In this document: piece after piece, positions 1 through 64,000 of the stretch | How positions within the stretch are numbered: position 1 is the first letter of the stretch | How the letters are laid out: each line of letters begins with the position of its first letter | Assembly: GCF_015265455.1 (NCBI RefSeq) | Contig: NZ_CP054492.1 | Location: 1,054,001 to 1,118,000, forward strand | Source of the DNA: Candidatus Sulfurimonas baltica | GTDB lineage: Bacteria; Campylobacterota; Campylobacteria; Campylobacterales; Sulfurimonadaceae | Length of the DNA stretch: 64,000 nucleotides | Reading direction: 5' to 3' | The notes under the pieces: model-generated | Databases searched by the model: none | The model's input: the letters and a program-made list of their open reading frames with translations, nothing else | Told to the model about the DNA's origin: nothing | Program-made: the position numbers and the translations under genes

Positions 1-3000
1 AGAGCGAACATAAACTAGTAGATGATAGAAACTTTTACATAGCATCAATGAGTTCAACAGTTCTTTCATATAAAGGGCTTGTTATGCCTACTCATATTAA
101 AGAGTTTTATAAAGATTTACAAGATGAGAACTTTAAAATCTCTTTTTCACTTTTTCACCAAAGATTTTCAACTAATACTCTTCCTGAATGGAGACTTGCA
201 CAGCCATTTCGTGCAGTTGCTCATAATGGTGAGATTAACTCTGTTGAAGGTAACCGTTTTAATGTTGAGATAAAATCTGAGTCTATAAAAAGTGATGTTT
301 TTACAGATGAAGAGATGCAAAGAATATTGCCAATTTTACAATTGAACTCATCTGACAGCGCAAGTGCTGATAACTTTTTTGAATTTCTTCTAGTTAATGG
401 TATGGATTTCTTTAAAGCAGTTCGTGCAGTAATCCCAGGTGCATGGCAAAATGCTCCACATATGGATCCTGAACTTCGTGCATTTTATGAGTATCATTCA
501 ACAGTATTTGAAGCTTGGGATGGACCGGCTGCATTTTCTGTAACTGATGGACGTTATATTGGTTGTGTATTAGATAGAAACGGTCTTCGTCCGTCGAAAT
601 ATATAGTAACTAAAGATGATAATCTTCTTATAGCAAGTGAGTATGGTGTTGTAGATATTGCAGAAGAGGATATAAAAGAGAGAGGTCGACTACAGTCTGG
701 TGAGATGTTGGGGCTAGATCTAAAATTTGGAAAACTACTTAAAAATGATCAGATAAATGATTACCTGAAAAGCTCAAACCCATATATGAAATGGTTAAAT
801 GAGCATATGATATATCTGCAAGAACATGTAGAAGATCAATATATGACTAATTGTGACTATGAGGGACAAGATCTAATCAACAGACAAAGATATTTCAATA
901 TTACTCATGAAGTTATTGAACAAGTTATTGAACCTATGATTATTGAAGGAAAAGAAGCTGTTGGTTCGATGGGTGATGATACACCGCTTGCTGCATTTTC
1001 AAATAAGCAAAGAGCATTTACTGACTTTTTTAAACAGAAATTTGCGCAGGTTACAAACCCTCCAATTGATCCTATCAGAGAAAAAGTCGTAATGAGTCTC
1101 AATACAGGGTTTGGTGAAATTCATAATATTTTAGATGAAATTCCAACTCACGCTCATCGTTTAAAGGCTATATCACCAATTATAACTAGAGAAAAATTAG
1201 AAGTATTAAAATCATTCGGAGATAAAAAATCACCTAGCTATCAGGCTTTTTATTGCAATAAAACATTTTCAACTGCTTTTAGTGGTGGGCTTAAAGATGC
1301 ATTAGAAACCTTGGTAGAAAATGTAATAAGCTCTGTTAAAAATGATGGAACTAGAATAGTGATATTGGATGATTATGAGTTTAGTAAAGATAATAAGATT
1401 ATGCCTATGGCAATGGTTATTGGTCGTCTAAATATTGCTCTTCTTAAATCTAAGATTCGTCATCTCGTTTCTATGATTGCAGTTACTGGAGAAGTTACAG
1501 ATTCTCATGGTGCAGCTGTCTTGATCGGGTATGGTGCTTCTGCTGTATACCCAAATCTTCTTTTTGCTACCACTGCTGAACACACTGACAGATCTAAAGC
1601 TATTAATGTGAATTGTCATGAAGCTTTAAAATTAGTTCATGGTTCATTAAATGCAGGACTTCTTAAAATAATGTCTAAAATGGGTATTGCAACAATAGCT
1701 TCTTATCGTAATTCTGGATTATTTGATGTTATGGGTCTTAGTCGTGAAATAGTTAAAGATTGTTTTAGCAGTTCTCACTCTGCTTTAAACGGATTAAACT
1801 ACGATGACATAGATGAAAGACTTACAAAATATCATAAAGATGCTTTTGAAGAGAGTGGTTTTAATAAAATTTTCCCACTTAATATTGGTGGATATTATAA
1901 GTTTTATAACGGACAAGAACACCACGATTTCGGTCCTTCTGTAATTCATGCAATACATGCAGTTGCAGAGAGTGGCAAAAAACAAGATTATGATAAATTA
2001 AGAGATTTAGTAAATAAACGTGGACTAAAGTTTATACGTGACTTTTTTGAACTAAAATCTGATAGAAAAGCTATTGATATCTCAGAGGTTGAACCTAAAG
2101 AGGAAATATTTAAAAGATTTGCATCAGCTGCAATGAGTCTTGGTTCAATCTCTCCTGAAGCACATGAAACGATAGCTATGGCAATGAATAAGATTGGTGC
2201 TCAGTCAAACTCTGGAGAGGGTGGTGAGGATTCCGAGCGTTTTGGTACTGATCGTAATTCAAAAATAAAGCAAGTTGCATCTGGTAGATTTGGTGTAACA
2301 CCGGCTTATTTAAGAAGTGCAGAAGAGATTCAGATTAAAGTAGCTCAAGGTGCTAAACCTGGTGAAGGTGGTCAACTTCCGGGTCATAAAGTATCTCCAC
2401 TTATTGGTAAACTTCGTCATACGGTCCCTGGTGTTACTCTTATTTCACCACCTCCTCACCACGATATTTACTCTATTGAGGATTTGGCACAACTTATCTT
2501 TGATGTTAAACAGGTTAATCCAAAAGCTAGAGTAGCGGTTAAATTGGTTTCTACTATTGGTGTTGGTACTATTGCAGCCGGTGTTGCTAAAGCATATGCC
2601 GATAAAATTATTATATCTGGTGGTGATGGCGGTACAGGTGCTGCTCCATTAACATCTATAAAATTTGCAGGTAACCCATGGGAACTTGGACTTAGTGAAG
2701 CACATAATGCACTAAAAGCTAATAACCTTAGAGAGCTAGTTGAAGTTCAAGCAGATGGTGGTTTAAAAACAGGATTGGATGTTATAAAAGCTACCCTTTT
2801 AGGTGCTGAGTCTTACGCATTTGGTACAGGAATATTAACAATCGTTGGTTGTAAGATGTTGAGAATTTGTCATGTAAATAAATGTTCTGTTGGTATAGCA
2901 ACACAAAATGAAAAACTTCGCCAAGAGTTCTTTAAGGGACATGTTGATCAAATTGTAAACTATTTTACGCTAATGGCTGAAGATATTAGATCTATTATGG

Positions 3001-3959
3001 CTACTTTAGGTTTTAGCACTATAGAAGAGATGGTTGGTCGTGTTGATCTGTTAAAAGTTGTAGAAGATCCTTTTGCTAAAAAGTTTGATTTTAGTTCAGT
3101 TCTTCACCAAGAAGATGGTGTTAATACTCATCAGCAAAAATCTAATCCTCCATTTGATGATAATGCTTTTGAAAAAGATGTTTTAAAAGAAGCAATGAGT
3201 GCTATTAAACATCCGGAACATCCTATTAGAATAAATAGAGATATTACTAATGAGCATAGAAGTTTTGGTGCACTTATTAGTGGTGAAATAGCTCAATATT
3301 ATGGTGATACTGGACTTAAAGCTGATACTATCGAAATTAATTTAAACGGAATAGCTGGACAAGCTTTAGGCGCATTTTTAATTCCAGGCGTATCAATTTA
3401 CTTGAGTGGTGTAGCAAATGATTATATTGGTAAAGGTATGCATGGCGGTAAAATCATTATTACTTCCAAAAATGAGGGTGAACATTTTAGTGCCGGAGGT
3501 AATACGTGTCTGTATGGAGCTACTGGTGGTAAACTTTATATATCAGGTTGCGTAGGTGAAAGATTTGCTGTACGTAACTCAGGTGCAATCTCTATAGTTG
3601 AGGGTACCGGAGATAATGCTTGTGAATATATGACAGGTGGTATAGTCGTAATTCTTGGGCGCACAGGTATAAACTTTGGTGCTGGTATGACAGGCGGTAT
3701 TGGGTTTGTTTACGATGAAGATCACAGCTTTGTTGAAAATGTTAACCGTGAGCTTGTAGAGTCTATTCGTATTGACACAGATGATGGCGATGAGGCAAGA
3801 CACTATTTGAAAAAATTATTAAAAGACTATGTAGTAGAAACAAGTAGTAAAAAAGCAAAAGATTTGCTTGATAACTTTAGAGTAGAAGTACGTAATTTCT
3901 GGTTGGTAAAACCTAAAAATTTAACTAAATTACCTATGAACTTAGAGATCGGAGATTAA
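1..3959 (+). CDS. gltB: Glutamate synthase large subunit (5' end outside window)
   Basis: Large (alpha) subunit of glutamate synthase, which makes two glutamates from glutamine and 2-oxoglutarate and so assimilates ammonia. The frame is open to the left edge: in-frame codons run from base 3 before the first ATG at 48, so the N-terminal amidotransferase domain is partly missing (about 1,318 residues of a protein usually near 1,480-1,500). Visible: the rest of the amidotransferase domain, the FMN/Fe-S synthase domain with the cysteine pattern in CKMLRICHVNKCSVGIATQ, and the C-terminal Gly-rich beta-helix (repeated GG motifs, residues about 1,100-1,220 of the visible part). It is followed 2 nt later by gltD, so the two form an operon. 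Certain apart from the missing start. Confidence 0.97.
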   Translation, partial: SEHKLVDDRNFYIASMSSTVLSYKGLVMPTHIKEFYKDLQDENFKISFSLFHQRFSTNTLPEWRLAQPFRAVAHNGEINSVEGNRFNVEIKSESIKSDVFTDEEMQRILPILQLNSSDSASADNFFEFLLVNGMDFFKAVRAVIPGAWQNAPHMDPELRAFYEYHSTVFEAWDGPAAFSVTDGRYIGCVLDRNGLRPSKYIVTKDDNLLIASEYGVVDIAEEDIKERGRLQSGEMLGLDLKFGKLLKNDQINDYLKSSNPYMKWLNEHMIYLQEHVEDQYMTNCDYEGQDLINRQRYFNITHEVIEQVIEPMIIEGKEAVGSMGDDTPLAAFSNKQRAFTDFFKQKFAQVTNPPIDPIREKVVMSLNTGFGEIHNILDEIPTHAHRLKAISPIITREKLEVLKSFGDKKSPSYQAFYCNKTFSTAFSGGLKDALETLVENVISSVKNDGTRIVILDDYEFSKDNKIMPMAMVIGRLNIALLKSKIRHLVSMIAVTGEVTDSHGAAVLIGYGASAVYPNLLFATTAEHTDRSKAINVNCHEALKLVHGSLNAGLLKIMSKMGIATIASYRNSGLFDVMGLSREIVKDCFSSSHSALNGLNYDDIDERLTKYHKDAFEESGFNKIFPLNIGGYYKFYNGQEHHDFGPSVIHAIHAVAESGKKQDYDKLRDLVNKRGLKFIRDFFELKSDRKAIDISEVEPKEEIFKRFASAAMSLGSISPEAHETIAMAMNKIGAQSNSGEGGEDSERFGTDRNSKIKQVASGRFGVTPAYLRSAEEIQIKVAQGAKPGEGGQLPGHKVSPLIGKLRHTVPGVTLISPPPHHDIYSIEDLAQLIFDVKQVNPKARVAVKLVSTIGVGTIAAGVAKAYADKIIISGGDGGTGAAPLTSIKFAGNPWELGLSEAHNALKANNLRELVEVQADGGLKTGLDVIKATLLGAESYAFGTGILTIVGCKMLRICHVNKCSVGIATQNEKLRQEFFKGHVDQIVNYFTLMAEDIRSIMATLGFSTIEEMVGRVDLLKVVEDPFAKKFDFSSVLHQEDGVNTHQQKSNPPFDDNAFEKDVLKEAMSAIKHPEHPIRINRDITNEHRSFGALISGEIAQYYGDTGLKADTIEINLNGIAGQALGAFLIPGVSIYLSGVANDYIGKGMHGGKIIITSKNEGEHFSAGGNTCLYGATGGKLYISGCVGERFAVRNSGAISIVEGTGDNACEYMTGGIVVILGRTGINFGAGMTGGIGFVYDEDHSFVENVNRELVESIRIDTDDGDEARHYLKKLLKDYVVETSSKKAKDLLDNFRVEVRNFWLVKPKNLTKLPMNLEIGD

Positions 3960-3961
3960 CA

Positions 3962-5347
3962 ATGAGAGAATTTTTAACAGTTGATAGAATAGAAGCAAAG
4001 AAAAGATTAGTCGTCGAAAGAACAAAAGATTTTGGTGAAATTTATGAAGTTTTTGAGCGTGATGAAGCAGCAAGTCAGAGTGATAGATGTATTCAATGTG
4101 GAGATCCATTTTGTTTAAACAAATGTCCATTACATAATTATGTTCCACAGTGGCTAAAAGCTATTAGTGAAAAAGATTTAGAGTTTGCATTTAAATTATC
4201 TAATGAGCCTTCTCCATTTCCAGAAGTAATGGGAAGAGTTTGTCCTCATGATAGACTATGTGAAGGTGATTGTACATTAAATGATGGTCATGGTGCTATT
4301 ACAATTGGTTCAATAGAAACACATATTACAGAAGAGGGCTTTAAACAAGGGTTTAAGCCAGAATTTCCTGGAGTAACTTCGAATAAAAAAGTAGCTGTAA
4401 TAGGAAGTGGTCCTGCTGGATTATCAGCTGCAACTTATCTTTTGCGTTCTGGAATTGCTGTTACTATGTATGAGAGAAGTGATAGAGCAGGAGGACTTTT
4501 AACATATGGAATTCCAAACTTTAAACTCGATAAAAAGATAGTTAATCGTCGCGTAAAATTTTTACAAGAAGCAGGTATGGAGCTTATTGTAAATTGTGAA
4601 GTTGGAAAAGATATTGCTTTTGAAGATATTGCAAATACACATGATGCAATATTTATCGGCGTTGGTGCAACAAAGGCTAAAAGTGCGTCATTAACAGGAG
4701 AACATGCTCCTAATGTCTATGATGCTATGGATTATTTAACATCAATTCAAAAGAAAAATTTTAAAACGCCATATGACAAAAAGTTTGATTTTAAAGATAA
4801 AGATGTTGTTGTTATAGGTGGTGGAGATACTGCTATGGACTGTCTTAGAACAGCAAAAAGAGAGGGTGCAAAATCTGTAACTTGTCTTTACCGTCGTGAT
4901 GCTCATAATATGCCTGGAAGTCAAAAAGAATATAAAAATGCTATGGAAGAGGGCGTTTCTTTTACTTTTTTAGCATCCCCAAGAGAAATAATTTTAAATG
5001 AATCTGGTAAAGCTGTAGCTGTTGAAGTTGTGAAAACTACTTTAGGAGTAAAAGATGATAGTGGCCGCCAAAAAATGGAAGAACTAAAAGGGAGTGAGTT
5101 TAGAGTTAATGCTGATGTAGTTATTATGTCATTGGGTTTTGATCCAGAAGTTCCATCATTTTTAGCGGAAAACGGAATAGATACAAATAAGTGGGGCGGG
5201 ATAATCGTAAACAAAGATACTCACGAAAGTACAACTGCTGGTATTTACGCCGGCGGAGACTGTTACAGAGGTGCCGACTTGGTTGTAACAGCTGCATTTG
5301 ACGGTCGTGAAGCTGCAAGAAGTATTATAAAATCTTTACTTAAATAA
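3962..5347 (+). CDS. gltD: Glutamate synthase small subunit
   Basis: Small (beta) subunit of glutamate synthase, 461 residues, the usual length. It oxidises NAD(P)H and passes electrons through FAD and Fe-S clusters to GltB. An N-terminal cysteine-rich Fe-S region (CIQCGDPFCLNKCPLHNYVP, about residues 43-62, and CPHDRLCEGDC about 94-104) is followed by two dinucleotide-binding folds: GSGPAGLSAA near residue 148 for FAD and GGGDTAMDC near 287 for NAD(P)H. The ATG sits 2 nt after the gltB stop, so the genes are cotranscribed. Transcription probably ends at the palindromic hairpin about 10 nt downstream. Confidence 0.97.
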   Translation: MREFLTVDRIEAKKRLVVERTKDFGEIYEVFERDEAASQSDRCIQCGDPFCLNKCPLHNYVPQWLKAISEKDLEFAFKLSNEPSPFPEVMGRVCPHDRLCEGDCTLNDGHGAITIGSIETHITEEGFKQGFKPEFPGVTSNKKVAVIGSGPAGLSAATYLLRSGIAVTMYERSDRAGGLLTYGIPNFKLDKKIVNRRVKFLQEAGMELIVNCEVGKDIAFEDIANTHDAIFIGVGATKAKSASLTGEHAPNVYDAMDYLTSIQKKNFKTPYDKKFDFKDKDVVVIGGGDTAMDCLRTAKREGAKSVTCLYRRDAHNMPGSQKEYKNAMEEGVSFTFLASPREIILNESGKAVAVEVVKTTLGVKDDSGRQKMEELKGSEFRVNADVVIMSLGFDPEVPSFLAENGIDTNKWGGIIVNKDTHESTTAGIYAGGDCYRGADLVVTAAFDGREAARSIIKSLLK

Positions 5348-5356
5348 TCACAATAA

Positions 5357-5391
5357 TTTTTCTACATGTAAACTATCTACATGTAGAAAAA
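5357..5391. terminator. Perfect hairpin built from two ACATGTA palindromes
   Basis: TTTTTCTACATGTA (5357-5370) and its exact reverse complement TACATGTAGAAAAA (5378-5391) form a 14-bp stem with a 7-nt loop, flanked by T and A runs. This is the layout of a bidirectional rho-independent terminator, just after gltD and ahead of the accD promoter. It includes one full copy of the genome-wide CTACATGTAG motif. The terminator function is inferred from structure only. Confidence 0.6.
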
Positions 5392-5449
5392 ACAGTCTAC
5401 TTTTTAGCGCAATATTACCCTAAATTCTACAAATAAAGTCAAAATAAGA

Positions 5450-5455
5450 TATAAT
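5450..5455 (+). promoter_or_regulatory. -10 box of the accD operon
   Basis: TATAAT lies about 30 nt before the accD TTG start in a very AT-rich gap, and no clear -35 box is visible. A missing -35 is usual for sigma-70 promoters in Campylobacterota. Assignment is by position and sequence only. Confidence 0.45.
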
Positions 5456-5484
5456 CCCGATTATTTATAATATAAGGATACATT

Positions 5485-6330
5485 TTGAACTTCTTAAGCA
5501 TTTTCTCTTTTAACTCAGAAAAAAAACAACCAATAAAAAGCGAAGCATCATCTCATTGGGTGAAGTGTAAATCTTGTCACTCTTTAATGTTTTACAAAGA
5601 GGTTGAAAAACAAAAACATGTTTGTCCAAAGTGTGGCTACCATATACGTATAGGGGTGCAAGAGCGCATTGAGCTTTTGGCAGACGAGGGTACATTCGTA
5701 GAATATGATGGCAATTTGAAACCAGTTGATCCACTAAAGTTTGTAGACAAAAAGTCTTACAAGCAGAGAATTGAAGAGGCAACAAAAAAGACTGGCAAAA
5801 CTTCATCAGTAGTGAGCGGTGAGTGCGAGATGAATGGTGTACCTGTGCAAATTGTTATATTTGACTTTGCTTTTATGGGTGGCTCATTAGGCTCAGTGGA
5901 GGGTGAAAAAATTGTTCGTGCTATAGAGCGCGCTATTGATAAAAGGCATGGTGTTGTAATCTTAAGTGCTAGTGGCGGAGCTAGAATGCAAGAGAGCACT
6001 TTTTCACTTTTACAGATGAGTAAAACATCTGCTGCCCTTGCTAAATTGGCAAAGCACAACTTACCGTATATTTCTGTTTTAACTGATCCAACTATGGGTG
6101 GAGTTAGTGCATCTTTTGCAACACTCGGAGATATTATTATTGCTGAACCGGGGGCACTTGTAGGTTTTGCCGGACAGAGAGTAATAGAACAAACAATTGG
6201 TTCAGCTCTTCCTGATGGATTTCAAAGAGCAGAGTTTCTCCTTGAAAAAGGTTCTATTGATATGATAGTCAATAGAAATAACTTAAAAAACACTCTCTCA
6301 GACCTTCTTACACTCTTTAAAGTTGCTTAA
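5485..6330 (+). CDS. accD: Acetyl-CoA carboxylase carboxyltransferase subunit beta
   Basis: Beta subunit of the carboxyltransferase that moves CO2 from biotin to acetyl-CoA to make malonyl-CoA, the first step of fatty acid synthesis. 281 residues, normal length. The N-terminal zinc ribbon CKSC...CPKCGYH (about residues 28-54) is characteristic of AccD, followed by the crotonase-like carboxyltransferase fold with SGGARMQES and [12 protein letters not shown]. The start is TTG: AAGGA stands 7 nt upstream and no ATG precedes the zinc finger. The stop overlaps the next gene by one base (TAATG), so translation is coupled. Confidence 0.95.
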
Positions 6331-6893
6331 TGCGACTTTATGCACTTTGCGATCAGAATCTTTTAGATAGAGAAAGTCTCTCTTTAGAAGCATTTGTAGA
6401 ACTTGCAAAAAATCAAAATGCAGAGATTATTCAGTATCGCAACAAAAATGCAGATATAGCGTTTATAAAACAGCAGTTAATTAATATCAGAAAAATTTAT
6501 GACGGATTTTTAATCGTTAATGACTCTTATGAACTCATAGAGTTTTGCGATGGTGTACATGTAGGGCAGGAAGATTTAAAAGCTATAGATGAGAATATAT
6601 TTAAAGCTGTCGAAATATTGAGAAGTGTTATTAAAAAAGACAAAATACTAGGAATATCTACTCATAACGAAGAAGAAGTTTTGCAGGCAAATGATATGGA
6701 TTTAAATTATATTGGTTTAGGGGCTTTTAGAGAGACAAACACTAAAGAGGGCATATCAACAGTTCTAGGAAGTAAGCTTGACGAGATTGCTTCGAAATCA
6801 AAACATTTAGTCGGTGCCATCGGAGGAGTAACACTTGAGGATACTTTTTCACATGTAGCTTATCATGTTGTTGGAAGCGGACTTATAAAGTGA
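6330..6893 (+). CDS. thiE: Thiamine phosphate synthase family protein
   Basis: TIM-barrel protein of the ThiE/TenI family, 187 residues, slightly short for ThiE (about 200-215). Family features seen: an N-terminal YALCDQNLL strand, IQYRNKN near residue 35 (pyrophosphate-side segment), [23 protein letters not shown] near 60-83, [13 protein letters not shown] near 128-140 and AIGGVTLED near 163. ThiE joins the thiazole and pyrimidine halves of thiamine phosphate. Whether this short form is the synthase or a TenI-like paralogue cannot be decided here. Its TGA stop overlaps the GTG start of rlmH. Confidence 0.75.
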
Positions 6894-7348
6894 ATATAGA
6901 TATAGTCTCGATTGCCAAAAAAGAGCATTCAACATATGACCCATTAAATAAAGAGCTTATAAAAATGATCTCACGCTTTGCTAAAATTCAAGATATTGAA
7001 CTTTTTAATAAAGATGTAACAAAAGCACACACTATTTCATCAATTGCCTCACAGCAGGCGTATACAAAGCTTCTAAATCCACATATAAACAAAGGTTTTA
7101 GTGTAAGTTTGCATCCTGATGGAAAAATAATCGATAGTTATGAGTTTAGTAAGCTATTAGATGGTAAAATTGCGATTAAATTTTTTATAGGTGGTGCTTA
7201 CGGCTTTGAAGATAGTTTTTTAGAACAAAGCGATGCCGTAATAAGTCTTGGAAATATCACAATGAGTCATAAAATTGCAAAAGTAGTTTTACTAGAGCAA
7301 ATTTATAGAGGTTTTTCTATATTAAGTAACCATCCATATCATAAATAA
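6890..7348 (+). CDS. rlmH: 23S rRNA pseudouridine-1915 N3-methyltransferase
   Basis: SPOUT-class methyltransferase RlmH, 152 residues, the usual length, which methylates pseudouridine 1915 in helix 69 of 23S rRNA. The family signature is clear: [11 protein letters not shown] near residues 98-108, then a C-terminal knot ending [19 protein letters not shown], which matches the conserved end of RlmH. The start is GTG overlapping the thiE stop (GTGA), indicating coupled translation with the accD-thiE genes. Confidence 0.95.
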
Positions 7349-7359
7349 CATAAAAGGGA

Positions 7360-7716
7360 ATGTCAGTGCAAGAGAGTGAATTTAAGTATTTCAAAGAGAT
7401 TTTAGAGAGTAGAAAAGTACAAATTATGAAAAATATTTCAGGCTTTAACGATGAGCTTGACCAGCTTAATTCATTGGAGTTGAACGATGAGGCAGACCAT
7501 GCATCAGTAGGCAACAGTTCAATGGTTGAGAGTGCGATAGTTAGGCAGCAAGAGCAAGAATTAAGAGAGATTAATGTAACATTGGGAAAAATATCTACTC
7601 GTGATTATGGAATATGTGAAATGTGTGAAGAACCTATTGGTTTTCAAAGATTAAAGGTTAAGCCACATGCGATATACTGCATTGATTGTAGAGAGATAGT
7701 AGAAAAATCTAGATAA
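7360..7716 (+). CDS. DksA/TraR-family zinc-finger protein
   Basis: 118-residue member of the DksA/TraR family, which binds the RNA polymerase secondary channel and modulates transcription initiation, often with ppGpp. The N-terminal half is helical (likely a coiled coil, about residues 1-75), and a C4 zinc finger CEMCEEPIG...CIDC lies near residues 87-111. The ATG is preceded by AAGGGA at good spacing. It follows rlmH closely and probably belongs to the same operon. Family is sure; the exact regulatory role is not. Confidence 0.88.
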   Translation: MSVQESEFKYFKEILESRKVQIMKNISGFNDELDQLNSLELNDEADHASVGNSSMVESAIVRQQEQELREINVTLGKISTRDYGICEMCEEPIGFQRLKVKPHAIYCIDCREIVEKSR

Positions 7717-7729
7717 TAGGAGTTATTTA

Positions 7730-8746
7730 ATGTACATAAAAAGATACACAATATCAGCATTTATATTAATTATTTTAGTAGGTTGGTATGTTTATGCTTT
7801 TATCACGCAAGATAGTGCAAGTATTACTTTGTTTGGTCTTGAATTGCCATCAATTTCTATAGCTATCTTGGTAATTGTACCTTTGATTATATTATATATC
7901 GCAAGTGTTGCACATATTGCATTTTATGCAATATTAGGGAGACTTAAACTTCGTAAATACGAAAAAGACTTTGAGAAAATTGTTGATGCAATGGTAGATG
8001 CTTATCTTGGCAAAGAAAATCGTTCTCATAGCTTTAAAACTGAAAGATATAAATTATTAGGTACTCTTGTTGATAATGCAGCTATTCTCCCTAATGGTGT
8101 TCTAGATACTAACATAAAAAATAGCAAAATTAGTGAAGTCCTTACTATAATAAATAAAATTAAAAGTGGTCAATCTGTGGATCTTAAAAAATATTCACTA
8201 CCGTCGTTTAATTCGTTTGTTATTCAAAACAGCAGAAACAAGTATAAAAACGGCGAGCTAACACATGAAGATATACTTAATAATATGAGTAAACATGATG
8301 ATTCATTAGCGAGGGAAGTTTATGTTGATTTTGTAAAAGATGCACCCTTGAATGATATATTAAGGTATAAAAATTCATTAACTAAAGAGTCGTTATTTGT
8401 AATTTTATCTAGAGTGAATGCCGATGAAAACACTTTGGAAATTTCCAATGAGTCGTTGATTTCACTGTTTGATAAATTAGACTTAAATTCACAAGACTAT
8501 ATTAAAGTCTCTCAAGCGCTTTCAAAAACAATGATTCCAGATCAAAGAATTAAGCTTTTTGAAACTCTTAGTGCAGAAGATGACAAGATTATGGAAGCGT
8601 ACCTCTACACTTTATTTGATTTAGAAATGTTGGCACCCGCGCAGGAAATACTTGATAATTCTCAAAGTAATGATTATATTTATTTTAAAGCATATAGCTC
8701 ACTAAGAGAGTGCGGAAAATATTTTGACATTAATCTATTTTTGTAG
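7730..8746 (+). CDS. Conserved membrane protein of unknown function
   Basis: 338 residues, not recognised. Two hydrophobic helices lie at the N-terminus (about residues 8-27 and 39-69), followed by a basic turn and a long soluble helical part with no cysteine motif or known active site. The topology suggests anchoring by the N-terminus with a cytoplasmic repeat-like domain. The ATG has a GGAG ribosome site 7-8 nt upstream, 13 nt after the dksA-like gene, so it is likely cotranscribed with it and with dusB. Confidence 0.7.
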   Translation: MYIKRYTISAFILIILVGWYVYAFITQDSASITLFGLELPSISIAILVIVPLIILYIASVAHIAFYAILGRLKLRKYEKDFEKIVDAMVDAYLGKENRSHSFKTERYKLLGTLVDNAAILPNGVLDTNIKNSKISEVLTIINKIKSGQSVDLKKYSLPSFNSFVIQNSRNKYKNGELTHEDILNNMSKHDDSLAREVYVDFVKDAPLNDILRYKNSLTKESLFVILSRVNADENTLEISNESLISLFDKLDLNSQDYIKVSQALSKTMIPDQRIKLFETLSAEDDKIMEAYLYTLFDLEMLAPAQEILDNSQSNDYIYFKAYSSLRECGKYFDINLFL

Positions 8747-8761
8747 TGTGAATATGATAAT

Positions 8762-9715
8762 ATGTTAGAAAATTTATCCTTTGATAAACCTATATATGTT
8801 TTAGCTCCACTTGCCGGATACACGGATCTTCCATTTAGAAGTGTTGTTAAAAAATTTGGAGCCGACCTCACTGTTAGTGAAATGCTTAGCTCCAATGCTT
8901 TAGCGCATGGTTCTAAGAAAACTCTTCACATGCTAGAAAAATCACCCATAGAAGACCCTTATTCTGTTCAGATTGCAGGTGCTGATGTTGATGTTGTAAA
9001 ACGGGCTGTTGAGATTTTAAATGAGTTTAATGGAATTGACATAATAGATTTAAACTGCGGATGTCCTGTGCCCAAGGTAGTTGGACATGGAAGCGGAAGC
9101 TCTTTACTTTTAAACTTGCCATTGATGGGTGAGATAATAAAAACCATAAAAGAGACATCAAACAAAAGCTTGACAAGCGTAAAAATCAGACTTGGATTTG
9201 AAGAAAAAAATCATATCGACATAGCAAAGATGGTTGAAGATAGCGGAGCCGATTTTTTAGCAGTTCACGGAAGAACAAGAGCCGGAAAGTTTAAATCCGC
9301 TGTTGATTATGATGCAATAGCAGAGATTAAAAAAGCTGTCAGCATTCCAGTGATTGCAAATGGAGATATAGACTCTTACGATAAAGCAAAATGGGTTCTA
9401 GAGCATACAGGAGCTGATGGAGTTATGATAGGACGTGGCGCCGTTGGTGCTCCTTGGATTTTTCATCAACTTAGAACAGGTACTAAAGATATTGACAAAA
9501 ATATCAAGCATGATATAATCATGGAGCACTTTGATAAAATGATAGAGTTTTATGATTCATATGGTGTTGCGATGTTTAGAAAGCACACCCATACTTACTC
9601 TAAGGGATACAGAGGTGCATCAGCACTTAGAAACAGCGTGAATAGTATTAGTGATATACAAGAGTACCGCGCTGTAATAGATGACTTTTTTAAGAATAGC
9701 GAGCTGTTAACTTGA
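8762..9715 (+). CDS. dusB: tRNA-dihydrouridine synthase
   Basis: Flavin-dependent tRNA-dihydrouridine synthase, 317 residues, which reduces uridines in the tRNA D-loop with FMN and NADPH. Family landmarks: APLAGYTDLPFR near residue 15, the catalytic-cysteine segment DLNCGCPVPKVVGHGSGS near 98-115, VHGRTRAGKF near 170, and ANGDIDSYDKA with GVMIGRGAVGAPW near 200-235. DusB is the usual Dus of Campylobacterota, but sub-family assignment by eye is approximate. Confidence 0.9.
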   Translation: MLENLSFDKPIYVLAPLAGYTDLPFRSVVKKFGADLTVSEMLSSNALAHGSKKTLHMLEKSPIEDPYSVQIAGADVDVVKRAVEILNEFNGIDIIDLNCGCPVPKVVGHGSGSSLLLNLPLMGEIIKTIKETSNKSLTSVKIRLGFEEKNHIDIAKMVEDSGADFLAVHGRTRAGKFKSAVDYDAIAEIKKAVSIPVIANGDIDSYDKAKWVLEHTGADGVMIGRGAVGAPWIFHQLRTGTKDIDKNIKHDIIMEHFDKMIEFYDSYGVAMFRKHTHTYSKGYRGASALRNSVNSISDIQEYRAVIDDFFKNSELLT

Positions 9716-9725
9716 TGATTGATAT

Positions 9726-10859
9726 ATGTTAGAGATAAGCAACTCGATAAAAGTATTAGATGATAGAGATTTAGGTGATAATTTACTTCACTATGAATAC
9801 AATGTTAAGCATCTTCTTTCGTTAATAAAAAAAGGTATTGATCTAGATGATCCACTTTTTTTAAGCTCTTACCGCTCTTTTGAGGGTGAAGTTTTTGAAA
9901 ATTTTATATATGAAAAACTATTAATATATGCCGAAGAAAATAAACATGTAGATAAGTTTATCTTAAAGGGTTTTCATCAAAATAAGTTTAAAGCTTATGC
10001 AAATACGCTCTCAATAAGTGAAAAACAACAGATTGTTTATAGAACAAAAAGTAGAGAGATTAGTGAATTTGATGCTATGTTTGTTACAAAAGACAAAGAG
10101 TTATATTTTGTAGAGATGACACTTGTAAAATCTGTGTTGAAGTTAAGAAAAAGACTAAGAAAGAAAAAAGCTCTTTTGGAAATTATATTTCCCAATTATG
10201 ATGTAAAAGCTTTAATTATTTTAAATGCCGGAGCTACTGGTGTTAAGCAGTTTCCTGATTATTGTAAAGTATGGGTTACAGAAGAGTTTTCAGCTAAAAA
10301 TGTACTTGATTATATAGTTGCCAAAAATCCAAGAAAACTTTTGGCAAAACAGAAAATAAGTTCGCCAAAAATGATTGAAGCACACACTCTGAAAAATTAT
10401 CAATTTAGATATTATAATACAATGTCTTGGATTACTAAAACAATAAGAAGCCATGCTAAATATATAATAGATATGAACTTCTTAATGAGTGAAAATACGC
10501 AGAGATACCTTGACTTGTATAATAAGTTTTATGTCGGCTTTATATATGCAGTTGAGATTAGAGATTTACTCTCTTTGGATTCAAAATATAGTGATGAGCA
10601 AAAAGTTGTAGTGGCAATAGAAAAAAAACATACAGATGAGATTGTAGTTACATTTTATGTACAACTAACTCGTAAAAATTTATATTTGTACTCTTTTGAT
10701 GACAACAAAATTACAAAAGAAAAAAAAGACCCTTACGGCATAACAGTTACAGAAGTTTACCACATCAGTAAAATGATGGATAATGAATATCAATTAAACA
10801 ATTCAAATATAAAAACAATAAAAAAGCTTTTAAGAGAGCGGTTTGAAAGAGACTCCTAA
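9726..10859 (+). CDS. Conserved protein, possible nuclease-like core
   Basis: 377 residues, function not recognised. Residues about 110-135 read SEFDAMFVTKDKELYFVEMTLVKS: an Asp, a beta-hairpin, then Glu-x-Thr, followed by a basic helix. This resembles the core spacing of PD-(D/E)XK nuclease folds, but the resemblance is weak and is inference only. No signal peptide or membrane segment. It starts 10 nt after dusB and overlaps the end of the convergent gene at 10856 by 4 nt. Confidence 0.6.
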   Translation: MLEISNSIKVLDDRDLGDNLLHYEYNVKHLLSLIKKGIDLDDPLFLSSYRSFEGEVFENFIYEKLLIYAEENKHVDKFILKGFHQNKFKAYANTLSISEKQQIVYRTKSREISEFDAMFVTKDKELYFVEMTLVKSVLKLRKRLRKKKALLEIIFPNYDVKALIILNAGATGVKQFPDYCKVWVTEEFSAKNVLDYIVAKNPRKLLAKQKISSPKMIEAHTLKNYQFRYYNTMSWITKTIRSHAKYIIDMNFLMSENTQRYLDLYNKFYVGFIYAVEIRDLLSLDSKYSDEQKVVVAIEKKHTDEIVVTFYVQLTRKNLYLYSFDDNKITKEKKDPYGITVTEVYHISKMMDNEYQLNNSNIKTIKKLLRERFERDS

Positions 10860-11749
10860 GCCTCGTAGGCTATAGAGGCTGCCCTCTCCTTATAGGCCTG
10901 AAGAGGTTCTTTTACGTTTTTACCAATGCTTTCACTATTGGAGTGCAAAAAATCATCTAGTTCTTTATGTCTGTTTTGTAAAATAGTATCAAAATCATCT
11001 TGCGTGACTGATTTATTGTCTTTGAACTTATCAAGAAGTACATTGCTTTTACCCATAAGTACAAGATAGCTTTGTTCACCAAAATCAAGCATAACTACAC
11101 TATTTTCTTTATCTATTGAACTTTGAAATCTTATACTTACATCACTTGTGTGCTGAGAAGTTTCACTTGGGGATTCTGAATTATTTTTGAATAACCAAGG
11201 TGAAGTTTGTTTTTGTTTGCTATTTTTTGGTGCAACTTTATTTTTAATATATAGCATTATAATAATTCCAAGTATTAGTATTGCTGTAACTATAAAGTAG
11301 CTTTTAGACATTCCGCCATCTTTTTTGGTAGGTAGTGAAGCAAATGGTGAGGTTTCGACTTGAGTTGTAGAGGAAGATTCTTTTATTACTTCTGTTTTAT
11401 TAGCAAATCTTAGTCTTAATCCATAACCATCAGATGTTTTTGAAGCCTTTATCACTACAGAAGAAGGGACTGATGCAACAATTTTAGTGTACCCTTCCAT
11501 TGGTGTTATGCTTAATGATTTTATATAGTCAGAAGATATTTGTTTTAATTTTGTTGATTCTATAGTTGCATCTTCAAGTTTAATTGTAATTGTTGATGTA
11601 CCAATGCTTTGCTTTATAATTCCATCATATGGTGTATCAAAAGTTATCATCACATCAACTCTGTCCGTTCTATCGTAAATATTATAACTTAAAATTTTTG
11701 AGCTATACAGGGAGAGGGGAAGTAAAAAAAGAAGGAAAAGTTTATTCAT
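10856..11749 (-). CDS. AMIN-like membrane protein next to fliN
   Basis: 297 residues. An N-terminal signal/anchor (about residues 1-17) is followed by a beta-rich domain resembling AMIN domains (about 20-115; alternating strands ending GYGLRLRF), a low-complexity linker, one transmembrane helix near 148-166, and a charged cytoplasmic tail ending in a helical region. AMIN domains bind the envelope or peptidoglycan. It is the last gene of a reverse-strand operon after a cheX-like gene and fliN, overlapping fliN by 4 nt, so a link to the flagellar motor or chemotaxis is likely by context only. Confidence 0.6.
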   Translation of the reverse strand: MNKLFLLFLLPLSLYSSKILSYNIYDRTDRVDVMITFDTPYDGIIKQSIGTSTITIKLEDATIESTKLKQISSDYIKSLSITPMEGYTKIVASVPSSVVIKASKTSDGYGLRLRFANKTEVIKESSSTTQVETSPFASLPTKKDGGMSKSYFIVTAILILGIIIMLYIKNKVAPKNSKQKQTSPWLFKNNSESPSETSQHTSDVSIRFQSSIDKENSVVMLDFGEQSYLVLMGKSNVLLDKFKDNKSVTQDDFDTILQNRHKELDDFLHSNSESIGKNVKEPLQAYKERAASIAYEA

Positions 11750-12090
11750 AGCTTCTCTTTTGAAAGGTGATATAAAACAGCACTTGAATCTAAAATTTCA
11801 TTTATACGAATAGCAAGATTTTTTTCATAAACCATAACTTCACCTTTGCCTAAAATACGGCCATTGACATAAGACTCAACACTTTCACCTGCTGGTTTTT
11901 TCAAATCAATAAGAGAACCTTTTGCTAATTTCAAAACATCTCTAACTGTAAGCTCTGTCTCTCCTAGGATTGAAACAAACTCCACTTCCATATCCAAAAG
12001 ACCGCCATAATTCATCCATGACAACTCTTTTTGTGGATTATATGCTGCTGGTTTCTCACCGTATGGATTTTGATTTTTGTTTTTGCTCAA
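11746..12090 (-). CDS. fliN: Flagellar motor switch protein FliN
   Basis: 114-residue SpoA-domain protein of the flagellar C-ring, which binds FliM and helps switch rotation. The C-terminal SpoA core is typical: LLDMEVEFVSILGETELTVRDVLKLAKGSLIDL, then a GxVESYVNGRILGKGEVMVYEKNLAIRI pattern. The N-terminal 30 residues are a variable Asn/Pro-rich tail. It overlaps both neighbours by 4 nt (ATGA type), so the three reverse-strand genes are translationally coupled. Confidence 0.92.
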   Translation of the reverse strand: MSKNKNQNPYGEKPAAYNPQKELSWMNYGGLLDMEVEFVSILGETELTVRDVLKLAKGSLIDLKKPAGESVESYVNGRILGKGEVMVYEKNLAIRINEILDSSAVLYHLSKEKL

Positions 12091-12512
12091 ATTAGTTCCT
12101 TGATGGCAATTATCATTTCATCTTCTTTTATCTTAACAACTTTTGCATGATCATAATCAAAATCAAATACATCAAATTTCTCAAAACAAGGAATTTTTAT
12201 ATTAAATTGATTCTCTCCTGTCCCTTCTGCAAGAACTTTTGCGCTACCAACTATTAAATTTGCAGTTTCTAGCGTCATATCGATAAGAGTCTCATTATCG
12301 CTTTCATCCTCTTCTAGTAAAAGAGTTGATATTCTTTGCGCAAAACTAGGTGATATGGCTAAATAGACCCTATGTTTCTTGTTGTTGGAAGTTTCTGTAT
12401 CTATGTAAGCAATAAGTGTTCTCGTTTTAATAATATTGCAGTGTATCTCATGAGGTTCTCTAATCTGATGTATGCAAAAATTTTCCAAAGCTTTTATAAT
12501 CGTTTTTAACAT
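12087..12512 (-). CDS. CheX-like chemotaxis protein
   Basis: 141 residues from the ATG at 12512, which has AAGGGA 9 nt upstream. An in-frame ATG at 12539 would add nine residues but lacks a ribosome site. The segment LIDMTLETANLIVGSAKVLAE near residues 85-105 resembles the E-x-x-N helix of CheX/CheC/FliY phosphatases, which remove phosphate from CheY-P. Position directly before fliN supports a motor or chemotaxis role. The alternative is a FliY-type N-domain. Family call moderately sure. Confidence 0.6.
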   Translation of the reverse strand: MLKTIIKALENFCIHQIREPHEIHCNIIKTRTLIAYIDTETSNNKKHRVYLAISPSFAQRISTLLLEEDESDNETLIDMTLETANLIVGSAKVLAEGTGENQFNIKIPCFEKFDVFDFDYDHAKVVKIKEDEMIIAIKELI

Positions 12513-12643
12513 TTTATACAATCCCTTAATTATAGTCATTATACTTTATTGAATCTCAAAGTAAAATTAAACAATAGTTTATAATCTTATATAAAACAAC
12601 TATAAAGTGTATGTTGAGTATAATTCCTAAAAAGTATTAATGT

Positions 12644-13381
12644 ATGATTGAATTTATTTTTTTAGGAGTTGGTGTAGGTACTCTATCTGGCTTTTTTGGT
12701 ATTGGCGGCGGAACAATTTTAGTTCCTATCCTGCTCTTATTAGGCTACAGTACTAAATCAGCGATAGGCATATCGGTTGTGCAGATGGTTTTTAGTTCTA
12801 TATATGGGAGTTACTTAAACAATAAAAAAGGTACACTTGATGTGCCGATGGTTATTGTAATAGGCTCTGGCGGCTTTTTTGGCGCACTGCTTAGTGGGGC
12901 AATAACTTCAAGTTTTGATGATAAAACTTTAGAAATTATTTTCTTGGCTTTTGCAGTTTTTGCACTTATGAGACTGTTTTTTAAAACAGTACAAGATACA
13001 CCGCAAAAGGACTTAAACCGAGTTCTGCTTTTTATAATTGGTTTTATATTGGGTGCCGTAAGTATGACTATTGGTGTTGGAGGCAGTATAATACTTGTTC
13101 CAATATTGGTGGGATTTCTACATGTAGAACTTAAAAAAGCTATTTCAGCTGGGCTTTTTTTTGTTGTATTCTCATCAGTTGCCGGGTTGATTTCTCAATC
13201 ATTAAGCAAACATGTAGATTTTGAGAGTGGAGTTATTGTTGGTATAGCATCACTGATTGGTGTCTATGTAGGGATAGTTTTAAAAGATAAAGTGAGTTCA
13301 CAACTGCAAAAAAAACTTTTAATAGTTTTCTACCTTTTTGTAGTTTTATATTTAATAAATAGGATTTTTATAAATGGCTAA
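12644..13381 (+). CDS. TauE/SafE family membrane permease
   Basis: 245-residue polytopic membrane protein of the TauE/SafE (DUF81) family, proposed exporters of sulfite or sulfonates and related anions. The family's internal duplication is visible: GFFGIGGGTILVPILLLLG near residues 17-35 and MTIGVGGSIILVPILVGF near 140-158. About eight hydrophobic segments. Substrate cannot be read from sequence. The end overlaps the uvrA start by 8 nt, an arrangement that probably couples expression but says nothing about function. Confidence 0.85.
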   Translation: MIEFIFLGVGVGTLSGFFGIGGGTILVPILLLLGYSTKSAIGISVVQMVFSSIYGSYLNNKKGTLDVPMVIVIGSGGFFGALLSGAITSSFDDKTLEIIFLAFAVFALMRLFFKTVQDTPQKDLNRVLLFIIGFILGAVSMTIGVGGSIILVPILVGFLHVELKKAISAGLFFVVFSSVAGLISQSLSKHVDFESGVIVGIASLIGVYVGIVLKDKVSSQLQKKLLIVFYLFVVLYLINRIFING

Positions 13382-16205
13382 AAAAGATGTAATAACAATA
13401 ACAGGTGCAAGAGAAAATAATTTAAAAAATATTAATTTAACAATTCCAAAAAATGAATTGGTTGTCTTTACGGGTCTAAGCGGAAGCGGAAAATCGACTT
13501 TAGCTTTTGATACGCTCTATGCGGAGGGACAAAGACGATATATGGAGTCACTATCTTCTTATGCAAGACAGTTTCTTGACCGTGTTGGAAAACCAGATGT
13601 TGATAAAATAGAGGGTCTTACTCCAGCAATTGCGATTGATCAAAAAACAACTTCTAAAAATCCTCGTTCAACTGTTGGTACAATTACTGAAATTTATGAT
13701 TACTTTAGACTTTTGTATGCACGTGTTGGAGTTCAGCACTGTCATAAGTGTAAAAAAGTAATTTCACAAATGAGTGCATCAGACATAATCGGTGAAGTTG
13801 CAAAGCTTCCAGAAGGTGCAAAGTTAGTCCTTTTAGCTCCTCTTGTAAGTGAAAAAAAAGGCTCTTATGCTGACATGTTGGAGTCTCTTGTTCATAAGGG
13901 TTATGTAAGGGCTATGATTGATGGTGTTATGGTTAGGCTAGATGAAGATATAGAACTAAGTAAAACTAAAAAACATACCATTAAAGTTGTTATAGATAGG
14001 GTTGTTGTAAAGCCTGAAAATAAAGAGCGCATAGCAGCAGATGTTGAAAAAGCTTTAAAAGAGAGTTATGGCGAGTTAGAGATAGATATATTAAACCATA
14101 AAGAGCTTGGTATAAAAGCACAGCAGATTCACTATAGCGAACACAATGCTTGTTTTGATTGTAAGATAAGCTTTGACCCGCTTGAGCCACTCTCTTTCTC
14201 ATTTAACTCACCTAAAGGTGCCTGTCCTGAATGTGACGGTTTAGGGCTTCGCTATGCACTTGACCATGAAAAGATCATAGATAGTGACTTATGTGTGGAA
14301 AAGGGCGCTGTTAAAATAGTGTACGGCTTTAACAAGGGGTACTATTTTACATTTTTAAAGGGATTTTGTGCGGCAAACAAGATAGATATCACAACTCCTT
14401 ACTCTGAACTGCCTGAGCATCAGAAAAAAGCAATCTTGCATGGCGGGATAGAAGAGGTTTCATTTCTTTGGAAAAACCATGAAGTGAAAAGAGTGTGGCC
14501 TGGAATCATCAGAATAGCATACGACATGTTTAAAGATGAAAAAGAGTTAGCAGACTACATGAGTGAAAAAGTTTGTAATATATGTAACTCGCACAGACTT
14601 AAAAGAGAATCACTTGCTGTTAGAGTTGCAGATAAAGGGATAGCAGAGCTTCTGGATATGCCTATAGGAAAAACATACGAGTGGTTTGATAACAAAGATA
14701 ATTTTACTCAAATGAATGCTCAAGATACGCAGGTTGCGGCACCTATTTTAAATGAGATAAGAGAGCGACTTTACTTTTTGTATGATGTTGGACTCTCATA
14801 TATTACTTTGGGTCGTGATGCTAGAACTATTAGTGGCGGCGAAGCTCAAAGAATTCGTATAGCTTCTCAGATAGGCAGCGGCTTAACTGGTGTTTTGTAT
14901 GTTTTAGATGAGCCAAGTATCGGTTTACATGAGAGAGATACTCTAAAGCTTATCCGTACTCTTAGAAGTCTTCAAGAAAAAGGCAACAGCGTTATAGTAG
15001 TTGAGCATGACAAAGAGACTATTGAAAATGCAGATTTTATAGTTGACATAGGCAGCGGGGCAGGGAAGTTTGGCGGAGAGGTTGTGTTTAGCGGTACTTT
15101 AGATAAACTGAAAAAAGCTAAAACACTTACTGCTGATTATCTTTATGGTAGAAAAAAAATAGAGTATTTTTATAGACGTGAGCAAGATAAATTTATAGAG
15201 ATAAAAAATGTAACTATTAATAATATTGAGAACTTAAGCGCAAAAATACCTCTTAACAACTTTGTATGTATTACGGGTGTTAGTGGAAGCGGAAAAAGTT
15301 CACTTATGCTTCAGACACTTCTACCTACTGCAAGAGAGCTTTTAAATCATGCACGAAAAGTAAAAAAAGTAGCAGGTGTAGAGATAACCGGACTTCAACA
15401 TGTAGATAAGGTTATATATCTTGATCAAAGCCCAATAGGAAGAACTCCAAGATCTAATCCGGCAACATATACAGGCGTAATGGATGAGATTAGAGAGCTT
15501 TTTTCTAAAACAAAAGAGTCACAAATACGAGGATACACAACTTCAAGATTTAGTTTTAATGTTAAAGGTGGCAGATGTGAGAAGTGTCAAGGCGAGGGTC
15601 AAATCAAAATTGAGATGCACTTTTTGCCAGATATTATGGTGAAGTGTGACACATGTCACGGTACAAGATATAACCAACAGACTTTAGAAGTTTTCTATAA
15701 AGGAAAGACTATATCTGATGTTTTAAATATGAGTGTCGATGAAGCTTTTGAGTTTTTTAAACCGATTCCTAAAATACACCAAAAAATGAAAACTCTTGTG
15801 GATGTAGGTCTTGGTTATATATCACTTGGTCAAAACGCTGTTACACTCTCCGGTGGTGAAGCTCAAAGAATCAAACTAAGCAAAGAACTCAGCCGTAAAG
15901 ATACGGGACAAACTCTGTATATTTTGGATGAGCCAACGACTGGACTTCACTTTGCAGATGTGGACAGACTTACAGATGTCTTGCATCAGTTTGTTGAACT
16001 CGGAAACAGTGTACTAATAATCGAACATAATCTAGATATGATAAAAAATGCTGACTGGGTAATAGATATGGGACCTGAAGGTGGCTCTGGCGGAGGACTT
16101 ATTATTGCGGAAGGCTCACCGGAAACACTAGCAGATGAGTATGAAAAAACAGGAAGTTACACAGGTGAGTATTTGAAAAAAGAGCTGGCTCTGCATAAAA
16201 AATAG
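13374..16205 (+). CDS. uvrA: Excinuclease ABC subunit A
   Basis: UvrA, 943 residues, full length, the damage-recognition ATPase of nucleotide excision repair. Two ABC ATPase modules: Walker A GLSGSGKSTLAFDTLYAEG near residue 33 and GVSGSGKSSLM near 634; ABC signatures TISGGEAQRIRIASQIGSG and TLSGGEAQRIKLSKELS. Zinc-binding cysteines are seen at CHKCKKV near 123, CPECDGLG near 283 and CEKCQGEGQ...CDTCHGTR near 735-760. All family elements are present. Confidence 0.98.
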   Translation: MAKKDVITITGARENNLKNINLTIPKNELVVFTGLSGSGKSTLAFDTLYAEGQRRYMESLSSYARQFLDRVGKPDVDKIEGLTPAIAIDQKTTSKNPRSTVGTITEIYDYFRLLYARVGVQHCHKCKKVISQMSASDIIGEVAKLPEGAKLVLLAPLVSEKKGSYADMLESLVHKGYVRAMIDGVMVRLDEDIELSKTKKHTIKVVIDRVVVKPENKERIAADVEKALKESYGELEIDILNHKELGIKAQQIHYSEHNACFDCKISFDPLEPLSFSFNSPKGACPECDGLGLRYALDHEKIIDSDLCVEKGAVKIVYGFNKGYYFTFLKGFCAANKIDITTPYSELPEHQKKAILHGGIEEVSFLWKNHEVKRVWPGIIRIAYDMFKDEKELADYMSEKVCNICNSHRLKRESLAVRVADKGIAELLDMPIGKTYEWFDNKDNFTQMNAQDTQVAAPILNEIRERLYFLYDVGLSYITLGRDARTISGGEAQRIRIASQIGSGLTGVLYVLDEPSIGLHERDTLKLIRTLRSLQEKGNSVIVVEHDKETIENADFIVDIGSGAGKFGGEVVFSGTLDKLKKAKTLTADYLYGRKKIEYFYRREQDKFIEIKNVTINNIENLSAKIPLNNFVCITGVSGSGKSSLMLQTLLPTARELLNHARKVKKVAGVEITGLQHVDKVIYLDQSPIGRTPRSNPATYTGVMDEIRELFSKTKESQIRGYTTSRFSFNVKGGRCEKCQGEGQIKIEMHFLPDIMVKCDTCHGTRYNQQTLEVFYKGKTISDVLNMSVDEAFEFFKPIPKIHQKMKTLVDVGLGYISLGQNAVTLSGGEAQRIKLSKELSRKDTGQTLYILDEPTTGLHFADVDRLTDVLHQFVELGNSVLIIEHNLDMIKNADWVIDMGPEGGSGGGLIIAEGSPETLADEYEKTGSYTGEYLKKELALHKK

Positions 16206-16365
16206 AGTCCACATGTAGAGTTGTAAATTTAAATAAATTTCTGTTGTGAAAAATGATATAAGTGTTTCATATCCTCCTGATATGTCAACCCTATATCATA
16301 TAAAGAATACAACATTCTAAGCTACTATTGCTAAAAAGTTAATATTTAGTAAAAAAAGAGGGTAG

Positions 16366-17235
16366 ATGTCAAAAAGTAAAATGCACAAAGTCTACATCGA
16401 ACTCACATCTAAATGTGGATTGTCATGTGACTTTTGCCCCTCTTCAAATAGGGCTGTCACAAACATGGATAAGAGCCTGTTTGAAAAAGTAAATACTCAG
16501 GCAAAAGCCTTTACCGATGATATTGCATACCATGTAGTAGGTGACCCGCTTTTAGTTGAAAATATAAGAGAGTATCTAGACATTAGTTATAAAGCAGGTC
16601 TTAATGTCCATATTACAACCGCTGGGTATTATCTTAAACCTCTACATGTAGAGGTTTTAAATCATCCAGCAATAAAACAAATCAACTTCTCCCTCAATAG
16701 TTACCGTGCAAATAACCTCCCTGTCTCTTTAGAGGTTTATCTAACTCGTATAGCTGAATTTACACTTGGATTTCGCGCTCTGAACAATAAATCTTTCATT
16801 AACTACAGACTGTGGAACGAAGGCAGCGACAACTCTCACAAAGATTATAACAATGAAGTTATATCGATAATGTTCGATAAACTTGGTGCCAAACTACTAT
16901 CTACGGAAGATAAAACTAAAAAATTGCGTGTTATATCTAAAGTTTTATTTAATTTTGACTCCCTTTTTATTTGGCCATCACTCGAAGCTCCCTTTGTCGG
17001 CGATAAAGGTTACTGCCATGGATTGAGTTCTCAAATGGCAATTTTAAGTAGTGGAGATGTTGTTCCATGTTGTTTTGACTATGAGGCAAAAATAAATCTG
17101 GGCAACGTTAAAGATGAATCTCTTACTTATATCTTAAACAAAGAGCGTTCCAAATTTATTACTAACGGGTTTAAAAATGGGGATGTGGTTGAGGAGTTAT
17201 GCCACCATTGTTTGTACCGAACAAAATTTAACTGA
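16366..17235 (+). CDS. Radical SAM protein with C-terminal SPASM-like cysteines
   Basis: 289 residues. N-terminal radical SAM motif CGLSCDFC (CxxxCxxC, residues about 17-24) binds the 4Fe-4S cluster that cleaves S-adenosylmethionine. A second cysteine set near the C-terminus (GYCHG, VPCCFDYEAK, CHHC) is the SPASM-type auxiliary-cluster pattern. Substrate not recognisable. It stands alone between uvrA and a chemoreceptor, 160 nt after uvrA, and that gap holds one ACATGTAG copy and a short 6-bp hairpin. Confidence 0.8.
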   Translation: MSKSKMHKVYIELTSKCGLSCDFCPSSNRAVTNMDKSLFEKVNTQAKAFTDDIAYHVVGDPLLVENIREYLDISYKAGLNVHITTAGYYLKPLHVEVLNHPAIKQINFSLNSYRANNLPVSLEVYLTRIAEFTLGFRALNNKSFINYRLWNEGSDNSHKDYNNEVISIMFDKLGAKLLSTEDKTKKLRVISKVLFNFDSLFIWPSLEAPFVGDKGYCHGLSSQMAILSSGDVVPCCFDYEAKINLGNVKDESLTYILNKERSKFITNGFKNGDVVEELCHHCLYRTKFN

Positions 17236-17361
17236 TATCGTCTGTAGAGAATAGTTACAAATTTGTGTATATATATAACACTATGAAACAATAATCAATT
17301 TTAACTTGTTCTTTAATAAAAATTTAGTTAATATATATAAACAAAATTTAAGGATGTGTAA

Positions 17362-19194
17362 ATGGAATTTTTGAAAAACTTTAGTATTAAGCAAATATTA
17401 AAAGCAGTCGGAGTTGTTATATTTGTATCTATGTCTGTGGTGGCTTTTTTAAACCACTCCAACATAAGAAGTGTTGAGAACAATATAGAGCACTCTATGC
17501 AGAAAGTTTTGCCACACACATTTACTCTTTCAAAACTCCAAGTTGATGTTATACAGATACAGCAGTGGCTGACTGACGTATCTGCGACAAGGGCAAAACC
17601 TGGTTTTGATGATGGATTTTCTAAAGCAAAGAAGCATTTTGATGATGCTAACAGAAGAATAGATGAGCTTATGGAGTATCACAAAAATAATGGCTATAAA
17701 AAAATGGCTATTGATAACACCACAATGCTCAATAATTTAAAGGAGTTCAAAGTTGAGCTGAATGATTTTTATCAAATAACTCTAATCATGGCTAATGAGT
17801 ATATAAAAAACGGTACTGATGCAGGAAATGAATATATGCTCAAAGTTGATGGCGGTACAGAAAAGCTTTATGCAAAACTTGAAAATTTTGTCTCCGAACA
17901 TATAAATGAAAATCTTTTAATCATGCAAGACATGAATGATTCACTTGAAATAGCTGACGCAGAAGTTGTAATATTTTCTTTAATCTTGATTCTTATTCTG
18001 GGAGTTGCTATATATATTATCAGCAATATTCTTGTAGGGGTAGAAAGACTTGAAAACTATCTATTAACTGTTGTGGAAAACAATTTTGAAACTACATGTA
18101 ATATGAAAGGAAAAAATGAGATTGCCAATATTGGCAGAGGCATTAACCAGTTGGTTATTAAGGTAAAAGAGTCAATTGTGGAGAATAAGCAAGCAACAGA
18201 AGCTGCAAGAGAAAAAACTATTGAAGTTGAATACTCTTTGCAGAGAAATAAATTTGTTGTAGATTTGGGCAATGTATTCTCTTCCGGAGTAAAAGAGAGT
18301 ATTCAAAAAGTTCAATCAAGTACAGAGAGTAACTTGGCAGAGATAAAAATAATGTCTGAGCTTAACACAAAAAGCTCTAAAGGGATTAGTGAACTTAGAG
18401 AAAACAATAGCGGACTTCATCAGGCGCTTGAAAATATTGTAGAATCATCTTCTGAGACTAGAAGAAGTTCGGATGAGCTTAACGCAAACATAGCTTCCAT
18501 TTCAGCAGTAGTAGAGCTTATTAAGGAGATTGCAGACCAGACAAACCTCCTTGCACTTAATGCCGCTATTGAAGCAGCAAGAGCCGGCGAGCACGGTAGA
18601 GGTTTTGCTGTAGTTGCTGATGAAGTGAGAAAACTGGCTGAGAGAACTCAAAAAGCTACCGGCGAGATAGAGGTAAGTATCGGGGTTGTAAACCAAAGCT
18701 CTTCAACTATGCTTGAGCAGAGTGAAGCAATGGAGAGAGTGTCAGGCGAGGCTAAAAATAAAGTTGACGGTTTTCAAGATAGTTTTGATGAAATGGCACA
18801 AACTGTAGAAGAGTTAAATCATAGCAGTAGCTATATCGCAAATAAAGTATTTATTACCCTTGCTGAACTAGATCATGTTCTGTTTAAAATAAATGGGTAT
18901 AGAACTGTGTTTAACAATGAAGAGAAACTTCTCTCAGACCACCATAACTGCAGATTTGGTAAATGGTATGAAGGTGAAGGAAGAGAATTCTTTGGTAAGA
19001 CAAATGCTTACGCACAGATAAAAATACCTCATGCAACAGTACATACAAATATAAACGATGCTATCGCTTTGAATGTATCTGCTAGTAGAGATAAAAACAC
19101 AGATAAAAAGATAATAGATGACTTTGTTAAAACAGAGAAAGTTTCTATGGAACTGTTTAATATATTGGATGAAATGGTGGAAGAGGCTAACTAA
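17362..19194 (+). CDS. Methyl-accepting chemotaxis protein with CZB domain
   Basis: 610-residue transmembrane chemoreceptor. TM1 near residues 10-30 and TM2 near 197-220 bracket a helical periplasmic sensor; a HAMP-like region follows, then the signalling domain with the invariant hairpin tip ([19 protein letters not shown] near 392-410). The C-terminal 100 residues form a chemoreceptor zinc-binding domain: [25 protein letters not shown] and HATVHTNI carry the expected His/Cys ligands. CZB domains sense zinc-linked redox signals such as hypochlorite. The ligand of the periplasmic part is unknown. Confidence 0.92.
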
Positions 19195-19207
19195 TCTTTT
19201 TGCAAAA

Positions 19208-19233
19208 CTTCTTTGGGAAATATCCCAAAGAAG
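19208..19233. terminator. Hairpin between convergent genes
   Basis: CTTCTTTGGGA (19208-19218), AATA loop, TCCCAAAGAAG (19223-19233): a perfect 11-bp stem placed between the stop of the chemoreceptor and the convergent small gene at 19251. A TTTTT run follows about 10 nt further on. Probably a shared terminator. Confidence 0.65.
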
Positions 19234-19250
19234 AGATGTGCTTTTTAAAA

Positions 19251-19508
19251 CTATTTTTTCTTATAATCTTCTAATATTTGTTCAATATCCTCTTTCTCTT
19301 CATCTTTGAGATGGTCACAGTAAATAGATACTTTTTTTAAATAATCCATAGATGCACTCTCATGTTTTAGTTTTGTTGCATTATCTGTTGCATCTTTAGA
19401 TAAGTCAGAATATTCATTATAACTATTAAGTGCTTCTAGGCACTCGTTTGCATAAATGCTTCCTGTTAAGGCAAAAGTCAATATTATGGACAATGTAGTT
19501 TTTTTCAT
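19251..19508 (-). CDS. Small secreted helical protein
   Basis: 85 residues, not recognised. The first 20 residues form a classical signal peptide with a likely cleavage after IYA, leaving a mature 65-residue, charged, mostly helical protein with two cysteines (NECLEAL and IYCDHL). The periplasmic location is inferred. Upstream of the ATG on its own strand is an A-rich tract with a purine-rich ribosome site. Convergent with the chemoreceptor gene. Confidence 0.6.
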   Translation of the reverse strand: MKKTTLSIILTFALTGSIYANECLEALNSYNEYSDLSKDATDNATKLKHESASMDYLKKVSIYCDHLKDEEKEDIEQILEDYKKK

Positions 19509-19612
19509 TAAATAACCTTTTTTTTTTAATGTATTATATCAACAAATAACAAGAACATACCTTTTTAAATGTAAAAATTTAGTATAATTGCAAAAAAATT
19601 AAAGGTTATTAA

Positions 19613-20530
19613 ATGTCAACGTATATTTTTGGTCATACTAATCCAGATAGTGATTCTATTATAGGTGCTATATCTCTTTCATATCTTAAAAATCAGCTCG
19701 GTGAAGAGTGCGTACCTACGCGTCAAGGAGAGATATCTCCTGAGACAGAGTTTATCTTAAATAAGTTTGGTGGAACGTTACCTGAATTAAAAACTTCTGT
19801 TGCAGGAGAAAAAGTTTATATAGTTGATTTTTCTGATAAAGCTCAAGCTCCAAAAGATATTATGGAAGCTACAATCTTAGGGATAGTAGATCATCATAAA
19901 CTAGGTGATTTAACCACAGATACACCCTTAGAGTGCTGGATTCGTCCTATTGGATGTACAAATACAGTTATAAAAGAGATGTACGATTATCATGGAGTTG
20001 ATATTCCAAAAGATATCGCAGGTATGATGTTATGTGCAATTTTAAGTGATACTGTAATTTTCAAATCACCTACATGTACTAAAGCAGATACAAAGGTTTG
20101 TAAAGAGCTTGCTAAGATTGCTGAAATAGAAGATTATAAAGCACTTGGCATGGAGATGTTTATAGTTAAATCTGCAGTAGAAGGTGCAACAGCTCGTGAG
20201 TTGAATACTCGTGATTATAAAGAGTTTGACATGGGAAGTTCTAGACTTGGAGTAGGGCAGCTTGAAGTAGTTGACTTAAGTGTATTTGACGAAATAAAAT
20301 ATGATTTACATAAAGACATGAAAAAATTAAAAGATGAGGGCAATCTGCACTCAGTTCTTATACTTTTAACTGATATTATGAGAGAGGGTTCACAACTTTT
20401 AGTTCTAAGTGATGATGAGAGTAAGATAGAAGCTGCTTTTGAATGTAAACTTGAAAATTCCGAAGTTTGGCTTGATGGAGTTTTAAGCCGTAAAAAGCAG
20501 GTTATACCTTTTCTTCAAAGACAGTTTTAA
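19613..20530 (+). CDS. ppaC: Manganese-dependent inorganic pyrophosphatase
   Basis: Class II (DHH family) inorganic pyrophosphatase, 305 residues, which hydrolyses PPi with Mn2+ or Co2+. Metal-binding motifs are in order: HTNPDSDSI near residues 8-16, VDFSD near 72-76, and the DHH motif VDHHKLGD near 97-104. The C-terminal DHHA2 domain contains SRKKQ near the end, the substrate-binding SRKKQ signature. Monocistronic by layout. Confidence 0.95.
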   Translation: MSTYIFGHTNPDSDSIIGAISLSYLKNQLGEECVPTRQGEISPETEFILNKFGGTLPELKTSVAGEKVYIVDFSDKAQAPKDIMEATILGIVDHHKLGDLTTDTPLECWIRPIGCTNTVIKEMYDYHGVDIPKDIAGMMLCAILSDTVIFKSPTCTKADTKVCKELAKIAEIEDYKALGMEMFIVKSAVEGATARELNTRDYKEFDMGSSRLGVGQLEVVDLSVFDEIKYDLHKDMKKLKDEGNLHSVLILLTDIMREGSQLLVLSDDESKIEAAFECKLENSEVWLDGVLSRKKQVIPFLQRQF

Positions 20531-20534
20531 TTAT

Positions 20535-21014
20535 CTATTTATTGGAGTAATGTGTGGCGCTCACAATATCTCCAATAATTGCTCTGTGGTAGGTGTATGG
20601 TTTTTTTATATTGCTTATCACATATCTCCCTCCACTGGTTGTTATTACCTCTAGTGTTCCAACATCTATAATATTCTTTAGATAATTATTTATTGGTTTT
20701 ATATAAATAGTTCTTATCTCTTTTAGATTAATTGGAAATATCTCCCTTTTTTTATACCCTTTTAGAATAATGAGTCGATCTTGTGTGAGTAAGCAGTGGT
20801 ATGACTTTTTCTCTTTAATCTCTTGGAGATGAACATAAAATGTTCGCATAATAAGGACTACACCAATAACTCCAATCTTATATTCATAGCCAATAAAAAG
20901 AAGTATGGCACCAAGAGCATAGAGTGATGCTATCCCACTGTAAAAAGTTTTTGAAATTTCAGCTTTTACAAGTATAGACTCGTCTTTATGCATTATTTTT
21001 TTTATTCTATTCAC
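20535..21014 (-). CDS. PH-domain-like membrane protein
   Basis: 159 residues. Two adjacent hydrophobic segments near residues 27-58 are followed by a beta-rich domain (HCLLTQDRLIILKGYKKREIFPINLKEIRTIYIK...) that resembles bacterial PH (bPH2) domains of YdbT-like membrane proteins. Role unknown. It converges on ppaC with a 4-nt gap. Confidence 0.55.
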   Translation of the reverse strand: MNRIKKIMHKDESILVKAEISKTFYSGIASLYALGAILLFIGYEYKIGVIGVVLIMRTFYVHLQEIKEKKSYHCLLTQDRLIILKGYKKREIFPINLKEIRTIYIKPINNYLKNIIDVGTLEVITTSGGRYVISNIKKPYTYHRAIIGDIVSATHYSNK

Positions 21015-21068
21015 TGGTACCCTTTAGATTGTTTAGTGTAAAAGATTTTAATCTCCACAGAATATGCG

Positions 21069-21608
21069 CTATTGAAGTATAAACGAATTGAAATAAACTT
21101 CTTCGATCTCACCACTCGACAAATTTTTATTTATATTCTCTTTTAAATCATTTCTCATTCTTTTACTATTGACGGTTGCATCAGTGCTTCCTATCATGGT
21201 GTTTATTATGGCATCTCTGAGAATAACACTTTTTTTAATAATCTCTTCTCTTATGTCACTATCGCTTTTAATCCACTCTTCAATTTTATTTTTTTGTTTA
21301 TATTTCAATGAAATATTTGCAATAAGTTTTCTCTCTCCAGCAACATTAAATACAAAATCACCAAGGTTTGCCAGTGAGTTTTCATCATTGAGAGTAACTT
21401 TTGTGGTGTAATAATTAAAAGTTATTTTATTAGGGTTGTAGACGGTTTCTCTAGGTGATTTGTCATTAGTATCATATTTTTTTATTTTGGTAAAATCTGA
21501 TTGCCTTATCCCTATGATAACTAACAAAAGCATTATAAGGGAAATAACAATAAATATAATTTTTTTTACTAAATTACGTATATCTGTTGTGTTAAAATTA
21601 ATCTTCAT
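21069..21608 (-). CDS. FliL-like flagellar basal-body protein
   Basis: 179 residues. One N-terminal membrane anchor (about residues 15-36), then a periplasmic domain with the FliL pattern: a NLGDFVFNVAGERKLIANISLKY segment, then IREEIIKKSVILRDAIINTMIGST, ending in INKNLSSGEIEEVYFNSFILQ, which matches the FliL C-terminal strand. FliL stabilises the stator around the basal body. The start overlaps the end of the upstream ligase gene by 11 nt. This may be a FliL paralogue rather than FliL itself. Confidence 0.7.
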   Translation of the reverse strand: MKINFNTTDIRNLVKKIIFIVISLIMLLLVIIGIRQSDFTKIKKYDTNDKSPRETVYNPNKITFNYYTTKVTLNDENSLANLGDFVFNVAGERKLIANISLKYKQKNKIEEWIKSDSDIREEIIKKSVILRDAIINTMIGSTDATVNSKRMRNDLKENINKNLSSGEIEEVYFNSFILQ

Positions 21609-23289
21609 AAATATATCTTTTTATTTTTTTAGTCGGCGTTTTTACGAAAGGATCTCTCTGTTCAATAAATTTAATTATCCTGGAAAAAGAGGAGACTTGA
21701 GCATTCACATCAATTCGCATCTCTTCTAAAAACTTTGTAATATCATCGGCTGCTTTTGTGTCAGAAGAATTATAAGTTTTAAATTTTTTATCTATAAAGT
21801 CATAGTCTAAATGTATTTTAGCCACAAGTTGAGAGTTTTTCTCCATTACAAGAGAGTCCAAAACAGCTTCGTTTTGATTTATAACTGCCTCAATTTGTTC
21901 CGGATAAATATTTTCTCCGCTAGAACCTATGATTACATTCTTACTTCTTCCGCTTATAAATAAAAAACCATCTTTATCAATATAGCCCAAATCCCCTGTT
22001 AAAATCCACCCATTCTCCATAATCTCTTTAGTTTTCTCTTTATCTTTGTAATATCCCATCATAACACTTGGAGACAGTGCGACAATTTCACCCTCACCAC
22101 TCTTTGGATCTTTATCTTTTATTTTTAACTCAACACCTGCCATTGCTGTTCCGGTTGATTTTAGTTTGGTTGCTTTGCCCAATGCAGAAGCAGCAAGCAT
22201 AGGGGAAGTCTCGGTTAAGCCATAACCAACGACATAAGGAAATTCTGCCTCTATTAAAAATTTTTCTACAGATGGAGATAGCGGCGCTCCCCCTATAGCA
22301 AAGAGTCTAATTCTTCCGCCAAAAAATTTGATAAGCTTTTTACCCGCAATTTTATTTAGCTTTTTCCTTATAAATGAAGCTTTACATAGATTTTTTACAA
22401 TACATGAACTTGTAAAGTTCGGTAAAATTTTGTTTTTATAAATCTTTTCAATTATTAAAGGAACACTGATCATAATAGTAGGTTTTACTATCTCCAACGA
22501 CTTTATAAGTACACTTGGAGTTGGTGCTTTATCTATATAGTAAACACTGCACCCATGAAGAACAGGGACAATAAGACCTACAGTACACTCAAGGGTGTGT
22601 GCAAGTGGCAAAATTGACAACAGCACATCACTTTTTAATATTTTAGCTTTTGTGTGCATTGACATAGCATTTGTTACTAAGTTTTTATGTGAAAGCATTA
22701 CACCCTTAGAGTGCCCGGTAGTACCTGAAGTATATATAATGGCACATAGGTCATCTTCTTCAGGTTTTGTAAATTCGTTTGAAGATTTATAGATTTGCTG
22801 AGTAAACTCTTTTGTTCTTTGTTTAAGCCTTGAGATATAATCTTTGTTAGTCAATGGTTCAACTATTAGAAGATTATCAAGTTTTATAACAAGCTCTACT
22901 TCTGAATTATCGCACTCTTGTATTGCTGATATATACTTATCTGATACAAAGACTGCCTTGGCCTCAGAATGTCTGATTATATGGTGAACTTCTGACTGAT
23001 GGAAGTCCACAAGTATAGGAACAATTACACCACCGAAATAGGTTACTGCAAAGTATGCAACACTCCAGTTGGGCATATTTTCACCAAGTAACACTACTTT
23101 GTCACCATTTGATATTCCGTTTTTTCTAAGAATATCTATTGTTTTGTCTATTTTTTGCATAAACTCGCCGTAGTTCATGGCTTTTTCTCCAACCATGCCA
23201 AAAGAGGGCTCGTCTTTATAGAGTTTTATTGAGCGCTCTAGCAGAGCGTGAAGTGTAAAGTTTTCTAAATTATTATAGGGGTAAGTCAT
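21598..23289 (-). CDS. AMP-forming long-chain acyl-CoA ligase
   Basis: 563-residue ANL-superfamily adenylating enzyme, most like long-chain fatty acid CoA ligases or acyl-ACP synthetases. Motifs in order: IIYTSGTTGHSKGVMLSH near 187-204 (P-loop), VGYGLTETSPM near 355 and GWILTGDLGYIDKDGFLFISGRSKNVI near 427-453. Activates a carboxylic acid as acyl-AMP, then transfers it to a thiol. No signal peptide; cytoplasmic. Substrate chain length is a guess. Confidence 0.85.
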   Translation of the reverse strand: MTYPYNNLENFTLHALLERSIKLYKDEPSFGMVGEKAMNYGEFMQKIDKTIDILRKNGISNGDKVVLLGENMPNWSVAYFAVTYFGGVIVPILVDFHQSEVHHIIRHSEAKAVFVSDKYISAIQECDNSEVELVIKLDNLLIVEPLTNKDYISRLKQRTKEFTQQIYKSSNEFTKPEEDDLCAIIYTSGTTGHSKGVMLSHKNLVTNAMSMHTKAKILKSDVLLSILPLAHTLECTVGLIVPVLHGCSVYYIDKAPTPSVLIKSLEIVKPTIMISVPLIIEKIYKNKILPNFTSSCIVKNLCKASFIRKKLNKIAGKKLIKFFGGRIRLFAIGGAPLSPSVEKFLIEAEFPYVVGYGLTETSPMLAASALGKATKLKSTGTAMAGVELKIKDKDPKSGEGEIVALSPSVMMGYYKDKEKTKEIMENGWILTGDLGYIDKDGFLFISGRSKNVIIGSSGENIYPEQIEAVINQNEAVLDSLVMEKNSQLVAKIHLDYDFIDKKFKTYNSSDTKAADDITKFLEEMRIDVNAQVSSFSRIIKFIEQRDPFVKTPTKKIKRYIYED

Positions 23290-23375
23290 ACGTAATCTCT
23301 TATTTCAAATTGATTTAGTATTATTATACTCATAAAAGATAAATTATAATTTTTACATATACAAAAGGCTAGATT

Positions 23376-25151
23376 TTGAGTAGAAGAAGTAAGACAAAAG
23401 ATATTAAAAAAGATACTGTAATATTTACAAATAAAGACTTTCTTCCTACCACAAGAGATGAGATGGATGCCAAAGGGTGGAGACAGTGTGATATTATTTT
23501 GGTTAGCGGAGATGCCTACATAGACTCCCCTTTTATCGGTGTTGCGATGGTCGGTCGCATGCTCGAGAGAATGGGCTATAAAGTTGGAATGATAGGTCAG
23601 CCCGATATTAACAGCGATGTGGATATCAAAAGACTTGGTGAACCTCGCCTTTACTGGGGCGTGAGCGGTGGAAGCGTTGATAGTATGGTTAGTAATTATA
23701 CAGCCACTAAAAAGTTTAGAAACTCTGATGACTATACACCGGGTGGAAAAAACGACAAAAGACCAGACCGCGCACTCAGTGTCTACTGTAATTTAATCAG
23801 AAGATACTATAAAAGTACAGCTCCAATTGTGCTTGGAGGTATTGAAGCTAGTTTAAGAAGAGTGACACATTATGACTATTGGTCAAATAAACTTAAAAAG
23901 CCGATTTTATTTGATTCTAAAGCAGATATTTTAATTTACGGAATGGGTGAAATAGCCCTAGAAGAGTTGACGAAAGCTTTGGATGATGGCAAAAACTATA
24001 CAGATGTGAGAGGTATATGTTATATAGCAAAAGAGCCTAAGGATGAGTTTAAGCAGCTGCCATCACATCAGGAGTGCTTGGATGATAAAGAAAAATATAT
24101 AGATTTATTTGATGATTTTTATGACAACAATGACCCTATTTCCGCCAACGGACTTTGCCAACCTGTTGATAGCCGTTTTTTAATTCAAAACCCTCCGTGT
24201 GACTATCTTGATGAATCTGAAATGGATGCAAACTCTAATCTCCCTTTTACAAGAGAACTTCACCCATATTACGCAAAGATGGGCAAGGTGAAGTGTTTAG
24301 AGACTATAAAATTTTCTATTATGACACATCATGGATGTTGGGGAGAGTGTAACTTTTGTGCGATCGGTGTTCATCAAGGTAGAACTATTAGAACTAGAAG
24401 TGAAGAAAATATACTAGAAGAAGCAAAAGATTTTAACAAGTACAAAGATTATAAAGGGATTATCTCTGATGTAGGCGGACCGACCGCTAACATGTACGGA
24501 TATGAGTGTGGCAAAAAGCTGAAAAAGGGTACATGTGATGATATACGCTGTGTTGATGCAGATAGACTTTGCAAGGTGATGCATGTAGACCACAGTAGAA
24601 ATATTGAGCTTCTTAGAAAAGTCAGGGAAGTCGATGGTGTCAGAAAGGCTTTTGTAGCTTCGGGTGTTAGATATGACTTGATTACAGCAGATAAAAAGCA
24701 TGGCTACTCCTATCTGAAGGAGATGGTTAAATATCATATATCCGGACAGATGAAAGTTGCTCCAGAGCACACACAGCAACATGTACTTGAGCTTATGGGA
24801 AAGCCAGGGAAACAAACACTTATAGATTTTAAAAAGATGTATGACGAGCTTAATAAGCAAGAGGGTAAGAACCAGTTCTTGACTTACTACCTTATTGCTG
24901 CTCACCCCGGATGTGAAGAGAAAGATATGCATGAATTGAAAAGATTTACAACAGATGAGTTAAAGATGAATCCAGAGCAGGCACAGGTTTTTACCCCAAC
25001 TCCAGGTACATATTCAGCAGTTATGTACTATACTGAAATGGACCCGAAAACAAGAAAGAAAATATTTGTTGAAAAAGACACAAAAAGAAAAGAGAAACAA
25101 AAATCGATTGTTGTTGAGAAAGATGGCTTTTCCACTGGATTTGCTACATAG
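23376..25151 (+). CDS. YgiQ family radical SAM protein
   Basis: 591 residues, the usual length of the YgiQ family. Radical SAM cysteines lie in HHGCWGECNFCAIG (CxxxCxxC, about residues 325-332), preceded by a B12-binding-like N-terminal domain and followed by the family-specific DVGGPTANMYG and APEHTQQHVLELMGKP segments. Biochemical role of the family is not established. Start is TTG at 23376 with a weak AAAGG ribosome site. A long antisense frame inside it is taken as a shadow. Confidence 0.88.
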   Translation: MSRRSKTKDIKKDTVIFTNKDFLPTTRDEMDAKGWRQCDIILVSGDAYIDSPFIGVAMVGRMLERMGYKVGMIGQPDINSDVDIKRLGEPRLYWGVSGGSVDSMVSNYTATKKFRNSDDYTPGGKNDKRPDRALSVYCNLIRRYYKSTAPIVLGGIEASLRRVTHYDYWSNKLKKPILFDSKADILIYGMGEIALEELTKALDDGKNYTDVRGICYIAKEPKDEFKQLPSHQECLDDKEKYIDLFDDFYDNNDPISANGLCQPVDSRFLIQNPPCDYLDESEMDANSNLPFTRELHPYYAKMGKVKCLETIKFSIMTHHGCWGECNFCAIGVHQGRTIRTRSEENILEEAKDFNKYKDYKGIISDVGGPTANMYGYECGKKLKKGTCDDIRCVDADRLCKVMHVDHSRNIELLRKVREVDGVRKAFVASGVRYDLITADKKHGYSYLKEMVKYHISGQMKVAPEHTQQHVLELMGKPGKQTLIDFKKMYDELNKQEGKNQFLTYYLIAAHPGCEEKDMHELKRFTTDELKMNPEQAQVFTPTPGTYSAVMYYTEMDPKTRKKIFVEKDTKRKEKQKSIVVEKDGFSTGFAT

Positions 25152-25230
25152 GCTTTAAATTTTTTTAATCAGTCTTTAATGAAATATTCAATAGTATTAC
25201 GTAGCATTATATATATAATTAGGTTTTAAT

Positions 25231-27183
25231 TTGAAAAAAAGAACAAGCTATACAAAAGTTATCGGCAGTGTTATACTTGCGTCATTGACTGTTACTCTTA
25301 TATCAGTATTTTTTTATAGCACATATATGAAAAAACAAGCTATCTTAAGCCTTTCCAAAGATGACGCAAAAAAAACAAGCATGTTAATTTTTGAAAGTCT
25401 TTACTCTGGTATGGCAAAAGGGTGGACGAAAGAAGATATTGACAATACAATATCTAGGCTAAATGAGATTGATGAAAATATGAATATAAATGTATTCAGA
25501 AGCAAAAAAGTTTCAGATATTTTTGGAAAGAATGAAAAAGAAAATACAAATTTAAAAAGTCTTCAAAAAGCTTTTAATGGCGAAGAGGTTTTAGAAATTA
25601 CAAGTGACGACATTATTCAATTTCACTACCCGGTTGTCGCAACTCAAGAGTGTTTGAAATGTCACACAAATGCACAAAGCAATGATGTCTTAGGTGTTAT
25701 TGAAATCTCATATCCGATTGTTGATGTAAAAGTATCTTTGTCAAAAATGACAAATTTCTTTGTTATATTTGTAGTATTTTTAACATTTTTTATATTTATT
25801 CTGCTCTACTTTAAATTCAATCAATATCTAATCAAGCCTATTAAAAATTTCATATTGACTGTAGACTCTATATCTAACGATAGTGATATCAGCAAACGAT
25901 TAACACTCGAAAACAATATAACAGAGATAAATTCTATGCAAAATGTTTTTAACAATATGCTAGATAGTTTGGAAAATCAATTTTATAACGACCCACTTAC
26001 AGGTTTGCCAAACAGAAGAAGATTATTGGATGTCTTAGAGCGCAGAGAAGAGGCACTCCTTATGATTGTGAACATCGACGGATTCCAAGAGATTAACAAT
26101 CTATATGGTTATGACATCGGTGATACAGTTTTAAAAAAGCTTGCTACTTCAATAAAAAGTATAATAGATGTTAATAGCCAATTTTATAAGCTACATGCAG
26201 ATGAATATGTAATCTATAGTGTTAAAAAATTTGACTTAGAAGAGCTTGAAGGTATCGCACTGCATATTGTGGACAGCATAACAAAAGAGTATTTTTCTAT
26301 AGAGAAGGATAACGGTGTTTATATAAATGTGACAATTGGTATAGCACATGGGGATTCATATCTGCTTACGCAGGCTGATATTGCCTTGCGAGTTGCAAAA
26401 AAAGAGAAGAAAAAGTACTTAATGTATGAAGCAAATATGAAGAAGACACAAGAGTATGAAAGTAATTTAAAATGGACAAAAAAACTTAAACTTGCTGTTG
26501 AGAATGATATGTTGGTACCGTTCTTTCAACCAATCGTTGACTGTAAAACGGGACAGATTGTTAAATACGAAACACTTATGAGGCTAGAGGATGATAACGG
26601 TGACTACATTCCACCTATATATTTTCTTGCATTGTCGAAGAAAAATAGAATTTATCATGAGTTGACAAAAATCATGGTTAGAAAAACCTTTGCTAAATTT
26701 GAAGCAAAACCATACCCTTTTTCTATAAATATTTCAGTAGAAGATATCTCACATATTGAGGTTGTAAAGTTAATTATTGAAAAGCTAGAAGAAACGGGAA
26801 TTGGAAAATATGTATCTTTTGAATTACTAGAATCAGAGGGTATAGAGAACTTTGACGAAGTAATAAAATTTATTGAGATAGTTAAACATTACGGGTGCCA
26901 TATATCTATAGATGATTTTGGTACTGGATACTCTAATTTTGAATATCTAATGAAATTAAAAGTCGATTACATAAAAATTGACGGTTCTATGATAAAGACT
27001 ATAGACAGAGATATTAACTCGCAAATGGTTGTGGAGACCATTGTAGAGTTTGCAAGAAAAATGGGCATAAAAACTATAGCGGAGTTCGTTCACTCTAAAA
27101 GTGTGTATGATAAGCTTGTTGCACTTGACGTAGATTTTGCCCAAGGGTACTATTTGGGTGCTCCGACAAAAGATATAATTTAA
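25231..27183 (+). CDS. Haem-motif sensor GGDEF/EAL protein
   Basis: 650 residues, cyclic-di-GMP signalling protein. TM1 near 10-30; a periplasmic sensor with a single c-type haem motif CLKCH at 141-145 in a context like the DUF3365/Tll0287 haem sensors; TM2 near 176-198; HAMP; a GGDEF domain whose active site is replaced by HADEY, so cyclase activity is unlikely; and an EAL domain with ETLMR for EALLR, retaining the metal-binding IDDFGTGYSN and IKIDGSMIK. The best reading is a redox- or gas-sensing c-di-GMP phosphodiesterase. Start is TTG. Confidence 0.85.
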   Translation: MKKRTSYTKVIGSVILASLTVTLISVFFYSTYMKKQAILSLSKDDAKKTSMLIFESLYSGMAKGWTKEDIDNTISRLNEIDENMNINVFRSKKVSDIFGKNEKENTNLKSLQKAFNGEEVLEITSDDIIQFHYPVVATQECLKCHTNAQSNDVLGVIEISYPIVDVKVSLSKMTNFFVIFVVFLTFFIFILLYFKFNQYLIKPIKNFILTVDSISNDSDISKRLTLENNITEINSMQNVFNNMLDSLENQFYNDPLTGLPNRRRLLDVLERREEALLMIVNIDGFQEINNLYGYDIGDTVLKKLATSIKSIIDVNSQFYKLHADEYVIYSVKKFDLEELEGIALHIVDSITKEYFSIEKDNGVYINVTIGIAHGDSYLLTQADIALRVAKKEKKKYLMYEANMKKTQEYESNLKWTKKLKLAVENDMLVPFFQPIVDCKTGQIVKYETLMRLEDDNGDYIPPIYFLALSKKNRIYHELTKIMVRKTFAKFEAKPYPFSINISVEDISHIEVVKLIIEKLEETGIGKYVSFELLESEGIENFDEVIKFIEIVKHYGCHISIDDFGTGYSNFEYLMKLKVDYIKIDGSMIKTIDRDINSQMVVETIVEFARKMGIKTIAEFVHSKSVYDKLVALDVDFAQGYYLGAPTKDII

Positions 27184-27219
27184 GAAAAAAATACATATTT
27201 TTAGAGGCAGCCGCTTCAT

Positions 27220-27236
27220 AATGCAAAAAATGTTCC
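27220..27236 (-). promoter_or_regulatory. Orphan sigma-54 promoter, antisense
   Basis: Read on the reverse strand, GGAACATTTTTTGCATT has the -24 GG and -12 GC exactly 12 nt apart and matches the Campylobacter-type sigma-54 consensus best of all sites seen here. It points leftwards into the 3' end of the GGDEF/EAL gene rather than to an annotated gene. Product unknown. Confidence 0.5.
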
Positions 27237-27304
27237 AACTCTTACATCCTTTTCAGTTTTAATACTCTACAATATGCTAAAAATATTATTTAAGAGTATT
27301 AAAC

Positions 27305-27553
27305 ATGAGAATAGACAAATTTTTAAATTCAGTAAATATTACAAAAAGAAGATCTGTTGCGCAAGACATGATCAGCAACGGTGTTGTTTTAATAAACAAT
27401 ATAGTTGTTAAGGCTAGTAAAAATATTGATGTTGGGAATATTTTAACTATTAACTATCTTAATGAAACAAAAAAATATGAAGTTATAAAAATTCCTACTA
27501 CTAAATCTACTCCAAAATCTTTGCAGGCAGAGTACATCAAGGAGTTGTCATGA
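27305..27553 (+). CDS. S4-domain RNA-binding protein
   Basis: 82-residue stand-alone S4 domain (RIDKFLNSVNITKRRSVAQDM and GVVLINNIVVKASKNIDVGN), similar to the HslR/YlmH-type small S4 proteins that bind rRNA or stalled ribosomes. The stop codon overlaps the trpD start (ATGA), so it is translationally coupled with trpD-tsaE-lptB-rpoN. Confidence 0.85.
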   Translation: MRIDKFLNSVNITKRRSVAQDMISNGVVLINNIVVKASKNIDVGNILTINYLNETKKYEVIKIPTTKSTPKSLQAEYIKELS

Positions 27554-28536
27554 CTTATGATGAAACAAAAAAAGAATTTACTTCACTTTTTAATCATGAG
27601 ATGAGTGATTCAGATATGAGAGAGTTCTTGTTAAGTATGAAGTTGGACAAATATACTTCTGTTGAGTCAATCGCTGCAGCAGCAGAAGTTATGCGCTCTT
27701 TCTCTTTGCCTCTGCCTATTAGCAATGAACTAAGTATAAAAGCTCTTGATGTAGTTGGAACAGGCGGAGACAAAATTGGAAGTTTTAATATCTCTTCAAC
27801 TGTTGCACTCTTGGTTGCATCTTGCGGAAGCATTGTTGCAAAGCACGGAAGCCGCTCTATTACTTCAAAATCAGGCAGTGCAGATATGTTTGAAGAGCTG
27901 GGAGTCAGGCTTAATCTAAGTATTCAAAACAGTGCCAGACTTCTGGAAGAGTCAGGTTTTACTTTTATGTTTGCGCAAAACCACCATCCTGCCATGAGTT
28001 TTATAAATCCAATTAGAAAAACCATACCAGACAAGACAATATTTAATATTTTAGGACCCCTTACAAACCCGGCAGGAGTGAAAAAATCTCTTTTGGGTGT
28101 GTTTGATAAGAGTTTCGTTTCAAAGATGGCAGAAGCGCTTAAAATAAACGGTGCTACATCTACTATGGTAGTAAGCTCACGCGAGGGGATGGATGAAATC
28201 AGTATAAGCGATATAACCTATGCTTCTATACTTCGTGACGGTTTGGTTCATGAGTTTGAGATAGACCCTCAGGAGTTTGGGATAAAAAGAGTTCCACTTA
28301 AAGCAATTATGGGTGGAGATGCAAAAGAGAATGCCTCTATTTTACATAATATTTTTGATAATAAGGCTACGGATGCTCAAAGAGATATAGTACTTATTAA
28401 TGCTGCATCTGCCTTAATGGTTGATGGGTTGGCAAGAGATATTCAAGATGGTTTAGAAATTGCACTAAATGCTATAAAAAGCGGAAAAGCCAAAGAAAAG
28501 CTGAAAAATATTATTGAAATATCAAATAAACTATGA
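27550..28536 (+). CDS. trpD: Anthranilate phosphoribosyltransferase
   Basis: TrpD, 328 residues, attaches phosphoribose from PRPP to anthranilate in tryptophan synthesis. PRPP-binding GTGGDK near residues 75-80 and KHGSRSITSKSGSADMFEELGV near 103-124 are both conserved, as is NPIRKTIPDKTIFNILGPLTNPA near 155-178. It is isolated from other trp genes in this window and sits inside a housekeeping operon with a 4-nt overlap to tsaE. Confidence 0.95.
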   Translation: MTYDETKKEFTSLFNHEMSDSDMREFLLSMKLDKYTSVESIAAAAEVMRSFSLPLPISNELSIKALDVVGTGGDKIGSFNISSTVALLVASCGSIVAKHGSRSITSKSGSADMFEELGVRLNLSIQNSARLLEESGFTFMFAQNHHPAMSFINPIRKTIPDKTIFNILGPLTNPAGVKKSLLGVFDKSFVSKMAEALKINGATSTMVVSSREGMDEISISDITYASILRDGLVHEFEIDPQEFGIKRVPLKAIMGGDAKENASILHNIFDNKATDAQRDIVLINAASALMVDGLARDIQDGLEIALNAIKSGKAKEKLKNIIEISNKL

Positions 28537-28952
28537 TGATTTATAAGCTTAAATTAGAAGAACTTCATACTTTAGTAGAAGATATTGGGGGGAAATTCAG
28601 CTCCGGTGTTGTTATTTTAAGAGGTGACCTCGCGGCTGGAAAAACAACTTTCGTAAAAGAGTTTGTTAAATTTTTAGGAGTCTCAGATAATGTAACTTCT
28701 CCAACATTCTCTTTGCAGCAGTGCTACGGGGAGAGGGTTTTTCACTACGACATGTACAACCACGGCTTGGACCACTTTGTGTCACTCGGAATGTTGGAGG
28801 AGCTCGATAAAGATGCTCTTCATTTTGTAGAGTGGGGTGATGATGAACTGATTAGGATTTTAAGCTCTGCAGGGATCAGCACACTAATAATAGATATAGA
28901 AAAAACATCAAACGAAACTAGACAATATAAGGTAGACTATGCACACGCTTAG
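28533..28952 (+). CDS. tsaE: tRNA threonylcarbamoyladenosine biosynthesis ATPase TsaE
   Basis: TsaE, 139 residues, P-loop ATPase needed with TsaB and TsaD for t6A modification of ANN-decoding tRNAs. Walker A is [14 protein letters not shown] near residues 31-44, followed by the family motif [13 protein letters not shown] and HYDMYN. Two adjacent ATG codons (28533 and 28536) are possible starts. It overlaps trpD by 4 nt and lptB by 14 nt. Confidence 0.93.
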
Positions 28953-29661
28953 GGCAGTTAATTTAAAGAAAAAAATAAAAGATTTAGAGATAGTAAAAGG
29001 GATGAGTCTTGAGGTCTCCAGCGGCGAAGTTGTTGGACTGCTTGGACCAAACGGAGCCGGTAAAACAACTACGTTTTATATGATTTGCGGACTTGTCGAG
29101 GCAAGTGACGGAGAGGTCTATTATGATGAAGAAAATTTGTCTGGAATGCCACTGCATTTAAGAGCCTTGAAGGGGATCGGATATCTCCCACAAGAGGCTT
29201 CTATCTTTAAAGATTTAACCGTTGAAGAGAACTTGATGATTGCCGCTCAAGTTGGTATAAAAAATAAAAAAGACCAAGAGGTTAGAATATTGGAACTTTT
29301 GGATATGTTTAATATTGAACCGATCCGTTTTCGCAAAGGTATTAGTTTAAGCGGTGGCGAGCGCCGTCGTGTTGAGATAGCAAGAGCACTTGTAAATGCG
29401 CCTAAATTTTTACTTCTTGATGAGCCTTTTGCCGGAGTTGATCCTATTGCTGTTTTGGATATACAAACTGTTATAAAACAGCTTGTATCTTACGGGATAG
29501 GAGTTCTTATTACAGACCATAATGTTCGTGAAACATTGGACGTATGTGACAGAGCATATGTAATCAAGTCCGGTGAGTTACTCGCCAGCGGAACAAGCGA
29601 AGAGATAGGGAAAAACAGCGATGTACGTAAGCACTATCTTGGTGAGGACTTTAAGCTTTAG
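28939..29661 (+). CDS. lptB: LPS export ABC transporter ATPase LptB
   Basis: LptB, 240 residues, the cytoplasmic ATPase that powers lipopolysaccharide extraction by LptFG. Walker [18 protein letters not shown] near residue 35, signature [15 protein letters not shown] near 137, Walker [16 protein letters not shown] near 157, and an H-loop histidine in ITDHNVRE. The very high match to LptB and the following rpoN gene, a common bacterial order, make the call safe. Confidence 0.95.
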
Positions 29662-29687
29662 AGCTTAGATTTCATGGATTGTAGTTT

Positions 29688-30956
29688 ATGGCAGCATTAA
29701 GACAAAATCAAAGTGTAGAGAACAAGCACAAGCTCTCTAACACACTTCGTAATTGGCTGCCGATTTTGCACTCTAGCTTGAGTGATCTTGGTGAAGCGAT
29801 GTCCCCTTTTATTGATGCCAATCCTGTCGTGGAAGTAAAGTCTGGATACGAAGAAAACTTTGAAAAAAAGATTCCCAAAAAAATAGTTTCAGGTCAGGTA
29901 AACAACTCTAGAACAGAGCAGATAGAAGCATTGACGGTTCAAAAAAAATCTCTTTATGATGTACTTGACGAGCAGTTGGAAGCACCGCTGTTTCCAACGC
30001 CTATATCGCAATCTATTGCCTCATTTGTAGTGGCTAATCTGGATGAAAATGGTTACTATGAAGGTGACAGTGAAGCGTTTTGTAAAATCAAAAATATTGA
30101 TATCTCGGAGTTTGAAAAAGTTCGTTTGAGGTTCTCACATGTAGAGCCAATTGGTATAGCTGCAAAAGATTTGGCAGAGTCATTTATATTTCAGTTGGAG
30201 AGCTCAGACATAAGTGAAGAGGCCTATCCTCTGTGTGTGGAAGTTATTAATAACATGGAGGATATTCACAGCTATTCAAGAAAAGAACATTTCAGTGAAG
30301 TTATGCGTGTTCTTGGAACATTTAAAAATCCTCCGGCAATAGAGTACCAAGAGGATTCAGCTCAGATTATTCCAGATTTGATGATATTTTTTAATGATGA
30401 TGAAGCCATAGAGGTCAAGCTAAATGATGCCTATTATCCGACTATTCTTATAGACACAAGTTATGCGGTTGAGCATGAATTTATTTCGCAAAAAATTAAA
30501 GAGGCAAAGAGCCTTGTTGACGCACTCGACATGAGAAAAGCCACCTTGTATAAAGTGGGGCTTATGATAGTTGAGTATCAGTATGAGTTTTTTACAGGCG
30601 GTGCGATAATGCCTCTTACTCTGAAGACTTTGGCAGATGAGTTTGGACATAACCCATCTACAATCTCAAGAGCAATCGCAAATAAATATATAGCATGTAA
30701 CAGAGGTGTTTTTGCCATGAAAGAGTTCTTTACAACTGCTATTGATGAGGATGTTTCAAATGCGGCAATAAAAGAGTTTTTAGTTACTATAGTCAAGCGG
30801 GAAAACCATAATAAACCACTTAGTGACATGAAACTGCTAGAAATGATTCAAGAAAACTTCAAAGTAGTCATGGTCAGAAGGACTATTGCCAAATATAGAA
30901 AACAGTTAAATATCGCAGGTTCCAGCGAGAGGAAAAAACTCTATTTATTACATTAA
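29688..30956 (+). CDS. rpoN: RNA polymerase sigma-54 factor (copy 1)
   Basis: Sigma-54, 422 residues, in its common location after lptB. N-terminal Region I (activator-interacting, about residues 1-50), core-binding middle, a helix-turn-helix DEFGHNPSTISRAIANKYI near 319-337 and the RpoN box RRTIAKYRKQLNIAGSSERK at the C-terminus. Sigma-54 in Campylobacterota drives flagellar middle genes. This window has a second copy inside the nif region at 36322, so this one is probably the general or flagellar factor. Confidence 0.95.
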   Translation: MAALRQNQSVENKHKLSNTLRNWLPILHSSLSDLGEAMSPFIDANPVVEVKSGYEENFEKKIPKKIVSGQVNNSRTEQIEALTVQKKSLYDVLDEQLEAPLFPTPISQSIASFVVANLDENGYYEGDSEAFCKIKNIDISEFEKVRLRFSHVEPIGIAAKDLAESFIFQLESSDISEEAYPLCVEVINNMEDIHSYSRKEHFSEVMRVLGTFKNPPAIEYQEDSAQIIPDLMIFFNDDEAIEVKLNDAYYPTILIDTSYAVEHEFISQKIKEAKSLVDALDMRKATLYKVGLMIVEYQYEFFTGGAIMPLTLKTLADEFGHNPSTISRAIANKYIACNRGVFAMKEFFTTAIDEDVSNAAIKEFLVTIVKRENHNKPLSDMKLLEMIQENFKVVMVRRTIAKYRKQLNIAGSSERKKLYLLH

Positions 30957-31692
30957 AAAAAGACTTGATTTAGAAGTTCTTAAAAGAAACAGCACAAGTG
31001 AAATATCTTACGACAAGCTAGACCCGATTTTGGTTGCACACCGTCACAAAGACCCGACTATCTCTTTGGTGTGTGCCCTTTTTGCGTATGGAAATGTAAA
31101 GCAGATTGTAAAATTTTTAGACTCACTCGACTTTTGTGTTTTGCAAAAAAGTGATGATGAGATAAAAGAGTCTTTAAAAAACCATTACTATAGATTTCAA
31201 AAAAGCGAAGATGTTATTGCCCTGTTTATTGCCCTTAAAAGATTAAATGAAAAAAGTAATTTAGAGGCTATATTTAAGAGTGGATACACTAAGCAGAATA
31301 ACGTTATTGATGGAATAAACGAGCTTATAAAAACTCTACATGTAGAGTATCCGCACGATTCACAAGGGTATAACTTTTTAATAGGAAAAATCACCACCAA
31401 AACAAAGGGTGCAGGAGCACTGAAGAGGTGGATGATGTTTTTGCGATGGATGGTAAGGGATGACAATATTGATATGGGTTTGTGGAGCGAAATCAACAAA
31501 TCTGATTTAATAATGCCATTGGATACGCACACATTTAACGTATCTATAAAGCTTGGACTTTTACAAAGAAAAAGTTATGACCTTCAAGCCGCCATAGAGC
31601 TGACTCAAACATTAAAATCCTTTGATAAAAACGACCCTTTAAAGTATGACTTTGCTCTATACAGAATCGGACAAGAGAAAATAAATCTATAA
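30952..31692 (+). CDS. TIGR02757/DUF2400 family protein
   Basis: Conserved family of unknown function, with helix-hairpin-helix-like segments. The first standard start is TTG at 31030, but the in-frame codons before it (RLDLEVLK, then SEISYDKLDP) continue a plausible N-terminus back to a stop at 30907, with no ATG, GTG or TTG in between. The coordinate given assumes a rare ATT start overlapping the rpoN stop; 31030 is the conservative choice (220 residues). Family segments seen: ALFAYGNVKQI, MFLRWMVRDDNIDMGLW and PLDTHTFNVSIKLGL. Likely cotranscribed with rpoN. Confidence 0.7.
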   Translation: MKKRLDLEVLKRNSTSEISYDKLDPILVAHRHKDPTISLVCALFAYGNVKQIVKFLDSLDFCVLQKSDDEIKESLKNHYYRFQKSEDVIALFIALKRLNEKSNLEAIFKSGYTKQNNVIDGINELIKTLHVEYPHDSQGYNFLIGKITTKTKGAGALKRWMMFLRWMVRDDNIDMGLWSEINKSDLIMPLDTHTFNVSIKLGLLQRKSYDLQAAIELTQTLKSFDKNDPLKYDFALYRIGQEKINL

Positions 31693-31749
31693 ATGGCTCT
31701 CTTTGCCCGCTTAAAACTTGAATCGGCGAATGCTTAATGTAACTTGCAC

Positions 31750-31766
31750 GGAACAAAAAATGTAAA
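31750..31766 (+). promoter_or_regulatory. Sigma-54 promoter of nifN
   Basis: GGAACAAAAAATGTAAA: -24 GG and -12 TG at the exact sigma-54 spacing (12 nt between the key Gs). The predicted transcript start near 31774 leaves a leader of about 17 nt before the nifN ATG. Confidence 0.8.
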
Positions 31767-31790
31767 TATAGATTCTAATAGGAATTTATC

Positions 31791-33050
31791 ATGAACAAAC
31801 CACTACAAACCAATCCAATAAAATTATCACAACCAATGGGAGCATTACTCTGTTTTTTAGGTATAAAAAACTGTATGCCTCTTATGCACGGAGCACAAGG
31901 GTGTGCCTCATTTAGTAAAGTATTTTTCACTCGTCACTTTAGCGACCCAATTGCAGTTCAAACTACAGCAGTTAATGATATTACTGCAGTTATTGACGGG
32001 GGAGACTACTCTATAAGTGAAGCTGTAAAAAACATCACAAAAAAAGTAAAGCCAGACTTAGTAGGTCTTTTTACAACCGGCATGACAGAGACAAAAGGTG
32101 ATGATATTAAAGGTGCTACATTTTTGTTAAAAGATACACAACTTATGTCGTATGTGCATACACCTGACTTTGAGGGTGGTTTAGAGAGTGGTTTTGCTAA
32201 ATCAATAGAGGCAATTATAGAACAACTAGTAGAGCCTAAAGATGAAATAGATATGCAAAAAGCTCTTTTAATCCCAAATGTAAACTTGACACCAATAGAA
32301 GTAGAGAAGATTAAAGAAGAAATCTCTAGTTTTGGCTTTGAGACTTTTGCTCTGCCAGATTTAAGTGAATCACTTGATGGTCACTTAGGAGTAAAACAAG
32401 GAGCGCTTAGCAGTGGCGGAATCAGTGTTGAAGAGATTAAAAACCTTGGAGACAGTGCCTTGGTGATAACTGTAGGTGACTCGGTGTGTAAGGCTGGTGA
32501 AAAGTTTAGAGATAAAAATCCTAAATCTACACATCTTCATTTTAACACTTTGAGTGGACTTCTACATGTAGATAAATTTTACAAGGCTTTGATGGATTTT
32601 AAACATATATCAAAGCCAAAACCAAGTGTTGTTAGATGGAGAAAAAGACTTCAAGATGCTCTTTTAGATACACATTTTGCGCTAGGCGGCACAGATGTAG
32701 TTTTAGCACTTGAAGCAGATCAGGCTTTGTCTATAGCAACTACCATAAAAGAAGCCGGTGCAAATATAAAAGCTATTGTGATTCCGACAAAAACAACAGC
32801 TTTGGATGAACTAGACTGTGAGAATATTATCGTTGGTGATTTTGAAGATGTTGAAAAAGAGTTACAAGAAGCAGATTTGCTAATAAGTAATTTTCACGGT
32901 GAAAGAATTGCACACAAGTATAAAAAAGCCTTAGTACTTAGAGGATACCCAAACTACGAGACAGTAGGTAATCAACTTGTAAATGACACTCTTTATGAGG
33001 GGAGTTGTTATATGTTATTTGAGGTAGCAAACACTATAAATTCTCTCTAG
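31791..33050 (+). CDS. nifN: Nitrogenase cofactor scaffold subunit NifN
   Basis: NifN, 419 residues, the beta-like half of the NifEN scaffold on which the FeMo-cofactor is matured before delivery to NifDK. The N-terminal signature QPMGALLCFLGIKNCMPLMHG and GAQGCASFSKVFFTRHF followed by QTTAVNDITAVIDGG is typical. It carries the P-cluster-like cysteine near residue 41. It has its own sigma-54 promoter and ends just before the nifX promoter. Its partner nifE is more than 11 kb away on the other strand, an unusual separation. Confidence 0.92.
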   Translation: MNKPLQTNPIKLSQPMGALLCFLGIKNCMPLMHGAQGCASFSKVFFTRHFSDPIAVQTTAVNDITAVIDGGDYSISEAVKNITKKVKPDLVGLFTTGMTETKGDDIKGATFLLKDTQLMSYVHTPDFEGGLESGFAKSIEAIIEQLVEPKDEIDMQKALLIPNVNLTPIEVEKIKEEISSFGFETFALPDLSESLDGHLGVKQGALSSGGISVEEIKNLGDSALVITVGDSVCKAGEKFRDKNPKSTHLHFNTLSGLLHVDKFYKALMDFKHISKPKPSVVRWRKRLQDALLDTHFALGGTDVVLALEADQALSIATTIKEAGANIKAIVIPTKTTALDELDCENIIVGDFEDVEKELQEADLLISNFHGERIAHKYKKALVLRGYPNYETVGNQLVNDTLYEGSCYMLFEVANTINSL

Positions 33051-33067
33051 GGAACACTTTATGAATG
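33051..33067 (+). promoter_or_regulatory. Sigma-54 promoter of the nifX-nifF operon
   Basis: GGAACACTTTATGAATG, directly after the nifN stop, has correct -24/-12 spacing. Predicted leader about 20 nt before the nifX ATG. It allows the nifX operon to be read separately from nifN. Confidence 0.8.
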
Positions 33068-33095
33068 TATATTTATAAAAGATACGGAGAGTAAA

Positions 33096-33494
33096 ATGAA
33101 TTCAACTATAAAAGTAACTTCAGCAGATAACAGCCTTGGAAGCATAAGAGTGGCATTTGCAACAAATGACAATGAACATGTAGATGCACATTTTGGCAGT
33201 ACGAAACAGTTTAATATTTATGATGTTAACAGTGATGATTTTGAAATCTCTACTATTATCAAAATAACAACTAAAGATACAGACCAAACAGTAGCATCTT
33301 TAGAGGGGTGTGACATTGTTTATTTTTTAAATATTGGTCCAACTGCGGCTGCTAAAGTTATCAGAAAAGGGATTTTTCCTATTAAGTACAAAGAGATTAT
33401 CTCTATTGATGAAGAGCTAAACAAACTTGTAAATATGTTGAATGAAAACCCGCCTCCGTTTATTAAAAAAATCATAGAAAAAAAGAGTAAATAA
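33096..33494 (+). CDS. nifX: NifX family protein
   Basis: 132 residues of the NifX/NafY/NifB-C-terminal fold, which binds NifB-co or the FeMo-cofactor precursor and shuttles it to NifEN. Core RVAFATNDNEHVDAHFGSTKQFNIYDV near residues 19-45 is the family signature, with the conserved DxHFG. The C-terminus ends ENPPPFIKKIIEKK. First gene of an eight-gene operon. A second NifX-like gene lies at 47154. Confidence 0.9.
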   Translation: MNSTIKVTSADNSLGSIRVAFATNDNEHVDAHFGSTKQFNIYDVNSDDFEISTIIKITTKDTDQTVASLEGCDIVYFLNIGPTAAAKVIRKGIFPIKYKEIISIDEELNKLVNMLNENPPPFIKKIIEKKSK

Positions 33495-33916
33495 TGAAAG
33501 AGTTATTTATAAATACACTTATAGGTCAAGTAAGAGCACTTGACCAATTTGGTACATGGACTAATAGAACTGATGAGGATATTTTAAAAGAGAAGTATGT
33601 AAAAACTAAAGAGGATTTGAAAAATATCCCAGTTATTGCAGATATTGACGAGATGCAGATTCAAGATATTAGACTTATTTATCAGTCTGTTGCACTCGCT
33701 TTTGAAACAAAGACGGGAGTTATGTGTTCTGTTGTAATGGAGATGAGCCATGAGGGATTTGGAAGAGCAGTTGTAATTGCCGACAAAATTGTAATTGTAA
33801 ACAAATTTTTTAAAGATGCACACAGATACTCATTTCGAACATATGAAAAGCTAGAAGAAGAGGGCGAAAAGATGCTCAAGAGTGTTATGGAAATTTATGA
33901 AGATTATAAAAAGTAA
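33494..33916 (+). CDS. NifX-associated nitrogen fixation protein (DUF269)
   Basis: 140-residue member of the NifX-associated/DUF269 family, found almost only beside nifX in diazotrophs, role unknown. Conserved parts: IGQVRALDQFGTW near residues 9-21 and the C-terminal FGRAVVIADKIVIVNKFFKDAHRYSF segment, which is the family's strongest block. Its ATG overlaps the nifX stop by one base; the next gene follows 11 nt later. Confidence 0.88.
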   Translation: MKELFINTLIGQVRALDQFGTWTNRTDEDILKEKYVKTKEDLKNIPVIADIDEMQIQDIRLIYQSVALAFETKTGVMCSVVMEMSHEGFGRAVVIADKIVIVNKFFKDAHRYSFRTYEKLEEEGEKMLKSVMEIYEDYKK

Positions 33917-33927
33917 GGAGGATTTAT

Positions 33928-34452
33928 ATGAGTAAAATTGGAATTTTTGTAGGTACAGCAGGTGGAACAAGTATGAAGGTTGCAAATGCATTAGCTGAGG
34001 CATTTAATATTGATGAGGAAGATGTAATCAATATGGAAGAAGACTTCGATGACGTAGAAGAGCAGCTCCTTGCATATGACGTTCTTTTTTTAGGAAGTTC
34101 TACTTGGGGACAAGGTGACTTGCATTTTAGTTGGGTTGACCCTGTTTTAGAGATACAAGATGATGACATAGACTTTAGTGGGAAAACGGTTGCATTTTTT
34201 GGTGCAGGAGACTGTAAAAAACACGGGGAACATTTTTGTTCTGCATTGGGAAAACTGCATAAAACGTTTACTGGTGCTGGTGCCAAACCTATAGGCTTTG
34301 TCCCAAAGGATGACTACAGTTATGAGTATTCATTTGCTGAGATGGATGATAAATTATGTGGTTTAGCGATTGATGAACACAATGAATCTGAAAAAACAAC
34401 AAGAAGGATAGAGAAATGGATTGGTATATTAAAATCAGAACTAGGGGATTAA
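33928..34452 (+). CDS. nifF: Flavodoxin (probable NifF)
   Basis: Long-chain flavodoxin, 174 residues, FMN electron carrier. The phosphate-binding loop is GTAGGTSMKVA near residues 9-19, followed by LGSSTWGQGDLHFSW near 56 (first isoalloxazine loop) and VAFFGAGDCKKHGEHFC near 90. Location in the nifX operon and length suggest it donates electrons to NifH, as NifF does. It has the strongest ribosome site of the operon (AAGGAGG, 7 nt before ATG). Confidence 0.88.
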   Translation: MSKIGIFVGTAGGTSMKVANALAEAFNIDEEDVINMEEDFDDVEEQLLAYDVLFLGSSTWGQGDLHFSWVDPVLEIQDDDIDFSGKTVAFFGAGDCKKHGEHFCSALGKLHKTFTGAGAKPIGFVPKDDYSYEYSFAEMDDKLCGLAIDEHNESEKTTRRIEKWIGILKSELGD

Positions 34453-34453
34453 G

Positions 34454-34855
34454 ATGTATATGGTAATGACGGTTATTAATCAACATGATTTAAAAAATGT
34501 ATTGGAAGATTTATTTGCCAACAACATCGAAGGAATTACAGTGAGTGATGTTATTGGCAAGGGCTCTTTTGGACTTAAAGAGGCTGATAATCAGCCAACA
34601 GACTTGGTCTCTAAAGTCAAGCTTGAAATAGTGGTTTCTGATGTTAAACATAGAGAGATAGCGATGGAGTGCATTAGAAGCAATTGCCACGATTTAGGCA
34701 GAGGTGCAGGAAAAATGTGGTGGCTTGATGTGGGCGGTGTTGAGAGAATAAGAACAGGTGAAAAGGATGCCGATGCACTAACAACTCAGGTAAATAAAAA
34801 AATACAGAATGTGCCATGCGGTTTAACGACTCAGATTGACACACCATGTAGTTAA
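34454..34855 (+). CDS. Divergent PII-like protein in the nif operon
   Basis: 133 residues with a PII (GlnB/NifI) fold: SKVKLEIVVSDVKHREIAMECI near residues 55-76, then GRGAGKMWWLDVGGVERIRTGEKDADAL near 83-110, matching the B-loop and C-loop of PII but with RGAGKMWW where GDGKIF is usual. No T-loop tyrosine (Tyr51) is visible, and the C-terminus adds a tail with two cysteines. PII proteins sense 2-oxoglutarate and ATP/ADP. In nif operons NifI-type PIIs switch nitrogenase off under ammonium, so this is a candidate post-translational regulator. Confidence 0.75.
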   Translation: MYMVMTVINQHDLKNVLEDLFANNIEGITVSDVIGKGSFGLKEADNQPTDLVSKVKLEIVVSDVKHREIAMECIRSNCHDLGRGAGKMWWLDVGGVERIRTGEKDADALTTQVNKKIQNVPCGLTTQIDTPCS

Positions 34856-34866
34856 AGGAATGATTT

Positions 34867-35208
34867 ATGAATAGCAATACAAAGTCATTGGATGAGTTTT
34901 ATGAACTTACTGATGCGGAAGATTATTTTGAATTTTTTGATTTAGATTATGACTCAAACCTTATAGATGTAAAGAGGTTTCATATACTAAAAGAGTATGG
35001 CACTTTAATTAAAACAGGGTTTTCAAATCTTGCCGAGCAAGAAGAACAACTGCTTGATTTTTTAAAGTACTCGCTTCTTAAAGTTTATGGAAGATTTACA
35101 AACGGCTATGCTCCGAGTGCAGCTGATATTTGGGGTATGTTTAAAGATGGAAAACTAAGTGGATGTATGGCTTGCATACCGCAGCCAGGAAACAGTTGTG
35201 GTTGTTGA
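34867..35208 (+). CDS. nifW: Nitrogenase-stabilising protein NifW
   Basis: NifW, 113 residues, associates with the MoFe protein and protects or helps mature it. Signature DAEDYFEFFDLDYDSNLIDVKRFHILKEYG near residues 16-45 is diagnostic. The protein ends in a short cysteine-rich tail (CMACIPQPGNSCGC), which is an addition compared with the usual NifW end. The following nifZ reading frame begins inside its 3' end. Confidence 0.85.
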   Translation: MNSNTKSLDEFYELTDAEDYFEFFDLDYDSNLIDVKRFHILKEYGTLIKTGFSNLAEQEEQLLDFLKYSLLKVYGRFTNGYAPSAADIWGMFKDGKLSGCMACIPQPGNSCGC

Positions 35209-35581
35209 TCCTAATGTCAAGCTGCACGACAGTGTAACAGCTAGTCGTTCTGGCAAAGATGAAGAAGAAGCGAAGTATTTTCTCGGACAAAAAGTAGAAC
35301 TTTTAGAAGATATTGTAAATGATGGGACTTATCCACATGCAAAGATTGGTACGCTGATGATGCCAAAGGGCAGTGTTGGTTACATAAAAGACATTGGTGA
35401 GTTTTTACAAGTGATAAGAGTTTACGAAGTACACTTTTTTGGTACTGAGATGGAAGTTGATATTATTGGTTGCAGAGAGCATGAGCTAAAACTAATAGAA
35501 GATGGTTATGTTAGCGAAGACATACTAGAACAAGAAGCTATGGATGCTCATAGAAAAAAAATGGCTAAATTAAATAAGTAG
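35159..35581 (+). CDS. nifZ: NifZ family protein
   Basis: NifZ, which assists P-cluster maturation of the MoFe protein. Core: VELLEDIVNDGTYPHAKIGTLMMPKGSVGYIKDIGEFLQ, then a strand and VDIIGCREHELKLIED. No ATG precedes the core; the frame opens at GTG 35159 inside nifW, and another GTG at 35198, just before the nifW stop, is an equally likely start, giving 127 residues. Translational coupling with nifW is expected. Confidence 0.85.
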   Translation: MDVWLAYRSQETVVVVDPNVKLHDSVTASRSGKDEEEAKYFLGQKVELLEDIVNDGTYPHAKIGTLMMPKGSVGYIKDIGEFLQVIRVYEVHFFGTEMEVDIIGCREHELKLIEDGYVSEDILEQEAMDAHRKKMAKLNK

Positions 35582-35607
35582 CAATCTTAAAAAAAAAGGA
35601 GAAATAG

Positions 35608-35949
35608 ATGGCAAAAGTGATTTTTATGGGTTTTAGCAAAGATAAAGATGGTCTTTATCACGCACCCAAAGGTGAGCCGATTATTAGATTGGCTAAGGAC
35701 AACGGTATACCAATTAACTTTGAGTGTCAAGATGGTGAGTGTGGAAATTGTTTAATCAAATATGAAAATATTGAGGATGAGGAGCCTACAAACTATATAG
35801 ATGATTTAGAGCTTAATAAGTTAATCGAAATGGGTGTACTAAAAGCAAAAGATGCTGAGTATTGTCAGCAGTTTACAATAAGTCCTAAGGTTAGACTAGC
35901 ATGTCAAACATTAGTTAAGGGCGACGTAATTATTAAACCATACAATTAA
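35608..35949 (+). CDS. [2Fe-2S] ferredoxin
   Basis: 113-residue plant-type ferredoxin. Cluster cysteines are in FECQDGECGNC near residues 37-47 and a later RLACQ near 98-102. Long insertion between the third and fourth cysteines with many acidic residues. As part of the nifX operon it is a candidate electron donor to NifH or to cofactor assembly, similar in position to FdxB-type proteins. A second ferredoxin follows 9 nt later. Confidence 0.88.
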   Translation: MAKVIFMGFSKDKDGLYHAPKGEPIIRLAKDNGIPINFECQDGECGNCLIKYENIEDEEPTNYIDDLELNKLIEMGVLKAKDAEYCQQFTISPKVRLACQTLVKGDVIIKPYN

Positions 35950-35958
35950 GGAAAAAAA

Positions 35959-36255
35959 ATGACAACAAGAGTAGAAATAGTAAATGATTTTTTAGCAATC
36001 AATGTAAAAGAGGGTAGTACTATCCAAGAAATCGTTGAGGCAAGTGGTTCTGCACTTCCTTTTGGGTGTCGTGATGGTGAGTGTGGTACATGTGTAGTTG
36101 AAGTTGTATCTGGAATGGAATTTTTATCTGATAAAACAGAAAAAGAAGTAAAAGTGCTAAAAGAGATTTGTTCTGGTACATGTACACCAAACTCCAGACT
36201 TGCATGTCAAATGAAAATCGAAAAACCAAATGGTTTAGTTAGACTAAAATACTAA
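35959..36255 (+). CDS. [2Fe-2S] ferredoxin (second)
   Basis: 98-residue plant-type ferredoxin. Cluster ligands are in FGCRDGECGTC near residues 31-41 and RLACQ near 81-85, with another cysteine pair (CSGTC) close to the fourth ligand. About as similar to its upstream neighbour as two family members are, so recent duplication is not obvious. Last gene of the nifX operon before a possible hairpin and the separate rpoN2 gene. Confidence 0.88.
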   Translation: MTTRVEIVNDFLAINVKEGSTIQEIVEASGSALPFGCRDGECGTCVVEVVSGMEFLSDKTEKEVKVLKEICSGTCTPNSRLACQMKIEKPNGLVRLKY

Positions 36256-36261
36256 TGAAAC

Positions 36262-36276
36262 TGCATAATATATGCA
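36262..36276. promoter_or_regulatory. Dyad upstream of second rpoN
   Basis: TGCATA-ATA-TATGCA is a perfect palindrome just after the ferredoxin stop and 46 nt before the rpoN2 ATG. A second imperfect hairpin (CTCAAGCC at 36288, GGTTTGAG at 36302) and a TATAAT-like box near 36311 follow. These could be an operator, terminator and sigma-70 promoter for rpoN2. Function inferred only. Confidence 0.4.
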
Positions 36277-36321
36277 CAATTGAGCTGCTCAAGCCTCTTA
36301 TGGTTTGAGTATAATATTCTT

Positions 36322-37560
36322 ATGTCAAGTACATTTAATTTATTTACAACACAAAAACAATCATTACAACTGTCACTAAAACTTTGGTTGCCATTGTTGC
36401 AAGCACAGGTTCAAGATTTAGAAGCAATCTTTAAAGAGCATAGCTTTGATAATCCATTTTTGGAATATAAATCATCTTTTGAATCAAATTACTCAAGTTT
36501 ATCAACATCTGATAATAAAAGTAGTTTTATTGAGAATATGAGTTTATATAAAGAGTCTTTATACGATACTGTTTTAAATCAACTAGATGCTCCACTGTTT
36601 CCAACTCCTTCTTCACAAAAAGTGGCTCATGAAATACTTCAAAATATAAATAGTGATGGGTATTTCGAAGGTGATATAGAACAAATAGCTATTACATGTA
36701 ACACAACAAATCAGTTTGTAGAGAGTGTCAGACAAAGGTTTTCTTATCTTGAACCAAGTGGGATAGGCTCTTTAGATATGATTGAATCATTTGAGTTTCA
36801 ACTATCACAGCTTTTTATAGATGATGAGTTAAATCTTTTTGTTCAAAAAATAATCCAAAATTTAAAACAGATAGATAAGTATCATAAACATCATAGGTTT
36901 ATGGAAGCGACAGAGATTGTAAAAAGGTTTAAATATCCTCCTGCGATTGACTTTCAAGAAGACTCAACATATATAGTCCCAGATTTTTTTGTTGATGTAG
37001 GAGATGACATATCTGTTAAAATAAATCAGAGTTATTATCCAGATATAGTCATTAAAGACCCTTTTAAAACTAAAAATAGTGAGTTAAAAGATAAACTAAA
37101 AGAGGCTAGAGACTTGGTTAACTTACTAGAGCTTAGAAAATCAACTCTTTACAAGCTCGTGCTAATCATAGTAGAAAAACAGATGGGCTTTTTTGTAGGA
37201 AGTGAGCTTAAACCTATGACTATGGCTCAAGTTGCAGATGAGATAGGTTTTGAAGAATCGACCATAAGCAGAGCAGTTTCAAACAAGTACATAAAGTGTG
37301 AGAGAGGAATGTTTTCACTAAAGTCATTTTTTACAAATGCAGTTAGCAAAAACTTGTCATCTGCAGAGATTAAAAACTATATACAAAATCTTATAGAAAA
37401 TGAGAACCATGAAGAGCCACTAACTGACCAAGACTTGGTTGATATGGTGATGCAGAGATACAACATGCAGATGGTAAGACGCACCATAACAAAGTACAGA
37501 AAACTTCTAAATGTTCCATCTTCTAAAGAGAGAAAGAAGATTTATAAGGTTAGAGATTAG
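36322..37560 (+). CDS. rpoN: RNA polymerase sigma-54 factor (copy 2, nif-linked)
   Basis: Second complete sigma-54, 412 residues from the ATG at 36322. Region I is Gln/Leu-rich (TTQKQSLQLSLKLWLPLLQAQ), the helix-turn-helix reads DEIGFEESTISRAVSNKYIK and the RpoN box RRTITKYRKLLNVPSSKERK. It clearly differs from copy 1 at 29688 in both DNA-contacting motifs, yet keeps the shared KESLYD, LDAPLFPTP and PPAIDFQEDS-type blocks. Location inside the nif region suggests a dedicated nitrogen-fixation sigma factor, and no sigma-54 site precedes it. Confidence 0.93.
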   Translation: MSSTFNLFTTQKQSLQLSLKLWLPLLQAQVQDLEAIFKEHSFDNPFLEYKSSFESNYSSLSTSDNKSSFIENMSLYKESLYDTVLNQLDAPLFPTPSSQKVAHEILQNINSDGYFEGDIEQIAITCNTTNQFVESVRQRFSYLEPSGIGSLDMIESFEFQLSQLFIDDELNLFVQKIIQNLKQIDKYHKHHRFMEATEIVKRFKYPPAIDFQEDSTYIVPDFFVDVGDDISVKINQSYYPDIVIKDPFKTKNSELKDKLKEARDLVNLLELRKSTLYKLVLIIVEKQMGFFVGSELKPMTMAQVADEIGFEESTISRAVSNKYIKCERGMFSLKSFFTNAVSKNLSSAEIKNYIQNLIENENHEEPLTDQDLVDMVMQRYNMQMVRRTITKYRKLLNVPSSKERKKIYKVRD

Positions 37561-37669
37561 TTGTACATGTAGAAGAGATTTCTGTCGCTTAAGGGACACT
37601 TTATATTTAAGAATAATAAATCAACAACATAATAATCTGTAATTAAATTGATTAGTTATCACTTTAAAT

Positions 37670-37686
37670 GGAACATTTTATGTGTT
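37670..37686 (+). promoter_or_regulatory. Sigma-54 promoter before the IS-broken gene
   Basis: GGAACATTTTATGTGTT has exact -24/-12 spacing. The next start codon (37768) is about 74 nt past the predicted transcript start, a longer leader than at the nif promoters. It ties the interrupted membrane gene to the nif regulon. Confidence 0.65.
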
Positions 37687-37989
37687 CTATTAATCATTAA
37701 TATTAAGTCTTAGTTCACTATAATGGGAATGAATAAATAGTTATCTACTAAACAATAAAGGAGAATAATGAATAGTTATCTTAAAATAATTGCAGGGATG
37801 TTAGCAACAATAATTCTTGGAGCAATAGGTAGTGGGTTTTGGGAGCGAATCTTATCGCCTGGATTTGACAAGTTACAATATTTTGTTGTAAATAAAATAT
37901 CATTTTTCTATACAGGCTATTTAGACTCCATATACGAGGATGCCAGCACATCTCTAATTAAATATAATGATTCATCTTCAATATTAATT

Positions 37990-39477
37990 ACTCAACTTTC
38001 GCACATAAAACCTAACTCTTTTTGAGTATAAGCACTGAGCACAGCGATAATATTGAGTAAATTTTTATTATCCTTGACAACATTTTGGATTTCAGAGATT
38101 TTTGTCAGTATTTTAATAAAGAGTTGCATTGATATTGCCAGTGTTTCAAGCTCACATTCTAAATCTCTAAAGAGTTCTCCAAGAGTTTGTGGTTCATGCT
38201 TTATACGGTTAATATAACTTACAATGTTATATGCAAACATAGATAGTGTTATTTTTGCAATTAGTGATTCATAGATACGATTTTCTTCTTTTCCAAAACC
38301 GAAGAGGTTTCTGAGATCTTTATAGCCTTGTTCAATATTCCATCTCTTTTTATAAGTTGCTAGAATCTCTTTGCCTGCAATAGTAATATCACTTGAGATA
38401 AAAACTAACAACTCTTTACTTGTGTGTAAAAATACGAGCTTGACTTTACCTAAAACTGCATGTTCTACAATGGCATCGAAATATTTGTACGATATTTTGC
38501 CATGTTTACCACTACTTTTGTGACGATAGTTTTTCATACTGTCATAGATTGCATTCATAGTTTTATGTTTGCCTTTAAAGTTCCAAATAAGTTTATTGTT
38601 TGGAAGTCTTGCTATTACTGGCATACCAAGTTCATTAGCTTGATGTATGAAATTCGGTTTAGCATACCAGCTATCTACGAGCAAGTAATCTGCATCAACA
38701 CCGTTATCCAAAGCTCTTTGCAGCATCTCAATAGCTAGTATATTTTTGCCTTTAGTAATTTCACTCTTTCTCTGATATGCATTACTTCTGTGATGTAGCT
38801 TATTTGTGAACTCTGAAATATCTTTTCTATTGCTACCATTCATTTTTATAGAAAAATCTAATTGAAAAGTTGAATGTGAATCTGCATAATTTAGAGATAC
38901 GATATTGAGCGCATTGATACTCCTATGTTCTTTATTGCTCCAAATATATTTACAGCTTCCCTCAATGTATTTACCTCTCTTAGACTCTACTGTATCGTCA
39001 ATAATGAGTAAGCGATGTTCACCATTTTTATGTAGTGGTTTTATTCTTTGCAAAAGTGCAGTAGTACTTAGCATTAAAAACTTTCGCCAGTTGTAACGAC
39101 TATCTTTGATAAATCTGTAATAGGCATCTTTCCCAAATGCACTATCGCTCTTTTTTATAAATGTTGACTGGCGTTTTTGCATCACTAACATATAAACGAA
39201 GTGTAATATTATTTGAAATGGTGGATAGCCAACATTTCGTTTAATGAAGTTGCTCTGCTTAAGTATTTTTGTGATTTTTATCTCTGTTAGCACTTCAAGT
39301 ATTGGATTCTTTAATATGCTTCTCACTGCAGTTTGTATATAATTGTCAAGTTCCATAAAATAGCCTTGTATTTTTGATGTTGTGGTGACAAAATTATACT
39401 AAAAAGTGGCTATTTATGGGCTTTAATACTCAAATTAAGTTCGTGGATTTAGTGAAATCTATGTGCGAAAGTTGAGT
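37990..39477 (-). mobile_element. IS4-family insertion sequence, complete
   Basis: 1,488-bp element with 17-bp perfect terminal inverted repeats: ACTCAACTTTCGCACAT at 37990-38006 and its reverse complement at 39461-39477. A 5-bp target duplication TAATT flanks it (37985-37989 and 39478-39482). One transposase gene fills it. Intact ends, intact gene and exact target repeat indicate a young, possibly active copy. Confidence 0.93.
37992..39356 (-). CDS. IS4-family DDE transposase
   Basis: 454 residues, full length. DDE catalytic residues are seen in LLIIDDTVESKRG (first D), LLVDSWYAKPN (second D) and the IS4 signature YKKRWNIEQGYKDLRNLFGFGKEENR carrying the catalytic E in the Y-(2)-R-(3)-E-(6)-K pattern. 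The stop codon lies inside the left terminal repeat. No frameshift or internal stop. Confidence 0.92.
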   Translation of the reverse strand: MELDNYIQTAVRSILKNPILEVLTEIKITKILKQSNFIKRNVGYPPFQIILHFVYMLVMQKRQSTFIKKSDSAFGKDAYYRFIKDSRYNWRKFLMLSTTALLQRIKPLHKNGEHRLLIIDDTVESKRGKYIEGSCKYIWSNKEHRSINALNIVSLNYADSHSTFQLDFSIKMNGSNRKDISEFTNKLHHRSNAYQRKSEITKGKNILAIEMLQRALDNGVDADYLLVDSWYAKPNFIHQANELGMPVIARLPNNKLIWNFKGKHKTMNAIYDSMKNYRHKSSGKHGKISYKYFDAIVEHAVLGKVKLVFLHTSKELLVFISSDITIAGKEILATYKKRWNIEQGYKDLRNLFGFGKEENRIYESLIAKITLSMFAYNIVSYINRIKHEPQTLGELFRDLECELETLAISMQLFIKILTKISEIQNVVKDNKNLLNIIAVLSAYTQKELGFMCES

Positions 39478-39881
39478 TAATTATTTATCTTTTAGGATTA
39501 GCCATCTTATTTTTTACATTAAAATATTCAAAAAGTGAAATAAAGGGCATGCAACACTTACAAACTATGTTTAATCATATGCCGACTTTTCAGGGATTAA
39601 TTGCGAGTGCAATCTTGTTAAGTATGACATTTTATTTTGGAATACAAAAAAATTATATTAATGACATACGTTCATATTCTCATCGCAGTATGGAAATATT
39701 AAGACCATATGTTTCAGAAAATGATTATTATTTAATGAAATCAGAATATTTTCAAGTAAAATCAGAAGAAGATTTTAAAAAATTTAATTTAAAACTTACG
39801 AGTCACGCGAGTAAAAACAATGTGAATTTACCAGTTTCAGTGATTTCAAAATAATAAGTATAACAAATACAAGGAGAAATT

Positions 39882-39977
39882 TTGAAGAAAAATATAAAAG
39901 TTAAAAATGAAATATACGAAATATCTGGTAAATGGAGTGTAAACCTAGCAAGTAAAGTTTTTATTGGTCATTTATAA
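39882..39977 (+). CDS. Short ORF ahead of the first attC-like site
   Basis: TTG start with an AAGGAG ribosome site 7 nt upstream, giving 31 residues (begins KKNIKVKNE, ends KVFIGHL). It ends about 50 nt before the first attC-like site. Not recognised. It may be a real micro-gene or the truncated beginning of a larger cassette gene. The rest of the gap to 40026 holds nothing recognisable. Confidence 0.35.
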   Translation: MKKNIKVKNEIYEISGKWSVNLASKVFIGHL

Positions 39978-40026
39978 TGGCCTGAATATTTAAGACACTA
40001 ATTCAACAAGGTTTATTTTCAAAAAA

Positions 40027-40099
40027 GTTATAACAAGTACTTGGATAGAAATAAGTTACCCTAGCGGGTAAACTTATTTCGCAAGACAGTTTGTTAGTT
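40027..40099 (+). other. attC-like recombination site 1
   Basis: GTTATAAC at 40027 and GTTAGTT at 40093 are placed like the outer R'' and R' boxes of integron attC sites. Between them is a long hairpin: 40048-40061 pairs with 40066-40080 (14 bp with one extra T), loop TAGC. The outer arms also pair at AACAA/TTGTT. Total 73 nt. Followed 18 nt later by the next gene start. Matches attC architecture in form, not in exact box consensus. Confidence 0.6.
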
Positions 40100-40116
40100 T
40101 AAGATAAGGAATCAAT

Positions 40117-40290
40117 ATGGGAAATAGGAATTTTAAAGTTTTTTACATCAATAAAGATGATAATAATGTAGATAGTATCATTACTGCAAATTCAAAAACA
40201 ATGGCTATTGAAACATTAAAATTAGAATATTCTGTAAAAGAAATCATATCAGTAGTTGAACTTAAAACATTTCCTAAAGAAGATTATTAA
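40117..40290 (+). CDS. Small cassette gene, unknown
   Basis: 57 residues with an AAGGA ribosome site 5-7 nt before the ATG. Not recognised. The sequence (begins MGNRNFKVFYINKDDNN, ends SVVELKTFPKEDY) looks like a small alpha/beta domain. Its stop is one base before the next ATG (40292), so both are in one cassette between attC-like sites 1 and 2. The short length and lone strand are typical of integron cassette genes. Confidence 0.6.
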   Translation: MGNRNFKVFYINKDDNNVDSIITANSKTMAIETLKLEYSVKEIISVVELKTFPKEDY

Positions 40291-40291
40291 A

Positions 40292-40651
40292 ATGTCATAT
40301 TACACAAGGGTAGGATATAGAGAAGTAGTTGGTGGCTATCAAGTTATTATAGTAGGTGAAGTATACATTACAAAACATTTTAAATTATTTAGTACATCAG
40401 AAGACGCAATTAATTTTATACAAAAAATTATTGCAAAAGAAAATCTTGTTGAAGGCTTTACAGAAGGTGTAAATGACTGTGTCAATATTAATAAACAATA
40501 TTGGTCTAAAGAGGAATCATTATATCACATTCCAAATACACAAATTATTGTAAACAATACATTTAAATTCTTAGAAGATAAATTTTTATGTATTCCTACT
40601 GCAGATGAACAATTAAAGAACAAGACTAACAAAACGCAGGAGCCAACATGA
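40292..40651 (+). CDS. Cassette gene, unknown
   Basis: 119 residues from the ATG right after the previous stop. Not recognised. N-terminal beta-rich segment (YYTRVGYREVVGGYQVIIVGEVYITKHFKLF, about residues 3-33) and a helical remainder; Lys/Asn-rich tail. Its TGA stop falls in the left arm of attC-like site 2, as is common for the last gene of an integron cassette. Confidence 0.6.
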   Translation: MSYYTRVGYREVVGGYQVIIVGEVYITKHFKLFSTSEDAINFIQKIIAKENLVEGFTEGVNDCVNINKQYWSKEESLYHIPNTQIIVNNTFKFLEDKFLCIPTADEQLKNKTNKTQEPT

Positions 40652-40692
40652 ACCCAAGAGTAGGTTCATATTGCTCTCTCTAAACGTTATCT
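40624..40692 (+). other. attC-like recombination site 2
   Basis: GACTAAC at 40624 and CGTTATCT at 40685-40692 bracket a hairpin ATGAACC (40648-40654) / GGTTCAT (40663-40669). Outer arms share TAAC and GAGC pairing with bulges. 69 nt, same layout as sites 1 and 3; the stretch ATTGCTC after the stem is shared with site 3. Confidence 0.55.
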
Positions 40693-40711
40693 ATCATAAA
40701 GGCATAAAATA

Positions 40712-41290
40712 ATGAGCATCGTAGTTTGTGTAGTAAAACATAATAATGAGTTTTGTATAGCAGCAGATAAACGTGCTAAAAAAGATGGAATTATTAATGA
40801 TAACTATCAAAAGCTTTTTAAACTTAAAGAAGATGTTTATTTTGGTATGACCGGTATCGCAGAGGAAGGGCATAAAATTCTAAATAAATTAATGTATTGT
40901 ACTTACCTTCCACCAACAGGATTAATTAAATTTACTGACTTGAATTTTCAACCTAGCAATAAAATGCTAACCATTATGATTGCTGGTAAAAATGAAAAAG
41001 GAGATTTTTTTATTTGGCAAAAAAATTATAAAGGTGAAATTGTGATAGCTGATGTACTTGTGGACAAAATTGCATTTTCACTAAGTACAAATGAGAACTC
41101 TGAATTGTTTAATAATTACTTAAGTTCAGAATTAAAGACAGGTAAATTCATTGAAGAGGCTATTATAAATACAATAAAATTCGCCTCCGAAATAGATGAT
41201 AGCATTTCAAAAGACTTTCATATTGTAATGAATAAGAGTTTGCACGACAGAACAGATTACAAGTACGAGGAGACCAATAGTTTACCCTAG
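40712..41290 (+). CDS. Proteasome-fold (Ntn hydrolase-like) protein in a cassette
   Basis: 192 residues. The first 60 residues (begin MSIVVCVVKHNNEFCIAADKR; later FKLKEDVYFGMTGIAEEG) follow the strand-turn pattern of 20S proteasome beta/HslV-like Ntn hydrolases: an N-terminal strand ending in a hydroxyl or thiol residue, a D-R turn, then a G-x-x-G-x-x-x-D/E helix. Residue 2 is Ser, a possible nucleophile after Met removal. The TAG stop lies in the loop of attC-like site 3. Likely a cassette cargo gene; substrate unknown. Confidence 0.6.
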   Translation: MSIVVCVVKHNNEFCIAADKRAKKDGIINDNYQKLFKLKEDVYFGMTGIAEEGHKILNKLMYCTYLPPTGLIKFTDLNFQPSNKMLTIMIAGKNEKGDFFIWQKNYKGEIVIADVLVDKIAFSLSTNENSELFNNYLSSELKTGKFIEEAIINTIKFASEIDDSISKDFHIVMNKSLHDRTDYKYEETNSLP

Positions 41291-41323
41291 CGGGTAAACT
41301 ATTGCTCACGACAAGCGTTATAT
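41254..41323 (+). other. attC-like recombination site 3
   Basis: AGATTAC at 41254 and AAGCGTTATAT at 41313-41323 flank a perfect 13-bp stem CAATAGTTTACCC (41275-41287) / GGGTAAACTATTG (41292-41304), loop TAGC. The apex TTACCCTAGCGGGTAA is the same as in site 1, and the ending CAAGCGTTA is very like class attC ends. 70 nt. Confidence 0.6.
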
Positions 41324-41348
41324 GAGTATTAAAAAATTTGGAGAATAG

Positions 41349-41584
41349 ATGAAACTATTTTTAACTTTATAGCCAAAGGTGGTAATTTAGTTTATCACTA
41401 TGGCGGTATTGTAAAAAAGCATACACCAGCAAAACAAAAAAGATTAGCAAATATTAAGGAAGTACTGAGTGATATTAAACATAGATGTCACGGTTGCATA
41501 GTTCAAGGTATTCCTAACTATCTTGAAGAAAAAGAAATTTGTTCTCTCATTTTTACTGAGAGAGACAGGCTTAATAGGGAATAA
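41349..41584 (+). pseudogene. Frameshifted small gene after attC-like site 3
   Basis: ATG at 41349 with GGAG upstream opens MKLF and hits a stop after seven codons, while a 75-residue open frame runs on one base out of register from 41351 to 41584 (KGGNLVYHYGGIVKKHTP, then HRCHGCIVQGIPNYLEEKE). One extra T in the run at 41358-41362 would join them into about 79 residues, so this is a one-base deletion, a read error, or slippage. Not recognised. The IS1182-like element begins 13 nt later. Confidence 0.5.
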
Positions 41585-41596
41585 GTATCTCATAAA

Positions 41597-43311
41597 CTGT
41601 AGAGACTGTGAAAGAACTAATCATGTATCAGTAAAAAGTGTCGAGCTTAAGAACATTTTTTAAGGTTCAGGCGGAAAAACTCATTTTTTGACGAAAAAAT
41701 GTCCTAAAAAAGTATAAAACTGCAAGATACTCCGCTATTTCTTGCTTGATACTCTCAAGATTGCCACTTTTTAACGCTTTCATAAGCTTTTGAAACAGTG
41801 CAATGCCAATCAGGTTCAACAATCTTCTGAAATTATAGGTGAGCATAATGAGAGCATTTTCTCCAGCAACCTTTGTTTTACCACGCATCAGAAAGTGGCT
41901 CCAGCCAAGATTTTGTTTGATTGTACCAAAAGGGTGTTCTGCCAGAGCGGCACGCTGTTTAATCATAGTTCTAGCTTCTGGTGTCTGCATCTTTGTACGG
42001 TGTTCGACAATGAGTGCTTCATGCTCCCAGCGCCAGAGACGTTTTGCAGGTGTTTTCTCAGGAAGACACTCTGAACGTAATGGACAGACTTTACATACAG
42101 AGTGGGTACCGAAATACATAAAACGCTTGATACCCTTATTCTCATAAATAGTTTTTTTTCGCTTTAACACTTTGTTGTTTGGGCAGTGATAGCAATCGTT
42201 GGCTTCATCATAATGAAATGCATCACGAGGAAACTTTCCTCTGTCTACTTGCTTTTTTTGCTTATCTTGTATGGGTACATAAACATCTATTCCCTCATCA
42301 ACACATCTCTTAATCTCTTTTGGATTGTAGTAACCTGCATCAGCTACGACTTTGATATGTTTATTGCCTGTAGCTTCTTTAGCCTGGGTTGATAGGGGAT
42401 AGAGTTGATCCAAATCAACTCCTTTGGTGGAGATGTCAGTAGCGACAATAAACTTGTGTTTACCATCAACAGCAATCTGGGCATTATAGGCCATAAGATG
42501 ATGTGCCGGTTTACGCATCAAGGTAGCATCGGGATCACTTTTACAGTATTGTGTTACATTACGCTCTTTCAATGTGTGTAGATTACTGTTCAATTTTGAT
42601 TTATATTTTTTAAGTCGATCCAGATGTTGCTTGTGTACTACTGGTGCTATCTCTTTCTTCTCACAGCTATCGCTATACTCTAGTGAACTTAAATACTCTG
42701 CTATCTTCTCATCAACAGATTCTATATCCTTACGAGTCATTGTTTCAGAGATAAGTTGATTCTTTGATGCATTAGCCCGTAAAAAGGCACCGTCAATGGC
42801 AACGACTTCTCCATCAATCAAATCGACAGAACGGCATAGCATTACAAAGTCACGAAATAATTGTTTCAGTACCTTGGGATTATCTTTGCGAAAGTTAGCA
42901 ATAGTCTTGTATCCAGGAGTAAGTCCAGCACAAAGCCACATCATCTCAACATTGCGTTTAAGTTCACGTTCGAGCTTTCTAGAACTTCGGATACTATTGA
43001 GATATCCATAGAGATAAATCTTCAAAAGTAGTGCTGGATGATATGCAGGTTGACCATCAGAACTACCACTACTTGTAAACACTCCCAAAGTAGCTAAATC
43101 TATACTATCGACATAGCTGTCAATAGCCCTTACTGAATTATCCTCATCAACATACTCATCCAGACTGGGAGGAAATAAGAGTTGTTGATGGCGGTTTAAC
43201 CCCTCTTTGTAATTTGGCATTGTTCAGCCTTTTTCGTTGATATATGATATATCTATTTTAGCTTATTTGTGATTATCACTTGCTTTGGGAGTTCTTTCAC
43301 AGTCTCTGTAG
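41597..43311 (-). mobile_element. IS1182-like insertion sequence
   Basis: Imperfect terminal repeats CTGTAGAGACTGTGAAAGAACT (first 20 of these at 41597-41616) and, inverted, CTACAGAGACTGTGAAAGAA at 43311-43292 bound a single reverse-strand transposase gene. Ends are set by the repeats and could be off by a few bases; no clear target duplication could be read. About 1.7 kb, normal for the family. Confidence 0.8.
41667..43220 (-). CDS. IS1182-family transposase
   Basis: 517 residues. N-terminal DUF772 domain (HQQLLFPPSLDEYVDEDNSVRAID near residues 11-34; YHPALLLKIYLYGYLNSIRSSRKLE near 61-85), then a DDE domain with VVAIDGAFLRANASK, VVADAGYYNPKE and a C-terminal EHPFGTIKQNLGWSHFLMRG carrying the catalytic Glu. 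A zinc-like CPN...C..CPLRSEC set sits near residue 360-385. No internal stop; probably functional. Confidence 0.9.
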   Translation of the reverse strand: MPNYKEGLNRHQQLLFPPSLDEYVDEDNSVRAIDSYVDSIDLATLGVFTSSGSSDGQPAYHPALLLKIYLYGYLNSIRSSRKLERELKRNVEMMWLCAGLTPGYKTIANFRKDNPKVLKQLFRDFVMLCRSVDLIDGEVVAIDGAFLRANASKNQLISETMTRKDIESVDEKIAEYLSSLEYSDSCEKKEIAPVVHKQHLDRLKKYKSKLNSNLHTLKERNVTQYCKSDPDATLMRKPAHHLMAYNAQIAVDGKHKFIVATDISTKGVDLDQLYPLSTQAKEATGNKHIKVVADAGYYNPKEIKRCVDEGIDVYVPIQDKQKKQVDRGKFPRDAFHYDEANDCYHCPNNKVLKRKKTIYENKGIKRFMYFGTHSVCKVCPLRSECLPEKTPAKRLWRWEHEALIVEHRTKMQTPEARTMIKQRAALAEHPFGTIKQNLGWSHFLMRGKTKVAGENALIMLTYNFRRLLNLIGIALFQKLMKALKSGNLESIKQEIAEYLAVLYFFRTFFRQKMSFSA

Positions 43312-43331
43312 ATTTTGGAACTATCTAAAAT

Positions 43332-43362
43332 ATGAGCTATTTATAATTGACAAGTAGCTCAT
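43332..43362. promoter_or_regulatory. Inverted repeat before the Fic gene
   Basis: ATGAGCTA (43332-43339) and TAGCTCAT (43355-43362) form an 8-bp dyad abutting a TATAAT box (43362-43367); a third half-site AGCTCAT lies near 43389. This looks like an operator over the Fic-gene promoter, perhaps for autoregulation. Inferred from sequence only. Confidence 0.45.
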
Positions 43363-43404
43363 ATAATGATACGATTAGAAAACTAATCAGCTCATGAGGT
43401 AAAA

Positions 43405-44535
43405 ATGAAAAAGAAACAACTATGGATTTGGCAACATCCCAATTATCCAAAATTTAATTATAACCTTCGTGAGCTTCTTCCTAAAATCACACAAATATCT
43501 CAGAGTATAGGTCAAGTAAAAGCATTAATCACGCTTCTTGATAAAGATACTCAAACCAACATTAAGATAGATCTTTTTACAAGCGAGATTGTTTCCACTT
43601 CTGCAATAGAGGGGGAACATCTTCAAAGAGAGAGTGTAAGATCTTCAATAAGAAAAAAACTAGATGCAACATTTGACAAAGAATATGACAAGTCTACCCA
43701 TCACACTGACTCTCTCGCGGATATTTTAATGGATACCATACTCAACACAACGCCACTAGAATTAGAGCGTTTACATAAATGGCATATTTCACTTCTTTCC
43801 CAGACTCCAAGCCGTTTTACTAAAATCAAACTGGGAGTGTTTCGTGATTATGATGACATGCAAATTGTCTCAGGCGTAATTGGCAAAGAAAAAGTACATT
43901 TCGTAGGAGTGCCTGCTAAGAGAATAGATAATGATGCGGATGCTTTGTTGAAGTATATTAATACAAGCGATGACGATATCTATATTAAAAGCGCGATAGC
44001 ACATTTATGGTTTGTAACTACTCACCCTTATGATGACGGCAATGGCAGAATGGCAAGAATCATAAGTGATTACATAATCTCAAAAGATTTTGGGATAGAA
44101 TATAAATATTTTTCTATCTCTAGTGCAATAGCAAAAGATCGTAAAAATTATTATGACAAACTAGAGATGTCTCAAAACTTGATAGACAATCCAGATTTAG
44201 ATTGTACAGCTTGGGTATTATGGTATTTAGATAGATTTAACGACTCACTTCAAGAGACACTTGATGCGATCAACAGAGTTATACAAAAAACAAAGTTTTG
44301 GGATAAGGTGCGTCAAATTACTTTAAATCAGCGCCAATTAAAAGTGCTGAGCAAGTTATTAGAGTATAACGAAGGAGAATTTCAAGGCGGGCTTACTACA
44401 AAAAAATATGTTGCAATGACCAAAACATCTTTGGCAACAGCAAAAAGAGATATACAAGAGCTTGTGAAATTGGGTTGTTTACATCAGATTGAAGGTACTC
44501 AAGGAAGAAATATCAGATACGATATTGTCTATTAA
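43405..44535 (+). CDS. Fic family protein with DUF4172 domain
   Basis: 376 residues. An N-terminal DUF4172-type region (WIWQHPNYPKFNYN near residues 8-21) is followed by the inhibitory motif TSAIEGEHL near 61-69 (S/T-x-x-x-E-G) and the Fic active site HPYDDGNGRMAR near 211-222, then a winged-helix-like C-terminus (KYVAMTKTSLATAKRDIQELVKLG). Fic enzymes AMPylate target proteins. The intact inhibitory glutamate predicts self-inhibition. Sits beside the IS1182-like element, an island position. Confidence 0.9.
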   Translation: MKKKQLWIWQHPNYPKFNYNLRELLPKITQISQSIGQVKALITLLDKDTQTNIKIDLFTSEIVSTSAIEGEHLQRESVRSSIRKKLDATFDKEYDKSTHHTDSLADILMDTILNTTPLELERLHKWHISLLSQTPSRFTKIKLGVFRDYDDMQIVSGVIGKEKVHFVGVPAKRIDNDADALLKYINTSDDDIYIKSAIAHLWFVTTHPYDDGNGRMARIISDYIISKDFGIEYKYFSISSAIAKDRKNYYDKLEMSQNLIDNPDLDCTAWVLWYLDRFNDSLQETLDAINRVIQKTKFWDKVRQITLNQRQLKVLSKLLEYNEGEFQGGLTTKKYVAMTKTSLATAKRDIQELVKLGCLHQIEGTQGRNIRYDIVY

Positions 44536-44561
44536 ATAGGGGACATTCCAATATGCCATAA

Positions 44562-44591
44562 ATAGTAAGTCCAACACAAAGGATTTACTAT
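44562..44591. repeat. 11-bp hairpin after the Fic gene
   Basis: ATAGTAAGTCC (44562-44572) and GGATTTACTAT (44581-44591) pair in 10 of 11 positions, with a G-T pair at the odd one. No T-run follows. It may be a weak terminator for fic or a relic end of a mobile element. Confidence 0.35.
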
Positions 44592-44610
44592 GAAGTTACA
44601 CTCCAGAGGA

Positions 44611-44627
44611 TGAATCTCCACTTTTAA
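44611..44627 (+). repeat. Dispersed 17-nt repeat, copy 1
   Basis: TGAATCTCCACTTTTAA, also found at 56643-56659 and (15-nt core, reverse strand) at 53922-53938. In one frame it reads NLHF-stop preceded by Gln, as at the 56643 copy. It lies between the Fic gene and nifE. Confidence 0.5.
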
Positions 44628-44657
44628 CAACTATAAAAATCTTTACATGTAGAGATT

Positions 44658-45998
44658 TTACTCCCAAGGAGCAGCTTCTCCAACTATTTTAAAAACTGGG
44701 TTGTTTACAGCTGCACAAACATCTTTTGCCAAGTTTTCAAGTCCTCCGTATGCTCCGTAACTTAGCTTTTTTTCTTGGTTTACATCTACAAAGGCTACTC
44801 TTTTCTTTATGGCAGTGTAGAGGCTTCGCCCCCCTGCTAATAAAATATCTACATTATGCTCATCTATAAGTTTTGCTTGTTCGTTTGCTGGAACTTTCAT
44901 AAGTATTTTTACATACTGAGCGGCTATCTCGATATCTTCAAGTGTCGATTTTCTAACACTTGTTGCAACTACTTCTATCCCTATGTCTTGAAGTGCTGAA
45001 GCTATTGACCACGATTTATTTCCACCAGTGTTGAGTATGGCTTTTTTGCCATTTAGGATTTTTCTATATGGAAGAAGTCTCTTCTCCAGAGCTTCTTCTT
45101 CTTGGGCTATTATGATTTTTGCTTTTGCAGTTAACTCTTCATCACCAAAAGCATTTACGATTGACATAATTGCATTTGTAGTATCTCTTTTTCCGTAAAA
45201 CGATACAGAAATGTAAGGTATGCCATATCTCTCTTGCATTTTTCTAGTTAGTGTAACTAAAGATTTTGCACATACAATGACATTTAGTTTTGCGGTGTGT
45301 GCTGTTTGAATCTTCTCTATTCTTCCATCACCAGCCAGCGTTGAGACTATTTTAATACCAATCTTTTCAAGAATAGGCGTGTACTGCCACATATCGCCTG
45401 TCACGTTGTACTCACCAATGAGGTTTATACCAAAAGGGTGAATTTCCTCAGGCTCACGAGTTCCTATGAGTTGATTTAAAACAGCTTCTCCACCAAGACG
45501 AGAGCCTAAGTTTTTACTTCCAACAAATCCTGGAGCGTGAACGACAACTATTTTAATATTGTGTTTGTTCTCTAAGTTCTTACATGTAGTATCTATATCA
45601 TCACCAATCATAGCAGTTACACAAGTTTCATAAACAAAAATCGCCTTTGGTTTTTTATGCTCTATAAGATACTCAATAGATGTTATAAGTTTTTTATCAC
45701 TTCCAAAGATAATGTCATTGGTTGTTACATCTGTATAGTAACCCGTTAGAGTGTTGTTTTCACCTTCGTAGCTTGTTGGAGTCTCTCTTGTCTCCCAAGA
45801 AGCTCCTTGACATGTAGCAGGACCATGAACAAGATGAACCGCATCAGCGTATGGGAATAGGGCAATTTGAGCACCTTCAAAAGCACATCCACCAGTTGTC
45901 GCACCTGGTTTTGGTTTATCACAACTACTCTTTTTTTTATCATTATGTGAACATGCTGATTCATTCAAAAGTTCACGAATTAATTTTTTATTTACCAT
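44658..45998 (-). CDS. nifE: Nitrogenase cofactor scaffold subunit NifE
   Basis: NifE, 446 residues from the ATG at 45998, which has AAGGAT upstream; an upstream in-frame ATG at 46049 would overlap the promoter and is rejected. Alpha-like half of the NifEN scaffold for FeMo-cofactor maturation. Signature TTGGCAFEGAQIALFPYADAVHLVHGPATCQG near residues 32-63 and FVYETCVTAMIGDDID near 122. Own sigma-54 promoter, divergent from cowN. Reverse to and far from nifN. Confidence 0.93.
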   Translation of the reverse strand: MVNKKLIRELLNESACSHNDKKKSSCDKPKPGATTGGCAFEGAQIALFPYADAVHLVHGPATCQGASWETRETPTSYEGENNTLTGYYTDVTTNDIIFGSDKKLITSIEYLIEHKKPKAIFVYETCVTAMIGDDIDTTCKNLENKHNIKIVVVHAPGFVGSKNLGSRLGGEAVLNQLIGTREPEEIHPFGINLIGEYNVTGDMWQYTPILEKIGIKIVSTLAGDGRIEKIQTAHTAKLNVIVCAKSLVTLTRKMQERYGIPYISVSFYGKRDTTNAIMSIVNAFGDEELTAKAKIIIAQEEEALEKRLLPYRKILNGKKAILNTGGNKSWSIASALQDIGIEVVATSVRKSTLEDIEIAAQYVKILMKVPANEQAKLIDEHNVDILLAGGRSLYTAIKKRVAFVDVNQEKKLSYGAYGGLENLAKDVCAAVNNPVFKIVGEAAPWE

Positions 45999-46019
45999 AA
46001 TATTATCCTTGTAGTTATT

Positions 46020-46036
46020 TATGCATAAATTATTCC
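46020..46036 (-). promoter_or_regulatory. Sigma-54 promoter of nifE
   Basis: On the reverse strand GGAATAATTTATGCATA has the 12-nt key spacing with TGC at -12. Predicted leader about 14 nt. Only about 14 nt separate it from the back-to-back cowN promoter. Confidence 0.75.
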
Positions 46037-46050
46037 TTTGGAGTCTCAAG

Positions 46051-46067
46051 GGAACATAACTTGTATA
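46051..46067 (+). promoter_or_regulatory. Sigma-54 promoter of the cowN operon
   Basis: GGAACATAACTTGTATA, exact -24/-12 spacing, predicted leader about 29 nt before the cowN ATG at 46104. Confidence 0.8.
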
Positions 46068-46103
46068 GTAAAGGTTAATAGTATTAATTAAGGAGAATTC
46101 TTA

Positions 46104-46406
46104 ATGAGTGAGATAAAAGATAGATATATAACTTTTGACAATATCGATTGTTATGAAAACTCGGCGTTGGTTATAGATGCTATGATTGAACTATTTAAGT
46201 TAAAACCAGAGTCAAAAAACAGACTTTGGAATAACTTTATGAATAAAATACCACAAAACTATAGAGAAGTTTTTGAAAAAGATGGTAATAAAGACACGCT
46301 CTACCTAGTTTGCGCAAATGTATTTTACATATCTGACCTTTTTGAAGAGTATGACTTCGAAGCAGGTATAGAAGTACTTGAGCAGGTTGAGTTTGAGTGT
46401 TGCTAA
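46104..46406 (+). CDS. cowN: CO-protection protein CowN
   Basis: 100 residues. The pattern RYITFDNIDCYENS near residues 7-20, a central RLWNNFMNKIP and the ending YISDLFEEYDFEAGIEVLEQVEFECC match CowN, the small protein that sustains nitrogen fixation in the presence of carbon monoxide by protecting nitrogenase. The C-terminal ECC end is characteristic. AAGGAG ribosome site. First gene of a five-gene sigma-54 operon; each later gene overlaps or nearly touches the one before. Confidence 0.8.
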   Translation: MSEIKDRYITFDNIDCYENSALVIDAMIELFKLKPESKNRLWNNFMNKIPQNYREVFEKDGNKDTLYLVCANVFYISDLFEEYDFEAGIEVLEQVEFECC

Positions 46407-46419
46407 AAAAGGATTAATT

Positions 46420-47157
46420 ATGAGTCACAATGAAGCACTACAGGCATATAAAACTAAAGATTATGATAGAGCGTATGCTATTTGGGAAGATGAATCAAAA
46501 AAAGAGAATGACCAAGCTATGACAAACATAGGCTTGATGTATCTCAAGGGTGATGGAGTTGATAAAGACTTCACAAGAGCTAGAGAGTGGTTTTTAAAAG
46601 CAAGTAAATATGACAATGACTCTGCAAATTATAATCTTGCACTGATGTATCAGACAAAACTCGGTGTTGAAGAAGATATACAAAAAAGTATCTCTTACTT
46701 TAGAAAAGCAGTAGCAAAAAACCATCAAAATGCCAACTTTAGACTTGGGTATCTTCTTTTAAAAGATAGAACAAATGAAGAGTCTGTAAAAGAGGGGTTT
46801 GCGTGTATCTTAAATGCTGCAAAATCCAACCATCCACTAGCGATATCAATGGTAGGTGGGCTAGATACCAAGCCGAATCTCTCAGCCAAGTTAAATATAA
46901 CATACAGAACTAGCACTTATGAAAAACAGATAGAAATTTTAGAGGATGCAATCGGGAGATATATTAGACCTATACTTCTAAAAGACGGTGGAAATATTAT
47001 GATTCTTGATTATGTCAACAAGCCGAACATAGAGATTAGACTTGCTTATCAAGGTAATTGTGCCGGTTGTTCAATGGCCTCAACTAGTACTTATGGTTTA
47101 ATATATGATACTTTATCAAAAGTTATAGATGAAAATATTTTGGTATATGTAATATGA
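46420..47157 (+). CDS. Sel1-repeat/NifU C-domain fusion protein
   Basis: 245 residues from the ATG at 46420 (AAAGGA upstream). Residues about 1-150 are Sel1-like helical repeats (AMTNIGLMYLKGDGVDKDFTRAREWFLKAS; ANYNLALMYQTKLGVEEDIQKSISYFRKA; ANFRLGYLLL). Residues about 170-245 form a NifU C-terminal (Nfu-type) domain with ILLKDGGNIMILDYVNKP and the cluster-binding GNCAGCSMASTST (CxxC). Nfu domains carry [4Fe-4S] clusters to targets. The fusion suggests a scaffold that docks on a partner through the repeats. No full NifU is in the window. Confidence 0.85.
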   Translation: MSHNEALQAYKTKDYDRAYAIWEDESKKENDQAMTNIGLMYLKGDGVDKDFTRAREWFLKASKYDNDSANYNLALMYQTKLGVEEDIQKSISYFRKAVAKNHQNANFRLGYLLLKDRTNEESVKEGFACILNAAKSNHPLAISMVGGLDTKPNLSAKLNITYRTSTYEKQIEILEDAIGRYIRPILLKDGGNIMILDYVNKPNIEIRLAYQGNCAGCSMASTSTYGLIYDTLSKVIDENILVYVI

Positions 47158-47519
47158 TTAAGATAGCTTTTGCCTCAAAAGATGGTCTACATGTAGATGA
47201 GCACTTTGGTTGGTGTGAAAAATTTTATATCTATGGGGTAAATGAAGAGAGCTATGAACTTCTTAATGAAGTTGACTCATCACTAAAGTATGAACAAGAG
47301 AGTGATAAACTAGAGTATAAAATCATGTGTATTGATGGCAGCGATATAGTTTATGTAGCTAAAATAGGACCAAAAGCTGCAAGCATGGTAAAACTAGCGG
47401 GAACTTTTCCTCTGCGTTCATCACAAGAGGATGAAAAGATAGAAGAGGTACTTAAATCTATACAAAAACTTATGAAAGAGAATCCCCCTTTATGGTTAAA
47501 AAGGATACTACTAAAATGA
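47154..47519 (+). CDS. NifX family protein (second copy)
   Basis: 121 residues of the NifX/NifB-C fold: IKIAFASKDGLHVDEHFGWCEKFYIYGV near residues 2-29 with the conserved DEHFG, and an ENPPLWLKRILLK end closely like the NifX at 33096. It overlaps both neighbours by 4 nt. Probably an alternative cofactor carrier (NafY-like or second NifX). An ACATGTAG motif lies in its 5' coding part. Confidence 0.85.
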   Translation: MIKIAFASKDGLHVDEHFGWCEKFYIYGVNEESYELLNEVDSSLKYEQESDKLEYKIMCIDGSDIVYVAKIGPKAASMVKLAGTFPLRSSQEDEKIEEVLKSIQKLMKENPPLWLKRILLK

Positions 47520-48736
47520 GTAATGCAATAAGAGTTAGTGAAGATTTATACTATATTGGAGTTAGTGATCCTGATCTTAGAACATTTGACATCATCATGA
47601 AGACTGCAAATGGCACTACATACAACTCTTATCTACTAAAAACAGAAGATGGCGTAATCATTTTAGACACCGTAAAAGAGGAGTTTCAAGATGAGTTTTT
47701 CCAAAAGATAGAGTCGTTATGTTCATATGATGAAATCAAATATATTATTATGCACCATCTTGAACCTGACCATAGTGGTGCTTTGGCTGAGCTTACATGT
47801 AGAGCTGTAGATGCCAAGGTATTTATATCTCCAATGGCACAACCGATGCTAAAGTCAATTGCTAAAAGTGACACCATAAAGTTTGAAACTGTTTGGACAA
47901 ACAAAGAGTTAAAGTTAGGTTCTAAAACACTAAAGTTCTTAAGCACACCAAATCTTCACTGGCCTGAGACCATGAGCAGTTACTTGGTTGAAAACAAAGT
48001 TTTGTTTAGTGGAGATGTTTTTGGTTCTCACTACTATGACAGTAGATTATTTGATGATTTAGTCGGTGACTTTGATTACGCTTTTAAGTACTACTACGAC
48101 CATATTATGAGAGCGTTTAAGAGCCATGTTGTAAAGGCGTTAAATATATATGAGACTTTAGATATCGATATTATCTGTAATCTTCATGGTCCAATTATAA
48201 GAAAAAATCCAAAAAAATATATAGAGTTGTATAAAAAATGGAGTCATGTTCAAGAGAGAATTCATGGCAAAAAGATAGTATCTATTTTTTATGTAACTAG
48301 TTATAAAAATACTAAAAATATGGCACATAGTATTTATGATGGTTTACAAGGGAGTGAAAATATCATAGCAAATATCTATGATTTGACTGCTCTTGATGAA
48401 CAAAATATGATTGCAATTTTAGAAGAGAGCACAGGAGTCATCATCGGCTCTCCAACAATCAACGGTGATGTTCCAAAAGTAGTCTGGGAACTTCTTAGCT
48501 GTATGATGGTTTTAGAAAAACTTGGTAAAATTGGAGGATGTTTTGGCAGTTATGGCTGGAGTGGAGAAGCTATAGAGATGATAAACTCAAGACTAAAAGC
48601 ACTTAAATTTCGTGTGCCTTTAACTCCAATAAAGATAAAGCTTATACCTACAAAAACAGAATTGTATGAGTGTTACAGTTTTGGTGTGGAGTTTGGCGAA
48701 ATTGTAAATGGAAAAATGGTGGAGATAAACTTATGA
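47516..48736 (+). CDS. Flavodiiron protein (FprA type)
   Basis: 406 residues from the ATG at 47516, which overlaps the nifX2 stop. Metallo-beta-lactamase-like diiron domain (about 1-250) with the H-x-E-x-D-H motif HHLEPDHSG near 79-87, later HWPETMSSYL and GDVFGSHYYD; C-terminal flavodoxin domain (about 255-400) with FMN loop FYVTSYKNTKNMAHSIYDGL. Reduces O2 to water or NO to N2O. In a nif operon next to cowN it is best read as an oxygen/NO protection enzyme. Lacks a fused rubredoxin, so the electron donor is separate. Confidence 0.9.
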   Translation: MSNAIRVSEDLYYIGVSDPDLRTFDIIMKTANGTTYNSYLLKTEDGVIILDTVKEEFQDEFFQKIESLCSYDEIKYIIMHHLEPDHSGALAELTCRAVDAKVFISPMAQPMLKSIAKSDTIKFETVWTNKELKLGSKTLKFLSTPNLHWPETMSSYLVENKVLFSGDVFGSHYYDSRLFDDLVGDFDYAFKYYYDHIMRAFKSHVVKALNIYETLDIDIICNLHGPIIRKNPKKYIELYKKWSHVQERIHGKKIVSIFYVTSYKNTKNMAHSIYDGLQGSENIIANIYDLTALDEQNMIAILEESTGVIIGSPTINGDVPKVVWELLSCMMVLEKLGKIGGCFGSYGWSGEAIEMINSRLKALKFRVPLTPIKIKLIPTKTELYECYSFGVEFGEIVNGKMVEINL

Positions 48737-49065
48737 GAAAAATAATAAATACAGACAAAAATAAAGCTTTAGAGGAAAAAGTAACTAAGTTTTTGCAAAC
48801 TTACTCTGTAGATGAACATAGCAAAAATGAGGTTGCTCCGTATCTTGCAAAAGTATCCCTGATGATGAACCATCTTTATGAAGATTTAGGTTTTAAAAAT
48901 AGAGTTGAGATGGGACGCTTTATGAAAACACACTTTCCATCATTAGCTGCTATTAAACCAGAAGATAAACTTTGGAAGAAGTTTATCTATGACAGCATAG
49001 ATGAAGTAGCTCCAGCTTGTGCTACATGTAAAGACCAAGTAAACTGTTTTACATGTAGAATGTAA
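48733..49065 (+). CDS. NifQ-like protein
   Basis: 110 residues from the ATG at 48733, overlapping the flavodiiron stop (ATGA). The C-terminal part LWKKFIYDSIDEVAPACATCKDQVNCFTC resembles the NifQ cysteine region but with CxxCx5CxxC spacing, and the protein is shorter than NifQ (about 170-190). NifQ supplies molybdenum for FeMo-cofactor synthesis through an Fe-S-Mo cluster. Likely a short NifQ homologue; the call is not certain. Last gene of the cowN operon. Confidence 0.5.
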   Translation: MRKIINTDKNKALEEKVTKFLQTYSVDEHSKNEVAPYLAKVSLMMNHLYEDLGFKNRVEMGRFMKTHFPSLAAIKPEDKLWKKFIYDSIDEVAPACATCKDQVNCFTCRM

Positions 49066-49156
49066 TTCAGTATAAACCTTCTCGTTCAAATCAAATAGAC
49101 AAACTCAATAATATCCTTTTAAATCCTAAACAAAATTTCCTCTAAAAACATTTTTG

Positions 49157-49175
49157 TTTTGCAATATTTGCAAAA
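49157..49175. promoter_or_regulatory. Dyad far upstream of nifH (1)
   Basis: TTTTGCAA-TAT-TTGCAAAA, perfect 8-bp arms, about 140 nt before the -24 box of nifH. A candidate enhancer or repressor site. No TGT-N10-ACA NifA site was found by eye in the same gap. Confidence 0.4.
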
Positions 49176-49204
49176 TTGTAGGCTAAATTAACTATGACAA
49201 AAAA

Positions 49205-49224
49205 TGTATAAATTAGATTATACA
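49205..49224. promoter_or_regulatory. Dyad upstream of nifH (2)
   Basis: TGTATAA-ATTAGA-TTATACA, perfect 7-bp arms, centred about 115 nt before the predicted nifH transcript start. This is where NifA enhancers usually lie, although the spacing differs from TGT-N10-ACA. Function inferred from position. Confidence 0.45.
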
Positions 49225-49305
49225 ACTAACATACACCTATATAAAGCCCTAAAACAAGTACTTATAGACAAATTTATAAATTTATATCTTAATGAATTTT
49301 TCTAA

Positions 49306-49322
49306 GGAACACTATATGTAAT
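49306..49322 (+). promoter_or_regulatory. Sigma-54 promoter of nifH
   Basis: GGAACACTATATGTAAT, exact -24/-12 spacing; predicted transcript start near 49330 with a 34-nt leader and an AAGGA ribosome site before nifH. Confidence 0.85.
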
Positions 49323-49351
49323 GTAATAAGCGAAACAAAATTAATAGATAA

Positions 49352-50278
<927 letters not shown>

Positions 50279-50321
50279 GTTTAACTTAGTGTTTAAATAA
50301 TAATAATAAAAAGGAATTAAT

Positions 50322-50684
50322 ATGTTTGTATGTGGTTATCATTTTCCAGCAAGTGAAGGAAACGATGTATCTTTTGATAAGGTAATTGAAAAAGTAAATG
50401 AAGGTGTTGAAGCAACAGGTAAGACTGTTACATTGACAGGAGAAACAGCTAAAGGTGAAGTTATATTAAATTTTGAAGTTCCAGCAGGAACATTTGCACA
50501 CGTTGCATTTATTGATTATTTCGATAAAACAGACGTTAAACTTGCTGCAAATAATTCAAAAATGATTTATTACACTAATAAATATCAAATTAGTGAAATA
50601 TCTAAATCTGTTGATGGTGATGTTACAAAAGATTTATGTAAAAATCTAGATGATATGAATCTATATAGAGTTACAGTAGCGTAA
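50322..50684 (+). CDS. Unknown nif-operon protein between nifH and nifD
   Basis: 120 residues, not recognised. Beta-rich (alternating strands [22 protein letters not shown] near residues 34-55) with a hydrophobic C-terminal half; one cysteine near the N-terminus and one near 107; no metal motif. It has a good ribosome site (AAGGAA) and lies 43 nt after nifH and 26 nt before nifD, so its expression should match nitrogenase. The position suggests a Fe-protein or MoFe-protein partner; no function is claimed. Confidence 0.75.
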
Positions 50685-50710
50685 GCTACTTAACTTCTAA
50701 AGGAGAAATT

Positions 50711-52174
50711 ATGAGTGAAATGTTAGAAAAATTACAACTTGAAGCTATCAAAGAAGTTTTAGAGGTATATCCTGAAAAAGCTGCAAAAAGTAGAGCAAAA
50801 CATCTAGGTGTTGATTCACCAGAGGGTGTTAAAGGTGCTTGTGATACTACAAGAAGTAATAAACAAACTGTTCCAGGTGTAATGAGTCAACGTGGTTGTG
50901 CATACGCTGGAAGTAAGGGTGTTGTTTGGGGACCGATAAAAGATATGATTCATATCTCTCACGGACCTATTGGTTGTGGTCAATACTCACGTGGCGGTAG
51001 AAGAAACTACTATACAGGGGCAACAGGTATTGATACATTTGGAACAATGAACTTTTCAACTGATTTTAGTGAAAAAGATATTGTATTTGGTGGAGATACA
51101 AGACTTAAAAAAGCTCTTAGTGAGATTGATGAATTATTTCCACTAAATAACGGTATATCTATTCAATCTGAGTGTCCAATTGGTCTAATTGGAGATGATA
51201 TCCAAGCAGTTGCTAAAAAACATAAAGCTGAGAGTTCAAAGCCAACTATCGCTGTTTCATGTGAAGGTTTCCGTGGAGTTTCTCAATCTCTTGGTCATCA
51301 CCTTGCTAATGATGCTATTCGTGATGAGGTTATGACTGATACAAGTGCTAGATCTAGTTTTGAATCAACTCCTTATGATGTTTCTATCATAGGTGATTAT
51401 AACATTGGTGGAGATGCTTGGGCTACAAGACTTTTACTTGAAGAGATGGGTCTTAGAGTTATCGCTCAGTGGACTGGTGATGCTACTTATAAAGAGATGG
51501 CAATCGCTCCAAAGTCAAAACTAAACTTACTTCATTGTTACCGTTCTATGAACTATATCTCTCGTCACATGGAACAAGAGTTTGAGATTCCTTGGATGGA
51601 ATACAACTTTTTTGGTCCAAGTAATACGACTGCAAGTTTAAGAAAAATTGCTGAGTTTTTTGGTGGTGAGATTGTAGCAAATACTGAAGCTGTAATCGCT
51701 AAGTATACAAAAATGACAGATGAAGTTATTGCTAAATATAAGTCAAAACTTGAAGGCAAAAAAGTAATGCTTTATATCGGTGGTTTAAGACCTCGTCACG
51801 TTATTGGAGCTTATGAAGACTTAGGTATGGAGATTATCGGTACTGGTTATGAGTTTGGTCATGGTGATGATTACAAAAGAACAAAAGAAGACTTAAGCAG
51901 AAGTACACTTATTTATGATGATGCAAATGAGTATGAGTTAGAGCAATTTGTTAAAAAATTAAGACCAGATTTAGTTGCTGCTGGTGTTAAAGAAAAGTAT
52001 GTATTCCAAAAAATGGGATTACCATTTAGACAGATGCACTCTTGGGATTATTCAGGACCATACCATGGTTATGATGCATTCGCAATTTTTGCTAAAGACA
52101 TGGATTTAGCTATGAATTCACCAGTTTGGTCTCATACTAAAGCACCATGGGACAAACAAGAAGTAGGAGCTTAA
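50711..52174 (+). CDS. nifD: Nitrogenase MoFe protein alpha chain
   Basis: NifD, 487 residues. P-cluster cysteines in [17 protein letters not shown] and GPIGCGQYS near residues 60-98 and a third near 160; FeMo-cofactor ligands are the Cys in [11 protein letters not shown] near 280 and the His in [17 protein letters not shown] near 447. All active-site segments are intact, and it belongs to the Mo type (no delta subunit gene follows). AAGGAG ribosome site. The nifK ATG follows the stop by one base. Confidence 0.98.
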
Positions 52175-52175
52175 T

Positions 52176-53723
52176 ATGCAAGACGTAGAAAATATTGTAA
52201 ACGGACAGAAACTATTTTTAAAAGAAGAGTATCAAGAAGTTTTTAAAAATAAACAAGAGTTTGAAAGTAACATGGGTTCAGTGAACCCTGCTAAAGTAGA
52301 AGAAATCGCTGAGTGGACAAAGTCTTGGGACTATAGAGAAAAGAACTTAAGTAGAGAAGCAATTACTGTTAACCCTGCTAAAGCTTGTCAACCTCTAGGT
52401 GCTGTAATGGCTGCTCTAGGTTTTGAAAACACTATGCCTTATGTTCATGGATCTCACGGTTGTGTATCTTACTTTAGAACATATTTCACAAGACACTTTA
52501 AAGAGCCTACACCATGTGTTTCAGATAGTATGAGTGAATCATCAGCTGTTTTTGGTGGACTTGCAAATATGAAAGATGGCTTACGAAATTGTAACGCTAT
52601 GTATAAGCCTGAAATGATTGCTGTTAGTACTACATGTATGGCAGAAGTTATTGGTGATGACTTGAATGCTTTCGTTGCTGGAGCAATACAAGATGCTGAG
52701 GGTGAGTTAGATAATACTGCTGTCACTTACGCACATACACCATCTTTTGTTGGTAGCCACATTACTGGTTATGACAACATGATTAAAGCGATTTTAGAGC
52801 AGTTAAATCCTCCAAAATCTGAAAAAGTTCTTGATGAAGAGAGAATCAACATTATCCCTGGATTTGAACCATACCTTGGGTCACTTAAAGAGATAAAAGA
52901 GATAGCTGCATCATTTGGTGATAAAATCTTTTTGATTGGTGACCATGAAGAGCAGTGGAATACAGGAGCTGGTGAATATTCTATATATGCTGGTGGTACA
53001 ACGCTTGAGACTGCAAGAACTGCAATCAATGCAAAGGCTACTGTTTCTTTACAGAAGTATTCAACAATGCAAACTTCTAAGACGATTAAAAACAAATGGA
53101 AGCAAGAGTACGAGACTTGTAATCCAATCGGTCTATCTGGAACTGATGCGTTTGTAATGAAGCTTGCTGAACTATCTGGTAAAGATATTAGTGCTGAGTT
53201 AAAAATGCAACGTGCTCAACTTGTTGATGCAATGCAAGATTCTTACCCGTATATGCATGGTAAAAAGTTTGCAATCTATGGTGACCCTGACTTTTTACTA
53301 GGTCTTGTTTCATTTATAGTTGAGATGGGTGGTATTCCAACTCATATTCTTTGTAACAACGCTCCTAAAAAGGGTTGGGAAGCAGATATGCAAGCAATCG
53401 TTGATAAATCTGACTGGGCTAGTGAATGTCAAATCTGGCCAGGTAAAGATTTATGGCATTTAAGAAGTTTACTATTTACTGAGCCGGTTGACTTTATGAT
53501 TGGTAATGTTTATGGTAAAGAGCTTTATAGAGATACAAATACACCACTAATCCGTATTGGTTTCCCTATCTTTGACAGACACCATTTACATAGATACTCT
53601 ATTAGCGGATACAAGGGTGGATTAAATCTACTAACTTGGATTACAAACGCTATTCTTGATCAGCTTGATGAAGAGACTAAAGATACTGGAAAAACTGATT
53701 ATTTCTTTGATTCAGTAAGATAG
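52176..53723 (+). CDS. nifK: Nitrogenase MoFe protein beta chain
   Basis: NifK, 515 residues, beta subunit forming the P-cluster interface. P-cluster cysteines in AKACQPLGA, SHGCVSYFRTYFTRHF and STTCMAEVIGDD (about residues 70, 95 and 153). C-terminus ends KTDYFFDSVR. Its last 33 coding bases plus the terminator are copied, slightly diverged, 985 nt downstream. One CTACATGTA motif occurs in it. Confidence 0.98.
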   Translation: MQDVENIVNGQKLFLKEEYQEVFKNKQEFESNMGSVNPAKVEEIAEWTKSWDYREKNLSREAITVNPAKACQPLGAVMAALGFENTMPYVHGSHGCVSYFRTYFTRHFKEPTPCVSDSMSESSAVFGGLANMKDGLRNCNAMYKPEMIAVSTTCMAEVIGDDLNAFVAGAIQDAEGELDNTAVTYAHTPSFVGSHITGYDNMIKAILEQLNPPKSEKVLDEERINIIPGFEPYLGSLKEIKEIAASFGDKIFLIGDHEEQWNTGAGEYSIYAGGTTLETARTAINAKATVSLQKYSTMQTSKTIKNKWKQEYETCNPIGLSGTDAFVMKLAELSGKDISAELKMQRAQLVDAMQDSYPYMHGKKFAIYGDPDFLLGLVSFIVEMGGIPTHILCNNAPKKGWEADMQAIVDKSDWASECQIWPGKDLWHLRSLLFTEPVDFMIGNVYGKELYRDTNTPLIRIGFPIFDRHHLHRYSISGYKGGLNLLTWITNAILDQLDEETKDTGKTDYFFDSVR

Positions 53724-53772
53724 TTCTTCGTAAATAAAACTCTCCTACGCCAGAAGATTTTTTCTTCTGGCT
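53691..53772 (+). repeat. Direct repeat, nifK 3'-end copy 1
   Basis: 82 nt from the last coding bases of nifK through the terminator stem. 78 of 82 positions are identical with 54676-54757; the four differences all fall in the coding part and three of the codons change. Everything from the TAG stop on is identical. Confidence 0.9.
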
Positions 53773-53776
53773 TTTT
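53749..53776 (+). terminator. Terminator of the nifHDK operon
   Basis: GCCAGAAGA (53749-53757) and TCTTCTGGC (53763-53771) form a 9-bp GC-containing stem, followed by TTTTT. A textbook rho-independent terminator 25 nt after nifK. The next 230 nt up to 54004 hold no gene, only one CTACATGTAG copy (53848) and a TGAATCTCCAC repeat piece. Confidence 0.85.
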
Positions 53777-53921
53777 CACGCAATAATCCACTCACATTTC
53801 ATACGCAAACACATCCCTATAAATGAATCTCCACATTCAAATATCTACATGTAGATTTATATTTATCAAGTAGAAATGGCAGAATATTTAGGAGTATCAT
53901 AATCGTAAATATCAAAAGTAA

Positions 53922-53938
53922 TTAAAAGTGGAGATTTA
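53922..53938 (-). repeat. Dispersed repeat, inverted copy
   Basis: TTAAAAGTGGAGATTTA is the reverse complement of the AATCTCCACTTTTAA core found at 44613 and 56645. A partial forward copy (TGAATCTCCACATT) lies at 53824-53837. Confidence 0.45.
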
Positions 53939-54004
53939 TTTACATGGTGTAATTCAAAGAAAAAGATTATGTTATAATCATAAAAATATACATGGAAGTT
54001 AGCT

Positions 54005-54304
54005 ATGAATAAGAATGAAATTTTATTAAAACTAAAAGAGCTAAAACCAACATATGAAAAAGAGGGTTTAATACTTTTAGGACTATTTGGGAGTTATGCA
54101 AAAAACACACAAACTAAATATAGTGATATAGATGTAGCATATAAATTAGACTATGATAAGTTCTCTTTGAAGTATCAAGGTGGATTTGCAAAACTTCTTA
54201 GAATAGATGATATAAAAAAAGAATTGCAAACAATTTTTAAAACTCCAATAGATTTGGTTTCAGACGATAATAAATCAATTTTAAAGGATTTAATTAATGT
54301 CTAG
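54005..54304 (+). CDS. mntA: MntA-like nucleotidyltransferase antitoxin
   Basis: 99-residue minimal nucleotidyltransferase with the GSYAKNTQTKYSDIDVAY motif near residues 27-44 (GSx10DxD). MntA antitoxins inactivate HepT toxins by adding AMP to the toxin's tyrosine. It overlaps the following hepT by 8 nt, the standard order of this module. The module lies between the two copies of the nifK 3' end. Confidence 0.88.
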   Translation: MNKNEILLKLKELKPTYEKEGLILLGLFGSYAKNTQTKYSDIDVAYKLDYDKFSLKYQGGFAKLLRIDDIKKELQTIFKTPIDLVSDDNKSILKDLINV

Positions 54305-54650
54305 TGGTGCTAATAGACTTGCTAAAGTTTATGAATGTATTGAAAACATCGAGTTTATTTTAAATACAAACGATTTAAAAATAACTCATGCTATTGAAGA
54401 TAAAATAATGAAACCAGCTATTAGAATGAATATTGTAAGAATAGCTGAACAATTCTCTAAATTAAAAGATGATAATGAATTTAAAATACTTGAAAACTTT
54501 ACAAGTGAAGATTTAAAAGGCATAAGTTCTGTAAGAAATTATATAGCCCATGATTATGACAGTACAGATGATAATATCATAGAAGATGTTGTTAGATATA
54601 ACTTACCTATTTTTAAAACAATCATTAAAAAACTTTTAACGGATAACTGA
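54297..54650 (+). CDS. hepT: HepT-like ribonuclease toxin (DUF86)
   Basis: 117 residues, all-helical HEPN-type RNase toxin. The active-site motif RNYIAHDY (RX4HXY) lies near residues 82-89; its tyrosine is the AMPylation target of MntA. The ATG overlaps the mntA end. The pair is cotranscribed, and a short gap leads to the second nifK-tail copy. Confidence 0.88.
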   Translation: MSSGANRLAKVYECIENIEFILNTNDLKITHAIEDKIMKPAIRMNIVRIAEQFSKLKDDNEFKILENFTSEDLKGISSVRNYIAHDYDSTDDNIIEDVVRYNLPIFKTIIKKLLTDN

Positions 54651-54675
54651 TTTATATAGTTTATTTTACGGTCTC

Positions 54676-54757
54676 AAAACTGATTACTTTTTTGATTATG
54701 TAAGATAGTTCTTCGTAAATAAAACTCTCCTACGCCAGAAGATTTTTTCTTCTGGCT
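54676..54757 (+). repeat. Direct repeat, nifK 3'-end copy 2
   Basis: Second copy of the nifK tail and terminator. The coding relic reads KTDYFFDYVR-stop, against KTDYFFDSVR in nifK, so the frame is kept. It lacks the full T-run after the stem (GGCTACTT). It lies between HepT and the RelE-like pair. Confidence 0.9.
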
Positions 54758-54766
54758 ACTTATATA

Positions 54767-55063
54767 TTAATCATAAGCCTGTTGTCTATGCCTAAAATCT
54801 ACTATAACAATGATAAGCTTTTCATCTTCGATAAGATAAAAAAGTCTGTAGTTTCCAATCTGATACCTATAGTATCCCTCAAGATTGCCTTTTAATTTTT
54901 TAATATTAGAACCGAAAAATGGATTTTCTCTAAGTTGTGGATAAACAAAACTTTCTATTTTTGAGTATAGTTTTTTATCTATCTTTTTTTTGATTTTTTC
55001 AAATGTTTTAGTTTCAGCAATTTTGTACTTAGACAATTTTGTAATCGCCATTTTTAAAGTCAT
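54767..55063 (-). CDS. RelE/ParE-family toxin
   Basis: 98 residues (94 if the ATG at 55051 is used). The RelE/ParE fold is shown by NPFFGSNIKKLKGNLEGYYRYQIGNYRLFYLIEDEKLIIVIVDFRHRQQAYD, with the typical YRYQIGNYRLFY strand and terminal HRQQAY. RelE cuts mRNA on the ribosome; ParE poisons gyrase; the subclass is not settled. The antitoxin gene overlaps by 35 nt upstream. Confidence 0.85.
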   Translation of the reverse strand: MTLKMAITKLSKYKIAETKTFEKIKKKIDKKLYSKIESFVYPQLRENPFFGSNIKKLKGNLEGYYRYQIGNYRLFYLIEDEKLIIVIVDFRHRQQAYD

Positions 55064-55265
55064 CTAAACCATTCATCAAATTTTGAACAAGCTCTTTATC
55101 ATTTAATATCTCAGACATTTCATCATTTTCGACAAACTGAGAAGATGTTAAATACTGCATCGTAGCAAACTCTATAAAGTTTGAAAGATTTCTTTTTTGC
55201 CCTTCTGCTGCAAGTTTAATCATATCGTAAACAGTATCATCAACTCTCATTGTTACAGTTTTCAT
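55029..55265 (-). CDS. Ribbon-helix-helix-type antitoxin
   Basis: 78 residues. N-terminal VTMRVDDTVYDMIKLAAEGQKRNLSNFIEFAT has the strand-helix-helix look of RHH antitoxins that bind their own promoter; the acidic C-terminal half would wrap the toxin. AGGAG ribosome site before the ATG. Overlaps the downstream RelE-like gene, so it forms a complete module. Confidence 0.8.
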   Translation of the reverse strand: MKTVTMRVDDTVYDMIKLAAEGQKRNLSNFIEFATMQYLTSSQFVENDEMSEILNDKELVQNLMNGLDDFKNGDYKIV

Positions 55266-55530
55266 AAAATCTCCTTTAGAATATTTATATTACTTATTGT
55301 ATTCAATTTTATTCACTTTGTCAATTGTGCCTGAATAGTGATGTTTAGAAAATATAGTAAAAGTATAAATATTCATAAGAATAATTCAGCATATTATATA
55401 TTACATGTAACTCTTATTAACATATATTAAATTTTTTTTATTATTTATTATTATTTTTAGGCATAGCAAGTTTAAAAAAGTAAACTAGTTTAGATTTATA
55501 AAATATTTAATAATAACAAGGAATAAATAG

Positions 55531-55629
55531 TGAAAAACTTACTTAAAATAGCAATAACCGATAAGTCATGTTTTGGGGACATTTACGGTGCAGCGGAGAC
55601 AGAGATAAAAAGGATAAAACAGTGGTAAA
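55531..55629 (+). CDS. Short GTG-started ORF
   Basis: GTG with an AAGGA ribosome site about 9 nt upstream gives 32 residues (begins KNLLKIAITDK). Not recognised, and possibly a truncated gene start. The rest of the 55266-55711 gap holds two full CTACATGTAG palindromes (55646 and 55680) 34 nt apart and no other gene. Confidence 0.3.
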
Positions 55630-55711
55630 TATATTTAATGTGATTTCTACATGTAGAAGTGTTTTAGTAGTAAATAATAATCTACATGTAGATGTGAGAG
55701 AGGTGGCGTAG

Positions 55712-56569
55712 ATGAAAAGATTGTTTTTAACAAGTGGATTAATTATAGGTTTGCTTCTTAGCATAAATGGTTGTAGTACTGTATCTGCAAAATATTATGG
55801 AATGAAATACTGCTCCGCAGAACCTAATCCAAATACATGGATAGGGGAGGTGGTTGAAGTACCTCTTAGTATCTACTGGGAAGATGAACTATATAATGGT
55901 TTTACTGATGAAGATGCAAAACTAATGGTGATAAACTATCTTGATGGTGTGCATCTACAAACAATGGCACTTAACACTCCTGATGGTAATGTGAAAATAT
56001 ACTCTTTTAAAGATGCCCCTCAAAGTTACATAGACTTGGTTAAAGAGGGATTTGCAGTGGCGGAAGAGACGAAAAAGCAAAAAGTATTATTTGATGAAGC
56101 TTGGCTTGATTATAAAGAAAAAAAAATATTATCTCAAGTGGAATTTACATTAATAAGTGAAAAATGGACTCAAGTAGATAACAAAAGAAAATCCCTCCAA
56201 ATCCAAATAGAAAAGATAAAACAGACTCTGACTTTAGTAATAACTCAAACAACTAAAGAGGCTATGCCAAAAATGAACTATACGGTTACAACTAAAAAAC
56301 TACATCTTCCAGAAGATGCAAAAAAATATATATACATGGATGAAGTAAAAGTGATAGACAACCGTACAGATAAAACAATAGCCTATAACACAAGAGTGAT
56401 GCAACGATATTCATCTTCACTTCTGCCTGATATGGTTGGTGGGAGAGGACTTTATCCACATTCAATGTGTGGAGATGCATCCCCAGAAAGATTTGATGAA
56501 GATGTATTTCAAAATATAGGTAGAAGTGGGAAACTTTTCCCAGGAAAACATAAAACTCTTTTTTTATAA
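55712..56569 (+). CDS. Lipoprotein of unknown function
   Basis: 285 residues. Signal peptide with lipobox LSINGC (Cys about residue 21) predicts an outer- or inner-membrane lipoprotein. The mature part is rich in beta-strand/charged helical segments with a late Cys; function unknown. It starts right after two CTACATGTAG motifs. A 26-residue ORF follows 9 nt later. Confidence 0.7.
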   Translation: MKRLFLTSGLIIGLLLSINGCSTVSAKYYGMKYCSAEPNPNTWIGEVVEVPLSIYWEDELYNGFTDEDAKLMVINYLDGVHLQTMALNTPDGNVKIYSFKDAPQSYIDLVKEGFAVAEETKKQKVLFDEAWLDYKEKKILSQVEFTLISEKWTQVDNKRKSLQIQIEKIKQTLTLVITQTTKEAMPKMNYTVTTKKLHLPEDAKKYIYMDEVKVIDNRTDKTIAYNTRVMQRYSSSLLPDMVGGRGLYPHSMCGDASPERFDEDVFQNIGRSGKLFPGKHKTLFL

Positions 56570-56578
56570 GGAAAAATA

Positions 56579-56659
56579 ATGGCAGAATTAACATTAAATA
56601 CAAATACAATTGCAGACATGGGCGAAACTACGCCCCAGGGGTTGAATCTCCACTTTTAA
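56579..56659 (+). CDS. 26-residue ORF ending in the dispersed repeat
   Basis: AAGGAA ribosome site, ATG at 56579, 26 residues, ends PQGLNLHF-stop. The last 17 bases are the dispersed TGAATCTCCACTTTTAA repeat. It might be a true small peptide whose C-terminus is duplicated elsewhere, or a truncated gene. Confidence 0.35.
   Translation: MAELTLNTNTIADMGETTPQGLNLHF
56643..56659 (+). repeat. Dispersed 17-nt repeat, copy at 56643
   Basis: TGAATCTCCACTTTTAA, identical with 44611-44627; the eight bases before it are also near identical (CCAGGGGT versus CCAGAGGA). Confidence 0.5.
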
Positions 56660-56677
56660 AACAAATTTATTGTTTTT

Positions 56678-57130
56678 TTAATCGTTATTTAGCATAATAC
56701 GAAACGGCACCATCGTTGAACGACTGAACCCTTCTTTAATATAAAATTTATGAGCAAGATTGTTATCTTCATCAGTTAACAATGTTAACCTTTTACAGCC
56801 ACTTTCCTTAGCAAATTTTATTGCATATTTTATAAGTTTTGAACCCACTCCTTGGTTACGATAATCTTGAGAAACAACCATATCTTCCAATATACCAACT
56901 CTCTCTCCAAGGGCTGTTGAGACAGTATATAAGATGTTTGCCATAGCGATAATCTTGTTTGATTCTTTAGCAACTATTATATGACCAAGCTCTGATTTGC
57001 AAAGTATAGTTGTAAGTCCTCGTATTTGTGCATTTTCATCTGGTGAAAATTCTGTCTCTTGTTGAAAAAGAGAATTTAGCAATAGACATAACTGGGGAAT
57101 ATCCTCTAATGTTGCTTTTATAATTTCCAT
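56678..57130 (-). CDS. GNAT family N-acetyltransferase
   Basis: 150-residue GNAT fold. Acetyl-CoA-binding motif A VSQDYRNQGVGSKLIKYAI near residues 88-106 (R/Q-x-x-G-x-G/A), followed by GCKRLTLLTDEDNNLAHKFYIKEGF, typical of motif B. Substrate unknown; no neighbour hints at it. Reverse strand, alone. Confidence 0.88.
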   Translation of the reverse strand: MEIIKATLEDIPQLCLLLNSLFQQETEFSPDENAQIRGLTTILCKSELGHIIVAKESNKIIAMANILYTVSTALGERVGILEDMVVSQDYRNQGVGSKLIKYAIKFAKESGCKRLTLLTDEDNNLAHKFYIKEGFSRSTMVPFRIMLNND

Positions 57131-57190
57131 TTTTAACCTTGTGTTTTTCAGGATATATTTTAACTTAACTCTGTGAATAATTAGCTATAA

Positions 57191-57271
57191 GATTCTGGAT
57201 CAAGTCCAGAATGACGGAATTGTAGTCATTACAAGTTAAAACCATCGTCATTCCAAGCTTGACTTGGAATC
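57191..57271. repeat. REP-like inverted pair
   Basis: GATTCTGGATCAAGTCCAGAATGACG (first 20 bases at 57191-57210) and, inverted, a diverged copy ending at 57271 form two facing palindromic units around a short spacer. This is the layout of REP doublets or a small MITE. It lies in the 220-nt gap before the 57305 sigma-54 promoter; the gap also has one CTACATGTAG. Confidence 0.55.
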
Positions 57272-57304
57272 TAGTTTGAACTTTATTCTCTACATGTAGC
57301 TAAG

Positions 57305-57321
57305 GGAACACTTCTTGTATG
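57305..57321 (+). promoter_or_regulatory. Sigma-54 promoter of the AKR-flavoprotein-nifT operon
   Basis: GGAACACTTCTTGTATG, exact -24/-12 spacing; predicted leader of about 22 nt before a small ORF at 57351. Near identical to the nifH, nifX and cowN promoters. Confidence 0.8.
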
Positions 57322-57350
57322 TAAAAAATTATATTACTGAAGGATTATTT

Positions 57351-57440
57351 ATGGAGACTATTATACTGCTGGTGTCAATTTTAATTTATATTATTTCAAT
57401 AATCCTGTATGCAAGCAAAATATCTAAAAAGAGTGCATAA
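57351..57440 (+). CDS. 29-residue single-pass membrane peptide
   Basis: ATG with an AAGGA ribosome site 7 nt upstream; 29 residues, nearly all one hydrophobic helix (about 3-20) ending in a basic SKISKKSA tail. It is the first gene behind the 57305 sigma-54 promoter, and its stop overlaps the next ATG (TAATG). Small single-helix proteins often stabilise larger membrane complexes; nothing more can be said. Confidence 0.6.
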   Translation: METIILLVSILIYIISIILYASKISKKSA

Positions 57441-58546
57441 TGGGATTTGCAACACTTACGGACACGCAAAACTTTGCTAAAAAGTTTTCAAGTTATAAAG
57501 ACTTTTATATAAAGCATAATGACTTAATCTTTTCAAAGCTTGGTATTGGAACTTTCAATGCAGAACCGTACAAAGAAGAGAACTATGTTTTTCACTATAT
57601 TGAGGGTGTCAAAGAAGCCGTTAGAAGTGGCATAAACCTCATAGATACAGCAAGTAACTACAGATACGGACAAAGTGAAAAAGAGATAGGTGAAGCACTT
57701 AAAGAGCTTTTTGCAGAGGGTATTAGTTCCAGAGAAGAGTTGATAATCTGTTCAAAAGGTGGCTTTATACAGCTTGATTACCCATTTCCTAAAAATCCTT
57801 ACATGTGGATAGAAGAAAATATCATAGAGAAAAACTTAGCGACAAAAGATGATATAGAAGTAGACCAGCATTGTATGACTCCTGACTTTTTAGAGTACTC
57901 ATGTAGAAGAAGTTTGGTAAATTTAGGTGTTGAATCTCTTGACATATATTATCTTCACAATCCAGAGATGCAACTTATAAAGCTTGGGGAAAAAGAGTTT
58001 TATAAATTGGTTGAGAAAATATTTACAAGATTTGAAAAACTAGCAGATGAAGGTCTGTTTAAATCTTATGGAGTTTGTGTTTGGAATGGTTTTACGGCTG
58101 AAAATAAAGAGTTAATAAGTTTAGAAAAATTAGTAAAAATTGCCATAAAAGTTGGTGGAGAAAATCATCGATTTAAATATGTTCAACTTCCGTTTAATAT
58201 GGGAAAAACAAATGCCTATACAACTCCAACTCAAAAAGTAGGCGGTGAGGAATGTACAATCATTCAAGCTGCGCATAGATTAAACATAGGTGTTATAAGT
58301 TCATCATCTTTACTTCAAATGAAGCTATTTAAAAAATCATTCACGCGCGAGAGCGGAGTGGTTTTAGATGAGTCTATGACACTAACGAGTGATATACAGC
58401 TTGCTCTTCAGTTTGTGCGCTCAACACCTGGGATAATTAGTAGTTTATTTGCCTCAAAAGCACCGGTACATGTAAAAGAAAATTGCGAAATATCAAAAGT
58501 AAAGTCAGTAGATAGAAATAGATATGACTTACTTTATAGGCTGTAG
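57440..58546 (+). CDS. Aldo/keto reductase
   Basis: 368-residue AKR-fold protein. Seen: IDTASNYRYGQSEKEIG near residues 71-87 (catalytic Asp and Tyr region), ICSKGG near 110 (Lys), YYLHNPE near 171 (His) and a C-terminal GIISSLFAS cofactor part. The family reduces carbonyls with NAD(P)H. It is atypically long, with an N-terminal extension. Coupled to the 29-residue peptide and to the flavoprotein gene 2 nt downstream. Its role in nitrogen fixation is unknown. Confidence 0.85.
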   Translation: MGFATLTDTQNFAKKFSSYKDFYIKHNDLIFSKLGIGTFNAEPYKEENYVFHYIEGVKEAVRSGINLIDTASNYRYGQSEKEIGEALKELFAEGISSREELIICSKGGFIQLDYPFPKNPYMWIEENIIEKNLATKDDIEVDQHCMTPDFLEYSCRRSLVNLGVESLDIYYLHNPEMQLIKLGEKEFYKLVEKIFTRFEKLADEGLFKSYGVCVWNGFTAENKELISLEKLVKIAIKVGGENHRFKYVQLPFNMGKTNAYTTPTQKVGGEECTIIQAAHRLNIGVISSSSLLQMKLFKKSFTRESGVVLDESMTLTSDIQLALQFVRSTPGIISSLFASKAPVHVKENCEISKVKSVDRNRYDLLYRL

Positions 58547-58548
58547 TC

Positions 58549-60189
58549 ATGATGTTTGATGTCATAGTAGTCGGTGGCGGTATAGCAGGGCTAATGGCAG
58601 CCATAGAAGCAAAAAAATCTAACAATAAAGTAGCAGTTATTACAAAAGGAAATCTATTTAAGTCAAATAGTTCTTTAGCTAGTGGCGGTATAAATGCTGT
58701 GCTGGATTCTAATAACTCTAAAGAGATTAAACTACATGTAGATGACACAATAAAGGCGTGTTTTGGCTTAGAAAACAAAAATGCAATTACTTACATGTGT
58801 AATAGAGCACCAAAAATCATAGAGAAGTTAGTTAAGTATGGCGTGGAGTTTGACAAAAACGAAGATGGCTCTATAGCTCAAAGAAGTTTTGGTGGCGGAA
58901 GTTCAAAAAGAACTTGTTACGTAGGTGACAAAACTGGTTCGGCGATAATGCAAGTGCTTATTAAAAAAGCTAAAACACTTGGTGTTACATTTTTAGTCAA
59001 CAATTTTGTTATGAACCTTACTACATTGAACAACAGAGTAAGTGGAGTAGTAGTTTTAAGAAAGTTTGATTCATCTGTTATGGTCTATCCTTCAAAGTCA
59101 GTTATCTTAGCTGGTGGCGGATATGCTGGATTATACAGAGGTTTTAGTACTAATGCACAAGATTACTCTGGTGACATGCAGGCTATAGCTCTTCGTGCAG
59201 GATTAAATCTAAAAGATATGGAGTTTGTACAGTTTCATCCAACTGGAATGATAAAAACAAATTATCTAGTAAGTGAAGCTGCGCGTGGCGAAGGTGGCTA
59301 TCTTGTCAATAATGAAAATGAGAGATTTGTAGATGAGTTAGATACTAGAAGTGTAGTTAGTTTGGCTATATCAAAACAGATAGAATCAGGTAAAAAAGTC
59401 TTTGTAGACTTAAGGCATCTTACTCTTGAGCACATAGAGGCAAAGCTGCCATCTCTATATAAAACAGCTTTTATGCAAGCAGGCATAGATATATCAAAAG
59501 AGTTATTGCCCGTTAAGCCAGTCGCACACTACAGCATGGGCGGTATAGAGTCTGATATGACTAAAACAAAGTTAAAAGGTCTTTTTGTTTGTGGAGAGTG
59601 TGCAGTAACCGGAGTTCACGGAGCAAACAGACTCGGCGGTAATTCTTTACTTGATGGTGCAGTGTTTGGAGAGCTGGCTGGTATAAATGCCTTGAAATTT
59701 TCTAAAAGTAAAGAGTATCTGCCTATTGATTACAATATTGTTGCAAAAGATCAAAAAATGGTTGATTGGATATTTGACAAGGAGAGCTCAAAAAACTTTA
59801 ACTCTATGCGAATCAGCATGGGAAAAACAATGTTTGATTTAGCTGGAATTCATAGAAGCGAAGAGAGCTTAACAAAGGCATTTGACTATTTAAAATATTT
59901 ACGACGAGAAACAGCAACTTTGCACTGTATAGACAAAGGTAGGCAAAACAATGTTGAACTTAGCTCTATTTTAGAGTTAAAAAATGGACTTGAAGTCTCA
60001 GAGGCTGTAGTTTTATCTGCGCTCAAAAGGCAAGAGAGTAGAGGAGCTCATAATCGTGATGACTTTGCTGATGAAAATTTGAAATTAAGAAAATCAATTT
60101 TAATCAATGAGCCAAAAAAGGGATATTTTAAAGTCTGGTATGAAGACAACAAGTTTATGTTAATACTACAGAAAATATTTACAAATTAA
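58549..60189 (+). CDS. FAD flavoprotein of the fumarate reductase/aspartate oxidase family
   Basis: 546 residues. FAD fold GGGIAGLMAAIEA near residues 9-21; SSLASGGINA; QFHPTGM near 228 and SEAARGEGGYLVN near 242-254 with the capping-domain pattern of SdhA/FrdA/NadB; HYSMGGI near 325; GANRLGGNSLLDG near 363. Resembles NadB and SdhA but fits neither fully. It follows the aldo-keto reductase by 2 nt and precedes nifT by 15 nt. Possibly a dehydrogenase supplying reductant, but this is inference only. ATG at 58552 is an alternative start. Confidence 0.8.
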   Translation: MMFDVIVVGGGIAGLMAAIEAKKSNNKVAVITKGNLFKSNSSLASGGINAVLDSNNSKEIKLHVDDTIKACFGLENKNAITYMCNRAPKIIEKLVKYGVEFDKNEDGSIAQRSFGGGSSKRTCYVGDKTGSAIMQVLIKKAKTLGVTFLVNNFVMNLTTLNNRVSGVVVLRKFDSSVMVYPSKSVILAGGGYAGLYRGFSTNAQDYSGDMQAIALRAGLNLKDMEFVQFHPTGMIKTNYLVSEAARGEGGYLVNNENERFVDELDTRSVVSLAISKQIESGKKVFVDLRHLTLEHIEAKLPSLYKTAFMQAGIDISKELLPVKPVAHYSMGGIESDMTKTKLKGLFVCGECAVTGVHGANRLGGNSLLDGAVFGELAGINALKFSKSKEYLPIDYNIVAKDQKMVDWIFDKESSKNFNSMRISMGKTMFDLAGIHRSEESLTKAFDYLKYLRRETATLHCIDKGRQNNVELSSILELKNGLEVSEAVVLSALKRQESRGAHNRDDFADENLKLRKSILINEPKKGYFKVWYEDNKFMLILQKIFTN

Positions 60190-60204
60190 TAAAAGGATAT
60201 AAAA

Positions 60205-60414
60205 ATGGCAAAGGTAATGTTACGAGAGAGCGCAGATGAGATTTTTTTCTATATAGCGAAAAAAGATATGGAAGAGACTATAGAGAGTATAGAGTTCGAC
60301 AGTGATGATAACTGGGGCGGAGAGGTAGTGCTTAGCAACGGTGAGACATGGTGGATAAAACCGGCACCAAAAAGTCTGCCACAAGAAACTACATGTAAGA
60401 AACTTGCTGACTGA
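60205..60414 (+). CDS. nifT: NifT/FixU family protein
   Basis: 69 residues. MAKVMLRESADEIFFYIAKKDMEE and the conserved WGGEVVLSNGETWWIKP block near residues 36-52 are diagnostic of NifT/FixU, a small nif protein of unclear function. Last gene before the 77-nt gap to nifA. The ribosome site is AAAGGA. Confidence 0.9.
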   Translation: MAKVMLRESADEIFFYIAKKDMEETIESIEFDSDDNWGGEVVLSNGETWWIKPAPKSLPQETTCKKLAD

Positions 60415-60491
60415 TTAATATATAGGCACTAACTTGTATTTTTAATATACACTTAAATATATAATATAGTATATAAAACAAAGAAGAGAAA

Positions 60492-62015
60492 ATGATAAAA
60501 AGTTGCAAAGAGTGTGTTACTAATAAAGAACTGCTGGTTATATATGATATAGCATCTTTGATTTCAGATTCAAGAGATATTCAAAAGTCTTTGGAGAAGT
60601 CTCTAATGGCACTCAAGAACTCTTTGAGTTTGGAAAACTGCGTAATATATAAGCTTGAAGACGAGATGCTTAATATTTTTGCATCTATTGGTCTTAACAG
60701 ACACCAAAAGGTTATATCTGAATACAGGCTAGGAGAGGGTGCTACTGGTCTTGCTGCAAAAAGTATGGAGCCAATTGTAATTGAGAATATTCATAATGAT
60801 ATTTTATTTTTAAACAAATCTGGGAATAAAAATAGCGAGACACTATCTTATGTAGCAGTCCCTTTAATAGCGGAAAATAGTGTAATTGGTGTTCTTGGTG
60901 CCAACTTAACAAAAGCTACACAAATGGACTTTGAAGAGACAGTTAAGACTTTGACAATTGTAAGTTCTCTGTTTGCTCAGTACATTAGCTCTAGTATGGC
61001 TGTTGAGTTAGAAAAAGAGAGACTCAAAGATTTAAAACTATATTATAAAATGGAGTGGGATTCAAAAGTGCATAATTTTGGTGACATTATTGGCGACTCA
61101 AAAGAGATGCAAAATATGTATAAAGTTATTGACAGAATAGCTGGAAGTGATGTAACTATTTTAGTGCGAGGCGAAACGGGAACCGGTAAAGAGTTAGTAG
61201 CATCAGCTATACACAAAAGAAGTAAGAGAGTAGAAGAGCCATTTATTAAATTAAATTGTGCTGCTATAACAGATACTTTGCTAGAGAGTGAACTTTTCGG
61301 ACATGAAAAAGGTGCCTTTACTGATGCTAAAGAGACAAGAAAAGGTAGATTTGAACTTGCAGATGGAGGAACACTGTTTTTAGACGAGATAGGAGATATT
61401 AGTGCATCAGCACAGGTAAAGCTTCTTCGAGTTTTACAAGAGAGAGAGTTTGAGAGAGTAGGCGGATCTAAAACTATACATGTAAATGTGAGACTAGTCG
61501 CTGCAACAAACAGAGACTTAGAACAGATGGTAAAAGATGGAGAGTTTAGAGAGGATTTATACTATAGACTAAATGTTATACCAATTGACTTACCACCTCT
61601 TAGAAAAAGAGGAGATGACATTAAACTGTTGGTTAATTTCTTTTTACAACGCTCAATGCAAAACCATAAAAAAAATGTTGTTATAACTGATGAAGCAATG
61701 GCACAACTTATGGCTTATCCTTGGCCTGGTAATGTAAGAGAGTTAGAAAACACTATAGAGAGAATTGTTCTTATGGGAAGTGAAGATGGGATAACAGCTT
61801 CTGAGATGAGCTTGCTTTTACCAGCACTTAATAATGTCAAAGTAGTTGCTACTAGTGATTCTTTTTCATTAAACAACAAAACCCTTGATGAATTAGAAGA
61901 AGAGGCTTTAAAAAGTGCTATGAGAAACAGTGAAAACAATCAAGCCGAAGCTGCAAAAATTTTAGGAATTACGCAGAGACAAATTGGGTATAAGATAAAA
62001 AAATATGGAATCTAA
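60492..62015 (+). CDS. nifA: Nif-specific sigma-54 activator NifA
   Basis: NifA, 507 residues, enhancer-binding activator of sigma-54 nif promoters. N-terminal CKEC, GAF domain (about 20-165), AAA+ domain with Walker A GETGTGKE near 230, GAFTDA near 275-280, Walker B LFLDEIGD near 300, and a C-terminal HTH (NNQAEAAKILGITQRQIGYKIKKYG). The interdomain Cys cluster of oxygen-sensitive alphaproteobacterial NifA is absent. No sigma-54 site with correct spacing precedes it; a TATAAT-like -10 does. Overlaps the next gene by 11 nt. Confidence 0.92.
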   Translation: MIKSCKECVTNKELLVIYDIASLISDSRDIQKSLEKSLMALKNSLSLENCVIYKLEDEMLNIFASIGLNRHQKVISEYRLGEGATGLAAKSMEPIVIENIHNDILFLNKSGNKNSETLSYVAVPLIAENSVIGVLGANLTKATQMDFEETVKTLTIVSSLFAQYISSSMAVELEKERLKDLKLYYKMEWDSKVHNFGDIIGDSKEMQNMYKVIDRIAGSDVTILVRGETGTGKELVASAIHKRSKRVEEPFIKLNCAAITDTLLESELFGHEKGAFTDAKETRKGRFELADGGTLFLDEIGDISASAQVKLLRVLQEREFERVGGSKTIHVNVRLVAATNRDLEQMVKDGEFREDLYYRLNVIPIDLPPLRKRGDDIKLLVNFFLQRSMQNHKKNVVITDEAMAQLMAYPWPGNVRELENTIERIVLMGSEDGITASEMSLLLPALNNVKVVATSDSFSLNNKTLDELEEEALKSAMRNSENNQAEAAKILGITQRQIGYKIKKYGI

Positions 62016-62544
62016 AATAATATATAAAGATGAGCTTTTGGCGCTATGTGAAGACTTTATCGATGTTGGATATATGGCTGAAAATATTGAAGTTCAAGAC
62101 ATGAATGGCAAAACAATAGAGATAAAAAGAAGCCATCCAGACAAAGCTATGACAATATTGGTCTCGTTTACACATGTAGATGATAGCTCTATTGATGAGA
62201 TAATCAAGATAGATGAGTTTCTAAGTGATATACAAGTTCCCATAAAGTGTTATATGATTTTTGATAAAAATAATGAATCACAAAATATTTTAAAAAACAG
62301 ACTCAAAAAATTTGAAGTAGTCATAGACAGCGAAGAAGAGTTTGGAAATATGTACGGTACAAAACTAGTAAGTGGTAGCTTAAAAGACAAGCTTACCAAG
62401 TCTTTGTTTCTTATTGGCAAAGATGGTTCTGTATTTTATATAAATATGCCTAGTGATTTATGTAAAGAGTTAGACTTAGAGAGATTAAGAGTTGAACTAA
62501 ATAAAGCTTATCTTAGTTACACAGGAGTTGGATGTCATGGATAA
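62005..62544 (+). CDS. Thioredoxin-fold protein, peroxiredoxin-like
   Basis: 179 residues. Pattern MTILVSFTHVDDSSIDEIIKIDEF and KSLFLIGKDGSVFYINMPSDLCKEL resembles the strand-helix units of AhpC/Tpx-like thioredoxin folds, but the peroxidatic Cys position holds other residues and only scattered cysteines remain (CEDF, CYM, GCHG). Probably a non-catalytic or divergent redoxin. It overlaps nifA by 11 nt and the SIR2-like gene by 8 nt, so it is coupled to both. Weak family call. Confidence 0.5.
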   Translation: MESKIIYKDELLALCEDFIDVGYMAENIEVQDMNGKTIEIKRSHPDKAMTILVSFTHVDDSSIDEIIKIDEFLSDIQVPIKCYMIFDKNNESQNILKNRLKKFEVVIDSEEEFGNMYGTKLVSGSLKDKLTKSLFLIGKDGSVFYINMPSDLCKELDLERLRVELNKAYLSYTGVGCHG

Positions 62545-63358
62545 TTTAGTACAAAGCCTTAAAGATGGAAGTTTAGTACCATTTGTTGGTATGAGAGTGT
62601 TTGAAAATACAAAAGCAACAGATGGAAGCACGCTCCCGTATGATAGTGATAGTATGATTCTTTCACTAAACAGTGGTCGTGCTATGAGTTCAAGGCTTAT
62701 GTATGAGTACTCAAGAGCAGCTATGAGTTTAGAACATAGAAGAGGTCGTGACTTTATTGTGCAAATGACAAATCATATTTATGCTTCAAAAGAGTATGAA
62801 TTGCCATTTACATATGAGTACTTTAAGAGCATACAACCAAAGTATATGATTGATTTAAATCTTGATGATAGTGGATGTAAAATCTATGAAGATATAGAGC
62901 ATTTTATGATTACAGGCATATCGAGAATAATGGCAGCAAATGATAGATTTGTAGTTTATAAATACGATTTAGATAAAAAAGAATATCTACATGTAGATAA
63001 AGAGGAGCTAGATGATTCTATACCGATTCTTTTTAAACCTCTTGGTTGTATGCTCCCAGATAAGAACTTCATCATAAGCGATGCAGACTTTGTTGACTGG
63101 CTTACAGAAGCTATGGGTGGGTTTGCTATGCCGACATTTTTAAAAGAGTATAAAAAAGATAAAAGCTATCTATTTTTAGGTGTTGATTTCTCTCGTGATA
63201 CTTACAGAATGGTAGCAAATGAACTTACTCTAAATTTAAAAGATGGTTATGTAGTGTCAAACAAGCAAGAGTACTCAAAAAAAGAGAAAAAATTTATATC
63301 TGCACACAATTTACAACTCATACAAGATTCTACTGATGAGTTTTTAAAGGCTTTATAA
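62537..63358 (+). CDS. SIR2-like domain protein in the nifA operon
   Basis: 273 residues from the ATG at 62537. N-terminal [18 protein letters not shown] near residues 5-22 fits the first Rossmann loop of SIR2-like proteins, followed by [14 protein letters not shown] and [22 protein letters not shown], also SIR2-like. Such domains bind or cleave NAD+. It lies between a thioredoxin-fold gene and clpX, an arrangement that suggests a nif quality-control unit. No catalytic proof. Confidence 0.6.
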
Positions 63359-64000
63359 TGGAAAAATTTACATGTGATTTTTGTGGTAAAAACTCTGATG
63401 AGGTAGAGAAAATCTTTAGTGCTGAAAAGTCTCATATATGTAACGAGTGTATAGAGACTTGTTCTCTTGTTTTACATAAATCACAACTTCAAAAAGCTAA
63501 AAAAGAGTTTCAAAAGGGACTCAGTATCCCTACAAAACTAAAAGAACATTTAGACAACTATGTCATAGGTCAAGATGAAGCAAAAAAAGTTTTAAGTGTT
63601 GCTCTTTACTCGCACTATAAAAGAATCGATAAGCCTGTTCATAACAATATAGAGATTGAAAAAAGTAACATTTTGCTTGTAGGACCAACTGGTAGCGGTA
63701 AGACACTTTTAGCAAAAAGTTTGGCAAAAATCATGGATGTACCATTTGCAGTAGCAGATGCAACAGCACTCACCGAAGCTGGATATGTTGGAGAGGATGT
63801 TGAGTCTATTTTGTCCCGTCTCTTAGCATCAGCTGATTTTGACCTTGAAAAAGCTCAAAAAGGGATAATCTACATAGACGAGATAGACAAAATCGCAAAC
63901 AAGAGCGAGAGTGCAACAAGCGGCAGAGATGTAAGCGGAGAGGGCGTTCAGCAAGGTCTTCTTAAGATTTTAGAGGGTGGTGACGTTTATGTCCCTCTAA
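63358..64000 (+). CDS. clpX: ClpX-type AAA+ unfoldase (cut by right edge)
   Basis: First 214 residues of ClpX, the ATPase of the ClpXP protease. C4 zinc domain [17 protein letters not shown]...[10 protein letters not shown] (about residues 3-33), Walker [16 protein letters not shown] near 111-125, [11 protein letters not shown] near 141 and Walker [12 protein letters not shown] near 172. The ATG overlaps the previous stop (TAATG). A nif-operon clpX is known in Azotobacter vinelandii (ClpX2, affecting NifB/NifEN levels), so this is probably a second, nif-specific copy rather than the housekeeping one; the rest is outside the window. Confidence 0.9.

Follow-up and report, generated by a model that had tools for sequence, protein, structure and literature searches.

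Candidatus Sulfurimonas baltica carries a second, divergent rpoN gene (rpoN2) among its nif genes, and its nif promoters deviate from the canonical sigma-54 element at position -12. Across related genomes the deviant -12 base is better predicted by the presence of RpoN1, the other sigma-54, in the same genome than by the nif-linked sigma factor itself. We consider it probable that RpoN2 is the nif sigma-54, working with a NifA-like activator, that RpoN1 is the flagellar sigma-54, working with a FlgR-like activator, and that the nif promoters have been altered to avoid RpoN1. The gene content, the promoter bases, their association with RpoN1 and the tree of the sigma factors were all observed directly and are presented below. 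The window refers throughout to the whole stretch of DNA analyzed, which comprises 64,000 nucleotides (positions 1,054,001 to 1,118,000 of contig NZ_CP054492.1).

The Two rpoN Genes and Their Neighborhood

An initial annotation, made from the letters of the window, had described two complete rpoN genes differing in the helix-turn-helix and the RpoN box, and both genes are borne out by their coordinates (Table 1) and domains. The genome (G000), a single contig of 2.74 Mb, has two PF04552 matches and no more, both within the window, and the activator-interacting, core-binding and DNA-binding domains (PF00309, PF04963, and PF04552) are all above the Pfam cut-offs in RpoN1 and RpoN2, which share 42% identity across 407 residues. 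The two helix-turn-helix strings quoted in that annotation are correct. The RpoN box, which we take to be the ARRTVAKYR-like motif also seen in the outgroup rows of our residue alignment, is present in both proteins (VRRTIAKYR in RpoN1 and VRRTITKYR in RpoN2), and the difference there amounts to one residue, RRTIAKYR versus RRTITKYR. As judged by the promoter class of the genome and its GHNPSTISR helix, RpoN1 is probably a flagellar-type sigma-54.

The mechanical ORF of rpoN2 starts at a TTG at 36280. The gene is located among nif genes and two transposase-like ORFs, named by reading, lie between it and the nifE-like gene. CowN protects nitrogenase from CO, and its gene sits behind a promoter of the nif class.

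Table 1. Genes and promoter-like sites in the window (window positions; names "by reading" come from translations).
Feature	Positions	Strand	Remarks
Orphan site GGAACATTTTTTGC	27223..27236	-	-12 C, -11 A; behind it only an 87-aa ORF antisense to a GGDEF-EAL gene
rpoN1	29688..30956	+	422 aa; after an lptB-like gene
nif-class site GGAACAAAAAATGT	31750..31763	+	before nifN-like gene; -12 T, -11 A
nifN-like gene	31791..33050	+	PF00148; nifN by reading; opens the run that ends with rpoN2
nif-class site GGAACACTTTATGA	33051..33064	+	before nifX-like gene; -12 A, -11 A
nifX-like gene	33096..33494	+	PF02579; nifX by reading
Ferredoxin-like gene upstream of rpoN2	35608..35949	+	by reading
Ferredoxin-like gene adjoining rpoN2	35959..36255	+	by reading
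rpoN2 (RpoN-A lineage)	36322..37560	+	412 aa; complete sigma-54 with AID, CBD, and DBD; Pfam and tree
Site GGAACATTTTATGTGTTC	37670..37683	+	pattern match; GAACA-N7-TGTTC palindrome by eye; probably not sigma-54
Transposase-like ORF	37992..39356	-	by reading
Transposase-like ORF	41667..43220	-	by reading
nifE-like gene	44658..46049	-	by reading
nif-class site GGAACATAACTTGT	46051..46064	+	before cowN; -12 T, -11 A
cowN	46104..46406	+	PF20543
nif-class site GGAACACTATATGT	49306..49319	+	before nifH; -12 T, -11 A, -26 A
nifH	49364..50278	+	TIGR01287 above cut-off
nifD and nifK	50711..53723	+	by reading
nifA-like sigma-54 activator	60492..62015	+	GAF, AAA+, Fis-type HTH; one of two strong activators in the genome

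Two Promoter Classes in the Genome

The four nif sites share GGAAC-N6-TG, and the deviation from -12 C that the initial annotation had pointed out is present in each, as T at three sites and as A before the nifX-like gene, with A at -11 in all four. Upstream of the nifA-like and nifE-like genes no site was found by pattern or by eye at the spacing of the pattern. Elsewhere, the pattern GGAACNNNNNNTGY has 125 matches in the genome, and since 20 regions were chosen by hand from the 100 matches listed, some of them around PF00460 flagellar genes, the survey is no census. With a slightly wider pattern, 12 sites lie outside ORFs in these 20 regions, eight of which read TGCT and were accepted; L153:2195, also TGCT and accepted as the ninth, falls within the opening bases of a mechanical ORF. 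All nine accepted sites have -12 C and -11 T; six precede flagellar genes, encoding FliK and a flagellin-domain protein (by Pfam), three rod/hook proteins (PF00460) and a P-ring-like protein (by reading), and three precede a DnaJ-domain gene, a GGDEF-EAL gene and an unnamed ORF. The nif promoters are a class distinct from the flagellar promoters by their -12 and -11 bases.

Several sites in this genome were set aside, including two start-codon artefacts (L157:1547 and L160:2006) and a TGT site about 430 bp from the next ORF (L164:2073). The orphan site at 27236 had originally been put forward as the TGC counterpart of the nif promoters. It does have -12 C, but its -11 A, where the flagellar class has T, makes it no stand-in for that class, and with only an antisense ORF behind it we rejected it as a promoter of either class. 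The match at 37670-37683 was rejected as a sigma-54 site, since its palindrome resembles a repressor operator more and a second copy lies outside the nif region. This palindrome, GGAACATTTTATGTGTTCT, occurs twice in the genome (the other copy at G000:C1:1290352) with unrelated small genes downstream; the genome survey recovered it again as L158:1853, which was set aside, and it is absent from the repeat-finder output.

Sigma-54 Lineages in the Class

The 151 family genomes have between zero and three PF04552 matches each, and nifH is above cut-off in 57 of them. A search with the RpoN2 alignment placed 45 of the 397 sampled class genomes above 460 bits; we call this the RpoN-A lineage, and its genes are nearly always amid nif genes. 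Below 460 bits there is a gap to about 435 bits, where a second, nif-associated group, RpoN-B, comes first, followed by the flagellar type without a clear gap. A tree of 119 rows and three outgroups resolved RpoN1 (51 rows, support 93), RpoN-B (20 rows, support 100) and RpoN-A (48 rows, support 98), with RpoN-A and RpoN-B clustering together (support 90). The tree was built in quick mode with SH-aLRT support; the partial row G158 was left out, and RpoN1 of G000 was represented by its near twin from G141 (97% identical).

By a search with 21 query proteins, the next recognized gene before rpoN is ferredoxin-like in 37 of 40 further RpoN-A loci. With the same queries, two loci (L210 and L211, of genomes G322 and G456) have an RpoN-A-type gene with no recognized nif genes nearby. 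One contig scan returned 45 loci, of which eight, in records of Sulfurimonadaceae, Sulfurospirillum, Sulfurovum/Sulfurovaceae and Arcobacter, encode RpoN2 relatives at 61-82% identity; the remaining 37 are distant (25-42% identity) and mostly labeled Verrucomicrobia or relatives. The family-type labels of the sampled genomes (Arcobacter-like, Sulfurovum-like, etc.) are putative.

nif Promoters in RpoN-A Genomes

We scanned up to 300 bp before the nif genes of RpoN-A genomes for GGAAY-N6-TGN, a pattern that leaves -12 free and demands GG, so that changes at -25 are invisible to it. The 115 rows obtained were reduced to 100 sites by dropping 15, start-codon artefacts among them (sites at -10 or -22, a -7/-10 rule for two genes, and one site beyond -100); one doubtful row of G490 was kept. 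In the stricter upstream stretch the pattern occurs 71 times forward vs. 2 times read backwards, a low background. Where RpoN1 is also encoded (25 labels that represent 24 genomes, as G059 appears under two), -12 is C in none of 35 sites, T in 29 and A in six, vs. C in 59 of the 65 sites, T in four and A in two, in the 25 genomes without RpoN1. Position -26 also differs between the two groups, being T in 4/35 sites with RpoN1 vs. 49/65 without, and -11 is A in 98 of the 100 sites. Thirteen of the 14 Sulfurospirillum-type (g39) genomes contribute a single promoter each, the same one every time. Exceptions are G197 and L090/G158 (-12 A) and L087/G155 (-12 T), which have RpoN-A only and are yet deviant; in addition, G477 is mixed at -12 (two and two) and G431 has one T among three sites.

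The deviant RpoN-A branches are separate on the tree: branches with C are the sisters of the Sulfurospirillum-type branch, which has T or A; the Sulfurimonas-type branch, together with G311, G490, G152, and G197, likewise with T or A, is nested among Sulfurovum-like rows that mostly have C. By parsimony, therefore, the change occurred at least twice.

The split proposed at the outset, one sigma-54 for flagella and one for nif, finds support in these base classes, but the accompanying idea that TGT is the code of RpoN2 has to be given up, because in the Arcobacter-like and Sulfurovum-like genomes the nif promoters served by RpoN2 orthologs have -12 C. A related alternative is co-evolution of RpoN2 with its promoters, in which case a preference for -12 T would belong to this clade's nif sigma and the link to RpoN1 would be a by-product of shared ancestry. 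The Sulfurimonas-type RpoN-A does have residues of its own near the helix (I308 in 7/7 and K325 in 7/7), and -12 C is absent from all its sites. However, the letters of its recognition helix, STISRAVSNKY, are identical in the Sulfurovum-like RpoN-A, which mostly serves TGC promoters, and -12 T is seen again in the Sulfurospirillum-type branch, which is separate and has sisters with C, so we regard co-evolution as unlikely. Since the core of the recognition helix is common to RpoN-A proteins whether their promoters have C or T at -12, the reading we find most likely is that the nif sigma is permissive and that its promoters avoid a strict flagellar sigma.

nif Promoters in RpoN-B Genomes

The shared nifH site was read in 50 of the 51 type-B genomes (in G082 nifH is at the contig start, and this genome was left out); RpoN-B itself was typed by sequence in the 20 tree genomes and a few more. 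The site has -12 C throughout, and the variation is in the other half of the promoter. AG replaces GG at -25/-24 in 36 of the 37 genomes with at least two rpoN genes, while -25 is G in six and A in five of the 11 genomes with one rpoN, and A in both genomes in which no rpoN was found (81 and 83% complete). The one exception in the first group, G015, has RpoN1 yet GG; this assembly is 81% complete and 7% contaminated, and a direct search of it found no RpoN-B. Additional matches off the shared place (near -90 in G027, G036, and G056, and at -214 in G114) were set aside.

Three genomes with one rpoN and -25 A (G071, G085, and G090) have flagella and two activators, and RpoN1 may therefore be missing from their assemblies, although a direct rpoN search of them gave only the B-type gene. 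The true exceptions are G007 and G045, which retain AG although RpoN1, flagella and a second activator are all absent. G056 (g10) has GG and no RpoN1 but four flagellar rod matches. The canonical base is usual in genomes that have neither RpoN1 nor flagella (four of the five g10 genomes, G025, the Sulfurovum-like genomes and g66). Upstream of the type-B nifH site (e.g., L051, L054, L056) we observed a recurring TTACAAATTTGT-like stretch, partly palindromic, that is perhaps an activator site.

Correlated Change of Promoters and RpoN1

Tip states were scored by hand as deviant at -12 or at -25, under a rule set after the data were seen, and G322 and G456 were left out as no nif promoter was found in them; G015, the one RpoN1 genome with a canonical site, yielded no RpoN-B and is therefore not a tip. 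Among 66 nif-sigma tips, 36/36 with RpoN1 and 5/30 without it are deviant, giving a likelihood ratio of 24.9 for correlated change (p = 5e-5), a figure to be read with the fact that many tips are close relatives and independent changes few. The deviant state requires six Fitch changes, having changed more than once on the tree. Within RpoN-A the counts are 22/22 and 2/24 (LR 14.6, p = 0.0055); within RpoN-B they are 14/14 and 3/6 (LR 6.7, p = 0.15), which is not significant. Rescoring G477 as deviant gave p = 4.5e-4, and rescoring G071 and G085 as RpoN1 present gave p = 1.7e-5.

That the promoter bases reflect mutational bias or drift, rather than the identity of the sigma factors, seems to us quite improbable. 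GC content is confounded with the promoter base in RpoN-B, the lineage that is not significant by itself: the seven GG genomes have a GC of 0.49-0.57 in the fetched DNA and most AG genomes are lower. Yet three two-rpoN genomes at 0.54-0.55 (G005, G037, and G096) still have AG, and in RpoN-A the trend is opposite, as the Arcobacter-like loci, with a mean GC of 0.30, keep C and the Sulfurospirillum-type loci, at 0.40, have T or A. For RpoN-A, GC content is dismissed as the cause; for RpoN-B it is retained as a caveat.

Flagellar Promoters and Activators in Relatives

In 40 flagellar regions, searched with -25, -12, and -11 left free, we found 36 sites in 33 of the 40 genomes, and 35 of these sites read GG...TGCT, the exception being in G311. 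The comparison of -12 bases that the initial annotation had called for was thus made, and it did not refute the proposed split: the accepted flagellar sites of this genome and 35/36 sites of relatives are TGCT, and nif promoters have A at -11 and, where both sigmas occur, mostly T or A at -12. The Arcobacter-like family differs in its flagellar regions. Flagella were present in all 15 of these genomes examined, each with one rpoN match, the RpoN-A gene, and their flagellar regions contained no TGCT site in 152 kb (11 loci, G197 included) and two sites in all, vs. 43 sites in 200 kb (40 loci) of the other flagellated genomes, of which 39, in 34 loci, are TGCT. The flagella of Arcobacter-like genomes therefore seem to be independent of sigma-54. 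The Arcobacter-like loci L374-L383 have no TGCT site and their genomes no RpoN1 and, where tested, one strong activator, bar G282.

Strong sigma-54 activators, defined as PF14532 matches with E ≤ 1e-10 (weak matches of other AAA proteins were uncounted), were scored in 49 genomes. There is one such activator in 25 of the 26 genomes scored without RpoN1 (G282 has two) and at least two in 20/20 genomes with RpoN1; the fragmented one-rpoN assemblies G071, G085, and G090 have two each. G000 has two, the NifA-like protein encoded in the window and a FlgR-like protein. NifA is presumed to be the partner of RpoN2, and FlgR that of RpoN1; the activator counts themselves show co-occurrence only. The presence of a Fis-type DNA-binding domain match in both activators of G000 makes activator-based specificity possible, but the extreme form of this idea, that the sigmas are interchangeable, with NifA and FlgR alone directing them to nif and flagella and RpoN2 a dosage copy carried with the nif cluster, predicts neither the -12/-25 base changes nor their tie to RpoN1, and we think it most improbable.

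Residues That Distinguish the Sigma Factors

In published work, -24 is read by the RpoN box and -12 by the helix-turn-helix (PMC7057263), and E378 and R383 crosslink to promoter DNA (PMC5505868). In our alignment, whose chain runs two residues behind the numbering of the latter study, the place of E378 is occupied by P in 51/51 RpoN1 rows, and by E in 68/68 nif sigma rows and the three outgroup rows. By this comparison the P of RpoN1 is the residue that separates the two sigmas most sharply. The T of the RpoN box is found in 51/51 RpoN1 and 47/48 RpoN-A rows, and the 20 RpoN-B rows, GG genomes included, have S (14) or V (6) instead.

Together with the promoter data, these residues suggest a more detailed reading, which is plausible but to which we commit ourselves only tentatively. 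Two nif sigma-54 lineages may have become orthogonal to the same flagellar sigma through opposite promoter halves, RpoN-A through -12 (GC to GT/GA) and RpoN-B through -24 (GG to AG), the protein counterparts being the loss of E378 in RpoN1 and the replacement of the RpoN box T in all RpoN-B rows; a return to the canonical base would be possible once the flagellar sigma is lost.

Proposed Mechanism

Sigma-54 polymerase can sit closed and idle on a promoter until its activator arrives. A flagellar sigma that accepted nif promoters would consequently block them or let the wrong activator fire. Where both sigmas are present in one cell, the nif promoters would carry bases that the flagellar sigma should reject, reached in RpoN-A by replacing -12 C with T or A and in RpoN-B by replacing -25 G with A. 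The nif sigma would tolerate the canonical and the changed base, so that the change would cost nif little, and inactive RpoN1-polymerase would be kept off nif promoters. RpoN2 with the NifA-like activator, and RpoN1 with the FlgR-like activator, would be gained and lost as units. On the evidence of genome sequences, the two sigmas presumably do split their promoters in the cell; the direction of the base changes, their cost and avoidance of RpoN1 as their selective cause are likewise presumed from the distribution of bases and genes.

Comparison With Other Systems

The closest precedent is the RpoN1/RpoN2 pair of Cereibacter (Rhodobacter) sphaeroides, described in PMC11999139 (citing Poggio et al., 2006): nif is assigned to RpoN1 and NifA, and fla1 to RpoN2 and FleQ. 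The -11 promoter base, along with the activators, is reported to matter in separating the two classes, and a C-to-T change at -12 was accompanied by less XrpA protein (PMC11999139); the four rpoN copies of this organism are said to stem from duplication (PMC7277832). As in C. sphaeroides, there are two sigma-54 paralogs here, probably for nif and flagella, and the -11 base differs (A in nif and T in flagellar promoters). Unlike the C. sphaeroides pair, which is said to be a product of duplication and is known from experiments, the present case involves a separate nif sigma lineage carried in the nif clusters of several families, known from sequences alone, and additional changes at -12 or -25 accompany the presence of the flagellar sigma. 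Two rpoN genes whose roles differ in part, in some cases with a link to symbiosis or nif, are also reported for Mesorhizobium loti, Bradyrhizobium sp. DOA9, Ralstonia, and Xanthomonas; among the matches listed, we found no promoter-base rule for these. The flagellar sigma-54 system of Campylobacter jejuni, as covered in the consulted part of PMC3656092, has one rpoN with a small promoter set; one RpoN motif is named there and, unlike here, no second rpoN or nif.

Earlier accounts describe nif genes, nifA among them, in a Campylobacterales population genome, and nif clusters in Sulfurospirillum, of which S. multivorans is reported to fix nitrogen (PMC4674564; PMC4794192). The main texts of both lack the word sigma, and that of PMC4794192 also lacks rpoN, so a nif-linked rpoN is undiscussed in those texts. 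Among the open-licence literature matches listed (including PMC12316311, PMC4674564, and PMC4794192, in the parts seen), we found no description of a nif-linked rpoN lineage, a weak indication in itself. A nif sigma carried in nif clusters across several families, and the use of two promoter positions in two lineages, thus appear to be undescribed in the sources we have seen.

To our knowledge, how a duplicated sigma-54 escapes promoter competition has been worked out mainly in one alphaproteobacterium. The genomes studied here form a natural series, with both sigmas or the nif one only, that points to single bases and residues that may decide the separation, in two lineages that would have followed different routes. 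A few point mutants would suffice to test sigma-54 orthogonality directly, and parts for synthetic nif circuits would result. The case also suggests how two copies of one regulator avoid interference.

Further Observations on Activators

The FlgR-like activator of G000 (receiver, AAA+, and Fis-type HTH domains) is at L159:3030-4323 (approximately G000:C1 1861030-1862320), and its coding sequence is divided between two frames close to eight consecutive A. In the near twin G141, the second activator match is in an open frame of 441 aa. The split in G000 may represent phase variation or an assembly indel. Five g39 genomes (G491, G469, G351, G409, and G293) have three or four strong activators each. 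Sulfurospirillum strains reportedly possess an iron-iron nitrogenase in addition (PMC4794192), and this might explain one of the activators in the g39 genomes.

Follow-up and report, generated by a model that had tools for sequence, protein, structure and literature searches.

Ordinary integrons take up cassettes through the integrase IntI, which acts on the bottom strand of an attC site in its folded form and recombines it with attI, and the cassettes stack behind attI and its promoter. Groups of attC sites without an integrase are annotated as CALIN, for which IntegronFinder asks for at least two attC sites and no intI nearby; the program performs no attI detection outside class 1 (PMC9024848). 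Arrays that have been retained after intI was lost by deletion or mutation are well documented beside ilvD in Xanthomonas (PMC12444791). Campylobacterota are counted among the integron-bearing phyla (PMC8618304), and the IntegronFinder results in Table 1 of PMC10295459 include an In0 and a CALIN in Sulfurimonas autotrophica and a CALIN in Sulfurovum NBC37-1.

The window analysed here, 64 kb in length, corresponds to bases 1054001–1118000 in the genome of a sulfur-oxidizing bacterium, which consists of one contig with 2,737,757 bases. The element that it carries between rpoN and the nif genes is very probably what remains of a chromosomal integron whose integrase gene is now missing. It resembles other CALINs in having at least two attC sites in one orientation, short cassettes of unassigned function, no near intI and a complete integron at another locus of the same genome, but it keeps attI beside the first cassette, a feature that CALIN annotation ignores. 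As in Xanthomonas (PMC12444791), a cassette array at a chromosomal locus has outlasted its integrase; the present element is however found in another phylum, at the rpoN–nif locus and with no conserved position among the relatives examined, and the genome holds an additional intact IntI. The elements of S. autotrophica and Sulfurovum NBC37-1 are of the same kind and from the same genus or order, and are listed in that table without attI or attC anatomy (PMC10295459). Closest of all is the complete integron of the same genome, which has the same attC types and a homologous attI, but with the integrase intact and the attC sites in better repair.

The attC sites

A covariance model, R1, was built from 40 aligned attC sites of integrase-linked regions in the family, 12 of which belong to the two loci with intI in this genome, with the sites in the window excluded. 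The training candidates were taken from a strict hairpin scan around the integrases of this and other genomes; looser scans gave many false candidates and were dropped in favor of the stricter scan and the covariance model. The paired positions of R1 covary, with a score of 0.303, where shuffles gave 0.111 and slid controls no more than 0.163.

Three hairpin sites had been pointed out in an earlier note from inspection of the sequence, and R1 finds all three independently on the + strand. Site 1 (40028–40099, 36.9 bits, E 1.9e-6) is the weakest, with an extra base and broken L-box pairs, site 2 (40624–40692) reaches 48.2 bits and E 2.7e-9, and site 3 (41254–41323) 69.8 bits and E 9.2e-15. Besides these, the only matches of the model in the 64-kb window are weak ones to the reverse strand of the three hairpins. 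The outer boxes are AAC and GTT in sites 1 and 2, and TAC and GTT in site 3, where the R'' box is TAC, not AAC, and one pair thus is lost. The GTT boxes are located at 40093, 40686 and 41317, which bears out the proposed cassette units of 593 and 631 bp. The shared motifs that had been noted are also present, namely the apex TTACCCTAGCGGGTAA in sites 1 and 3, and ATTGCTC and CGTTAT in sites 2 and 3.

The bottom strand of an attC site is established as the one that folds, and the bottom strands of the three sites fold at least as well as the top strands, with z scores against shuffles of -4.3, -3.5 and -6.7 for sites 1, 2 and 3 respectively. Site 3 shows 87–90% identity over 70–75 nt to attC sites adjoining intact integrases in other genomes and to sites in the main integron of its own genome, while sites 1 and 2 have counterparts with 83–85% identity in locus L042 of a relative. 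In the intact integron of the genome itself, the attC sites at 1721547 and 1725000 resemble sites 1 and 3 of the window. The array in L042 also contains an 84-nt attC-like type (AACAAGCGGGAGGAGCG...CGCTGCCGTT), recurring at 2436–2519, 3310–3393, 5406–5489 and 6342–6425, that lies outside the coverage of R1.

Inverted repeats with AAC and GTT edges are easy to spot in AT-rich DNA, and the hairpins could for that reason have been chance structures, terminators of transcription or an ordinary repeat scattered over the genome, with no more than a likeness to attC. The probability of this is now negligible and the idea is considered refuted, because E-values of 9e-15 to 1.9e-6 were obtained with a model blind to the sites, the outer arms match attC sites beside intact intI genes elsewhere, and a search of Rfam, which has no attC family, gave chance matches only and no known RNA family that fits. 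Moreover, the 16-mer of the apex is found in the genome at sites 1 and 3 only, and it is therefore not a dispersed repeat. With the conserved imperfect-palindrome structure recognized by R1, the three sites are, as judged from sequence and predicted folding, attC sites.

Integrase genes and other attC sites in the genome

Integron integrases were searched for with the TIGR02249 model at its curated cut-off of 265 bits. There are 25 matches in the genome, and none of them falls within 1054001–1118000, in agreement with the earlier statement that the window has no integrase gene; an adjacent integrase above the cut-off, as in a complete integron, is thus absent from the window. The search for intI elsewhere, which the earlier note had proposed as a check, gave two loci. 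One encodes an intact integrase of 332 aa at 1711582–1712526 (411 bits) and is accompanied by nine attC sites, the other is a broken integrase gene at 1289402–1290139 with three attC sites. The broken gene is the nearest to the array, at 194 kb, and the intact one is 616 kb away; its product could in principle still act on the sites in the window.

In the whole genome R1 finds 17 attC sites at E<=1e-3, nine at the intact intI, three at the broken intI, three in the window and two single ones. Two of the three sites in the window score below all 12 sites beside the two intI loci. The single sites, at 1463048–1463115 (+) and 934272–934339 (-), are located away from any integrase and are possible stray cassette insertions.

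In the intact integron the distance from attI to the first attC is about 6 kb (genome 1712883–1718702, L033:12884–18703). This stretch contains a restriction-methylase-like gene of 962 aa and frames of 399, 356 (RhuM-like by eye) and 223 aa, and is one cassette of unusual size or else a group of cassettes that lost their attC sites. The intI–attI stretch in the family has several copies of a GGACA..TGTCC palindrome, and also a conserved ATATGACAATTTGTCATAT; these look like operators (L033:12530–12820, L035:8140–8427, and also L011 and L018).

The attI-like site

The chromosomal left flank of the element is rpoN, encoding sigma-54 (36280–37560, +), and the homology to the nearest relative, G098, on this side stops at 37572. 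It is followed by a presumptive remnant of the intI leader, CTGTCGCTTAAGGGACA (37583–37599, +), a short sequence match with 16 of 17 positions identical to CTCTCGCTTAAGGGACA, which in the intact integron is located directly 5' of the intI start codon. An attI-like region then occupies 37587–37743 (+), with the core GAATAAATAGTTA and the crossover point G^TT at 37741–37743. An nhmmer profile made from the attI regions of ten other genomes, none of them that of the window, matches 37589–37743 with E=1e-9, the next best match being 0.68, and it finds both other attI sites of the genome at about 1e-17; in the rpoN–nif regions of seven relatives it gives no match. When the attI regions of other genomes are aligned, the core AATAAATAGTTA proves to be conserved, and TATAATG comes just ahead of it.

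Positions 37608–37744 agree at 128 of 137 bases (93%) with the sequence that separates the broken intI from the first cassette of its array, and 37587–37619 gives a further match. The identity to this sister attI stops just past G^TT, where the first cassette begins, and this is what integrase-mediated insertion would leave. Relative to the leader of the intact integron, about 84 bases are missing between two similar GCT.AA.GGACA repeats. By homology, the region should thus be the attI site of the element, standing at its first cassette. A possible cassette promoter Pc, TTAATA-16-TATAAT, is located at 37697–37724 (+); the count of matches to such a promoter is not above chance, and the TATAATG at the Pc position recurs in the attI regions of relatives. 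The cassettes nearest attI may still be transcribed. The sister attI differs at nine positions, of which five sit in a palindrome of 17 nt that is conserved next to intact intI genes (Fisher p=0.0015, for a test set after the alignment had been viewed), and such wear is as expected once intI is gone.

The element consequently starts 2.4 kb before the first attC reported in the earlier note, which had described a CALIN without integrase. This description holds as far as the definition goes, with three attC sites within 1.3 kb and no intI in the window, but it was incomplete in that the attI-like site at 37587–37743 and the first cassette had been missed. The presence of these two makes the element an integron without intI and not a bare attC cluster.

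The attI-like region also bears on how the cassettes came to be there. Insertion in trans at secondary sites is the usual alternative origin of CALINs, and the resident intact IntI could have inserted the cassettes singly at a non-attI target near rpoN; insertions of this sort could account for the single attC sites at 934272 and 1463048. A region of about 155 bp resembling attI directly before the first cassette would however not be brought by this route, which is thereby largely refuted and which we regard as most improbable.

Cassettes and insertion sequences

In order, the element consists of attI, a first cassette interrupted by an IS4-type element, attC, a cassette, attC, a cassette, attC, and a cassette remnant cut by an IS1182-type element. 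The cassette genes are small and all on the + strand, as had been described, and in this they agree with integron cassettes, which are short promoterless genes of one orientation with their stops near or inside attC. The earlier claim that gene stops fall inside the sites is right for attC 2 and attC 3 (stops at 40651 and 41290) and not for attC 1, where the preceding frame stops at 39854.

The gene of cassette 1 (37768–39854, +) is a membrane-type ORF split by the IS4-type insertion sequence (37990–39477, -), and with this element taken out the reading frame is uninterrupted. The insertion sequence has 18-bp inverted repeats ACTCAACTTTCGCACATA, a target duplication TAATT, and a transposase gene at 37992–39356. 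Cassette 2 encodes 57 aa (40117–40290, +), with no known family, and 119 aa (40292–40651, +). Cassette 3 encodes 192 aa (40712–41290, +), and this protein has a weak match to the proteasome/Ntn-hydrolase family PF00227 (26.6 bits, cut-off 22.4). Against PDB sequences it shows weak proteasome-subunit matches only, at E 0.02 and worse, and its predicted structure has a mean pLDDT of 36. No relatives of it were found in genome contig, plasmid or phage collections, and none of the 119-aa, 192-aa and cassette 1 proteins in 228 family genomes. The remnant of cassette 4 (41324–41601, +) has no intact ORF from a start codon and no attC at its right end, where it is followed by the IS1182-type insertion sequence (41602–43306, -) with 17-bp inverted repeats GAGACTGTGAAAGAACT.

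The IS1182-type element is present in four copies in the genome. The idea that the copy in the window joins two unrelated pieces of DNA was dropped because its flanks carry a 4-bp target duplication, TGTA. A second, nearly identical copy in the same orientation is located about 23 kb away (genome 1120568–1122273); nif genes sit between the two, and recombination could remove the block.

Origin of the element

The evidence is best explained by an integron that has lost its intI, more likely at this place than before arriving here. An attI and at least four cassettes are kept between rpoN and the nif genes, while intI is missing from its start codon on and the rpoN flank runs straight into what would be the intI leader. 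Two insertion sequences, each with a target duplication, sit in the first and the last cassette; they would have come in after the loss of intI, when the attC sites also began drifting. Such decay after the loss of intI is indicated by the TAC box of site 3, the extra base and lost L-box pairs of site 1, the low attC scores and the differences in the palindrome. The array is presumably no longer growing.

The same block might have come from another integron, such as the one with the broken integrase, as a piece that recombined into a variable spot, in which case intI was never here. The interval between rpoN and nifN contains different genes in every relative examined and is thus a site of gene turnover, and the genome does hold a sister attI with 93% identity. 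No relative examined has an integron with intI at this place, and the seven rpoN–nif regions are without attC, so that a deletion in place is not seen directly. Against arrival as a fragment, the left end of the block coincides exactly with the integrase start, which is what a deletion of intI would produce, and the window array and the sister array have no common cassettes. A break at this point could arise by chance, and the position of the start favors loss in place without proving it. We take it as somewhat more likely than not that intI was deleted at this spot, and hold the arrival of a fragment to be a credible if somewhat less expected alternative.

Two other observations concern this region. 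The Fic/DUF4172 gene region at 43314–44550 is 99.8% identical to G098, with 89–96% identity in the adjacent core genes, which probably reflects recent exchange. There are also two distinct rpoN (sigma-54) genes in the nif region, at 29688–30956 and 36280–37560, about 42% identical and 5 kb apart.

Integrons in the Sulfurimonadaceae

An integrase above the cut-off is encoded by 68 of 228 family genomes, and attC sites (R1, E below 1e-3) are present in 162 of the 228. In a phylum-wide sample, 22 of 298 genomes have an integrase above the cut-off, and integrase matches occur in 11 of 58 genera, where the genera were counted at E below 1e-60. One attC type scanned in the contig collection gave mostly records of Sulfurimonas, Sulfurovum and Arcobacter, with a few matches in Bacteroidota and others. 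The view that integron cassettes are scarcely known from this phylum is therefore not supported, with attC sites in most family genomes, an intact integron in this very genome, and In0 and CALIN entries already in Table 1 of PMC10295459. Integrons with a common set of attC types are widespread in the Sulfurimonadaceae, and the present element is a well-supported further example of something common in the family and not a surprise.

The single-contig family genomes that carry any attC divide into ten with an integrase above the cut-off and nine without one (G013, G020, G092, G097, G199, G217, G219, G224 and G226); the latter contain 2 to 21 attC sites, and G020 has a short integrase fragment. 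G199, G224, G226 and G219 are complete genomes with 11 to 21 attC matches and no integrase over the cut-off. As about half of the single-contig genomes with attC thus are without integrase, arrays in this family might routinely outlive their integrases, and may be kept and reshuffled by integrases acting in trans or across cells, under a regulator that would bind the palindrome ATATGACAATTTGTCATAT, kept beside intact intI and worn here; we offer this wider reading as speculative and rather doubtful.

An integron remnant spotted by eye has here been confirmed by independent tests and extended to its attI. With intact, broken-integrase and integrase-less integrons, one genome provides a natural series for integron decay, which R1, the attI profile and the listed coordinates make testable.
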